Of a stretch of 64,000 bases of DNA, positions 1-64,000 are shown piece after piece. The position numbers and the translations under genes were made by a program. This DNA is from Amblyornis subalaris (taxonomy: Eukaryota > Chordata > Aves > Passeriformes > Ptilonorhynchidae), in contig JACAXG010000061.1 in the NCBI GenBank assembly GCA_018881555.1, positions 2,542,001 to 2,606,000 on the forward strand. The letters run 5' to 3'. The notes beneath the pieces are model-generated. The model had not been told where the DNA came from and searched no databases. It was given only the letters and a program-made list of their open reading frames with translations. Position 1 is the stretch's first letter. Every line of letters starts with the position of its first letter.

Positions 1-955
1 TTCTACTATGTGCTTGTAAAATGCTGCAGACTCCAACATGGCAGGATCAAAAAAATATATACACCAGTATATTTACAAGGTGCTTTTTGTTGCTGAAGCA
101 GAGCTCACGTGCTTGCCCGTTATACAGTTCACAACACCACATTTCATTTCCTGCTAGCACACAGATTTTAACTCTTGTCATGGAACTTTAAATTTTAAAA
201 TCTATACACTCTAACTTGCTTCTCCCACAGAAAGGTGCCTTTTTTTTTTTTTTAATTAAATAGTACCACTGCTGCCTGGCCAAGACACTACATTAGAAAT
301 ACATGGGGTGATTCTAGAAAACCTCTCGGACAGCACTGAGTGCACGCCTGTGGGTTTAAGAAAGTGGTCCATTTATCTACAGGGAAGAGAAACACAAACC
401 TAAGTATTTTTCAAATTGCTTCTCACTGGATAACTAAGGGCAAGGGGCCGTGCGGGGGGGCTGGGGGGAATGTGGATAAAAATAAATTACCTTTGTCTTT
501 TCGGGACCGAATGTTCAACTTCTATGAGTTTCCCATGCAGCTCCACTTTACCTGCCGAGATAAACAGAAAGGGGAAAATATTCGAGCGCGGCTGTGCGTC
601 CCTGTCCCTAGGAGCGGGCTCGCAAGGGTGCGAAGCACGAAACCGGAGCGCAACACGTTAGCCCATTCATCGGCAGCCCGGGCACCGGCGGAGCGGGGCC
701 GCGGCACAGCCCGGGAAGGCGGCACGGCTCGGGGCCGCGCCGCTGCCGCGGGGGAGCCGCGCTGCCCTCGGCGGGGCCCCTTCCCCCGCCCCGCGCCGAA
801 ACAGCCCGCGAAGCGTCGTGTGCGGGAGCCCGGCTCGGCCCCGTCTCGAGGAGGGGGAGCGGGGGCTCCGCCACCCCCCGCGCCGCCAACTTCGGGCGAT
901 TTTCTGCGCGGAAGCTGGAGGGAAGGGAGCCGAGAGGAGGCGCGGAGCTCAGCCC

Positions 956-1032
956 GAGCCCATCTCCTCCGAGGCAGCCTTCCCGGCAGACCTGAGCCCA
1001 TCTCCTCCGAGGCAGCCTCTCCCGGCAGACCT
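956..1032. repeat. Two-copy tandem duplication, 38 and 39 bp
   Basis: Copy 1 (956–993) and copy 2 (994–1032) both begin GAGCCCATCTCCTCC and end CCCGGCAGACCT. They differ by a single inserted C in the middle (CCTTCCC versus CCTCTCCC). Near identity suggests a recent duplication inside the CpG island of IGF2BP3 intron 1. Confidence 0.85.
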
Positions 1033-1274
1033 CCGCAAAGCCGCTTCACGCGAAAATAATTTTTTTTTTAAGCACACAAAAACAGGATGTCGGGGCCAGG
1101 AGCCGGCGCTGCTGGAGGCGGTGATGGGTGCGTGAGAGCAGCGAAGAGAAACCGAAATAAATAGCCAGGCAGCGCGGGTCGGGGGGGCAGCCAGGGCTCC
1201 CCCCTCCCAAGTTTGGAGCAATTCGGCGGCTCGCCCCCAGCCCCGCGGCCTAAGCCAAGCCGACGGGAGCCTCA

Positions 1275-3600
<2,326 letters not shown>

Positions 3601-5390
3601 GCCAGCACTGTGTTTAATATAGCGATCTAGTAGGTTTTGTTTAATAATTCAACGCACTTTAGCCGAAGGTTTCATTTATTCCGTGGTAGGCTTCTTGTTT
3701 TAATAGGTATATCCATGGAAAATGGTTAAATACTTTTATTAGTGAGCAGTGACTGGATTTCCACATGTCCTGTAGCATGTCTGGAAATCTGTAGTAAAGA
3801 GGAACGCTTCCTAGTTTTGTGCCTAACTTCTAATAAGTATACAATTAAAGAGGGGTGATTTAAATCTCCTTGGAAGCCGTGCTGAGGTCAGGCATTTGTT
3901 ACCCACGCTGCGGCCGCCGCAGCTCAGCGATGGTGGTGGTGGTACCCAGCGCTCGGGGGGTGAGTCAGTCGCTGAAGATTTCGCTTGTGGTGGTATGATG
4001 ATGCAAGGAGACATGGCTCACCATGAGGCTGGAGCCCCAGACCATTGTGAAATTGTCAGGGGCTGGGGGAATGCTGCAGTAAGTCGGAAATACGGCCCTT
4101 TTGTTGTGTGCATCCAAGCGGTTGGCTGACCAAAACTCTAATATTTGTAATTTCAACCCATTGTTTAATCTCAGGGTTATTTTAATGAACTTTTAATTGC
4201 CAGGTTTTGATTGAGGAAATCGAGTGTTTAGTGTTCCACTAATCAGAATTTAATCAGAACTTCCATTTTGTAGAAAATTAGCAAATAATTATCTTGGGGA
4301 TAGAGAGATTTTTTTTTTTTTCCTAGAGATCTAACCTGTTTATGACTTTTCGATGTTGGATGNGGAATTTTTTCCTAAATGAATTTTTATTTTGTAACCT
4401 CACTCTGTACAGGCTGGCTGAAATAAAGAATTGCTTATCTAAGTTAAAAACAGCCCCCTCCAAACAACGGAATTCTTAGTTAAACTTGTGAAAGGAATTA
4501 GTCACTGTTCCTGCAGATTAATTGCATTCTTTGTAAATTTGATTCGTACTGCATCTATAAGGCAGTCTGCATGTGCTCATTTCTACATGGTTGGTCTATA
4601 GCATTATCTGGTATTTCCTCTTAAACTGCTAAACAGGGTACATGTATTTCACTTAGTATTCTAGTTTGATGATCTGTTTTGTTAGAAGATTTTTTTAAGA
4701 AATGAAGATTGAATGTTCATGATAACACTATGCATCAGTTGTCCAAGAACATCATAAACCGCTTTGTAATCAGATGGTTGGGGGGGGGAAAACCTTTACT
4801 TACTAGCAATTCCCCACCTTTTTTTTGTTTTGTTTTTTGATACTCTGAAAACCTCTTGCTAATAAGATGAAATATTTTCTGTAAATCTAAATAATGTATA
4901 GCTTTGTTTGTTAAGAAGTGTGGGTTGGTTAGTGGTTTCAAGAGTAATTCCAAATCTTGAATGCCAAAAAAGGCAAGTCAACAACAAAAACTTGTTCGTG
5001 TTGCCTAACAAATCTCCGCTTCCCTGCACAGATAAACATAGTTCAGACCAATTGGGCACACCCAAATATTAACATTATTGAGAATATAGCTTTAAAATTT
5101 GAAATGTAATTTATTTGGCAGTCATAAATCAAATGCTTGAACACACAACAGAGCATTCCCACATATTAATGTATTTTTCGATTCACATCCTTAAGAAAAG
5201 GCATTATAAAAAATTTTAATTTTTTTCTTTATTTCAGTTGTTTGTGTTTATTGCCCACAGAAGCCAAGAAGAAGTTAAAATACTTACATAAATATTGCAC
5301 ACAAGGAAGCACAGCCAATCTTTAATTAGCAAGGGCTTTTACGACATTCTGCCGTTTAGAATTAAAACTCAACCATGTGCTTCTCCCCAC
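3601..5390. other. AT-rich intergenic DNA between two CpG islands
   Basis: I see no coding exon, RNA gene or known repeat here. Notable only are a GGT run near 3929, short T-runs at about 4310 and 4819, and many homeobox- and SOX-type AT motifs between 4140 and 4300. Those motifs could mark a non-coding conserved element but are not diagnostic. Confidence 0.5.
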
Positions 5391-6800
5391 CTCCGGGTGA
5401 GAATCCAAGAGCCTCCGCCGTGTCCGTCCCCCCCCTCTTCCACGGCTAGGGGCGGGCAGGGCGCTCCTACTCTGCCCCCTCCCGAGGCCCGAAGCCCCCC
5501 CGCTCCCGCTGGGCTCGATGCACGGTGGGTGGGTAGCACGTCGGACCGCCCGCAGCCCCAATATTTCTCATTAAATGTGTTTTTTTGGCCTTGGTTGGGT
5601 TTGGGTTGTTTTTTTATTTCAGAGTCCAGCCGCCTCCGGCAGGCTCCTGCGTGGGCTCGTGGCTGCGGCGCGATGGGCAGCGGGGGCCGGGCAGCCAGCG
5701 CGGGGCGCGGCGGCGGCGGCCGCTTCCAGCGGGCTCCGGNTGGCCGCCGCCACGACGGCGAGGCCGCGGCCGCCGCCCCTGCCTCCTCCACGGCGGCGCG
5801 GGCGCGGAGCCGGCTGTCCTCGCGGGGCGGACACCGCGCCGACGGGACGGGACCGGACAACAGCGCTGAGCCGCCCGGCCCCCGGCCCCGCCGCGCCCCC
5901 TCCGCTCGTCTGTCCGTCCGTCCGTCCGTCCGTCACTCCATCCGCCCGCCCTCCCCGCCATCCCCGGGGCGCGCAGCCCCCGCGGGCGGCCATAGCCGCT
6001 CGTAGTAAAGCGGCGCGGCGGCGCCGCCTGCCATTGGCTGAGCCCTGCGCCTACCAGCGCCGCCCGCCGCCGCGGCGCGGCCGCCCATTGGCCTCCGCGC
6101 CGGCCCCCGGGGCGCGTGGCGCGAAAGCGGCGGCGGGCGCGGGGGTGGCGGGGGCGGTGGCGGGGGCGGGGAGCGGAGACGGGCGGGGGGCGCGGCCCCA
6201 CCGGCCGGGGCAGGGCAGGGCCGGGCCGGGATGGGACGGGACGGGAGAGCCAGCCCGCTCCCTCCCTCCTTCCCTCCCGGCGGCGGGCCGGGGCTTTGTA
6301 AGGCGGTAAGTGGGTGCCATGCCGCAGAGGTGCCGGTTCCGGGGGCCGCCGTGCCGCAGCTGTGCCGGGAGGGACAGCGAACAAAGGAGCGGCGGCTCGC
6401 GGCTTCGTACGGGAGCGGGGAACGCGGTCGGCGCCGCGGGATGCCCGCACCNGGGAGCCGCGGGATGCCGGCACCGGGAGCCGCGGGTCTCCCAGGTCCG
6501 AGGGGCGGCGGCCCCTCGCCGCCGCAGGGGTCTGAGCTCCCGGGCGTGGAGCGGCGCTCCCGGAAGGTCCGGCCGCCCTTCCCGAGGCTTGCACTGCCAG
6601 CCCGCCCGCGCAGCTCGGGGAGGCGGCGGCGGCTCTGTGCTGGCGGCTGGTTCCGCTGCCGGGGCTGCGAGCCGCTCGGCTCGACTCGGCTCGGCTTCCC
6701 CGACACCGGGGCGGCTGCCGGGGCGGGCCGGGGCTCGGCGGAGTGCCTGCGGGAGCACCGGGATCTGCCCCACACCGCTCCGGCTTGGAAATTTTGATCA
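5391..6800 (+). promoter_or_regulatory. Orphan CpG island with CCAAT boxes and a plus-strand splice donor
   Basis: A dense GC/CpG block about 3.4 kb upstream of the IGF2BP3 start codon. Inside it are two inverted CCAAT boxes (ATTGG at 6033–6037 and 6087–6091, starts 54 bp apart), several GGGCGG-type boxes between 6130 and 6220, and a strong donor on the plus strand at 6306 (AGGCG|GTAAGT). NF-Y boxes followed about 220 bp later by a donor is the layout of a promoter with a short first exon. The product could be a divergent lncRNA or an upstream start of an unknown transcript; no coding exon follows that I can recognise. A GTCC tetranucleotide repeat lies at about 5908–5932. Confidence 0.5.
6433..6487. 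repeat. Short GC-rich tandem repeat, units of 24 and 23 bp plus partial
   Basis: Units beginning GCCGCGGGATGCC recur at 6433 and 6457, and a partial unit begins at 6480. The N at 6452 is within the first unit. It lies in the orphan CpG island. Confidence 0.7.
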
Positions 6801-9800
6801 CAAAATGCTGCAAAACTCGGGGAATCGGCAACGGGAGAGCTCGGCGGTGCCGGCGTGGAATGAAACAAATAAACCGCACGATACATCGGAAGTTTTAGAG
6901 CCTGAGATAAAACAATGTAGCCAGCTCTGTTCGAGTTTCCTTGCAATAAAAAAGAATTACAAAATGGTTAGCTGTCTGTGCTGTTTTGCTGACCGGAAAG
7001 TTGCAGGAGTTCTTTATTTTGTAATGCAATGTGATCACAGTGTTACTCCACAAAAATAGTACAAACAATTGCCAAATAAGTATCCCGGTATATAAAAGGT
7101 GGTGACTGTGGCTTAGAACGAATCTCTACATGCTGATTTGAAAGTAAGTAATTTTTTTTCCCATTTTGTCCAGGCATCTTTTTTTTTTTCAAGTACTGAT
7201 TGCTCGCTTTATCTTGTTTCCAGCTTTCAAACATTTGCAAACAGATCTTGCAAAACAAAAATCTGGTCACCAGCATTTTGCTTACGCGAAAATAACTTAC
7301 AGTCTTTTAAATATATATTTATATATGTATCTCTATATATACATAAACCTTTCATCAGTGTTCACTTTACTTGGCAGAGCTGGATTTAAAATGGGACTTT
7401 CAAAATAGAAATTACCATATTTCAGGTTGATATCTGAAATCTGAGATCTTTGCAATTGTGTTGGAAAGAGTATGTAGAAAAAAATATAAATATATCATAT
7501 GTATTACAGCCAGACTAAATCAGAAGTTTATTTGATCAAGTGACAGGAATAATTGCCAATATGGCTTCCTCTAGCTAAAGAATATTTTGTGGGGCTTTTA
7601 TAAGGAGTGGAGAACTGAAAATGAAGGCATTATTTAAGAAGTAAAAGTGTTTCTCACTAGTTAAGTGTGTTTTAACTTGTTTCAGATGGGGTTTTGTTCT
7701 GGTTTTGTTTTCTTAGAATTTAGAGAAATCAGAGTATATTTCTTGGTTGCTCATCCTTTCATCAAGGATATCTTTTGCCAAGAGGAAAAAAAAATCAAGT
7801 AAGGGAGTAAAATGGGGCAGCAACCCAAGCATGAAATCCCTTTGGCGAGAACAATGAGACCCTCCTCTCCAGAATCTGTTTTGCCTTACTGGTACGATAA
7901 CGGTGTTTTCAGCTAGCAGTATCATAAGCCTATTGTGAATTCAGCCTCAGGACCCTCTATTTCTTAAAATTATAGAGAAGGAGTGTTAAATTTGCTTTTT
8001 AATACCTAGTATTGGTTAGATTTTGATGTCCGTGTTTCCTTCTAAGTAGCCATTATTTATTAATAAGAAAAATCCCCTTTCTTCCTCTAAAAATTCTGCT
8101 GTAATGTTGGCCTTTGAAGAAACTCTGCAACAATTTGGTTTTGGTATTAAAAAAAAATCTTAAGTTGTATACAAATTAGTTATTTTGTTATATTAAAATT
8201 TAAGATGNTAGCTGCTGAAGTTTCATACTTTACTCTTTTTTTGTTTTAATTTGTTTGAATATCTTAAAATACATTTATTCTGTTGCTGGATCTAATTAAG
8301 ACAATAGTTTGGTCTTTTACAAATTTCATCAGGAATAAGCATTCCAATTTCAATGTAACATTCATGAAAAAAGTTGTTTAAATTGGCCATTAATACGTAT
8401 ATCCTTAGAAGAATGTGGTCATGAATGTTTGTATTTAAAGTGTGTTTTCCCACTACAATACTTGTTCTATCCTTTGCTACGTATTATTTTTTTTAAGATC
8501 AGAAAGCATCCTAATGTTAATTATAGTAATATTTTTGTTTCCAGTCTGTTTCTTAAGAAGACCGAATAGTTGAGTCTGTGAATTATAGACTGTATGACAA
8601 TTTAAAACTACCTGCGAGGCTGAAGGCTGAGCTTGTGGGATTGTTGGCTCCTTCTGCAGACATTAGTGCTTATATATGAATGATTTCGTTAGGTCATTTT
8701 GGGTTTTGTTTATCTGGTTTAAAATAAATTATTCTTAGTCTTTTGTGTTTCTCATGAAAGCCATACATATAACTCATTTCCTTTGCAATGGATTACCTTA
8801 GTATATTGTACATATTTTTGGTATTAAATGCTAGGGAACTTTGATTGCAAGAGATTTATTTGAGTAGGTATTGTCAGTATAAAATGGCTGGCACAATCTT
8901 TTATATAAGGGAATCCCTATATTTTTTCCCCCCAAGTTATGGTTCTCTTACGTTAAATAGTCAATGAAGTTTAACTTTATTATTTCTAAAACATTGTGTG
9001 TACAGTCTAGTTATTTCCCAGAGTAAGGTCAAGTAACTAAAACTTCTACAAAAGTAAGTATTTAAGTAGTAGAAGAGAGACCTGTAAAACAAAAATTCCC
9101 TGCAATCCCATAAGGCAAAGGCTGTGAAAATAAATAGAAGTATTAGTCTGATAAAATTAAAGTCCATACATATAGCATTACTTTCATGCTAATTAATTCC
9201 TGTTTTAAAGCTCAATTTACATCTCAATTGAGCAATCCTTGATACAACTGGAGGCACACAAACATGTCTTAGACTAAGTAGCTCTTTCTACAAATTTCAG
9301 ATTCAAGTTTTTCTTCCAGAAATATTTTTGGTTTCTTTAAAGTTTTGCAACAGTAAACAGTTTATCTGAGCTTTTAAATGCTCTTGAAGTACCACTCAAA
9401 CCAAACTTAGAAAATCAAGTAGGAAAACATGAAACAAATGATATAGTTAGGTAAACCTAAGCCTGCAAGGCTAGTTTGGGGCTATTTTTTGCAAGCCCGT
9501 TTTGAGTCCATTGTTTGAATATATAGTCATGCTGTAGGAGTGGGGCTGAGCTCACAGAATGCACACTAACAAAGTACCGTAATGGGGTCACAGAGGCCAC
9601 AGAAAAAATTCAGCTTTCTTGCATCAGACCTGTGATAAAGCCCCAGCCTGTATGTAAACAGTGAAACATTCTCACAGGCAACAGCTAGAGGCAAGACTAA
9701 TACCTGCCTTATTTGCCATAAGTTAACAATATAAAAAATATAGTCCAAGTTGCATTACCAAAGAAATGCCAAAATGTGTTTCTTTTCATTCTTTGGGTGA

Positions 9801-12800
9801 AAAAAAAAAAAAAAGTCAATTGCATGCTTCAGTCTACTTTCTTACATAAAATGATAGACGCAGAAAAATTCAAAAGTGTTTGTACCCCTTTGTTTTAGTC
9901 ATGTGTGGATTTCTAATGTTAATACTCGATGCTGAAATGCTAATTTTGAACTGAAATATGGTTTTAGTCAAAATACAATCTTAATTTCTTTCAAAACAAA
10001 AAACCCCCAAGTATCAGTTCTGATATCAATGAAATATAGACACAAAGTAACTTAATTCAATTGAGTGTTCCAGTTGCTTGAGTGAACCCTGAAATTCAGA
10101 CAATTTTTGTTAAATTTTCTGCAGCTTTGGCAAGTTAGTAAAAATAGAGCTTTCTCTCTTAGAGTTAAAAAAAATCAAAATAATTAAATCACAGTTTCCA
10201 AGATAAGAATAAATGGGAGTGTTTCATATCAGTCATACAGTCTAATTATTTGATTGAATATAAGTTTTTTATATCCTGACTTTAAAAATTTAATGGCACA
10301 CTTCTAATACTGCCTTAAGATTTAAGAAGCTAAAACTTACCCAAATACTGCTAGTTTTGGATGTGCACATTTTCGGCAAGTTGCGGGTATTTACTCAGAG
10401 AAAAAGTGTGGGCAGGGGGAGTTCAGCAGTGGAAGTTACAAGAGTGTTTCCTGGCTCCACCAAGTCAAAGGCCAACAGGTGCCTCCTCAGTTCCTTAGGA
10501 AATGTCTCCCTGGCCTGGCTAAAAGGTTACACTCCTGAGCTGCAAAGGGGATTTTCAATTGCTGGCTTTTGAAGAAACAGAACAAACCAGATCAGCTTTC
10601 TGGATGCAAAAGCTGTCAACCTAATTTATGGTTTTCCCTGTGTCCTGTAAATAACTTGCAGAGGTTCAAAACAAACTTTGAAATGGTTCATGGGTGTACT
10701 CCAATGAGAAGCAGCGAAATGTCAAGTTTCAAAGTTCAGTTGTCTTAATAATTAGGAAAGAGGGAACAACTCTTTCTTTTCCCATAAGAAAAATAAAGCT
10801 TGCCCCATATATGCTTCCAGACGGCTTAGAAACTCTTTTGAGCAAAAAGAAAAAAAAAAAACCAAAAAACTTGACAAACTGTACCCTGAGGGAATATTTT
10901 GTTTTATCTATAAATTGTGACTGAAAAAATGAGTGAAAAAGATAGGAGATTTTTATACCTGAAATCCCCACAAGAACCCTATTGCACAGCCAGCCACTGT
11001 TTCCATCCACTACAAATAAAGTTGCAATTGATTTAGTTTTATTCTTGTACAAAATGTTGGGTGGTTTTTTGTTGTGTGGGGGTTTTTTTCTCCCCCTTCA
11101 CGCTGGGCATCTTGTTGCAAACCTATAGCATGAGACGTATCTGTGCACGCATACTCTCATCTTAAAGCTTCTGTGGAGCCTGGTGAAAACAAGCCAGGAC
11201 ATGCTTTGCAGTTCTGAAGTTGTAGGTCAAGCAGCAGAGAGCTCTGAACACCTTTGAGGTCTGGTTATCAAATGACTCCTTCTGGTTGTAAACATCATAC
11301 TTGAAAAGCTCATACTCAAAATTTTAAAATATATACAAAATCCAGAGTTTGTTTTCAAAACAGTTGAATTTCTAAACCAATAATCCTATAATTTTCTTTT
11401 GTATCTGCATTATACTTCAAAAGTGTATAATTTTTCTTCTGTATTAACATGTTCTTGATAAAGTGTTAATTTACTAAGGTTTTTTTAACAAACGCATTTT
11501 CTAATAAATTGTTTTTTAAGATTTTGTAATCCCAAAATCAATTTTATAGATAATATAATTATTATTATTATTATTTATTTTCATTTTATGCACTTCAAGG
11601 ATACAAACAATCTTAAGTTCTGGAGAAATATTTCCAAGATTAAGAAATAATCTTTAAAAAAAAATCAATAAATACTAATAACATAGTAAAATCAAAGGTG
11701 TGTTTTGTCATTTTGGTGTGAGAGNTGAAGACTTACTTGCAGTTAAATACTGAACACAACACTTAGTCTTTCCAGGATATTTCTTATTTTCTATAACTCT
11801 TTTTACAAGATCCCCGGAATAAATTGGGAATAAACCTTAGATATGGCAAAACATTATACTCTTGACTGCATCAGAAATCCCCATCAATGACTAACCAAGT
11901 AACAGATGAAAACCTTTCCTTGCCTTGGAATGAGGACCTGCATTATGGTTAGTTGCTATTTTAAACTCTGATCTAGATGTAACTAAATTAAACGGAAAAC
12001 AACACAGACAGAGAATATTTTAACACAAAATCTTAAACTCCTTTCAGCTGTGGCCAATGTTGTCTCTTAGCAGTAAGGACAACAGTAAGGACAACAGTAA
12101 GGAGTTGTCCTAAAATAAGAATGGGTTCCTTTCCAGCAAACTTCTCTGAAGAAGTTCAACAATTCTCAGGAAAAAAACTCATCAGGGTAATGTGGTGAAA
12201 AATATCCTGGAGGGAAGTGGTGGGGCTGCCTTTGACTGGAGCCATCAAGTCCTAGAGGAAAAATAGAGCAATAGTGGCCAGTGCAGCTCATTAGCATCAC
12301 AGATGAAATGCTGCCTTTTCTTTGACACATCCTAAAACACCTGCATATGGGCACAGAGAATTGCCCTTTGGAAATGGTGGAAATTATCCTTTTTTCCACT
12401 CATCATGTAGTATTTTTTCAAAAAGAACAGCCATGCCCCACCAAAGGAGTCAAATCTACACTGGTGCTGTGGCTAGTAGGTGCCTCCAGATACACCATCT
12501 TAATCTCAAAATGTAAAGTTTTTGTATTCCTGATTTATTCTGGAAGTTTCTGAATAGAAGTTAGGTAGAAATGTGCACTACCTGCTAAAACCCAACAGAT
12601 TTAATGGCATTTACAGGATCATAAAACAGGTTCCGCAAACACATGGGAAACAAAGAGACAATTTAAGGACAGTAGTGGAACTTGGGTTTACATAGATACT
12701 GTCCTCTTACAGCTGAGTGCTTGAATAGAAAACTCTGGGCTGAATTGAGTTCACCTACATCCGGCGGGGCGTTGACTGCAAGGACACTGTCATGTACCCA

Positions 12801-12980
12801 AAAAACGAGTGGGGAGGCTTATAAAATTAATAGATGATGCTCTCCCCTCTCTTTTTTCCCTTTGCGAGCAATAGTTGCTGCCTAACGACTAAACAAGGAG
12901 CCTATCAAGGTGTAGAGGACAGGCTCGTCTGGGGAGTCGAGCAGGGAGGACATCTGCCTTGGGAAGGGGCTTGAACTGGT
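6801..12980. other. AT-rich intergenic DNA, no gene recognised
   Basis: Six kilobases of AT-rich sequence without splice-flanked coding segments that I can recognise. It contains AT-rich low-complexity patches (for example 7308–7343, alternating A/T), poly-A or poly-T runs near 8150, 9800 and 10850, and a 12-bp unit (ACAGTAAGGACA) repeated 2.5 to 3 times at about 12075–12105. Open frames here are short and lack family resemblance. Confidence 0.5.
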
Positions 12981-13760
12981 GAGCCTGGGCTGAGGCATGG
13001 CTGAGGCAGGGAAGGGGCAGGGCTGAGCCAGCCGGTGCCGGAGCTTGACGCCGCTCCGCACTCTTCGGGAAAGCGGGAGCGGTGGGCGGGCAGCAGCGGG
13101 GAGCGGGGCTGTGGGGGCAAAGGTGGCCTGATGGCTCCGGGGTGTCGGGCACTTCGCGGGCTCCCTCCGGGCTCCCTTCCCTCCGACAGTCGCTTCCGTC
13201 GGATGCTTTCTTAGGGTGGGGTTCACGCAGTGGAGGAAGGCGTGAGGCTCAGCCCGCAGCGTGGATGCGCGGCAGAGCCGCAGGCGCTGGGGAAGCCCCG
13301 GCCGCCCCCGCCGCCCGCAGCGCCAGCCCGCCCGCAGCCTCGGACCCCGCTCGGCCGGGGAGCCGCCCGCCCGCCCGGACAAAGCCGGGGAGCCCCCCCT
13401 TCCCGCCACGGCCGGCGGGGCTGCGGGCGGCCCGGGGCTGCCTGCCCTCGAGGGGCAGCGGCGGGAGCGCCGGCACCGGGAGCCCCCCGGGAGGCGCCGG
13501 CGCGGCCCCCCGCCGCCCCTCCTTCCGCGCTGCCTGCCGCTGCTCTCCCAGCCCCCCTCACCCGCGCCGCGTCCCTTCACACCCCACCGAAGTCCCTCCC
13601 CAGCCCCGTCCCCCCCGCCCCCAGCCTCTGCCCGCGCCGGGGTCGTGGAGTGCCGGCAGATTGCGGCGGGGGGCCCCCGGCTGGAAAAGGGCCGGGAGGG
13701 CAGCAGCCACCGGAGGACAAGCACAAGGTGCCTTCTGGAAGATGCTCCTTTGCAGTAGCC
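12981..13760. promoter_or_regulatory. Second orphan CpG island in the intergenic region
   Basis: A sharply bounded GC/CpG-rich block in otherwise AT-rich sequence, about 11 kb upstream of the IGF2BP3 start codon and about 15.5 kb beyond the TRA2A 3' end. Open frames run across it on both strands, but they are low-complexity (P, A, G and R) and show no domain. It could be a promoter of an unannotated non-coding transcript or an enhancer-type island. No CCAAT or TATA box is clear. Confidence 0.45.
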
Positions 13761-15995
13761 ACAAAAGACCAGGAATAAAGACAACAGAGATCCCGGTTTC
13801 AAAGCAGTGGGAGAAGGGAAGACACCAATATTTTCCTTTGTGCTGACCTCGCGAAAGATGCCCCAACCTCACCGCCAAGGAAAAGCCAAACCGCCCCAAA
13901 ATGTTTGAGCATGTGGGCGCTTTTACATTAACAATTCACAATTGGCTCTATACATATTTAAATGGGGACATTATTAAGCTTGTGCCTATTCAGACATATG
14001 CCCCTAGCAGGGATGCTGGCTCCTCACATTTTCTTTGGCTGCGGTGTTAAAGAGAAGATAGTGAAGACAGAGGAAGAAGAGTGTGTACATTTGTGGTTCC
14101 CAAGAAAGCGGATTTTGCATCCTTGCATAGCTAAAATACACCATCCTTCCCAAGTGCTATAGGTAAATCTGATCTTAGAAAGAATGGTGTCCTAGGCAAT
14201 GGTTTTCNGAGTGTTTCCTTTTCCGCCAGCAAAAGCCAAAGGGAAAAGGGTAGCAAGCTCTAAGCCTCAGAGCAAGTCACCCTGTGGCAGCTGCACCCCA
14301 CAAACAGGCTGGATTCAACACAACCAGGGTACTAGCACAGTCCCTGCAGACCTGTTCAGAATCTCTTATTTTCATGAAATACAGTTCTATGCTTCCTGAT
14401 GCCTTCACATTCTCATTTTCAGGGCAACAGGATCCTTGCTGTTCAACAGAGGCAGCTAGTCATGAAGTTTGATGTGTGTTTACACAGGAAAAGCGTGACA
14501 AACCTCTGGTGCTGCTCATTTTCCAACTCAGTCTCTACACTCCTTTGCCCAACTTGTAGCCATGTCTTTCCTGATTCATCTGGGTTTCTTTTCTACCCCC
14601 TCCTTCCCTTTTCAACTCTCGACCTTAATCTCCCACCCAGTTTTCTTTCCCCAGCTGTTATTCCCTGTCTCCCAGTATCTCTACCTGCCTCCCTCCCCTC
14701 TCCTCCTTATTGAACAGCGTTTGGCTCTATTCCTCTGGATGCCCGTTTAGGCAATGAAGTATGGGGCAAAGTACTCCTCATGCAGGTTTCCTCATTTGCA
14801 GGGTTCCACTTGCCTCTGAGAACAGATTTGGTGAATGCCAGGCTTTGGTGGAGCCTTACAGCTGCTTTAGGGAATCCCTGTGTGTTCAAATTGGGTTTTG
14901 GAGGGAGCAGAGAAGAAGCAGCCCCAAGGGGCAGTGAAAGACTGGTTCATTATAGCATGCTTGAGCAGTTCCTTCAGGGAATTGTTCTTGAAAAACAGTG
15001 CTCAGATATCTTAAAACTCTGTTTTGATGACTGATCTTCTGTGTGTAGGACTTTGGTGGTGGTAACCTCTCACCAGAGGTTTGGGTGGAGCAACTGTAGG
15101 CTTGGGGAGCTGCCGCTGATGGAAAAGCTGGGGTCAGCATGCCCNGAAGCTCAGGCAGACACTGGCTACAGCAGAGGCAGTTTCTGGCAAGAAATTGGCA
15201 CTATGCTGGAGAAGAAGCAGTCCAGACCCTGAGCCGAGAGGAGGAAGTTAAAAGCAGATGAGATCTTTGTGGGTTTGCAGTAACCGATGTCTGACAGGAA
15301 GAGCGAATTCATGCCAGCATAAAGGAAAGCAAAAAGGGAGGAGAGCAGTAGTTAAAAATCCATATTGTTCACTCAGTAACTAAAGAGTTGTCTGACTCCA
15401 GAAGAAAAACAATGTATTAGCCGCAAGAAGAAAAATAAAACTATCTGTAGCTTGCTCTGAAACTGAAGTTTTACTTCTTTGTTAATGACCTTTAGGACTG
15501 TAAACATCACCTTCTCCTCCCTGCAAATCTCTTCACTGTTTATGAAATTTTACAAGTTCCATGGTTATTGATTCAAATGTTAATAGATTGTACTCAGCAA
15601 TATACCATACAAATGGATTCATCACAAATCAACCTTCTGTAATAAGAACCTTCACTGCAGCTGGAAGTCAGGAGATGGCTTAGTTCTCAGTGCTGCAGAG
15701 AGATGAGGGGACATGGAGAGGGCTTGGCAGGAGGGCAACTCTCAGCACTGGTTGCAGAAAATGGATCAAGCAGAAAGCTCCAGGTAGTGTCATTCACTGC
15801 CAGAAGTGACTTCTTGAACAAGAATAATTTCTTCTTCATTTTCATCTTCATTTTGCTCAGTCCCACTCTCCTCCACAGGCAGAGATCGCAATATGTCCAC
15901 AGGCACCTACTCTCACCACAGTGTGTTTGTCCCATGGTGTGTCCCAGAATGTTCTCTTTCCACAAACTGTTGCTCTCCACACTCTTGATTCCTGT
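13761..15995. other. Intergenic DNA, no gene recognised
   Basis: Mixed-composition sequence with a pyrimidine-rich stretch near 14570–14710. I see no known repeat family, RNA gene or recognisable coding exon. Confidence 0.45.
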
Positions 15996-15996
15996 A

Positions 15997-16179
15997 TCCC
16001 TTCCCTTCCCTTCCCTTCCCTTCCCTTCCCTTCCCTTCCCTTCCCTTCCCTTCCCTTCCCTTCCCTTCCCTTCCCTTCCCTTCCCTTCCCTNTTCCCTTC
16101 CCTTCCCTTCCCTTCCCTTCCCTTCCCTTCCCTTCCCTTCCCTTCCCTTCCCTTCCCTTCCCTTCCCTTCCCTTCCCTT
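15997..16179. repeat. (CCCTT)n / (AAGGG)n pentanucleotide array, about 36 units
   Basis: Tandem TTCCC units run for about 183 bp, perfect except for a TN interruption at 16091–16092. On the minus strand the unit is AAGGG, a strict purine strand able to form triplex or G-quadruplex structures. Length in the assembly may be collapsed, and the N marks an uncertain base in the middle of the array. The apparent serine-proline-leucine-phenylalanine open frames across it are artefacts of the repeat. Confidence 0.95.
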
Positions 16180-19100
16180 GTAACTTCCTGAGCAATTTCT
16201 GAATTTTCCAGTTTGCACCGCTGCCTTCAGCCTGGCACCTTGTTTTTCCTTCTCCTTGCCCACATTCCAGCGCGGTTTAGCAAAGCAAGGACAAAGTCCT
16301 TCCTTACACCTCCTTTCTCTCTTCGCTTCTGATGCATTCACTATTCCCACTGCTAAAGCTCACGAATGCCATTCAGCTTTTGCTGATGACTGGCAAATCC
16401 TGCCTGTCTCTCTCTTACACGACACTTTTCTTCTTCCATCTTTGCCAAAGTGGAACCGCACTTTGATTATAAAAGTGATGCTGATTTAGAGAACACATTC
16501 TCTTGTTAGGGAGGAAGACCACCTTCCCAGCAAAGGAAGGGAATCAGTGGAGCCTTCCCTGATTAAGCCTGATCTAAAGCACCTGGTGAAATTTTGGAAA
16601 TTCTTGGGTAGGTCTTTAGAGTTCTAGTTGCAGTCCTCATGGTTAGTAGAAGATTATGGGAAGTTTTTGCATGGATACCACCATCAAGAAAGTAAGCTGG
16701 CAACACGTTTCAATGAGCAGTTGTCATGCTGATATTTAAGAAGCTAACTCGTAAAACTATCACTGTAGCCATGCAGGCTCATCTTTCTCACCCAAAACAA
16801 GTTAGAAATCATAAAATCATAGAATATCCTGAGTTGGAAGGGACCCACAAGGATCATCAAATCCAGCTTCTAGAAAGAAGAGTGTGACAAAAAGACCTTG
16901 GCAGCGTTTGGAGCTGTCAGAGTTTTGGGGCTGCTTCTTCCCTGGGGCTGTTATTCACCAGGGACTCAACACTGGTCTGTGCTGCTTTTCAGCAGCAAAT
17001 GGGTCAAACAGCTGCTCAGATACATTGAGTTGCCTCTGACGTGCCTTTGGTAAAAGGCAGTGAGACAGCGCAGTGCAGTCGCGGTGGAACTAATGAGCTA
17101 AAAGTAGAAAGCAGGAGAAGACAACAGCAGGTGGCTTTGGCAGGCGGGAAAATGAAGGTTTATATTTCCACATGCCGCAGAGGATGATTTTAGCTATTCG
17201 GGTAGGTATTCAAGTGGAAATCCTCTCTGCCACTGGCCAGGCTCAGCAAGAGATGAGCAGAGATGCTGGTCTTAGATGCTGGTTACCTCCCCATATCCAT
17301 TTCACCAGTCCCGATGGGGTAGGTGAGTGCTGAAGCCCAGAACTGGATACATTGATAGCTGCTCTTGGTTCAGCTGGAGACGGTAGCAACCCTTTCCCTT
17401 GAATTTGTCAGGCTTCTCCGTGCAGTGTGCTGCTATGGAAGCAGCAGCTAGGATTTACTTTTTCCTCTATAAGTTGTAGAAGGGAGTGAGTTTCATCTTT
17501 GGGACACAGACTTTGCCGGAGACAGCCATCATTTATCACCTGCAGCCTCAGGACAATGAGCTGGGTTGGCTCGCCAGCTCAAGCTGATGGGGCACTCGAC
17601 TCCTCCCTCAGTGCCATGAGGCTGGACAAGCTGGGAAGGCAAGGGACAGAAGCCAGATACTCCTTCTGGGTGAGACAGGGATCACTCTGACACACACAGC
17701 AGGGGTTGGAGGGTCGTGACTGTAGGTCTGTCCCGGGCAAACAGGAAGCCAGTCAGGGCAGGAGGCATGAGCTTCCTGCAGCACTTCCAGAGACGATTTC
17801 CCTGAGCTCTCTCCCTCTGAGTGCTCTACAGAACAGGTGGGGAAGTGATAAGAAAACAGAAGCTGTTGTAGAAAAGTTCATCCAGACCAATCCCCAAGAG
17901 GAAGCATCTCTTATAGAAGCCGGGGAGGTTTTTTATAGTGTCCCTGCTATAAGCATAGCTTTACTGTCCATCAAACACCTTAGTAACCTGGTGCTCACAA
18001 GTCACCCCAGTTACACCTCTGGAACCACTGTTCCTGTAACAGTGCACAGACTAAAGGGCAACTTCTGTACTCAAATCACCTTCAAACAACAAGTGTTTCC
18101 AAACTTGTGAAGGTATCAATGGCACCTTCACTCAATAGGTAGAGCACTCCTGAGACACTTCTCCACTTCTTCAGCCTTCTGCCAAAAAATTAACGTATGA
18201 AACGGTTTTATTTATGTAAAAATGCATGCCTATTCAAAGAGGATATCTTAAATGCTTGGANTGTCGGTGGTTTTGCTTGACATCACATACCCAGTGGCTG
18301 AATTGGATGCAGAAGCCACGGGGCAAAAGAGTGTCTCAACTCAGGAGACAGTGCAGAGGTGGGAAGCCATCAGACCTGCTCTGCTTATTCTCTGCTAACC
18401 CAGCCCAGCTTGTCCTCAGGGCAACACAGACCATCTGCGTGGAGAGACAGAGGGACACTGGTGCACCGGGGATATTTGGTAATTGGGGCTGCTTATTTTG
18501 TGACACCTATGCCAGCTTGGAATCTCGCTCTTTAAAATGGTGTTCAGTGCTTTTTTCAGGGCAGAGGAGGGAAAGGCGAATGAGTCTCTAAGAGTGATTT
18601 GTCCAGGCAGCGTGGACTTGGAACCAAGCATTGTCATTTAGAAGGTTATACACTTTATATAAATAAAAACTCTGTTGAGGATGGCTGAACTTCACTAGTT
18701 TTGTTTAAAAATAAGAACATAAATAAACACTACACTCTGTTTTGCCACATTTCCCAGTCTATTGCTCCAGTGAGTCAGAAGAGGCTGCAGTTTTCTCCAG
18801 GAAACAAGTCGTGGAATGGATACATTCCTGCTCCCATCCTTCTCCTCCTTGTCCTTCTCCTCCTCCTCCTTTCTCGTTGTATCACCTCTGTTTCAGCAGA
18901 CTAACGGTTGTCACAGGAATTTGCAGAATTTGCACCTAGTCCAAGAGAAAGGGAGTTACCATTAACATTTCCTTAAAAAACAGGTATCACCACAAGTTCC
19001 GGTCAAGAAAAAAAGACAAGGATGCGTTTTAAAAGATCAGACAGTTTGGACCCAGGCTGGAGCAGATTTTGGTCCTATTCAGACAAGCAAAAGCTGAGGT

Positions 19101-22100
19101 CTTGCCACCGGTGACACATGGAGTGCCAGGCGGTGTTTCGAATCACAGTCTTGCTCCCCCACTCACTTNTGCTGTTTCCTGCCTGGAAGGAGGAGTCCCA
19201 GTTGCTATGGACTGTCCGTGGGTTTCTGACCACAGGATAGGAGAAAGGAGCGACTGTTTTTCTCCTCATGCCAAAGTGGAGCAATAAAAAAATTTTTGGG
19301 TGACACATATCACTAGGAGCAGGACATGATAGTTCATGTATCTCTGTCGATAACCTACCCCTCATCTCTAGCCTTACTGCAGGAGTCTTCTCCAACACAG
19401 TCTGAAGATCTGCCTCTTTCAGATCTCTGTGGTGCCTTTCTCTGACAGTGATCTTTTTTCCCTGCTAAGCTCCAAAGCAGATGTTAATGCTCTCCGTCTC
19501 CTCAAAGGTACATTTTTATATGGGAACCCCAATGTTCTGAGGCACCTTAGTGCAAAACCATCAGCTCTTCTACTCGTTCCTCCATGGAGTTTGGGCTCAG
19601 GATCCCTTGCAGAAGGATAGATCTATGGTTAGAAAATGAAGGGTTTGCTTTTAGATTAGTTTTGGTCTGCTCATTTTGCTGCAAACTTCAGCAAAGTTTT
19701 CATTTGACTGGTTCTTCCACACTTCCCCCACTGTGGATACTCCAGCCCTATTATCTACTGAATTCTCTTTATATTTGCTTACTTACTCCTCCTATGCATT
19801 AGAGATCTCTCGCTCACTTTCTCCTTTCCTACATCTTACAATACCTCAGAAAGTCAAACACTAGTGGACACGACAAGAATTAGAAAAAGTGAGAACTGTA
19901 CGATGCCCATAGTGAAAAAATATTTTGAAGATGTTAAAGAAGGAAATAAGCAAAGATCTGCCCACTGTGGAGAGTTCACTTGAAAAACAGGCATATCCTT
20001 CATAGGTCTATTAATTTCCCAGCTACCTGTCTCCATTAGTTAATTAAATTGANTCATGATATTCTTGGTCAAAGAAGACTTGCAGCAGTCACAAAGAAAA
20101 AGACAAAGAAGCAGGCAGATGCTACCGTTGCATCCCTTCTTGTGCTGTTCCAACAGGTGATGAAGATTTCCTCTCTGTCAGTAGCTGGAAATCCTCTATT
20201 CCCCAGAGAAATTGTTTCTTCTTGCGGTTTGGGAACTCAGCTGGAATGATTTAATTCAAAGTTTTCCTGGTGTAAGGTTTTGATACATTCTAGCCGGGTA
20301 TCAGCCTCCTGGTTTCCCTCTTCTTGTCTCTCCCATCAGGATTTCATGTGTCCTCTCTGAACAGGGTTTGACCTGGTTGTGTCGCTGCACCAGGGTCTGA
20401 GTGAAAACCTCTGCTTTTCTGCTTTTGGAGACAGTTGAGATGCACACAGGCACGGAGAGCCAGCAGCACTGTGCTCACCCCTTGCTCATCTCGAGGTACA
20501 TGTGGTAGATGCCAAACTATCACTCAGTGTTTTCCTGGACACAGCCCAGAGGGGAAGTGCCCAGGTGTGGGGTCCAAGCCCCCATTCTGGCTGACCACTG
20601 TGCAGGCTTGCCTGCAGCCACCACTGTGCTGTAGCATGGCTGTGCCTCAGCTGAAGGCTCCATTGAGTCTTCCTCACAGGTGCACGACAGAAATATCTTT
20701 CTCAAACTGAAAAGAAAGTGTTGGAGGCATGGCACAGCAGGCGTGGACAGGTGGTGCATGGCAAGGCAGGGGTCAAGCACAGATGAAGGGGGCAGAAGTA
20801 GACACAGATTCTGGCGTGGCTCTTTGTGCTCCCCTGTCAGAGGTGGGCACCAGGGACCCTCATGAGGAAAAAATGAATTTTTTTATTCATTCATCTCTGG
20901 ACTCCTCTGGCCATTTAAAAAGAAATAACAATCCAGAGCACAAGTAGCATCTTCTTTCCACAGGACTCAAACAAGATAGCCACAATTCAAGCTTTCTAAA
21001 CACTTCTGTTCCCCACAGCTCAAACAAAACACTGGTTACTTCCAATCCTACCTGCTCAGCCAGCCACTGGAGCAACTGGGCTTGCAGCACAGTGTGGTTG
21101 GTGGATTTGGGAGCTGCCCCAGAGCAGTGGATGGAGCTGCTGAGTCTCTGGCTGACTCACAGCTCCAGGTTTCACTCCCCCTTCCCCTGTGACAGGCAGG
21201 GCAGAGGACGGGGGGATCCCCAAGGTGCTCCTGGCTGGCATCAATTGGTGCTCTGCTGCAGGTGGTCTTCAAGCTCAGAAATCCTCGAGCCCTGGTTTTG
21301 GCAGCAGAGAAATGTGAGAATGCTCCGTCTTTCCTAGGGCTGGAGGTGGATAGAGGAGCTCCTAGGTCTTGCCCACAGCAGCCTCCCAGGTTTCAAGGTG
21401 GGGAACAGCTGCAGCCCCGGGACCCCTGTTTGACAGTGGGCAGCTATGCTGGGGGGTTGCTGGGGGGGAGAGCGAGCCGAAGCCCACTCGGGTGCTACTG
21501 GTGGGAGGTTTACACTCCATGGTCAGCCTCTGGACTGGGCTGTACAACTACTTTTTGACTAAACCAGAGATAACCACTGTCCTAAGTGACACTGATTTCT
21601 GCAGTTAAGATTTCAGGTTTCTCTGGCTTTGAAGACCTAAATTAATTGTGTGGTAGAATCAAAGATGTGCTAAACCCCAGAAGTTTAAGGGAATATTAAA
21701 ATGTGGATTCTGTAATACTTTAAAAAATCTTGGTGTTTGAACTTGCATTTCCAACTGCTCTGCAATGTGCAGCTTGCAGGCACTGCACAGGTGCTCAGCA
21801 AGGAGGGGCCTCCTGACTGGCACTGGGCTGGGGACATCATGGGTGGGGGGTGGGATAAGAACGGACTGAGACATGGGGCTCAACCCCTTCCTCAAACTAA
21901 TTTAGACTTTNTAAACTTACTTTATTATATAAAGTTGTTTAATCATCTTTCACAGATCCTCTTGCAAATCACCCACTGTCTTCCAAAGCTGGAACAGACC
22001 AAATAAAAAAAAAAAAACATTGGAAGAAGAGCATTTATTAACCTCGTCCTCATATCTGGAAAACTGAGATTAAATATTCTCTCCAAGGTTACCCATGCAC

Positions 22101-25100
22101 CCATCCAGATCTCCTACATTCCCACCACATCTGGTGACTCGATCTCAGTACGAACTTTCCTTTCCAGGGAATATTTTCAGCTCTGTCAATATTTGGTCCA
22201 GTTGTTAACTTCCATAAGGTTTTGTCTTTTTGTACTTTGATGATCTATTGTTCTTGACTCTTTTTCATGAAATTTGCAGATGAGTTGCTGCATGGGTTCC
22301 CTTCTAACCTGCAGTAGATAGAAATTAAACACACTGTATATAAAACCATCTGGAAATCTAGACTTTGAAAGAACGCGAAATTTTAAAACAATAAAAAACC
22401 TACACTTTGTGCTCCACTCTGAGTGTGAGCCCAGCAACAGATTTTTTGGTTTTTTTCAGTTAAGTTTTGCTTTTGCTACCTTTTCCGTCAAGTGCCAGTA
22501 GTGGATGTGATGGTATCAAACACTGATAGACGGCTGATGTCTATGGTATCAAACACAGAGCCAGCTGCATTAGAGGGAGGCTCAGGGCCACCCTGGCTGC
22601 ACAGACACAGCCGTGGTTACTTGTACTACCGTCACTGCTCAAGCAGAAGATTTGGCATCAGCCACTTCAATTATTACTCTTAGTTGTTGTAAACACATGT
22701 AGGACACTGACATGAGCAAGAAGCTGGTCTTCAGCTTGGCAAATGACCCTGCCTTACCTGCTCTAAAGAGGCAGCAGGTCTGCTAGATGTTCCTTTGGAC
22801 ATGGTCCAGCAGGATGAGGCTGGCACTTTCTCTGTTCAGACGTCCACTGATACCCGAAGAAGAAAGGCTTCGGAATGTGAAATGCAGGTTAGCACCTGTT
22901 GTCTCTGCTTTTCCCACCTTCTCTGCAAGGAGGACAGAGCATTCTGCACGCTTTCCTGTGCTCCACACCATGCAGTGGGGGGAGAAGAGAGCCAATGAGA
23001 GCAAGAGGGGCTGAGCAGCAACCCTGTACCTGGCAAGGAACAGCAGCTGGGGAAGGTAGTGTTCAGCTAATGGGAAGCTTGACTACCTGTAGTTAACCTT
23101 CCTCTAAAGTTAATTAATTGCTCTGAAGGAAGAAAAATATTAATGTCTCTCGGAATGATATAAATAATTGTGAGACTTAAGTTTCATTTGATGGACTCTT
23201 AAAATCTTTGGGGTTTGGGGCTGTTTTTAGTTGTTGTTATTTTTCTCTTTGGGGTTTGGTTTGGGGGGGGCAGAATAATTGGTTTGGGGTGGTTTTTCTG
23301 TTTGCTTTGTTTTGTTTTTTTGTTTGCATTTACCAGACAAAACTGTTAAAGCCATCGCATAGATGTCCAAATTGGCAGCTCCTTATGGAAGAGAGGATCT
23401 TCAACCAGATAGAATTCAGCTGTAAAATAACCATGGGATTTGGCAAATCAGATTTTTCTGTGTGAACCAGATCACCTTTTTGTTCCCTAGGTATTGCTCC
23501 TCCCTGCCCAATCCTGCACTGAATGTAGTGGTTCAGAGAAAGGGGAAAACTGACATCTAGATCAAGGAGGAGACAAGAAATAGAAGCATTAGGAAAGCAA
23601 TGTTAGACTGTGAAAGGTGAGAAGCAGGAGACAGCTGCTGGCTGGCAAAGTCCTCCGTTCTGTCGCCATCCTACTGCAGTTCAGATCACACCAAAATATC
23701 CCAGCAGTGCACGTGAGAGTCATAAACCAGTTGAATGTTCCCTGGTGAAGGCAGTTTGTGTATTTGTTGTGAGATCAGATACTAGACAATATTTGAAATG
23801 ATCTGTGTTGTTAGTGTAGTGGAATCATGTATCATCAACAGTGATTTAGCAATCTATGCTCCGTGGTTCTTCTCTCCCGCACTGTTGTGGGAGGTAGGCA
23901 TCTGCTTCCACAGAACCTGTAAAAGACAGCGAAGTCACTGCAAATTATTAAATCCCAACATCAGAGAGGGTATAAACATCGGCTCCCTTTAGCCATCCAT
24001 CAGGTTCTCCTTATCTCCATGAGTTTTACAGGGTTTCTGCCGTGAGACATAGAGGGCCATCTTACAGTTATTGAGATAGTACTGCAAATACGCATCTCTC
24101 ATAACCTTGGATCCACAAACCAAATCAGCAAAAGACTGGCTACTTATTGTCATGCTGAGAACAGGAGCAAAAATGGAGCAGGGAAAAAAGGGGTCTGGAC
24201 AGCCCATGGTTCCTGCACCTAGACAGTCGCAAGACCAGACTCCACAAAGAACTGGTCCACTGTTCTATCCTAATATGTTGCCAGTTTACAGGTTTTATGT
24301 ATTTATTTATTTAAGGCAAATATAAACGTCTATGCAAGCCCCTGTGATACACCTGAAAGCAACTTGAGGAGTTCCCTGTCAGTTCCCTGTCTTTGGGGTA
24401 AATCTTCAAAGACAGATACTGAAGCATCATGGAGGGTTACCTTGTGCCTGTGCTGCTTACCACTGGTGCCATAATCCAGGTATTATGGGACTGAGTCAGC
24501 ACAAGAAAATTCAGCCTGGAAGTTTCAGCAGATCATAGATTACTGAACTTGAAATGCTGTACAGAGAGTGCATCCTTGTCCTAATGCAGTACTTGGGAGA
24601 AGATCGAGGGTGGAATCACAGATCAGATTGGTGGAACAGTTACACCAGTATCGGTTCTTGGGAACTACAATTTTCTGTTCTTGATCCCTAATGTATCAGA
24701 CACCTTTCCAGTTGGAAAGCTCCACCAAAAACAAAAGATGAAAAAGAAAAAGGGGGGATGGAGAAACAACTGCTTTTTAAGCTTAAAAAATAATCTTGCA
24801 CAAGAAGAACCACTAGCCTTTTGCACGGTGGGAAAATTATTTGCACCATAGCTCCTTGTTAAGAACCGACTTAAAGAAAGGTTTGCAGATCCTTGTTAAC
24901 GAAGATCTTCTTTCACATTTTGCCAAAACAATTTAGTTGCTATTTGAATGTGAATGAGATCTACTATTAGATATCAAAAATGTAGTCTCAGTTGCTACCA
25001 CAAAGGTTAAGAAATCATTCTGTGTAAGGTGGTCTCTCACTTCCTCAGGAAATTCAGCAACAGACCCACTGAAGTGGCTCGTAGCCTTTCCAAGGCCATT

Positions 25101-27198
25101 AATGTATCTGCCAGTTTTAATGAACATTTCAACTTCTGCATCTAAAGCAGCAGAAGGGAAAGTATTAAGGCTTATTTGTTCCAGTTTAATAACAAGCTTA
25201 TCTCAAACTGAGAAAGTGTGATGATGGTATTTTTTGTGCTGTCTGGACATACCGACCTACTTAAAGAAAACTGTTGTCTACCTTAGCTTGATCAAAGTGT
25301 TGTATTTACAAATACAACTGTATGAAATACAGAAAAACATTCCCCTGCTGAACCTAACAGTCCCTACCTGTCAATATACAGAGGCAGTGCTACCTGAAAG
25401 ATTTTCTGCAAAAGTAAAATGTAAGCAAAGCAAGAAATTATGTCTACAGGTACTACAGATGGGGTGGTCTGAGTGCATTTTGTGTTCTTGCTTATGCTGC
25501 TGTTTAAAAGGCAAGGGCAGTGACTCTGAGCATGAGGAAAATTTATTCACACCATTTGCCCAGACAAAAAAAATTGCTTTTGTAGGAAGCCATAGAAAAT
25601 GTTTATCCCAGATCGTTTTTCTTCTCTGGTTGTTCACATTAGTTCTAGAGAACGGCAGGACCTAAGCAAAGTAGGCTGATAGTAAAGGGTGGCAGTGGCA
25701 TTAGTCTGCCTAAACTGTGGTTACTTTGTGAAGCCATGCAGCAGAAGGCGCTTTCCCCAAAAGCATTCTTCAGCTGCCTGGGCCACTCCACTTCCACACC
25801 ATGCAGCACCACAGTCAAATGCTTTGCCAAGTACTGCAATACTGAAGTCTGAATGCCATTACAGGTTTGAAGTATAGTTATATAAGGACAAACGACTTAA
25901 ACAACAGCCTTAACAAACTTTACCTCACACACATTGTCTTCATATACACACTCTTGGAAGTTATTCTCCACATGTAAACCAGTATGGCTCTTAACTGTTG
26001 TCATCGGGTGCAAATTTTCCATTATATACAGTCTCAGACTAGCCTGTGTAGCAGCTGTTGTGAACTTCTTGTGGCCACTTCTTGGAAGCATTTGGGAACA
26101 CCGCATATTTAAGAGCAAGTGTTATCTTGCATTCTCTAGGCTACGCCTAGAATTGAGGCTATACATAAACCTAGATAAACGTCAGGTTTGTCTAAAGTCA
26201 GTATTTAAATACTCCCTGCAATTCACTACGAACTTCAGCTTCTTGTGTACTAGCACAGAGTAACATCAAGTTTTTTACTTAGGTTGACTTGGTTTTACTT
26301 TGTTAAAAAACTGTAGTATTTGATCAGAGTTCTAAGTATGCTTATAATTCACCTAGAACTAGTACGTATCTGTTTCAGTAGCTGTGTTTACAGACACCAG
26401 TATAAGAATTACCCGGGCTAACTAATTTCACACACAGAATCTGGAGCTTAAAGAAACAGTGTTCCTAAATCCATTCAGAACAAAGCAGAGATGAGAGAGG
26501 AGATGAAAGGAGACGAGAGAGATTCCTGAGGAGAATGCAAGCCACAAAATTTAAAAAACCCCTGCTAATACAGAGATCTCTACCCAAGTGATCTCAGTTA
26601 AAAAACCCCAACCAACCAACAAACCAACAACTAAAAAAACCCCACCCACAAATGAGGAAACAGCTGCAAATCACCCTTTCCATTTCAGGACTGTCAGTTT
26701 TAGAGATGGCCAATTAAGCCCAGCAATTATTCATACATTTCAGACTTACTCTAGGTCCAATAGAGTAAGAATTACCACATTCACCTGTTCTTCAAATGGA
26801 CTGCCTCACATCACTGAACATGAGGAACAAAATGCATCACGTAATACAATGCTGTTGCCACAGATAACTTTATATGGACTGGTGATAAGTAGGATGTTTA
26901 GGTTGATAGATCTAACTGCTGGAAGAAATAATCTCCAAGCCAAGGATTGCAACACTCTTTTAGCTTCCAAGCAACATATTTGCTGAACTGCTCCCTAGCT
27001 GGCTAATACAACTTCTCAAGCCTTGACGATTCCAGGCCACAAATACCATAACCTGCAATAAGTAGCAACCTCTCTTTCTCACTTTCTGTTATCCCAATTC
27101 CTTGAGCCTAACTGCTTCCCTACACTCCATCTACTTCCCATGCTTTTGCATCTGGTTGCCCCATTATTGCTGCACACTACTCTCCATAATTTACAGAG
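16180..27198. other. Intergenic DNA, no gene recognised apart from a short CR1 remnant
   Basis: Eleven kilobases with no recognisable protein-coding exon or RNA gene. It includes compressed pyrimidine repeats (18830–18875), a G/T-rich patch (23209–23330), a duplicated ATGGTATCAAACAC motif near 22509 and 22543, and A-rich runs. A few medium open frames occur at 24.9–26.3 kb on both strands but match no family I know. Confidence 0.45.
16808..16870 (-). mobile_element. CR1 LINE 3' tail remnant
   Basis: A short match to the reverse complement of the CR1 3' end: a segment of the type AATCATAGAAT, then GTTGGAAGGGACC, CA-rich spacing and GATCATCAAATCCAGC. Only about 60 bp remain, so this is a heavily truncated copy. 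Confidence 0.75.
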
Positions 27199-28553
27199 AA
27201 TCACAGAACGAACCACGTTGGAAAAGACCTCTAAGATCAACTCCAGCGTTTGACCAATCACCACCTTGGCATCAAGCATCATGTTGGAACACAACATCTC
27301 CAGAGATGGTGACTCCACCACCTCCCTGGGCAGTCCATTCCAANGTTTAACCCTTTCTGTCAAGAGATCCCTCCTAATGTCTGACCTGAAGCTCCCCTGG
27401 TGCAGCTTAAGGCCGTGTCCTCTTGTCCTATCACTCATTGCCTGTAAGAAGACACCAACCCCCACCTCTCTACAGCCTCCTTTGAGGCAGTTGTACAGTG
27501 ATAAGGTCACCCCTGAAACTCCTTTTCTCCAGGCTTGACACCCTCAGCTTCCTCAGTCGCTCCCCATAGGACTTGCGCTGCAGACCCTTTACCAGCTCCG
27601 TTGCCCTTCTCTGGACATGCTCCAGCACCTCAATGTCTTTCTAGCAATGAAGGCCCCCAAACTGGACACAGGATTCAAAGTGTGGCTTCACCAGTGCTGA
27701 GTACAGGGGGACAGCCACCGCCCTGGTCCTGCTGGCCACACTGTCCTTGATCCAAGCCAGGATGCCATTGGCCTTCTTGGCCACGTGGGCTCACTCATGG
27801 CTCATGTTCAGCTGCTGTCAACCAGCACCCCCAGGTCCTTTTCTGCTGAGCAGCTTTCCACCCACTCTGAGCCCAGTGCCTGGGGTTGTTGGGACCCAAG
27901 TACAGGACTTGGCACTTCACCTTATTGAACTTCAGCCCAATGGCCTCAGCCCATTGATCCAGCCTGTACAGACGCCTCTGCAGAGCCCTCCTACCCTCCT
28001 GCAGATCAACACCCCCAACCTGGTGTCATCTGCAGACTGACTGAAGGTGCTCTCAATCCCCTCATCCAGATCATTGATAAGGACATTGAACAGGGCTGGG
28101 CCCAACACTGGTCCCTGGAGAACACCACAGTGACCAGCTTGCCAGCTGGATGTGGCACCATTCACCACCACCCCCCAGGCAGATATCCAGGCTGTTTTTT
28201 CACTCAATGAAGCATGCACCTGTCCCACCCATGGGCTGCCAGTTTTTCCAGAATGCCATGCGAGACAGTCTCAAAGGCTTTGCTGAAGTCCAGGTAGGTA
28301 ACATCCAGAGCCTTTCCTTCTTCCACTAAGTGGGTCATTGGGTCATAGGAGGAGATCAGGTTGGTCAGGCAGGACCCACCTTTCCTAAACCCATGCTGGC
28401 AGGGCCTGATCCCTTGGTTGTCCTATGCGTGTGACAGCACTCAAGATATTCGCTCCATAGCTGTCCTGAGCACCAAGGTCAGCCCAGTAGGCCTATAGTT
28501 CCTCGGATCTTCCTTCCAGCGCTTTTTGTGAATGGGTGTCACACTGGCTAACC
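27199..28553 (-). mobile_element. 5'-truncated CR1 LINE with decayed reverse-transcriptase segment
   Basis: About 1.35 kb of a CR1 non-LTR retrotransposon in minus orientation. The low-coordinate edge carries the CR1 3' end signature (AATCACAGAA, then TTGGAAAAGACC). Reading on the minus strand, the frame at 27932–28228 keeps the block [12 protein letters not shown] followed by INDLDEGIE and an ADDTR motif, the core reverse-transcriptase catalytic region of CR1 ORF2. The 5' part of the element (endonuclease and ORF1) is absent and the frame is broken up- and downstream. This is a dead insertion, as usual for bird CR1 copies. An N at 27345 stands for one base relative to the expected CR1 sequence. 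Confidence 0.92.
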
Positions 28554-29250
28554 ATGTTTTGGAAGAACAAAACCATAATTAAATATACAAACAGTTCTCT
28601 ATCTTGAGATATTGGCACTTTGGTTTATAGAGAACAATTTTCTTAACATTTCCTCATTTGTCTGGATCACCAATAAACACCGGTAAATTCACCAGCTTTG
28701 AAAGATTTAACGTCAGTGTTTCAGCTACTTTGCCATCAATTTACTACGAGTTTTCAACTGCAATTTATGGATAAAACATCATGGATCAAAGGTATTCAGC
28801 AATAACCAGTTGGAACATGTTTTGTCACCAATTTCTCCTGGCATATTCTCTCAAGCTTTTAAGATAGTTGGATGTGTGCTGGTTTCTTTTAACTACTTGT
28901 TAATAGTTCCTGGCACTGACACTCAGAAATAGTTAATGCAATTAACATGTCATAAACTTACTCTCTTAAAATCATGACAAACTCTTTTGGTGGCATTCCG
29001 TAACAATCAGGATGAAATTTGGCTGCAAGGGTTTTGTGGTCCTATTCCTTTTGCTGTGCCAACATCAACATTCACCAGCCACATGCCAGAAAACTAAACA
29101 GAGTCAGTAGCGTTTCTCTCCTTCAACCATCTCACAACTCCAGCACATGACAAGGATGGCACAAGGGAAAGCAGGACTACCCACCCTGCCTGGCCATCCC
29201 ATATAACCACATACTGATTCTCAGGGAAGACAAGGCTCTCAAGAAGCGAG
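28554..29250. other. Intergenic DNA downstream of TRA2A
   Basis: Mixed-composition sequence between the CR1 copy and the TRA2A polyadenylation region. I see nothing recognisable. Confidence 0.45.
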
Positions 29251-29262
29251 ATAAAAGCTGAC

Positions 29263-29268
29263 TTTATT
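29263..29268 (-). terminator. Possible distal polyadenylation signal of TRA2A
   Basis: AATAAA on the minus strand (TTTATT on plus), 104 bp beyond the first signal. It may be used as an alternative distal site; there is no supporting evidence beyond the hexamer. Confidence 0.35.
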
Positions 29269-29349
29269 ATCCATACAGCGGTATCAAGTCTGGTTTAACC
29301 TAAATTCCAAAGTGACACAAAATGCAAATGAAAGACAAAAAAAACACAT

Positions 29350-30309
29350 TATCAGTGGACTTAAATTTTATTGAGGGGAAAAAAAGGTTTACATGTAGAC
29401 ATAGGTTTTTCCATTCATACTTTCAAAACTCCAGAAAGGACTGGAAACAAACTTTCTCCATCATTATTTCGATACCAAAAAGTTGGCAATTTTTTCTTTC
29501 ATGAACAGCAAATTATATAACTAATTGCTATGTTCAATAAATACTTTTTCTCCTGCACCAATTAAGGGGAAATATCCAACCAAGTACAACAAAACCCCCA
29601 GGAATTTAACAGTTTTAACTTCAATTGTTATCCACTGTGTAGCAATCCAGAAACTTTTTTCTATAAAACACAGCCTTAATTTTGAGTGTACAAGGATCTA
29701 CTCTCCCAGTCAGTCAAATACCAAATTTTGCTCTAGCTCAAATAGTCTACTGTCAAAGCAACTACCTGACAAAAAAAAAAAAAAATCCTCTGGTTCATGA
29801 CTATCTAAGCAAATTTGTCATTACAGAAAAGGCTCGAAGTCATTACTCTTTTATCAAAGTAACAGGTAAACATTTTANCAGAAAGATTAACAAGTTACTT
29901 GGAAATGCAGGTTTATGTTAAAGTATCCGAGTGTGTATACTACATGACATGCAAGCTTTAAAAATATCAATGCTCTCTTCTGATTAGTCAGGAGTCCAAC
30001 TGTTTTAAAAATGAAATAGGAATGACTTCCAAAATGTATCAGCACTTTGGGTTCTCTATTTCATTTTGCTCAAGGTGTTTTACTACACAAAAACTACAAC
30101 AATTACAATATTTAAGAGTATTACAATAAGGAGGGAGGGAAAATAAGAATACTTCAACTGAAAATATGTATATTCTAAATGAACCAAAGACTTGCAAAAG
30201 AGCTGGAAGGAGGACAAGAAAGAGAAGATGGAAGGGAAAGCAGTAGGGAAGCTAAAGATCTGAACTTTGTATTTAAAAATCAAGTCCTCAACTGTAACTC
30301 TTCTGATCT
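29350..30309 (-). other. TRA2A: TRA2A 3' UTR
   Basis: Sequence between the TRA2A stop codon and its probable polyadenylation site. It is AT-rich, with a T-run on the sense strand (A-run at 29770–29785 on plus). Its 3' end is inferred from the polyadenylation signal at 29367–29372. Confidence 0.65.
29367..29372 (-). terminator. TRA2A: Likely TRA2A polyadenylation signal
   Basis: This is the first AATAAA downstream of the TRA2A stop codon on the minus strand. It is followed 25–60 nt later by a GU/U-rich stretch (TTTTGTCTTTCATTTGCATT), as expected for a downstream element. It implies a 3' UTR of about 0.95 kb ending near 29345–29355. Confidence 0.7.
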
Positions 30310-30320
30310 TCAGTAGCGCC
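30310..30320 (-). CDS. TRA2A: TRA2A terminal coding exon (last three residues and stop)
   Basis: Only 11 coding nt: two bases completing Arg, then Arg, Tyr and TGA, giving the conserved C-terminus RRY. The acceptor is TTTTTTGTTTTTTCCAG. The rest of the exon is 3' UTR. Confidence 0.9.
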
Positions 30321-33300
30321 CTGGAAAAAACAAAAAATGACACAATTACTAATTACACAATTACAAACTAACTGCATACGTGTTATCTCAGCTTAACTGT
30401 GCCCAGCTTTTTTTGCTTTCGCGTTCCAAATTTCCACCGATCAATTCATATAACAACAGTGTTTATGTGAGCCAGATTCTATTAATTCACTTGTATTTTA
30501 CTTACTTGGACTATAGGAACGGGATCTCGATCGTGATCGGTATCGACTATAATAAGGCGATGGTGATCGTCTCCTTTAAAGGAAATTAAAAAAGAAACCA
30601 AACAACATCCATTATGAAAGAAGCCTTATTCACATCACTTCTACAGAACAGAACCACTTCCTTAGCACTGAAAGACTTGGCCTGCATGAATGATTTCTGC
30701 TTTATTTGGCTGTGGCTTACAGTTATTTACCAAATGCTTTTATATTTCTCTATTTGACGTGTTTAAAACTATAAAATATTCCCAGACAAAGAATTTAATA
30801 AACTCTCACTAGCCTTACAAACACATAAGTGCTTTTCCAGATGCCTACAATTCTTGTTGAACAGCATTCTCTGAAACCAGATAACTTTCAAAACAGCGAG
30901 ATGGTTATGAAATGTCAAGCATTAAAAATCCCATCTACAAATAATCCCTTTTTAAACAGCAGTGTGTATCAGCTGTCTCTGGTTCTATATACAGCATAGA
31001 AAAACGAGTTCCCTTTTTATCTGTCCACTTGATTCCTGGGGTACATGCTCTACACCTCCTTCACGTAACAAAATTAACCCCTTGCCCAACTGAACAACCA
31101 AATCACATAAACACTGAAGATTCTGACTACTTTAATCCCACAAAACCTAAGGGAATGAGGGTCTAACACATGACAGGCATATATGCAGAATATTGCTACA
31201 AACTGAGTAACATGTTTTATCATCTAACTTTTCAGTATTCCCAACAAATCCACTGTTCTTACAGAAATAAAACAAAGATGAGGTACCTGTATCTGTAGTC
31301 ATATTCTTCGTATCTGTCATATCCTCTGTCATAGCCCCTATCATAATATGAGTCACGGCGACGACCTGCTCCACCGCCACCACCTCCTCCACTGCTATTA
31401 GGGAAAAAACAAAAAACTCTTTGGCTATCTACTCTTCATCTTGGTTTAAATTATTAGAGAAATGAATTTAAATTACTTTAAAGCTTTTTTAAAGTGGTCT
31501 TGTAGTAAAACAGACACTTAAGACTATGCCACAAAACAAATCTACAAACGAAATTTTTAAATAAAAACACCTTCAAAAACCCCCAGAAAAACAAGGGATT
31601 TGAGTCTAATTCCCATCAAACTCAAAGGCAAATGGGCACCATAGTATTTCAGTAGGCTAAGGATGCATTAACTGATCATGTTGGATGTATTTTTTAATAA
31701 TAGCTCCTTCAGAATTTTTATAAATAAAGATACAATTAACTGCAGTAAGATTTAACAGTATATGTGAACCACATAATGCATTCTTTATATTAGTAACTTT
31801 GTGATAAAACACAACTGGCATAACTCCAGATTTCTTTAAAGGTACCTGTAGTTCTTTCTTCCACCAGACTCCAGCATTCAGTTTAAATCCATTGAACTTA
31901 CTGTGTTGGCCTGCCCATGTAGATGCCTGGGGTGGGTGTATGTGCTCTCTTGGTGATTGAGTAATCCACTCGAATCCTCCTGCCATCCAGCTCCATTCCA
32001 TTTGCATGCTCCATCGCCTGCAGGAGAGACAAGGAACAGGGATGTGAAATCTGCAACCTGCTGGTAACTATGGAAGGCTATGTACAAACACACGATTTTC
32101 CATCAGAAAAACAAGCCCTGAACTTGTTCTGTTTAGACTGGTTACTAGTGCCCCACTGTGGCGGATGGCTCATCTCTGGTCCCCTGGCCCGTCTGCCGGT
32201 AGTGTTACAGGACCGCACTGGGGTGCCGGACTAATGCAACACTCAATCCCTTCTTAAGGGAGCACAGGCTAAACCAACTAACACAACCACTTTCCCTAGA
32301 CTTTGTCTTCCACCCATCTGAAAGGTAAACTGAAAGTCAAAACAGCTTTTTTCTGAAAACTGCATCTTTCCTCCCGCCGTCTCTGACCCAGAGGGGACGG
32401 GCNGATTCAAAAGCTGTGCAAAACAGTGGCTTCCTGTAGGGTGCATATGGCCGGATTACTGCTCGTCGGCTGCCATTTCATGCTCTCCCAGCCTCCTGCC
32501 ATCTCCCTTACAAGGACCTACTTCAGCAGAGCTTAGTAAAATGGCGGGTTCAGCCTACATGGATACCTAATTACAACCTTCCACCCCACTCCCTTTCACA
32601 ATAGCAGCTCGCTGAAGTGATACACACAAGGGTCTGCACTCAGCCGCCCGAGCCTTCAGACCCGCCCGCAGCCCCTACTCGCACTCGCTGGGTGTTCCAG
32701 CCCCANCTTCTCCACTCTCTGAGAATCAGTAACGATGGCCTTTCACAAACTCAAATCAAAGTAAGTTCTCCAGAGGAGCACAGCGTACTTTTGAGAATTA
32801 TATTCATGCAACAGCAACCTAAAAACCCAAACCCCAAGAAACCCACAACAGTTAATTTTAACAGTTAATGCTGGTCTTGAAAGGGTTTTTAAAAATCTGC
32901 TTTTCAATTTTTAATAGCTTTTATTAGCTGCTCCAGGATCTCTGAAATACTAATACACACCACTTCTCAACACTAAGCACAGCACTTAGTCCAATATACA
33001 TTATTTTAGTTTTTCATATGTGGAGAAGAGACACTGTTACAATCTTGAGTTAAAGACCATAACCACTTTGCTATTTTTCATCTGAAAAAAACACCCCCCA
33101 ACCTCAAAACATGAAGGTGCCTGTAAGCAGAGCATTTTTTTTTCCTTTTCTTTTTTAATAATGAAACAATTATTCATAAATTTAACTTTTTTGCAACTCT
33201 AACAAGAGCCTTATTGAATTTACATACAAGTTATACAGGAAATACAGAAACCCGAATACACATGATTTAACTGATGTCCCCAAACTGGAACTGACTGATG

Positions 33301-36300
33301 ATCAGTAACCTATTTTACTACACTGAGTTTGTATTTTAATAATGCTGTTTGTGTCCATACTATATCGCCACCTAGTGAGTTGTGTTCCCATACCAAACTA
33401 ACGACATTTAGCCAACCGCACAGCAAAGAGCATTTCAAGTCTTTCAACATACACTCAGGTATATTTTGTGACTAAAACACGCTCCTCAACTTTAGTTTCC
33501 TAGCCTTAACACCATTTTTTTTAAGTCCTGTTCCGCAAGGACAGGATGATCTAAATGAAAATAAATGTGTGCATGAATCCTAGGAAAGTGTGTGTGCCCC
33601 AACCTAAGAATGAATGCTGCAAATATCTGGCTGAAAAATTAACTTCAAGCATCTTTCTGGAAATGCAGCAAGTTAACTTGTAAGAAATTTTCTGCTTCCA
33701 GTCAACAACTTGCAGAATAATAAGCCTCGCTGACAAGAAGCCACCTCAAACCCAGAACGTCTGACATGTGTGTCTTATTTAGCTAAGCCAACAAACACCT
33801 CTTCAAGAGGAAGTTCTTTGACAGAGGGAGCAGTACAGAGAAGAGCAACACACCAGCAAGAGAGATGAAGAATTAATTTTGAGAGTTGCCTCTTTGTTTA
33901 AGAAATAGCATGAAATGTGTTACATTTCAGTGGATAAAGATTAGTTCATAATTACCAGACTGCACGGAACTCCCAACACCCTGGTCATAATGTCTGATGT
34001 CCTACCCAATATTAGAACATTAATTTTCTTATGGTTCAGCAGCTGTCAGCAATAACTGCCAACAAAAAAATTTAAAATAAACAAAATCTTTAATAGATAT
34101 ACAAAAATAATAAAGCCCCTTACAGTTCTGACTGCATCCTCCAAATGCAGAAAAGCCAAAACCTACAATAATTAATTGTATGGATCACTCACATTCAGTA
34201 ATTAGCAACTTGAAATTCCTTCTAAAGATGTTCCCACATTCTCTACACTACTCTTAATGTGCACATCTCAGGTCTCCGAAGCAAAGTACTTATGTGGACA
34301 TTATTAGGCAAGGACTACTGCAAGATGACCAAAAGGCCCATTTGAAAACCCAAGTTCACATCACTGATACAACAGTATTTATCTTGCATGAAAGCTGTAA
34401 AAATATATTACTGATTCTAATCACTGGCATTTCTGTGCTTTATTGAAAGTTAAAACAGTTTACAAGAAAATTTTGGATTTTACAGTTTTATAGTATGTCC
34501 TATTCAAAACAAGTTTCAGTTACCTTTTCTTGCTGTTTTTGGGTATGCGTGACTGCTGTGTTAAGAATATTTAAGTGACAAAGAGAAAAAATTGCACATT
34601 CTCTCTAACAACACAGAAGACATTCTCAAGTACTGCCGAAGATGATCAAATGAAACTTTTTAAAGAGAAAAATCAAATTATATTGGGGATTAAGACACAC
34701 AATACCCTCTTAGGAGTCTTTAACTGTCAAAAATCAGTTTTCATTACAACCTGGATTGTTTTCCAATTATTTCAATGTTGTTGAAAGACTTGCATGGCTT
34801 TTGCAAGAGGACAGTAAGCAAGAAAACAGGATTCCTATAAACATATATTATTAATTCTGGTAGCAAATTCTANGGAAAAATTCATTTTTGTAGGCCAGAT
34901 TACACATTGACACGCCTGCAGTCAGAAAACAGAGAATTAGGACTGGGAATGGCACAGGTTCAATCTCAGATCCCATTTTTAAAGTTTTACAGTTTTAAGC
35001 CTTCAGCAGACTATCTATAATAACACAACTTATTATCTGCAAGGTGTTAGTTTGACAAAATGAGCAGTTCCCAAACTACAGTATCATCATCTCCAGTGGC
35101 CCAAAACAGTCAGACAGCATTAAATTTAACAAAGATTTCAATTTCATTTGATATTTAATACAGCATGTGCTGTTTTCTACAGGTATGAGCAGTTGGAGTA
35201 AAACAAGTTTGGAAACACAACTTTTAATTAAATGCACAAACTTACACAGGTGCCTGGTATTAGTTAAACAATCAAGAACTCACTGAAAAAATTAAAGACT
35301 CAGTCTGGATAACAGCTTTGAATTACTTCAGTAACTTGACATCACTAAAAGTTAGCAACATACAGAGTGAATACACTTCAATAGTCAAACATTAGCAATT
35401 TATGTTGTGACTTATTTTGAAAATGTTTTTGCNTGATTTAAAAATACCTATACAAGGTACTGTCTTTTTTTTTGTTTTGCTTACTGTGGTTTTCAGGGGT
35501 TTCTTGTCTGTTTTTTAGCAGAAGTTCTTCCCATACTGTATTTAATGTCAGTGATAAAAACATCATCTCCACTGTATCACAGGTACAGCAAGGGATGAAA
35601 GACACACTACATTACATCCCCCACTCCCCAATATACTGATTACTCCTTCAGGTCCACATTTATTGAGGACAAGTTAAAGCAAATTCTGAAAAAAAAAAGA
35701 AAAATCTGATGGAATTAATAAAGAAATTAAGAAACTCATCTTTTTACACTTGTTGCAGTCTGCCAAGTTCAATTCAAGTGCCCATTTCACTTCTGAAAAA
35801 GTCAATTTACATTCTCTAGTTTGAGATTAAAAAAAAGTTCCAATATGGTCAATGATAATTTTAAACATATACAATTATGAGCCTAAGCATTAATAGATTC
35901 AATGTATTCTCTTTAAAGCATACTTTAGAGTTTCAGAGTCAAAAAATACAGGATTTTAGAAAACCAAAATGAAGGATTGAATGTTTCTGCAAGTATTAGC
36001 AATTTTATGATATTTCAGAGTCTCCAAAAGTCTGTAACTTGTAATTCCAAACATCTGAGACCTTCTAGTGCTCTTTTCTGGTATATCAAGGGTTGTTTTT
36101 GATCCCATGAACAATACTTAAACCATTTCTTCTACAAACCATGGGAGTTTTGTTCAGTAATGTTGGTTCTAAATTAATCTGCTTGCTGCACAGATTAAAT
36201 GTTTCACAAATTGAACTGATAAACCCCATTATTATTCTGGGCTTTGGCAACTGAATTATGTTAATGGTTTGTGTTGATTGTTAATGGACAGTACTTCAGA

Positions 36301-39300
36301 AAATGGTTCTGGAAAGATGGTCAAAACTGTGAAGAACATGTAACTAGCATTAGAAATCAGAAGCTCCATATTGCCAACAGCTGCTGTAGCTGACACTTAG
36401 ATGAGTTCCTCCTACAGACAGTACACTCACAGTAGCCTCAGTTTAAACAACTAACACTTCACAGTCTGAGCCTCTGCAAAGCTGGTTTAGCAGTATATGA
36501 AATCCCTGGGAACTGTAGTAAGAACCATGTCCCTACAACAGCCAGCACTTTTCACTCATGATCCTCTCAACTTACTGTTAACCCTCACTCACTCAACTTT
36601 TTTCTCATCCTAGTACACAGAAGTTTGTGATCCTCTTAAACACAGGAAGAAAATCCTTATAGGCAGGTGAATATCCTCTATAATTTAGTGACAATATTGC
36701 AAAACATTAAAACACTGGCTCCATGCCAGTGTTGCCAATACTGAGAAATACGTAAGAGATCATGATAAACACGTCTTTAACAGATGTTTACAGATAGTGC
36801 CCTCTGCATGTTGCACACGTAGTTCTGAGGACTTGGAAAAGGGTGGTCAAGATAAGACACTAGAATACCCAAGGCAAAAAAGCAATTCCAAATATTTAAA
36901 AAAACCCCAACAACTTTTCGAAATAAAAAACAACTTCACAAAAAATGAAACCCACTATACCCATTCTAAAAACAGGTAGACAATAACAGCAGCTTTTCAA
37001 ACAGGCTTTGAACAAGCTCACAGACAAGAACATTGGCACAGCAAAACCTCAGGTTTCTAGACAACCTCAGACATTGATCAGATGTTTTCTAGACATCCAT
37101 CAGTCCTTGACATTTATTGTCTCCTATCACACTTTGAACTAAAGACAGTGTCCATGAGCCTCTTCAATATGGGTCAAAACCTAAGAATCCAGTCAAATGT
37201 TACTTTGCAAACACTCTACCACTGCAATAAAAGCCACCTGATGGAAAAGGAACCTTCTGTCTGATCATAAAGTTTCATCTCAACCTCAGTACGGTTTCAA
37301 ATAGAATAGAAGATATTCCATAAGGAATCTCCTGCATTGGACACATGCTTTGAAAACTTCTTTCCCAGTCCTGTTAAAGTGAAATGAATGAAGCTACTGT
37401 GATGCTCTGACAGCGACTCCACCTAGTAGTTGTCAAAAGTTAAACCTCCCTTGCTCTTTATAACAAAGATGATCATGAACAGCTAACCAGGCTGCTACAG
37501 TGCCATAATCTGAAATTCTGAAATTTTAAAACAGTTTAAGTAAAAATAAACTTTAAAACCGCCCCTTTGGTGTTTTTAGGACTCTGTGAAATATCACCTT
37601 TAAGAAATGCTATTTTACATTGGGATTTCCAACATGTCAAGCTGCCTGACAACTCAAAATGTATTTGCCACCATATGGACACTGTACCACTTGGTTTCAG
37701 AATCATGATCCACAGAAACATTTNAACCAGTTCAATAATTGATCCAGTTTATAAAAGTGGTAACCAGGGATGACAAAGATTCTGAGGGATTTCAGCTGCA
37801 AAAGAATCCACGCACAACTGACACTGTTCAATCCTTCAGTTATGAAAGTTTAAACGTAACTACTCACAATTAGTTTGGTGTCAAAGTATGTCTGCTGAGA
37901 AGCTTCCCTGTGCTACTTCTCCTGAAGGGCAATAGAAAAGGTTATGAAAAATCCTCACTTTTCTGTAGAGTTCTACTCTCATTTAATCCATCTATCTTTA
38001 AAAGGGCTGGAATTTAGTTCAATGTTTCATCTCTTTATTTAGATGTTTAAGATGTTGAGGGTTTGGGATTATGGTTATTGTTTTTGGTTGGAGGTTTTTT
38101 AATTACTAATATTTTTAAGAGGAAAGTTACTAAAAGTAATTCAAGTGTCATTGCTTTTATGCATACTCAACTTTTTCGACTATCTTCCAAACACAGAATT
38201 GCTTCATTTCCTTCAGTGTTCTCCTACAGGGCCTGTCACAGAATTTCACACCTACAGCTATATAGATCTATATTTATTAGTCTCCCCTTTTTCTACACCA
38301 GCTGCCACTTATTGCCATCTTCAAATCTGTCCTAAAGGCCCATGAAATAAATCAAATAAACAAGTTTTTCTCCTGTCCTTCTTGCCAAAGTATTTCAGTT
38401 ATTTAAGTTCCAGGTGCTGGGAGGGTTTATATCCTTTCCCCCTCCTTCAGGCACAAGCCTGTTGGGGGAAAAAGCGTGTTTAATTACATTACAAATTATT
38501 TCAGTTCCTGCTTAAGGTCCTAATCCTTACTTCTGTATTTCTGAATGCAAGTAACATCCCTTTTTTTCCCCTTTGCATTCCAGTTCTGTAGTATCTGCCA
38601 AAACAGCTTTATACTAAACAAATAACTTCATGCTATTTACACGGAACATTTTCAGAAATGCACGGTGTCACGCATGACCATTCGCATGACCATTGCCCAT
38701 GGCAACCAGCAAAAACCCCACTTCTAAAGACATAGGAAGGTGTAAAACAGACAAGACTGGGACATGAATGTGTCAAGGAATACTGTGCCAATATTTTGGA
38801 TGTGAAATGTTTTGCTAACAGTCACTTTTACAAAATCCCAACACGCTCAGTGTGCAAAGAAATGCAAGGCTCCAAGTTAGAAGACAGTAGGCCATTAGAG
38901 GCAGATGGATACACAGCAATCCACCCCATTAACCTCTCCATCAACCTATCCAAGTGACAGTGTTGAAAAATACAGAAGGGACACTAGAAGTTTTGTGTCC
39001 TTTTACTCACCTCTATAACCTGCAACAACCACAAATATATATACATCTACAAATGTTACTCTTGCCGTAAACTGATTCGAACTTAGTTCAATCAAGTAAT
39101 CCACAAAATAGGCTTTTTTTCATTAAAGTATCATCAACTGGCATTAGAGTTCTCATTTTTCAGCTCCTGATAGGTGCCAGAGCTGTCATCCTCCCTCCCT
39201 TCAATGCTAAAGGAATTGTAAGGAGAGGAGTCATATTTAATATCTCCTTATAAATAAACTTATCAAATGCAAACAGAATCAAACAGCAAATCTGAAACAT

Positions 39301-42300
39301 CTGCCCAAAACTATTAATCCATACAAGATGAAGCCCATGACTCAGTCTGTCCCGAAGAGATAATATCACAATGCAGGCTTAAAGACTTTTTTTAGAGGAT
39401 GTGTCCTTACTTTTAATAGCAATTTTATCTACAAATTTCAGTAGATGTGGTAAAATTCACAGTATCATTACAGGGGTAAAAAAAGTACTGCTTATTGTGG
39501 TGAATACAGGCTGCTATTCATATTCTTTGATTCTTTCCTTACGGATCAATTACACTAACAACTCAGTCTAGCTATTAACAACTATCTGTACAACAAGGAA
39601 AGCAACTGACCAAGGCACAAATCAAGACAAACCCCATCACTTTTCAAGCGCATAATGACATCCTTAAGAGAGGAAAATGCAAAGGGAATCTCCAGAATTT
39701 TGATACAGAAAACTACTTTAAAAAGTTAAATTCCAAAATGTTTCAAAAATACCATAGACATAGAAGCCTCGAAGATTTATTTTCATTTTGAAGTAACAGA
39801 CTAAAATCAAAGTCCAGTGCTAATTGGTGATTCAATACAGACAGCTTACGCTCAAAATCTGCCCACGCATCTGAACACTGAANTAAAATGCTTCATTTGT
39901 TCGAAACTGCCACATTGCTTGAACAAAGTATTTTAAATTAATCTCACTGTAAAAACCTGCTAGTGCATACACATTCAAAAACTTTTTTTTTTTTAACAGA
40001 GAATTCATGAAGACAATGCATAAAGAGCACACCTGCAAAAAGTAGTAAAACATGAATTTACCTCTTTGGAATCATCAATTCTCTCAAAATAAACAAAAGC
40101 AAATCCTCTTGATCGCCCGGTCCGCTGATCATAAACCACATTGACCCCAGTCAAAGGTCCGTAACGGGAGAAGACTTCACGCAAATCTCTCTCAGTAGTG
40201 TACAAGCTGAGACCAAACACCCCAAGACAGGTATTAGGATCTGGATTAGCCTGGTAAGACAAATGTTCAACTTCAGTTAATTTTATTGAAAACAATTCAT
40301 ATATTCTTGTATCAAAAATTATCAATTATAAAAAAAATTAATCTGAAGAAAACTAAACACAGGTTAATACAAAGTTTTAACAGTTATCATTCTAATTGTA
40401 AGACATTTTCAAAAAGCAACTACTTTCAGTGGTTTTTATTTTAGAAAAAAGACCAACACAAACTTCTTGTTGAAAAACTCAGTTGGTAAAAATTAAGCAT
40501 TCTGATTCACAGAAAAGCTACAGCATAACAGGAACCCATTCTATTATTATTTCATACTGAAATTCCCAACAAGCTGCAGATACCACACAGGAACCTGTCC
40601 TGAGGACAGGTCTGCCAGCCTGAACTCCCACCTTCAGCCTTTTTGCATGGTCATCATGGCACTAAAGAGTGCACACTGCCTCCAGCAGCCCACACTAAAT
40701 GTGAGCACTTGAGCTCCTAAGTACAGACAACCGAACTATAATTTAGCTTCTACTGAAACTTCCTCCCCCTCAACACTCCCTATCCAAGTATACTGAAAGT
40801 CAATATTTACATTTGGAAGTTAATCTTTCCACTTGTAAACTGGATGAAAGTCACCTGCTTCTTTCATCTAGAGAGCAGCAAGTGCTGAAGGCCAGTTCTG
40901 TGAAACTGTAATCCAAAAGCATGCATACTTCTCTAGAGCAAAACTTCTGACTCTCTAACATGATGTGGGATACTTAATAAATTTCACTTCACCTAGATAA
41001 AGTCAAATATGTAATAGTACAAGGTACAGTTTCTCTTTTAGGTTCAACATTTCTCTAATGCCAAATCCTCTGTAAGAATTATTTTGATCAAAATCAACTC
41101 TTTTTTTCAGTTAAGCTTCTGGCACCTGTAATACAAGATGCAGCAATTTAAAACACCAGCAACAAGCACAGGGATTTAATGTTTCTGCCAAAATAACAAC
41201 TGGAAGTTGACACAGCTGAAATTTGTACTTCAGTTTCAGATAAGTCATTTATGCACAGTAATTTATGCCTCAGAGCCTGCCTTTCAGCCTGATTCAAAGA
41301 GTGAAAAGGTTTAGATCTTGTCATGCTCTTTTCAGTGCATTTGTTCAAGAACCTATAGTGAAAACAAGATGCCCACACTACTCATATATTTGAAGCTCCT
41401 TTCTTTCCATTTGTCAAAGTTCAAACTTCTGTTTTAAGACATGAATCTTCTGTAATTCCTTACTATAGCTGAAGAACACAACAAAACCTTACAGTTTGTA
41501 ATTCGAAAGTTTTAATTATATATGTCTAGATACATATTTTTTACTGCATATTTCAATCTATCTGATAATTCAATGGCACTGGCAGCTATACTAATTTTAT
41601 TACTGAACTCCTCTAAGTGTAACGAAATCTGTCTTTTAAATCATTGTTTGAGTAAGTTCTTCTACACATCCACATCTGCTGCCCTTTTTTAACATTCCTC
41701 TTACACTTAAATCCTGCTACCTTTCCTGAAGCAAGAGAAGTACTAAAATCAGCCTGCAGACCCTAAGTGCCAAATGACAACTGCATCACCACTGGAAGGA
41801 CTAAAAGGCAGCTTTTCTATTAGGTTTTTGTACTGCCTCCGCCAACCCAGTATGCAAGCTCTCTACAAGAACGGAAGTGGCAAAATTGCTACCAGTTTTC
41901 CCAGTGTCTTTAGGACCTTGTTATTAAGGGGATTTCAAATCTGATTTCAGTTTCATTTTGACACTACTAGAACTACTCCTTAGAATTAACATGAAACTCA
42001 CTGTGGAAACACTTGCAGTGTTTCACGAAGTCACTTCCAAGGCAGAAAAATGTCTTCACATAGCAAAGCATCCTAATATTTCCTGGAGTAGTCAGATGGA
42101 TTCTTCCACCTTTCACCAGAAAAACTGCTAATCCACTTGAAGTTCAGCTATTTCTGCCAATTTTTCAAGACACTAGATTAATATTTACTTCATAGTGATT
42201 AGATGCTGGCAACAATCCATAAAAAGCTACTATGAACATTGCATCACAACAGCTTGAGCCACTGCATTTAGCACTGCTGGAGTCTTGCCCTTTCCACACT

Positions 42301-45300
42301 CCTGTCTTCTCTTTCACATTGGTAATACCTGCTCCTGGTGACCTGCTTCACCAAGGTAGGTCTGCAAAAAAACCCTATTTTCTTTTCGACTGAATTAATA
42401 AAAATGTTTGGAGGCTAAACCAGATTAAAATGAAAAGGATCAGAACTATATCACTGCCCTCAACAACAAAAAGGCAGAGCTGTGTGTAGACACTCATTTA
42501 GATCAACCAGAAGCTAAGGCACTGGAACAGATCAGACAAGAAACTGCTGGAGTGGAGGGCTATCAAGAAGATTAGGCAACAGGAGCCTCTCTTATGAAGA
42601 AAGGCTCAGAGAGCTGGGCCTGTTTAGGCTGCAGAAGAGATGACTGAGAGGGGATCTTTTCAATGCATATAAATATCTCAAGGTCAGGCATCACAAAGAT
42701 GGGCCAGACTCTCTTCAGTGTTGCTCAGCAACAGGACAAGGGGCAATAGGCACAAACTGAAACATGGCAAGCTCCATCTAAATATAAAGAAAAACTTCGA
42801 GGGTGACTGAACACTGGAACACACTGACTGGAGAGGCTGCAGAGTCTCCTACTCTAGAGATGGTCAAAACCAGCCTGCTCATGATCCTGTGCAGCCTGCT
42901 CTAGGAGAACCCACCTTGGCAGCGGGGTTGGACCAGCTGATTTCCACAGATCCCCTCCAACCCCAACCACTGTGTCATTACAAAGAAGGACACTGGGAGA
43001 AATCTCTCAGAATGACATAAGATTAGTATCTTAGATTTTGGTTGGTGTAGCTATTCTTCCTCTTGCTCATACAGAGACGCTCCTCATTTACATTCTGAGA
43101 AGATGACTGCTCTTTTTCATAACTGTAAATTTTTCTAGTCTATTATAAAGGTTTACATATTACCTAAAACACAGGGCTTTACTTCAAGGTAAACCAAATT
43201 AAATAACCAGAGGTATAAAATCACAAGCAACCTACAACATATGCTCTATAAGCAAATAAACACTTGGGAATTTCCTTATATGGATCCCCATGTCAATCTT
43301 ATCGATACTGTCAGGTTACAAGCACATACAGAGGTCTCATTTTTCAAGGTCACATATACTTGGAACTGTAACAAAAAAACCCCAACAAAACAGCAGAGCT
43401 CAACTTTTAGAACAGACAGCAGCAGTGTCACCATCTCTACACATACTGAGTTGCAACAGAAAGGTTTCAATTAATTTCTACAACTTCCCTGCCAGTTGCA
43501 GTCCCAAGAAATAAGTGCCCAGCTGTAAGGACAGAGATTGCTCTACACACACTCNCCACTCCCACCCAATTCCCACATCCTCCAGGGACAACACAGCAGG
43601 TCAGACTCAGCCTGCAGGTAACCTGGACTCCATTGACACAATTAGCACTTGCTTTGTTGATACTCAGCCTTTATGAACATGACATACTCTGCTGCCAGTG
43701 TGCCTTCTCCTGTTGGACATTGGAGAATGACTGCGGCTCCTTCGACGGCGGTACTCTGGTGTGTATGACCTGCTTCGGGAACGTCTCCTATGGGAATGAG
43801 AGTGTGATCTGGAACGCGTGTAACGTCTGTGCGAATGTCTTCTGGACCTGGATCTTCGACAAACAGAAAGCCTTTAGTCAGCTCAGAAGCACACAATGTA
43901 CTGAACTGTAAACCAGACACTTTCTAGAGAAAAGTTTTTTTAGAGTACCTCTACAATTAAAACAATTAAGCTTCTTTTGCCCTGCACATCTAAAGATTAC
44001 ATGGATCTCTAATAACCTGCTCGGTAGCACCATTGTTAACTCCTTGAGAGTACTTCTGGCATACACTGAGGATTACATTCACAATAGTTTTCAGCAATTT
44101 CAAAGTTGAAACTTGTATCAGCTTGGCTGCTTATCTAATTAAAAACTGCATAATGACACAGAAACCAGATATGCCACACTGTAAAGTACTGTTTCGACTG
44201 AAAAACTGAAAAATCTGGCAGTACTACAGTGCTGCAATATCTACAAATTAAGTTTACCTATGCATGAAAATGACTCCAGACAAAAAAAACCACAGAACTC
44301 AAACACCTGCTTAACTCCTCAAGCATTTCTTTGCACACATCTTGCCAATGATAAGTTGTTTAAAACAGGTAGGTAATCATCTGGCTAAGCACTGCAAGAA
44401 GAGAAACTGTAACATTAGCTGAACTTTGGCAATTCAGAGCACAGCAACTCTCTTTCAGTTGCTCTGATATAAATAGAGAAGACGGATTACTGATCTCTCC
44501 CAAGAATTGGGAAGGAGGGACAATGTCAGACTATGCAATTCCTCCTCTAGCACTACAAATGCTCTTTTCTGGTTTCTCTCTTGCTTGATTAAAGAAAGAT
44601 TCAGTAGCTCTCCCCTCTTTCATCAGTATGATGGTAAAAGGGAATAGAGATGATGGGCAGTATGAAAGAGGTAATATTTATGGCATATTTCCAGGAAAAA
44701 AAGCAAGACATTCCTCTTGTGTTCCATGCAAGCTCTGCTAGAACTGAGAGCTAAAAAGCTTTACCTCCGCACACGCAAACTTGGGGTAGAAAAGGACAGA
44801 GGACATGTGCAGCACTGAAAAATGAATTTCCACCTTAAAACTCTCACAAATCAAGAACCTATCCACACCCAATTTAAGATGGAGTTTTCGATTATGTTCT
44901 TAAAGCCTTCAACAAGATAATGTCAGAAACATTCCCAAGCAGCGTTTCCCAATATTTCCAACAGTTAGAGAGCTTATTCTTTTTATCTAACCCTGACTAC
45001 CCTTGCTGCTGGTCTCACTTGACTTTTTTTTCCTAAAGGAGAGGTCCACACAAGAATTCCCCCACAAGAGATTTTGGGAAAAGGAAGCAGGAGCTCCACA
45101 GAATTAAGATGCAATCCTTTCTCTCTCTTCCAGAAGAGACAAACCTACATATTTTAGCTATGATTTCTATGTTACTACTTCTATTTCTAGTACCTTCTCT
45201 CTTCATACTCATTAAATCATTCCCCAACTTTGCCACCTCTACGAGTATAAACATGCAAATACCAAAACAACAGCAGTAACAGAGCTGATACAAGTAACTT

Positions 45301-48300
45301 TCNGAACATACCTTGATTTTGATCTTGACCTAGAGTGCGATTCAGAATGTTTGGAAGCCCTCGATGGACTGCGAGATCCTGACCTGCTCTCTGATTTTAC
45401 ACGAGCAGGACTCCCAGCTGGAGATTTTGACTGGGAGCGAGACTCCTAACAAAAAAGACAGTATTAAAAATGGTATTGGTTGTGTAAATGCCTAACTCCT
45501 AACATTTAAAGTACAGTAATTCTATTATATTGATTGCTCCTGAAAAACAAATGGTTAGGCAATACCCTCCAAAACAAATTTCATTTTGCTAACCCACTGT
45601 TAATATTGAATGCTTGCCTCAAATAGGTCCCTGCTTGAACCAGATCACCAATTCTCTATTAACTAAGTAATCATGCAAATTCATCTACAACTTGATCATA
45701 CAGACACTGGAACATAAACCATACATTTACTTAACCTAGGACCCATTCATTCTTCCAGATTCTTTTAATTCTACTTCACTCTTGCTTTCTACTTTTCTTC
45801 ATTCTTCATTGAGTTTTTCATTTTTCATACTTCGTGTATTCTTCCCCAATTCAAACAATTCATTATAGCCTTAAAAAAATATTCAAGTGCTTCTATCTGA
45901 CCAATCTTCTGTTCAATTTTTTCCCCCATTCAATTTTAATTTTCTGATCTTTAATACTTTTCATTAGCCTTCTTTTATCTTGATTTATCTTCCACATTCT
46001 TGGAAAAAACTCTTCAATTTCTTCACGAACATTAACCTTAATGGAAAAAGAACATTTAGTATATTTAAGCACGTGGGGATTATAAAACTCTGCTGGAGTT
46101 CAGACGTTATCTACCAAATTGAAAAGCCAGCAGGTAAAGTGCAAGAAACTATTTTATAAAACAACTTTTTAAAAAAATATCTTTAAAACTGTATAAGTGT
46201 CTATGTTCTAACAATGATTTTACTGAGTTCTTGGGGTTTTACTGTATTTGCAAAGCTACCCTCCTCCCCTCTGAGATTTTTTTGATACGATACATAGATA
46301 CACTAAAAACTAATTAGCACAAATATATTGAAGTATTGATATCAGTGATGCCCCCCAACTAAAATAGTAACTATGTGTTTCTCAGTATGGAATATCCCAA
46401 ATTTTACTCCTACAGATTACTAAGACACNCTCAATTCAACAGAATGGCCAAAGACTTCCAGTCAAAACCTATCTATGCACATACTTACTCGCATGATACA
46501 TGCACATAGGTATAAGCAACATAAATTATTATTCTTCCTACTTTTTCTTCCTCATTGTTATCCTGTTTTCCTTATATAATCCATATAAACTAAGATGTAC
46601 AATAGTATAGTTAAAGCAATCCAATAAAAGTAAAAACAGGAGGGTTTTTTCTTCTTGCATGGTAAGGCACACAAGAGAAAAACTAGGAAAACAAGCAAAC
46701 AAAGAGCAGGTTAGGATTTCCTCACATTTGATAGTGTACAGCATTTCTAGGGAGCTTAGCTATAAAACTCCCTACAGAACAGTAAGCTATATACATCTGT
46801 AACTTCACAAAAATGTGGAAAATACTTAATGAAAAAATGCATAGCAAGTTCCCTTCCCAAAGGTGTTACATTTCACGTTTATTTGCATGATTTCTCCTCC
46901 TGCCTGTCCTCACAATGTTTTTCTCAATTTATTTCTTACTCTACCTATGTCCAGACTTGCATTTTCTTTTGCAGTTAAAATTCTTCACTGCTTTGGGCTG
47001 GAGCTCTTTTCAAAGGATGCCGTCCTCCTACTTCAAGACAGTAAATTCACCAGAAATGGAACCCGAGAGACTCCTTACTGACAACTATTACAGCCACACT
47101 ACCATTCCCCTTTACCTCAATAAAAAGGACAAGTGACACTTGGAGAATGTTACCTATTAGGATGATAGGCCTGCCAAACCTCGACAATGAAGGCCAAATT
47201 CAGCGCTTGGCTGTGACAGGCAGACCATATAATCGGGTCTGCGTAACAGGTTACCCTTATGAAGATGGCTCTCTGCTGAGCTAACTACAGGTCTTCACTG
47301 AAATAAATTATGTACATGCCTCTAAATATTACTAAATTTTATTGGTGTTTTGACATTTGAAATCCACCGTTCGCAATAAAGGAAAATTTCTCTTAGAACC
47401 ANTAACATGATTTTTTTATCACCTTGCCTCTGTTTTTGTACTCTTCAATGTTTGATAGCCTCCTAAATTCTTCCGTTTATATCTCATCCCCCCTTGGAAC
47501 AACTGCCAGTTTCTCTGGGAATTATTTGTACTTCTCTCCCTAGTAAAAATGATCACCAACATAGAAAAACATTCAAAGTGACATGAGATTTAGAAAACAC
47601 CCTTCAATAAAACCACAAAGAATTCACCCTCCTCAGATACTTTTTCTTCATAAGGATATGGCATTGTGCATACTTTTTACATTTGAAAGATCAATTCTTG
47701 AACAAGAACTCTGGAAACCTGAACAAAGGCAACCCCCCACCCCACTGCCCAGGTATTGCACAATCTAGAAGTGTTGGGAGGTGCCAAAAACACCACGGAC
47801 CAATCGCTCCCATCCAATGTAGAAGTCATCTTAGCGTCCTTAGCTATTCAACTCTAGCACCTTAAGATCCCACCCATAGAGCTTTTAATTATATCAACTA
47901 TGACAGCAAATCTGTATTAAGTTGCCAAAACCAAATATTACATGATTTCATATAGGTCAAGTCCTTTTGGAACTGTCTGTTTAAGACCCTGAGGGGCTGC
48001 ATTCACAAACACACAACTTGAAAACTGCAGTGACAGAGGTGACAGTGTAAATTCCTAGGCGTTTCAAACTTCCTTAACCAAGTAACGGTAGATGTAAACA
48101 GCAGCTGAAGGCAGATTATCTGAGAGCCGTTGCACACTGTGACTGGCAAGCAATTACATCTCATCTTCTGATGCAACATAGATCACCTAGTTATACCTCC
48201 TACAATGCTTCAAAAGGAGAGACTAAGGGAACCACAATAACCTGCAAAAGTTTAAGGACTTAAGGATGATGCTGAAAAAGTTCCTAGTAATATTTATATC

Positions 48301-51300
48301 AGCAAGACTATAGGCAGGGATTAAGAGATTCAGAGCTTCAAGGAGTCACAAAGAGAGATTTTAAAGAATTTTTCTCCTCTACCTCCTACTACAATGAAAC
48401 AATTAGCAAGCTGTATATTCGTCTATACCACAGACCAACCCAACTATTCTTCACAAATAATTGCACTTTGGATTCTCAGCACTTTCTCATCTTTCTGTTC
48501 TAAAAATCCTCAGTCATTTAAGGTCCACAGATAAGACTCAGCTTAAACTCAGCTTCTCATCCCACCACCATCCTACAAAACAGTACCTATTTTAATGCAT
48601 TTGGCTTTATTATGCAGCTGTCCCAGTCACTACTTTCCCCCTTACAAACTCGCAGGCAGATAACTCACTATCACCCTGTCAAACTATCCAGATCTGCTGT
48701 CACTAGAGCCTGCAGGAAACAAAACTGAGCTTTGTAATATCCTTCAGCTCAGACTTCCCTTCCGGAACAAATCCTGCATCTGTCAATAACGCTCTTTCCA
48801 GGAAACACTGCACCCAAAACACTAAGACCCCCCAACCCAAACAAAAAACACTCCCCCCCATAATAATTACAAAAGAAACAACTCAATTGTAATGTGTGCT
48901 TCTTCAGAGTAAGATGTAGAGGCTTCCTCAAGTACGCACCAGGAAATGGGACTAATGATTCACCAAGAATTGGAACTTGGAGTCAAAATTGTAGACGAAC
49001 ACAAAATCTAAGGTTTGCAGCTTTAGTTACTGATTCTCTGGATAAGATGCACAGCTAGAAACATTTAAAGAGAGCACTGAGGAGTATTTTTAATCCTTGT
49101 TACCATCTTTCTTCCCAGGAAGAATAACAAAACAAAGTGGTATGGAAAGGATCTCTCCCCTCCCCCGTTCCATTACTCCAGGATCATATAAACCCAGTCA
49201 TTGAACACCTTTAGGTGATCCATCTGAGCAAGACATCAGCCAGTCCATGTATTTCATCCCTACTGGTACAACCGTTTAACTGATCCAAGTTCTATCTACC
49301 ATTTAACTTTCTTGCATCCTTCAAAAGAAATCCTACTTTCCAATATAATTACTATTTTAAAAGCATTTAAAACACTTTTATGCAGAGAAGAATTGCAACA
49401 GTCTTGAAGGAAGTAGCCTTTCCATTTTCCACCCATCAAGAGAAGGGATGATAAAGAACATGGTGGGGGGGAAACACAACCAAACAAAACAACCAACCAA
49501 CCAAAACCCCCACCAAACCAACCACAAATCAAAAAACCCCTTGTTCTTTCACACTACTCTTCTGTCCTGAACTTCTGTCATGCCTTACCTCAACTCCCAC
49601 CTTACAATTTCAGAGCATGACTGAAAGGCTAACAAAATTTACAGCTAGATGCCGAATAAAAAGAAGGAAGTTTAAATTAAACTTTATATGGCAAAGCGTG
49701 AGAAATGAGGGGGGGGGGGGGCGTCAATAAATCACACAAGTTTCAGGTGAAATTCATTTGACCTGGGGTGAAAAAAGGACAGGACAAGCGGTCTAAAAGT
49801 AACATTTTCAAAAACCCTGTTAAAAACTCTTACCCAAACTAACAAAGTAAATTGAGTCAAACTCTATTAAAAGGGGACAAAAAAACCTAAGCAGTCAAAA
49901 AAGAAACAGGAAGTTAGCAGCAGCCTACATTCACTGGATAAAACTGTCAAGTTAGTAACATCTCACTTAAGAGGACAAGATTACATTTTAACTCCTGTTT
50001 TGACAGAAATCTACCAACTTTCCCTGAAACGCACAGAAGTTAAATCATTTTTGCTTCATACTATGATCNGTCACTGTACTAAAAATAAAACTGATCCCTT
50101 AATTAGCTACTCTTCTATAAATATTACANTAGTACACATAATAAGCTTCTGTATAAAAAGCATCTCATAAGCTGGGTTAGACATGTATATCTTAAAAATT
50201 ACTAACATAAGCAAACTTTATGTATTTCTTCATGATCCCAGTTATGAAAAGAAAGGGGGGGAAAAAAAACAAGAGGCTTCAGCAATAAACTTTTTGGAAT
50301 TTTGAAAGGTAATCTTCTCACTGAGGCTTGAAAATATACCTCTTCAGAGAGGGTTCTGTAGTCACTCCTTTACTACACATGGAAGACAGTAAAAAGAATT
50401 TGTGTTCAAAAAGAGTCATTCTTCCCAGCTGACAAGGTCCAGAACAACCCAGAATTTGCTAAGCTTGATTAAAACAACAAAAGAGAAAAATAAAAATCTG
50501 ACTTCCAGAAAAACTCTCCTTTCCCACACTGGCCATTAAACACCGCAGGGTGATCACAGCACTCTCCAAGTAAATGCAGAACCCGCGGGCATACGTAGTC
50601 CATTGTGCCTGTGTTTCAAAGGTATGGAAAGCAACACGCCTTGCTCTCCACAGAGGTGGCAGAGTGCCACTGCAAGAGAGATGGAATACATGAGCTAAGT
50701 AAGCACGACCCCCACCCCGTTGGGGCTTTTTTGCCAAAGAAATCATCTCAAGGTTGATCACTTGGGTAATTCCATCTGTAGTTAAGTATTTTACATACAA
50801 GCTTCATGAAGCAAATATAAGGCACTTTCACAGCTAACTCAAAAATCATTTGCATACCTATGAAAAGTGCATACTTCCTTCAACAAAATTATACATTCCT
50901 TCAAGTGTTAGATTAGATTTTACTATTTATCCCACTGTAAGGTCCTGCACAGAGCAGGAAGAGGCATTTCATTATAATGAAGACAATCAATGTAGAGCTG
51001 TAAAACAGTTCTACCTTTGTTCCNATAAAAAATTTTATCTATTTAGACAAGCAGCACATTAACACTGGTAGAAAACTACTGAATTTTAAGATTTCAGAAA
51101 TTAAATGGTACCAGAAGCTCAAAAAAATAACCGACCAAAGTTTCAAGTGGAACTACTGAAGTGCAGGTTTGTTCAGACTCCTTCTTCCTTGCTCTGGGAA
51201 ACATCTTAAGCTGCACCACAGACTGAACACGAAATAAGCAATACCCTATTTAAAATAATAAAAAATATGAAAGGAAGTGAGAGTTGCCTGTCATCTGACA

Positions 51301-54169
51301 GAAATAAAAGATAAAAAAAGGCCTCATTTGTCTAATCTGCTCACAAAAAGCATTCAATGGTGATAAAATACTTTGACGTTTCCAAAACCAAGTCACCGGA
51401 TAAGCACAACTTAAAATCTTTTTTTCTTCCTAATGTCCATAAACTCAGCTTTAGCACATCCACTATATTTTTAATTCTTCCGTCAATTTCTTTCCATTAA
51501 ATCACCATGCTTGAGAAGGGGGCTTTCTTCTGTTCAACCAGCCACATTCTCAACAGACAACTTGCTTAAGTTGAAACAAAATGACACAAAAACAAAGCAG
51601 ATGTTGATTAGTCTGAGCATATTTGATTAACATNGCCTCAAAAAAAAGTCAATAAAGGATTGAGTTCAAGAAGGAAAAAAGCTCTACAATTACTTTACCC
51701 ATACTTTAGAAATAAAAGCTTTTAAATAGTGCAAACTAAGCAATTTAATTGCACAATTATTTCCGTAATTATTCTCAACTTCCTGTTCAGGTTAATNAAG
51801 ATTTTAAAATCATAAATTAGAGACAAAGCACATACATGGACAGTATCTTACTGCTCATAAAATTAGCTTTTAAAAAAATTCTGATCATACTCAACTTTCA
51901 TTGAAGTGTTTTTGGGACAATATGCATCTACACAGATAAAATATAAAAGACCTTAAATGAAACTTAAAACTGCCTTACTCCCGCGGCATTTAGTTTTTAA
52001 AGCACATCACACTAATTAGTACTTAAACTGACAGGGGGTAGAAGAACTGAAAGGGTAGTCAGCATTCTTATTTGTGCCAATTTCCAGGAAAACAGCTTCT
52101 TTACAAACTTTCTTCCAGTTTCTGTAGTTCTTTCTCACAGTGAAAACTTTTGCTTTACTCTCAGCACTACGTGCCTGGATGTAGCAAACCGAAACTAGGC
52201 CATTGAGTGCATGACAGAGTCCTATCCAACTGGGAATAGTGACTAAACACAACAGCCTCAAAGTTACATGTGCTTAACTTTATGCCTGGGAGCACTTTCA
52301 ATGGAAATGAAATATAAAATATTATTCTAAAANAGAATTTCTTATTTCAAGTACTTTAGTAGCATCACAACAAAGAAGTATTACTGAAGNAGAAAAAAAA
52401 AGCTTACAAACGTTCTTCAGCAGAACCACAAACCCTCCAAACTAGAAATTAATCAAGTACCTGCCATTATGCTCAGTTATGCCAGACTGACTGAGAAATT
52501 TCAGTGTAGGGAGTAAAAACAAAAGAAGTTTCCTAAATGAAAACTCAACACAGCAGTTCTTTCCAACAGGTAAATTTTCCATCACAAACAAAAAGAACAA
52601 TGGGGAAGCCACAGAACCTGCTACATAGGGCTTTTCAGACTTCATGTACTCTCAAATCATTTTACTTCTACATTTGGCAGGAGGCAGTGTGCAGATACTG
52701 AAAGTACAGAGCTGCAACAGCTTTGTACACGAACAACAGATCCATCAAGGAACCCAAAACCAACGTTCTGACAATTAATCTAACATAATTATTTCCTAAC
52801 AATAACCCGCAGTGGAAATACAGACTAGAAAATAATCCTTAAAAATATAAATCTTGACTGTAAAATATGAGATTGACATAATATTAAAAAAAAGAGAAAA
52901 AAACCCCAACCAAGCATACTCGTTGCTCAAATTTCTGAAAATCGGTNGTTTCCCCTTCGGAGTTCTATTTATCCAAATATTGCTTACCTATAGAGCCACC
53001 TTTGTCCAAGCAACCAACACAAGAACAGGTTTTGTTTACCTCACTCGAGGAAGCAGCAGCAGTTATGGTACAGCCAGTAAAGGACTNGCAGCCTATGGAA
53101 TTTTTTTTTAGCACTACAAAAATGGCAATACTCGCGTGAAAGTAATCATTGGAATGTAACGCCGTTCTTCCAAAATCTCATTGCTTGTTTCCCCAGACAG
53201 TAACTTATATAACTGCAAAGCTGCTGTCACTGGTTCATCAGAGAGTCATCAGGAGGATGCTCAGGTGTTCCTCTAATGAATGGCTTAAAAGAACGAGCAA
53301 CAACAACAAAAACCCTCTGCAAAATTAAAAAAAAACTAAATTGTGACAGAGGAGCGCACATTTCGTTCCTGTTTCAAGCAGCTTCTAATTCCTGCTTGCC
53401 CTGATCATCACTAAGAAAAAAACAAAACAAAACAAAACCACAAAACACTGAAAATGGAAGAGACCTGTCACACGTGTACATGAAAACCCGCGGCCATCAG
53501 AGGCAAGACACAGGCCTAACGAGGTTACAAAGCCACAGCAGCTCGTTCGAAGCCTTCAGCTGCACGATCGATGAGTTTCAATGGTTTAATAACAACGGCC
53601 GGACCTCCCCGATGGTCGGAGGGGGCCCGGCCCGAGGCAGCTCCTGGAGCCGGGAGAGACCTCGCACAAAAGGATGCGGGGTCTCTCCTCTTTCGGGTGG
53701 GGGAGGCCTCGGCGACCCGGCCGGGGGAACGCGAACGGGCAGGACAGAGAGCCGGCGAGCATCAGGGCGGCTCGGCCCCGCGGGAAGAACACCGAGCATC
53801 GGGGAGGAAGCCCAGGGGCTATAGCAGCGCCGTTGTCACAGAGTCAGCCTGCGCTGGCCGGGCGGGGGCCGGCCCGCAGCGCCGGGACTCGGCGCCCGCA
53901 CCCCGCCGGGGCCATAGGAACAGGGAGCGTGTGAGGGAGAGATGCGACGAGCGGAGGGGATCAAGGGCCGTCGCCCACGGCCCAGGCGAGCCTCAGGCGC
54001 CTGAAGGAGCCATTTTAGAGCCAAGCTGTGCTGCCCGAACTCCTGCCGGGCCGGAGGACGCCGGGCACCGCCACCCACCGCCCCCGGGTCCGATCTCCCC
54101 CTCAACACGGCCCGCGCAGGGGAAGCCACTCACCCTCCCCTCGAAGTTGTTCTCCTCCACGTCGCTCAT
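30310..54169 (-). CDS. TRA2A: TRA2A, transformer-2 protein homolog alpha (complete, 8 coding exons)
   Basis: Nuclear SR-like splicing activator that binds GAA-rich exonic enhancers. Joining minus-strand coding segments 54134–54169, 45312–45445, 43688–43853, 40062–40250, 31902–32017, 31287–31394, 30506–30573 and 30310–30320 gives 828 nt: 275 codons plus stop, with every junction GT–AG and in phase. Residues 1–12 are the acidic start ([12 protein letters not shown]), 13–112 the arginine/serine RS1 domain, about 119–197 the RRM (RNP2 LGVFGL at 121–126; RNP1 RGFAFVYF at 160–167), then the conserved linker ending GIYMGRPTH, a short glycine tract, a tyrosine/arginine/aspartate-rich segment and the RS2 tail ending SPRRY. 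It matches TRA2A, not TRA2B ([20 protein letters not shown] linker). As I recall the human protein is about 282 residues; the difference sits in the shorter glycine run. His179 replaces an arginine found in human TRA2A and TRA2B. A GAA-rich candidate poison exon sits in intron 1. Confidence 0.97.
30321..30505 (-). other. TRA2A: TRA2A intron 7 (185 nt)
   Basis: Short AT-rich intron with a strong donor (GTAAGT) and a long T-rich tract before CAG. Short length makes retention plausible. Nothing else is visible. Confidence 0.85.
30506..30573 (-). CDS. TRA2A: TRA2A coding exon (RS2 domain)
   Basis: Encodes [20 protein letters not shown] and YSP. The acceptor is TTTCCTTTAAAG and the donor A|GTAAGT. 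If the downstream intron is retained, the frame runs into a TAA at 30498–30500 after only two extra codons (Ser-Lys). Confidence 0.93.
30574..31286 (-). other. TRA2A: TRA2A intron 6
   Basis: 713 nt of AT-rich intronic sequence. I see no embedded RNA gene or repeat. Confidence 0.85.
31287..31394 (-). CDS. TRA2A: TRA2A coding exon (glycine tract and tyrosine-rich segment)
   Basis: Encodes [20 protein letters not shown], then repeats of the type [16 protein letters not shown]. The glycine run is seven residues plus an AG, shorter than the run of more than a dozen in human TRA2A. Acceptor CCCTAATAG and donor CAG|GTACCT. Confidence 0.93.
31395..31901 (-). other. TRA2A: TRA2A intron 5
   Basis: 507 nt of AT-rich intronic sequence. 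Nothing recognisable. Confidence 0.85.
31902..32017 (-). CDS. TRA2A: TRA2A coding exon (C-terminal RRM and TRA2 linker)
   Basis: Encodes [20 protein letters not shown] to the hallmark TRA2 linker segment [13 protein letters not shown]. The acceptor is TCTCTCCTGCAG and the donor CA|GTAAGT, splitting the codon for His214. Residue 179 is His (codon CAT); human TRA2A and TRA2B have Arg here. Confidence 0.95.
32018..40061 (-). other. TRA2A: TRA2A intron 4 (8 kb)
   Basis: Mostly AT-rich. Near its 3' end (32140–32720) is a relatively CpG-rich patch with an AAAATGGCGG motif. Two CTCF-like sequences occur at 33363–33379 and 37416–37430. I found no recognisable repeat family, RNA gene or extra coding exon in the remainder. 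Confidence 0.8.
33363..33379 (-). promoter_or_regulatory. Candidate CTCF-binding motif in TRA2A intron 4
   Basis: The minus strand reads CTCACTAGGTGGCGATA, close to the CTCF core (CCA C/T AGGTGGC type). A related but weaker sequence (ACTACTAGGTGGAGT) lies at 37416–37430 in the same orientation. Motif resemblance only. Confidence 0.4.
40062..40250 (-). CDS. TRA2A: TRA2A coding exon (N-terminal two thirds of the RRM)
   Basis: Sixty-three complete codons, [10 protein letters not shown] to RIDDSKE, holding both RNP motifs. The acceptor CTTACCAG has a weak pyrimidine tract; the donor is GAG|GTAAAT. Phase 0 at both ends, so skipping would remove most of the RRM without shifting frame. Confidence 0.96.
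40251..43687 (-). other. TRA2A: TRA2A intron 3 (contains a CR1 copy)
   Basis: 3.4 kb AT-rich intron interrupted by a plus-oriented CR1 fragment (about 42515–42980), antisense to TRA2A. Otherwise nothing recognisable. Confidence 0.8.
42515..42980 (+). mobile_element. CR1 LINE 3' fragment in TRA2A intron 3
   Basis: About 465 bp of the CR1 3' region on the plus strand, with the typical order: AAAGGCTCAGAGAGCTGGGC; GAGGGGATCTTTTCAATGCA; CAGGACAAGGGGCAATAGGC; GGAGAGGCTGCAGAGTCTCC; then the tail GGGGTTGGACCAGCTGAT and the end ACTGTGTCATT. Truncated at its 5' end and diverged. It inserted antisense to TRA2A transcription. Confidence 0.92.
43688..43853 (-). CDS. TRA2A: TRA2A coding exon (RS1 domain, second part)
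   Basis: Encodes the second RS block, including [20 protein letters not shown] and [11 protein letters not shown]. It is 166 nt and ends on a codon boundary (AGA|GTATGT). The acceptor is GTTTGTCGAAG. The plus strand across it is also open, which is an antisense shadow. Confidence 0.95.
43854..45311 (-). other. TRA2A: TRA2A intron 2
   Basis: 1.46 kb intron between the two RS1 exons. AT-rich, with nothing else recognised. An N lies at 45303, near the donor. Confidence 0.8.
45312..45445 (-). CDS. TRA2A: TRA2A coding exon (RS1 domain, first part)
   Basis: Encodes [20 protein letters not shown] and further RS dipeptides up to SRSRSKS. The acceptor is TTTTTTGTTAG and the donor AAG|GTATGT. It is 134 nt, phase 0 in and phase 2 out. 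RS dipeptides are phosphorylated by CLK and SRPK kinases in this family. Confidence 0.95.
45446..54133 (-). other. TRA2A: TRA2A intron 1 (8.7 kb)
   Basis: Contains the candidate poison exon (45731–46036). Other visible items are a 13-G run (49709–49721), a CCAA-rich low-complexity patch (49475–49540), A-runs, and the GC-rich downstream part of the promoter island above about 53570. Single Ns are unusually dense from 50 kb to 53.1 kb. No embedded gene is recognised. Confidence 0.8.
45731..46036 (-). other. TRA2A: Candidate TRA2A poison exon (autoregulatory, GAA-rich)
   Basis: On the minus strand an acceptor (TTCTTTTTCCATTAAG) opens a strongly purine-rich block of about 300 nt with many GAA, AAGAA and AATGAAGAA motifs, the preferred TRA2 binding sequence. 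It closes at a donor, either TTAA|GTAAAT (exon 306 nt) or CCTAG|GTTAAG (exon 301 nt, ending at 45736). Spliced after coding exon 1 (phase 0), it reads 47 sense codons and then TAG at 45893–45895, so inclusion truncates TRA2A before the RRM. In mammals TRA2A and TRA2B each carry an ultraconserved stop-containing exon in this intron, activated by TRA2 proteins themselves. Position, composition and frame all fit; use in this species is inferred. Confidence 0.8.
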
Positions 54170-54510
54170 GTCGGCAGAGTCCTGGCCACCAGGCTGAGGC
54201 GAACCAGGGGACGCTAGTCCCNATTAGCAGCAGCACCCACGGCCGCTGTTATCGCCACCGTTACCGCTATTGCCGGCGCCGTCGCCGCCGCCTCCCGCCC
54301 GCGCCTCCCGCACCGCCGCAAAATGGCGCCGCCGCGGCCGCTCCGTCTGCGCCCGGCACCGCGCGCGGGGCGGGGCCGCGCCCGCCCCTCACAAAAGAGG
54401 CGACGGGCGCTGCGGGGCGACCGCCGCGCATGCGCGCCCCCGCCGCCGCGGGAGCGAGCGCGCTGCCTCCCCCCGGCCCCGCCTCGCACTGCCAGGTGTG
54501 CGGATGTCGC
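53570..54510 (-). promoter_or_regulatory. TRA2A: TRA2A CpG-island promoter and first exon region
   Basis: A CpG-dense block surrounding TRA2A coding exon 1. A YY1-type sequence (AAAATGGCGCC on plus, CCATTTTG on the gene strand) is at 54320–54330, close to where a transcription start would be expected. A second CCATTTT lies near 54010 in intron 1. No TATA box is seen on the minus strand. The long open frames here are compositional. Confidence 0.75.
54134..54169 (-). CDS. TRA2A: TRA2A coding exon 1
   Basis: Encodes [12 protein letters not shown], the invariant TRA2 N-terminus. The ATG has G at −3 and lies in the CpG island. The exon ends AGG|GTGAGT, a near-perfect donor, in phase 0. The 5' UTR probably extends into 54170–54350. 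Confidence 0.95.
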
Positions 54511-54569
54511 TGCAAAATGTGGGATAGGTAGAAGAATTTACTTAAGAAGGGATGTTCTTTGATGTCTGA

Positions 54570-55320
54570 TATTTGTGACCTTTCAAGCCTAATCAATAAG
54601 AAGGGAGGTTAATNCCTGAAACAGGCAGCTAACGAGCAAGCGTTAAGTGATGCCCAGGTGCTAGAAAGACACATTAGTTGTCGGTAGAATTGCCTTGTTA
54701 GGGTTTAGGGCTCGACATGTTTCAATGATATCAGACCTAGGGGGAGGNTAACAAAGCTTGGGAAGAAGGACGTACCACTGATAGTAGACACAAAGAATGT
54801 GGATTTCACGGGTTATAAGGACATTTGGCAGAACTCCCAAGATAAAGGAGAAACTACTAAGGACAACTCGGCAACTGTGCTGAATTAGCTCTCCAGCTGG
54901 GTAAAAGGTAATTCCGGCAGGGGGAGATCTGCGACCACCGACTCAAAAGAAGACAAAGATTGAGCATGCGGGCTAATTAGCATGAGAAGNGAGAGAATAA
55001 TTAACCAATAGAAGATAGAATACTAATTAGCAAGAGAGCGAGGTAACTTGTAGCCAATGAACATGAATGCCTTTGCTAAAATGTATAAATAGNGAAAAGT
55101 TTTGGTAGTTGTCGTGATGATTTTGTGGCTTTCTCACCCAGCACCTCTTTCTGTGCAGAACTGTAAATAAATCAAATACCTCGACTCTGGGTGTGGCCTC
55201 TTGCACACCTGTTGAAAAGAACCTATTTTGGGATAACACGAGGCTGTCCCGCACCTTTCCTGCCACTCCAAGGATAAAGGTCTCCTCTCCTGCGGGCGTC
55301 GCTCCTGCACGCCGTGACAA
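54570..55320 (+). mobile_element. LTR-like element, probable solo LTR of an endogenous retrovirus
   Basis: Reading on plus, the block has compact retroviral promoter architecture: CCAAT boxes near 55010 and 55051, a TATA box (TATAAATAG) near 55085, and AATAAA about 80 bp later near 55163–55170, followed by a U5-like stretch ending GCCGTGACA at 55319. The 5' edge is uncertain; TGTGACC at 54574 or TGTTC at 54553 could be the start, and an alternative 3' end is GGGATAACA at 55238. I found no clear target-site duplication, no primer-binding site and no adjacent retroviral genes, so it would be a diverged solo LTR. It sits directly upstream of the TRA2A CpG island, pointing away from the gene. Confidence 0.45.
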
Positions 55321-58300
55321 TCATCAGCCTTGCTCCTGTGTCACCTTGTCTTTCCACCTCCTCCAGCACGTTCTCTGAGGTTCTGCTCCCGCGGGGAAAA
55401 GCGTTTATGTGAATGAGTTTATAAACCTGTGGAAATTCGTTTGGGTCCACGTCCTCAAGGATGTTTTGTTACGGCAAGAGGATATTTGCAACACAAGGCT
55501 GGAGGGCTGCTTTTATTGTACACACGTGGAGGTAAAGTCACACGATCCGGTCTTGAGTGCTTCTAGGAAACAGAGGCCTTAATTTTGACTTGCAATAATT
55601 AGAATTGCATTTCGACCATGATTTTACTGAAAGGTTTATCCTTTCTGCTCAGTCGCCTCAAAAAGGCTTCCCTGCTCCTATATCCTGTGTGGATTTGGTC
55701 TTCCTCCTCCAGCATGCACCAACAGTTACAGCAGCTCATTCCTTGCAAGCATTTGAGACCAAGCAGGTAGTTCCTTAAGTCAGAAAATTTCCAAAGATGA
55801 TGAAACAGCTGAACTTGCTCTGTCAGTGCAGCAAAGCACTGGCTTTCCAACAGGTGCTGTGTCCCAGTGGAGAAGTCACATGAATGCTGGTAGCCAGTGG
55901 GCACCACAGCTTGAGGTTCTAACAGAGCCTGGACATACACTCTTCTTTACAGAAATGGTTCATATTTCTTCCTACCTGGATCCTAAATGATGTTGATTAA
56001 TTCTTGCTTGTATTGTAAATGGGAGGCTGGAACTGTATATGCCAGCCCTTCCTCTTTTACCTTGGTGATTCAGAAGCAAATAATCGATTAAAGAGTAAAT
56101 TATCTCACAATGCTAAAGAAGGCAGTATTGGGGAGATCTTCCTTGTCATCTAGGTCCGCAAAATAGTTAATTTTGGCTAAAAGTTTCTTGCATGTCACTT
56201 GCTTAAAAAGTTTCAGTCAACTCCTTAGTCAGTTCTTGTTTAATTACAATTAAATTTTCATTCCTAGGAGGCTGGCCTCAGTTTTAGCCTCTGCTGGTGT
56301 TTTACTTTCCAAAAGCAAGTCCAATTTTCTCTTTTATAGCAGCTCTACTCCATTCAGCTCTGGTAGGCAGATTTGTTCATCTCCCTTTTTAAATGTAACT
56401 TTATTAGTGAAGTACTTATTCTACTGCAAGATCACATACTGTTCTGGCATATTCTGATCCTGATGTTGCCTATCTAACTACAAGAACAGAAGGGAATGGG
56501 CATGAAGGACATGCTGAAATTCTGAGATGAAAATGCTAATCATTCTTCTACCATGGAATGGATCACTGAAAAAATGGAATATGAAGAACCCACTGAAAAT
56601 ACGTAATGGTTACACTAAAGAAAACCAAAACAAAACCAAGCAGGGGAGGGAGCGAAAGGTCAGGAGAATTTAGGACAGGAATATACTTTTTGTTAACATG
56701 GTCATATTTAAGATCTAGCTACAGTCCACATTGTGATTCCAGTTCCTGATGGTTAGACTAGTACTAATGCATGTATTCAAGATGTTTGCATTATTCCAGC
56801 AGAACTTTTTCGTTCCTTTCATCCTAAAATGTTCTGGCAATTAAACCTAAAATAAAAATTGCAGTTGCTGATACAAATACCTATTTTTAAAAGGCGTAAT
56901 CAGTTTTACATTTTGGATTGAAAACTACAAGCTGCCTTCACCATTTTTTCCATAACTTATCTCCCTTCATTGTTCTCTACAATAACTTCACTGTGTTTTC
57001 CTGGAGTATAAAGACNATAATTATTTGACATTACATTTCATCTTTTACTAGTTATTAGTAAGACTGCAAAGTTGATCTGCATCTTTGGGAGCCTCTCTGC
57101 TAAACGGAAGATAGTTTAAACACAGAAAACATCTAGAGATGGCCCAAAGGATACACTAACACGACACAATTACATGTGCTTCAAGCACTTTGAAAAAATG
57201 TACTTTGGGGGGGAAATAGGCCCAGAGCAGGCCCATTCCCTAAAGTGAAAGGGTATAAACAACTGGTGAGGGATCAGGAAGAAGGAAAAATAGGAGTGGC
57301 AGTAAGACAAGTATAAAGTTGCATATATTCTTATTTGCACATACGGATTAGGAGATTAATTGGTTAAGCAAGGAGGCAGAAGGTATGCTAATCACAGAGC
57401 ATATTGATTAGTGTGCTGTTCTCTAGCCTTTACCCTTCAGCAGTTTAAACATATTATGAGAGGAAATTCTTAATACCTACTTGAAAAAGACAGAGCAAGA
57501 GCTATGCAAATTAAATTCAAAAGGACTGTCTACAGATAATGAACGGCATGAGAGGAATGAAACAACATTGCAGCAACAATCTAATTTTGCTTTTTTCGGA
57601 TTTTGACAAATAATACAGAACACTGCAACATACCTGCAATCCTGGGCTTTTATCTATCCCTTGAAATGATGCAAAGAATATTATTACCCGCAAATATAAA
57701 GACGGTATAAACACTGTTAAGGTTTGATTTTCGTATGTCACTGAGGAGAAACACGGTGCTTGATATTGTTTTGTCACACAGTTTTTACCACACATCTCAG
57801 ATAAGGGGAAAAAGTGTTACATTGCAAGATGCATGTTCATGAAAGATGACCGGATACATGAGACCTTTAGGCAATAGGAATTAAGAATGTTATTAATAGC
57901 TGAGAGTTCCTCTCAACAAAGGATACATTTATAATGGAGACAGATTTCTTAATATAATTTTGTGACCTCTCCAAGCAAGTCTTCCTGTAATTACACCTGT
58001 TATTACCCCACTGAAAGATTTCCCTTTCTCTCCCTAGTAAAATCTAAGTACCATATAAACTATATTTGCGAAGACATTACAGCAGTTTTGCTGCATGTCT
58101 GTGAAAATAAAGGATTCATCATGGAGCACACAATATAGTGATAAATGGTGGTAAATAGCTGCAGTATGTTTGCAATGTGAAGTCCATTTCAGACCATCTA
58201 TTTTTGATTTTTCAAGAGGAAATCTTCATTACAAAATACCCACAGAGACTGATGAGGTGATTCTACTTTGGAAAGTACATCCGACAACAATTTTGTTAGT

Positions 58301-59345
58301 GCTGCACAATATATAGTCAAACTGTTCACTCAAAAACTTATTTATCAAATAATTCAGTTTTTGTTTTTTTCTTTGTCCTCATTCAACATTGTAAAATTTC
58401 GAAAAATAGTTTTGTCTCTAGGATGCATTGCATAATCAAATAAATATGTCATCCCTTTAATGCAGCCTCTTCTGAATTCTCTCCGGGAATACAGCCTTCT
58501 ATTCAGTTCCACAATTGCCTGATTTTCTCAAATTTAAATTATCTCTTAGGTGAACACCACGGTTTTCCAGGCCAACAAGAAAAAACCTCAACCAACTTTA
58601 TCAAAATATGTTTCACAAGATTCTGAAATAAGTGACTGTTGATAAGTTGATATACGAAATACGATATCAAATAAGTTGATATACNAAAAGTTTTATATGC
58701 AACTGATTCACCAGCTGACACAGCACCTGCTGACAGTTTTGCCTATATACTGAGGTCTAGGCCACAAACCACTCTGATGTATCAATATCTCTTTTTCTAG
58801 AACAGCATCAACATTTAAATGTTGATTTTTCCTGCACCTAATCTGTGCAGAATATAAAGGTTGAAAAGCGGGGAGGAGCTATGTAGCCTCTGGAAGGAAG
58901 GGAAAGGTGCAGCACAGTGCAGTGCAGGTGTGAGGTAGGGGCACGGAGGTGGAGCGCAGGTGACATCCTACAGGACAACATGTCCTGTAGCCTTGCTTAT
59001 TTTATAGGGGATGCAAAGCTGCAAACAGAAGTTTCTTCAACACCCACCTGTAACATCTGACTTGTGACCGAGCTTGTCTGGGTAGGAACAACATCGGAGG
59101 GATCCAGCCGAGGTGAACAATGGGCATTCCTGGATGCTATCAACCCTGCAGCTGTCGAACGTGCCCTTATGTTCTTTACTTTGTCCTTGTGTTCACCTTT
59201 ACTTAACTGATACCAGCTTTCTTTAAACAGCACCTTGTAGGGAGAGGCCGGGGTGACTCTAGAGCAGTCCTTTACCCACAATGAATTTTATTTAAGCGAT
59301 TCTGATGGTAGGAGTTTATGTACCACCGCAGCCATGAACAATCTT
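55321..59345. other. AT-rich intergenic DNA between TRA2A and the next gene
   Basis: Four kilobases without recognisable exons, RNA genes or repeats. Open frames are short and unrelated to known families. A near-direct repeat (AAGTTGATATAC) occurs twice near 58634 and 58673. Confidence 0.5.
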
Positions 59346-59720
59346 AGAACCACAGAATTGTTAGGGTTGGAAGGGACCTCTGGAGATCACCTAGTCCAGC
59401 CCCCCTGCCAAGGCAGGGTCACANAGAGCAGGTGACACAGAAATGTGTCCAGCTGGGTTTTGGATGTCTCCAGACAAGGAGACTCCATAATCTCCCGGGG
59501 TAGCCTTTTCCGATGCTCTGCCGCCCTCAACGCAAAGAAGTTCTTCCTCATATTGAGGTGAAACTTGTGTTTTAGTTCATGGCCATTGCTCCCGGTCCTG
59601 TCGCTGGGCGATAGCAAAAAGTCTGGCACCATCGTCTTGTCGCTCTCCTTTGAGATATTTATATGCATTGATGAGACCCTCTCTCAGTCCGCTCTACACT
59701 AAACATGCGCAGCTCCTGTC
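59346..59720 (-). mobile_element. CR1 LINE 3' fragment next to a CpG-island promoter
   Basis: The plus strand shows the reverse complement of the CR1 3' end: ACCACAGAATTG, GGTTGGAAGGGACCTCTGGA, then GTGACACAGAAATGTGTCC, TTCTTCCTCATATTGAGGTG, ATATTTATATGCATTGATGA and finally CTAAACATGCGCAGCTCC. Truncated 5'. The N at 59424 replaces one expected base. Its high-coordinate edge runs straight into the CpG island that starts near 59720. Confidence 0.9.
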
Positions 59721-60410
59721 CCGCCCACGCCGCTGCGGGTTCGCAGCACCCAGGGCACGGATAGGGGCGAATTCCCCGCAGGAGCCGCGGGGCACAGGGC
59801 CCGCTCTCTCACGCCGCTGTTACGGCTCCCTCCCGCCGCTGGGGGGCGGCCGCGGCGCCGCACGGCGCGGGGGCCGCGCGCCGCGGCGGGGGCGGGGTCT
59901 CGACGGCGCGGCGCGGGCGGAAGCGGCGCGCGGGCGCGGGCCGGGAGCGCAGGTAGCGTGGGTAGCGCGGGGCGGCCGGCGGGGGGCGCTGCGCGGGGGC
60001 CGCCCGGACCCTGGACGGCCGGGACGGCGGGAGAGCCGCGCCCTGGGCCGCGGCGGGGGCCCGTCCGTGTGTTCACGGGGGAAGAGGAGGGGGTGGCTGC
60101 AGGCTCGGGCGGGATCGGGGCGGCGCAGGGTGGCTGTGGCTGCCAGGCACACGCGGGTCCGCACCGCGCCCGAGCGCCCGCGTTAGTTCGCCCCTCCTCT
60201 GGGAGCTGCGGGACAGGCTTGTCTTCCTTCGGGCTTCCTTCCCGGCGAGTGCCGGTACCTGCGCGGCTCTCGCGGCGGCTGCGGCGGTGTCACTGCGGGC
60301 GCGCTGCCCGCGCGGTGCGGTGAGTTGTGCTGGGGTCGGGNTTCCCTTCGGCCGCCCATCGTGTCCCGGGCTCTGGTGCAGTGTCCTTGGGTGCGCAGGA
60401 AGCGGTGCAG
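59700..60410 (+). promoter_or_regulatory. CpG-island promoter and probable non-coding first exon of the downstream gene (CCDC126 by synteny)
   Basis: A dense CpG island with SP1-type boxes. On plus, a strong splice donor lies at 60320 (GTGCG|GTGAGT) after GC-rich sequence that would be a 5' UTR exon. The sequence beyond it is AT-rich and intron-like. In other vertebrates the gene next to TRA2A, in the opposite orientation, is CCDC126, whose first exon is non-coding; this position and strand fit. No CCDC126 coding sequence is present through 64000, so the name rests on gene order alone. Confidence 0.5.
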
Positions 60411-63400
60411 GAAACGAAGGTTTTCTGGTTTCCTTCACCATTAGCAGTGGTCTTTCCGTCTTAAGCTATGACTGCAGTGACTCTGCAAGATCGATGTTTT
60501 TCTTGTACTGTAAGGACATAACTTCCAAAGGGGCAAAGAATGATTACAGTGATGTGATGGAACTTACAGGCGGGGGGAAAAAAATCATATTCAGGCAAAG
60601 GCAGGATCCTTAACAATGTCAGGTTAAGTGATCTTCGGGCACTAACAAGTCTGCGTAAAAAAACCAACCCCAAGCGGGTAAATATTTCACNGAAATTGGT
60701 CTCTTTGGTACCTCGAAAAAATAGGAAAAAGTAGTACTGAATGAAATCTGCGAGATTTAAAACGCAGTTTTAGGAGATAATAATATATGAAATTTCCTGA
60801 CAGCAAGAGTTGTGTAATAACACTTCCTTCTTACAATATAATAAAACTGCTTTTATATGTAACATCTAACGATGTTTTAACTGCACTTTAAATCTTCCAG
60901 TAAGTTTTATTTTTGTAAATATGCATAACTTACTATTATCTCTGCCTTATTTCTGTAGCTCCATTCATCATTCATTATTAATAAACTCTCTTTTCGGTTC
61001 CCTAACCTAACATGGTAGCATCCTGTAATTCTCTTTTATGTCTCTTGTCCTCTAAAAGATACTGACAACTAGAGTGGAGTGTAATTTCTGTGTTTGTGTG
61101 CCACAAAAACAAGCAGAGAGAATTTTTGTTCTTTGCTGTGACATGATGTGGAGTTTCCTTAGAGCAGTTCACATTGGGTTAACTAGTTCTTTTCTGTTGC
61201 TGTTGTTTTGGGGNTTTTTTTTGTTGGTGTTTTGCCCCCTCCGTGGGCCAATTGGAGGCAAGCGGTGTTGTTTTCACTGTGAAAAATGATGTTTGTAGGA
61301 ATTGTGACTTTTTTTTTAAAAGAACCTTCAGAATATGAACATGATGTACAAAATAGTTAAGTGTGCATGTGATTTGTTCTAACTGTACAATGTAGTGTTT
61401 ATTTGGTAGCAAATGTAATGAATTGCTGTTTCACTTTCATGAGAATATCAGAGAAAGGAGACAATATGAAGGTAATATTAGCTTGTGAGTAGCATCTTCT
61501 TGTCCTGTCACAAGTGGAGTGATTGCAGTTTTAGTTTGTTATCTTTGTTCCTGTTTTGACTGCAGATACCCATGTGTATAAAGCCTAAATTATTCTGGCC
61601 TCTTTTTGTTATTTTAGGTGTTAAAATACGTAACTGTTTAATAGGTACTTGAGAGCTCCAGAGGATTAAACAATCATGCTGGAATTCCTTTGGTGTAGTA
61701 AATAGGTCTTTTTCCTAATGTTTTTACAGTTGAAAATAGAGCTACTTCCTTTTTTTTTTTCCTTTTTCTTTTTAAAGCTTTTGTAATATCTGCTTTTAGA
61801 AACTCCTTTTGACTGTTATCTCTTTGAAGGAGGCATTGGTATTAGCTAATCACAAATTGTGGTTTGTCTTGGGGATTGTAGGTCATTTAACTGCTAAAAG
61901 TAAGATATTTCTCCTGGAATTCGTGATCGCTTGTACATTTTCCAAGAATAGCAAAGGGGACTAGTTCTTGCATCTTGCCCAAACTGTAAGTGGGATAAAA
62001 GCGTGCTGTCAGCTACAATTGTCAGCTGTGTAGTCAATGTATCTGAAGACTAGTAAGTGTCAAAAATAGCCATTTTCCAGTAGCTGTCAAAAATCTGTGA
62101 GGCTCAGTCGCTCAAATGAATGTGCTTTTCCTGGGACAAGTTTACTGCTAAAGCGTACTTCATATAGTGGTTTTTTTTAACAACTTCTTTCACCTGTGAT
62201 TGAAAATTTGTGCCATTATACGGGCTGGGTTTTCTCAACTGAGCATTATTAGTAATAATCTCTTATATTTTTTCCTATCATTGTCAACTTTATGAAAAAT
62301 AGGTGTATTAGCATTTATGTGTGTAATTGAAAAGATTAATTTTGGATTGCTCAGAACTGCTATTTTACTTTGCCTATGTAAAATAGCGCCTGGACTAGAG
62401 GCCTAGGCAAGAGAACGTAAAACTTATTCCAATGAAATTGGTTTCTTAAGTAATATTGAAGGAATAAGAGTCTACCATGATATAAATAATCCAATTAAAT
62501 TTCTGGGTGCCTTCTCCTTAATTTTAAGAATAAAATATTTTGCAGTGCCCACCACTGAGGTGTTATGGTTAACTAATGTCTGTCATAACTCATTACTATG
62601 CTGAGCTGACAAGTCAATCTAGAAATAAGAAAAGATGAAGAAAATAAATTACCTGTCTTTAACATTTCCTCCAGTGTTATTTTTCTAAAATCTTCAACTG
62701 GATCAGCCTACTGGGAAGGAGCGTGAGTCCAAAGCCCTGTCTGTATTGCAGTTTTGCCATAGAAACATAATTTTGGTGGACAAATTCATACTCAGTTTGA
62801 ATTCTGCAGGTTTCTTGAAAGAAAACCAGACAAGTTAAATTCTTCCGCTCTCCCCAGTAGTACAAAGTGCTTCTTTTGTTGCCATTCTACAGGAATAGTG
62901 TTTGTGTGGTGCACTGTGTATACATGTATGAGCAGTGGCAATCTCTCCCCCGTTGCAGCTGTCACTTTGTTAGTTGTCTCCCCCCTCCCCTCTTAATTCC
63001 CTTTAATGATACCTGCCTTCTTTTTAGGTCTCTTTAAAATGTTCAGTGAAAGTCCCTCTCTTATCAGTAACCTACATTCATCATCCTGCAGGCTCAGCTC
63101 TCTGTAAAACTGGTTGAAATTAGCTAAACATTATCATCTCAGGAGGAAGTTTTGGAGTCTCAGGGGCTTTGGAAAGAGTGATACGAAGACAGCTGTGAAA
63201 TTTCACAAGGGAGTAGAGGTACTACAGGGAGTACTTGTCATAGCCTGGTGTTCAGCTGCAATTAAAAAATTGTGGCAATCTTACTGGGAAATGAGAAGCC
63301 AAGAAGGTGCCTTGTGCTCTGTCATAAGTGACTCTTGGGAGCAAGGGTCCTGCAGTGACCTGAATGGCAATAAAACAGGAAAAGAAAATAAAGAAAAGTG

Positions 63401-64000
63401 TCCCACGAGGAATGAAGCTGCAATTTTTTTTAATTTTTTTTTTTAAGAAGCTGATACAGAGATGTAGAAATGTTTTGGGGCCCAAATGGACCCAGTGAGA
63501 GGAGGGGAACTTCAGCAAGTGTAACATATTGTCCCTTTTGATATACTGCCCCTATTGATATCTGCTTGCTTTAATTTTCTTCACAAGCCTTGCCAAGCCA
63601 TTTCCCCTCTCAAAATCTTGAATCTTGGCTGACTGCCCATAGGCAAGGAACAAAGAATTTCTGTTTTTAAATGGTTGGTTTATTTTAAAAGCATTCATTG
63701 ACAGTAGTAGGCAAAATAAAGGGGGGAGGTGCTGAAAAAAAAGAAAAGATACTCCATGGTACTTGAGGAGACTCCTTAGACACAATGCAAAATAAAAATA
63801 ATTGTTGGTAGAAAGTGTAGAATAAAACCAATTAAAATAGGAATGCATGCATTCAAAATTGAAACAGCTCTCCAGTATTTCTAAAATACTGACAAAAGGT
63901 AATCTAATGTTTGGGCTCTCAGATAATTTTATACCAGAGCTGCTGTAAGCTTGCTGTGTGGGTTTTCAAGTCTAAAGCAATATGTTTGTGCTTTCAACTC
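60411..64000 (+). other. Probable first intron of the downstream plus-strand gene
   Basis: AT-rich sequence with no coding segment I recognise. It contains a T-run near 61750 and T- or A-runs near 61215 and 63427. It would be intronic if the 60320 donor is used; otherwise it is intergenic. Confidence 0.4.

Follow-up and report, generated by a model that had tools for sequence, protein, structure and literature searches.

Judged from its sequence, a 306-nt segment in intron 1 of TRA2A in Amblyornis subalaris is the ortholog of the poison exon known from mouse Tra2a and human TRA2A, because it agrees with them in gene position and in exon lengths and is identical to mouse at all 76 nucleotides compared. 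The exon anatomy, an array of AGAA motifs, the premature stop with its distances to downstream junctions, and the 76-nt identity to mouse are all observed in the window, by which we mean the whole 64,000-nt stretch of DNA that was analyzed. We put at roughly 95% the probability that this segment is a TRA2A poison exon working through Tra2-dependent inclusion and NMD in the same feedback as its counterparts. The exon is real and conserved, but it is already known; the observation made in a preliminary description of this stretch is confirmed, and the reading given there is supported.

TRA2A lies on the minus strand of the window, where its exons were located by translation. The coding part of exon 1 contributes 12 residues (54134..54169, minus strand) and ends in the donor AGG/GTGAGT. 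Coding exon 2, which contains the RS domain, occupies 45312..45445, with TTTGTTAG directly preceding its start at 45445, and is followed on the same strand by coding exon 3 (43688..43847) and coding exon 4, which contains the RRM (40062..40250). When exon 1 is joined to exons 2-4 and to the larger part of exon 5, a single open frame runs through the RRM. The exon 4 frame matches Pfam RRM_1 with an E value of 4.1e-15, and the best PDB matches of the RRM at this locus are chains named transformer-2-beta (E 2.4e-47). The gene is assigned to TRA2A, not TRA2B, on account of its N-terminus, which we take to mark TRA2A rather than TRA2B, and of the first coding exon of IGF2BP3 near the window start, TRA2A and IGF2BP3 being presumably adjoining genes in human. 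That IGF2BP3 exon, at about 1785-1958 on the minus strand, encodes the start of an RRM and matches a PDB chain named IGF2BP3 (E 8e-29) as well as RRM_1 above cut-off. Broken reverse-transcriptase-like pieces lie at 27932-28270 and 27079-27543, also on the minus strand, the second judged by eye; RVT_1 matched the first with an E value of 4.9e-5, below cut-off, and the pieces look CR1-like; a CR1 remnant of this kind would be compatible with a bird or another sauropsid.

The poison exon is positioned in intron 1, between the end of exon 1 at 54134 and the start of exon 2 at 45445, and in its 306-nt form it covers 45731..46036 on the minus strand. The preliminary description had placed the cassette at 46036-45731 (or -45736) between these same two exon ends, and these coordinates are right. 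The acceptor region (46037..46061, minus strand), read directly, has a stretch resembling a branch site (TACTAAA), a TTCTTTTTCC tract, and the boundary TTAAG/G. The acceptor with its pyrimidine tract and the two donors 5 nt apart reported earlier are intact, with GT following nt 301 and nt 306. Use of the first of these, TAG/GTTAAG, gives a 301-nt form (45736..46036, minus strand). A third GT, which had gone unmentioned, follows nt 79 (donor AAA/GTATTA) and gives a 79-nt form at 45958..46036, minus strand. Donors were ranked by a donor matrix, applied to the 306 and 301 donors and to the exon 1 donor; among the 595 GT sites of intron 1 the 306 donor ranks 58 and the 301 donor 173, both weak compared with the exon 1 donor, which ranks 2. 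A further acceptor-like site, TTTGTTTTTCAG/GAG, was noticed by eye at 45539-45540 on the minus strand, 94 nt upstream of exon 2. If used, it would lead to an in-frame TAA after four codons and possibly to a further unproductive form. A reading based on RNA structure was rejected, as 93 of 100 shuffled versions folded as well as the exon segment or better; in the window, all Rfam families stayed below their gathering scores.

In mouse, the Tra2a poison exon has a length of 306 nt and brings stop codons into the message; Tra2-beta binds it, and in a minigene either Tra2-alpha or Tra2-beta activates it (Grellscheid 2011, PMC3240583). According to the same paper, 48% of its nucleotides are conserved in all vertebrates compared, and chicken and zebrafinch are named for this comparison in the legend of figure S2. 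Conservation in birds, which the preliminary description had proposed to look for, is therefore already in print at the level of sequence. All seven Tra2a oligonucleotides given in the passages of PMC3240583 available to us were compared with the window, together with 12 control oligonucleotides of other genes. The three that lie within the exon are identical to the minus strand of the window over their full lengths: Tra2aGSF at 46010..46035 (26/26), Tra2aGSR at 45961..45987 (27/27), and the 'Tra2a poison' primer at 45882..45904 (23/23), which holds the premature TAG. This amounts to 76/76 nt, a comparison that spans 76 of the 306 nt of the exon at sites picked by the mouse authors. Best matches of the control oligonucleotides (12/12) extended to only 13-18 letters of 20-26, and for the 23-nt match, even allowing 3 mismatches, the expected number over 100 shuffles was 0. 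Searches for the 23-nt block in viral contigs and in prokaryote genomes each returned 0 matches. For the RT primer Tra2aB the match is 19/20, located at 45336-45355 within coding exon 2 of the window; a legend in PMC3240583 assigns the RT primers to exons 1 and 4. These oligonucleotides revealed no conservation beyond the exons, as two minigene primers in the flanking introns, about 240 nt out, and the RT primer Tra2aF were unmatched at the locus, with best matches elsewhere of 17/24, 14/20, and 14/19.

Published forms of the human TRA2A exon have the coordinates chr7:23561751-23562051 and chr7:23561973-23562051 (PMC6547761 Table 1, 2019), which correspond to 301 and 79 nt when counted inclusively. 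In the window, GT stands directly after nt 79, 301, and 306, i.e., at all three published donor positions. The two donors of the preliminary description correspond to the mouse length and to one human length, and the GT after nt 79 is at the other published human donor position. GT starts at 16 of about 320 positions, so that three chance hits would be expected about 1 time in 8,000 if the sites were independent, which neighboring sites strictly are not. The premature TAG, exon codon 48 (45893..45895, minus strand), falls inside a mouse-identical block, so the same triplet is present in mouse. The equal length of the two exons suggests that they are collinear, in which case the TAG would be in frame in mouse too. 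In the 301- and 306-nt forms this TAG is reached after 59 residues (12 from exon 1 and 47 from the poison exon), which places it 157 and 162 nt ahead of the next junction. The earlier count of 47 open codons followed by TAG is correct. The stop of the 79-nt form comes after 72 residues; it precedes the next junction by 30 nt and the exon 4/5 junction by 379 nt. In all three forms, the stop is followed at more than 50 nt by a junction, the distance used as the NMD rule in PMC6547761.

The composition of the exon had been called nearly pure purine-biased, which overstates the case. The exon is 69% purine and 25% T, and it is mainly poor in C (19/306). Its description as packed with GAA and AAGAA holds, the motif counts over 306 nt being 32 for GAA, 13 for AGAA, 8 for AAGAA, and 5 for GAAGAA; by motif, the 13 copies of AGAA form an array of candidate Tra2 sites. 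The same counts were made in 126,167 other 306-nt intervals on both strands, leaving out minus-strand intervals within 306 nt of the exon. The exon's AGAA, AAGAA, or GAAGAA count was reached by 0/126,167 of these, and its GAA count by 274/126,167. The highest GAA count in the window, 44, is found at a (GGGAA)n microsatellite (15997-16179) in which the unit is repeated 36 times. The GAA counts taken by themselves would agree with a density that arose by chance from simple-repeat or composition bias, but such an origin is barely credible for an AGAA count that no other interval attains, in a segment identical to mouse at every compared nucleotide. It is somewhat easier to imagine, though still very unlikely, that a purine-rich intronic stretch goes unused as an exon here and is kept as, for example, an enhancer or an RNA-binding sink. 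The low ranks of the 306 and 301 donors would fit this idea, but neither the acceptor nor any of the three published donor positions is disrupted. Weak donors, moreover, need not oppose exon use, because in HIPK3-T, a human Tra2-beta target, multiple Tra2 sites activate a weak 5' splice site (PMC3240583).

A separate question is whether the open run ahead of the TAG has any product. The preliminary description called the run unusually long for a poison exon, which is only mildly true, P being about 0.01 in its own frame. In 5000 shuffles, 47 open codons in the own frame had P = 0.0064 with mononucleotide and 0.0116 with dinucleotide shuffling, and P = 0.036 for any of three frames. The open frame also runs 21 codons upstream into the intron, for 68 codons in total (45893-46099, minus strand). 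With P at 0.012 in frame and 0.036 in any frame, and with the frame open into the intron, the run was rejected as proof of a peptide; we regard it as a mild feature and not as evidence of a product, and the short peptide (12 plus 47 residues) envisaged earlier gained no support beyond the open frame itself. In Pfam, the 59-residue peptide gave three weak matches, with E values of 0.028-0.083 and all under cut-offs, and the 68-residue stop-to-stop frame gave no match. It is improbable that the poison isoform, beyond its role in NMD, serves as a split message for the 59-residue peptide and a reinitiated, N-truncated TRA2A without the first RS domain. Such a message would be in keeping with an open run at P = 0.012 in frame on dinucleotide shuffling, with an exon 3 AUG that is the first AUG 3' of the poison exon and lies in a TRA2A frame open through the exons counted, and with the Split-ORFs known for SRSF7 (PMC9022966). 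Against it, the stop-free frame extends into the intron, beyond what any spliced message requires, Pfam gives nothing above cut-off for the 59-residue peptide, and the TAG is separated from the exon 3 AUG by seven AUGs, of which one shares the TRA2A frame and runs for 8 codons before a stop. According to a review, poison exons have yielded new reading frames for some splicing factors but not for TRA2B (PMC12632421). Slightly more doubtful again is the idea that selection holds the 47-codon frame, either for the 59-residue peptide or to set the level of the reinitiated, N-truncated TRA2A. If true, a switch regarded as only destructive would also have a protein product.

The favored reading, a Tra2-responsive poison exon that limits TRA2A output through NMD, can be set out in a few steps. 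Abundant Tra2 protein, either alpha or beta, would bind the AGAA array of the exon and help the spliceosome to use the weak donors, and the poison exon would then be spliced in between exons 1 and 2. Ribosomes would stop at the TAG 157-162 nt before the next junction, leading to NMD of the message and to less TRA2A protein. From work in mouse and human, we infer that the process runs in the same way here, and the same feedback is the best reading because the exon is intact here. The feedback switch proposed in the preliminary description is supported by homology, its role having been shown in mouse and human papers.

Published data connect the exon both to NMD and to Tra2 proteins. Inclusion of the poison exon is higher upon depletion of NMD factors; in the UPF1 column the human 301- and 79-nt forms gain 0.65 each, and in the SMG6 column they gain 0.49 and 0.51 (PMC6547761 Table 1). 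Depletion of Tra2-beta lowers inclusion of the TRA2A poison exon and raises Tra2-alpha, and Tra2-beta iCLIP clusters are located in this exon (PMC4175592). Loss of the Tra2b poison exon increases inclusion of the Tra2a poison exon and decreases Tra2a expression by 47% (PMC11791180). In Tra2b-deficient mouse brain, a non-functional Tra2a isoform is reduced 4.0-fold (PMC3929626), and auto- and cross-regulation through poison exons is accepted for both genes (PMC12077678). In Tra2b-knockout mouse brain, loss of Tra2a poison-exon inclusion was found at 16.5 dpc but at no later stage and came with no significant change in functional Tra2a mRNA; that Tra2-alpha autoregulates in vivo was called likely rather than shown (PMC3240583). 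The same paper lists EST evidence for the exon in human, mouse, zebrafish, and frog. RNA evidence for the TRA2A poison exon in a bird was not encountered in the available portions of the literature searched, and the available part of PMC4379411 contains no mention of Tra2.

The closest known system is the Tra2a/TRA2A poison exon itself (exon 2; PMC3240583, PMC4175592, PMC6547761). The window's exon shares with it the intron, the same-end acceptor, the richness in AGAA, the internal stop, and donors at the published lengths (306 nt in mouse; 301 and 79 nt in human), and over the 76 of 306 nt compared no difference was found inside the exon. Poison exon 2 of TRA2B (Sfrs10), a paralogous gene, resembles it in feedback logic and in being placed between exon 1 and the coding exon that follows. 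It is, however, a separate exon, the mouse Sfrs10 RT-PCR products of 714 and 438 differing by 276 nt (PMC3240583), and a much higher AGAA density is ascribed to the human TRA2A exon (PMC4175592). SRSF7 Split-ORF transcripts are alike in combining a poison exon that has an upstream ORF with a possible downstream start, a resemblance that here concerns the ORF layout, whereas the review of those transcripts, in the part available, does not name TRA2 (PMC9022966). The finding adds no new principle. It shows that a poison exon can be spotted by a reader of raw sequence. For this species, the stop codon and the GT at all three published donor positions indicate that it has an intact autoregulatory exon in common with mammals.
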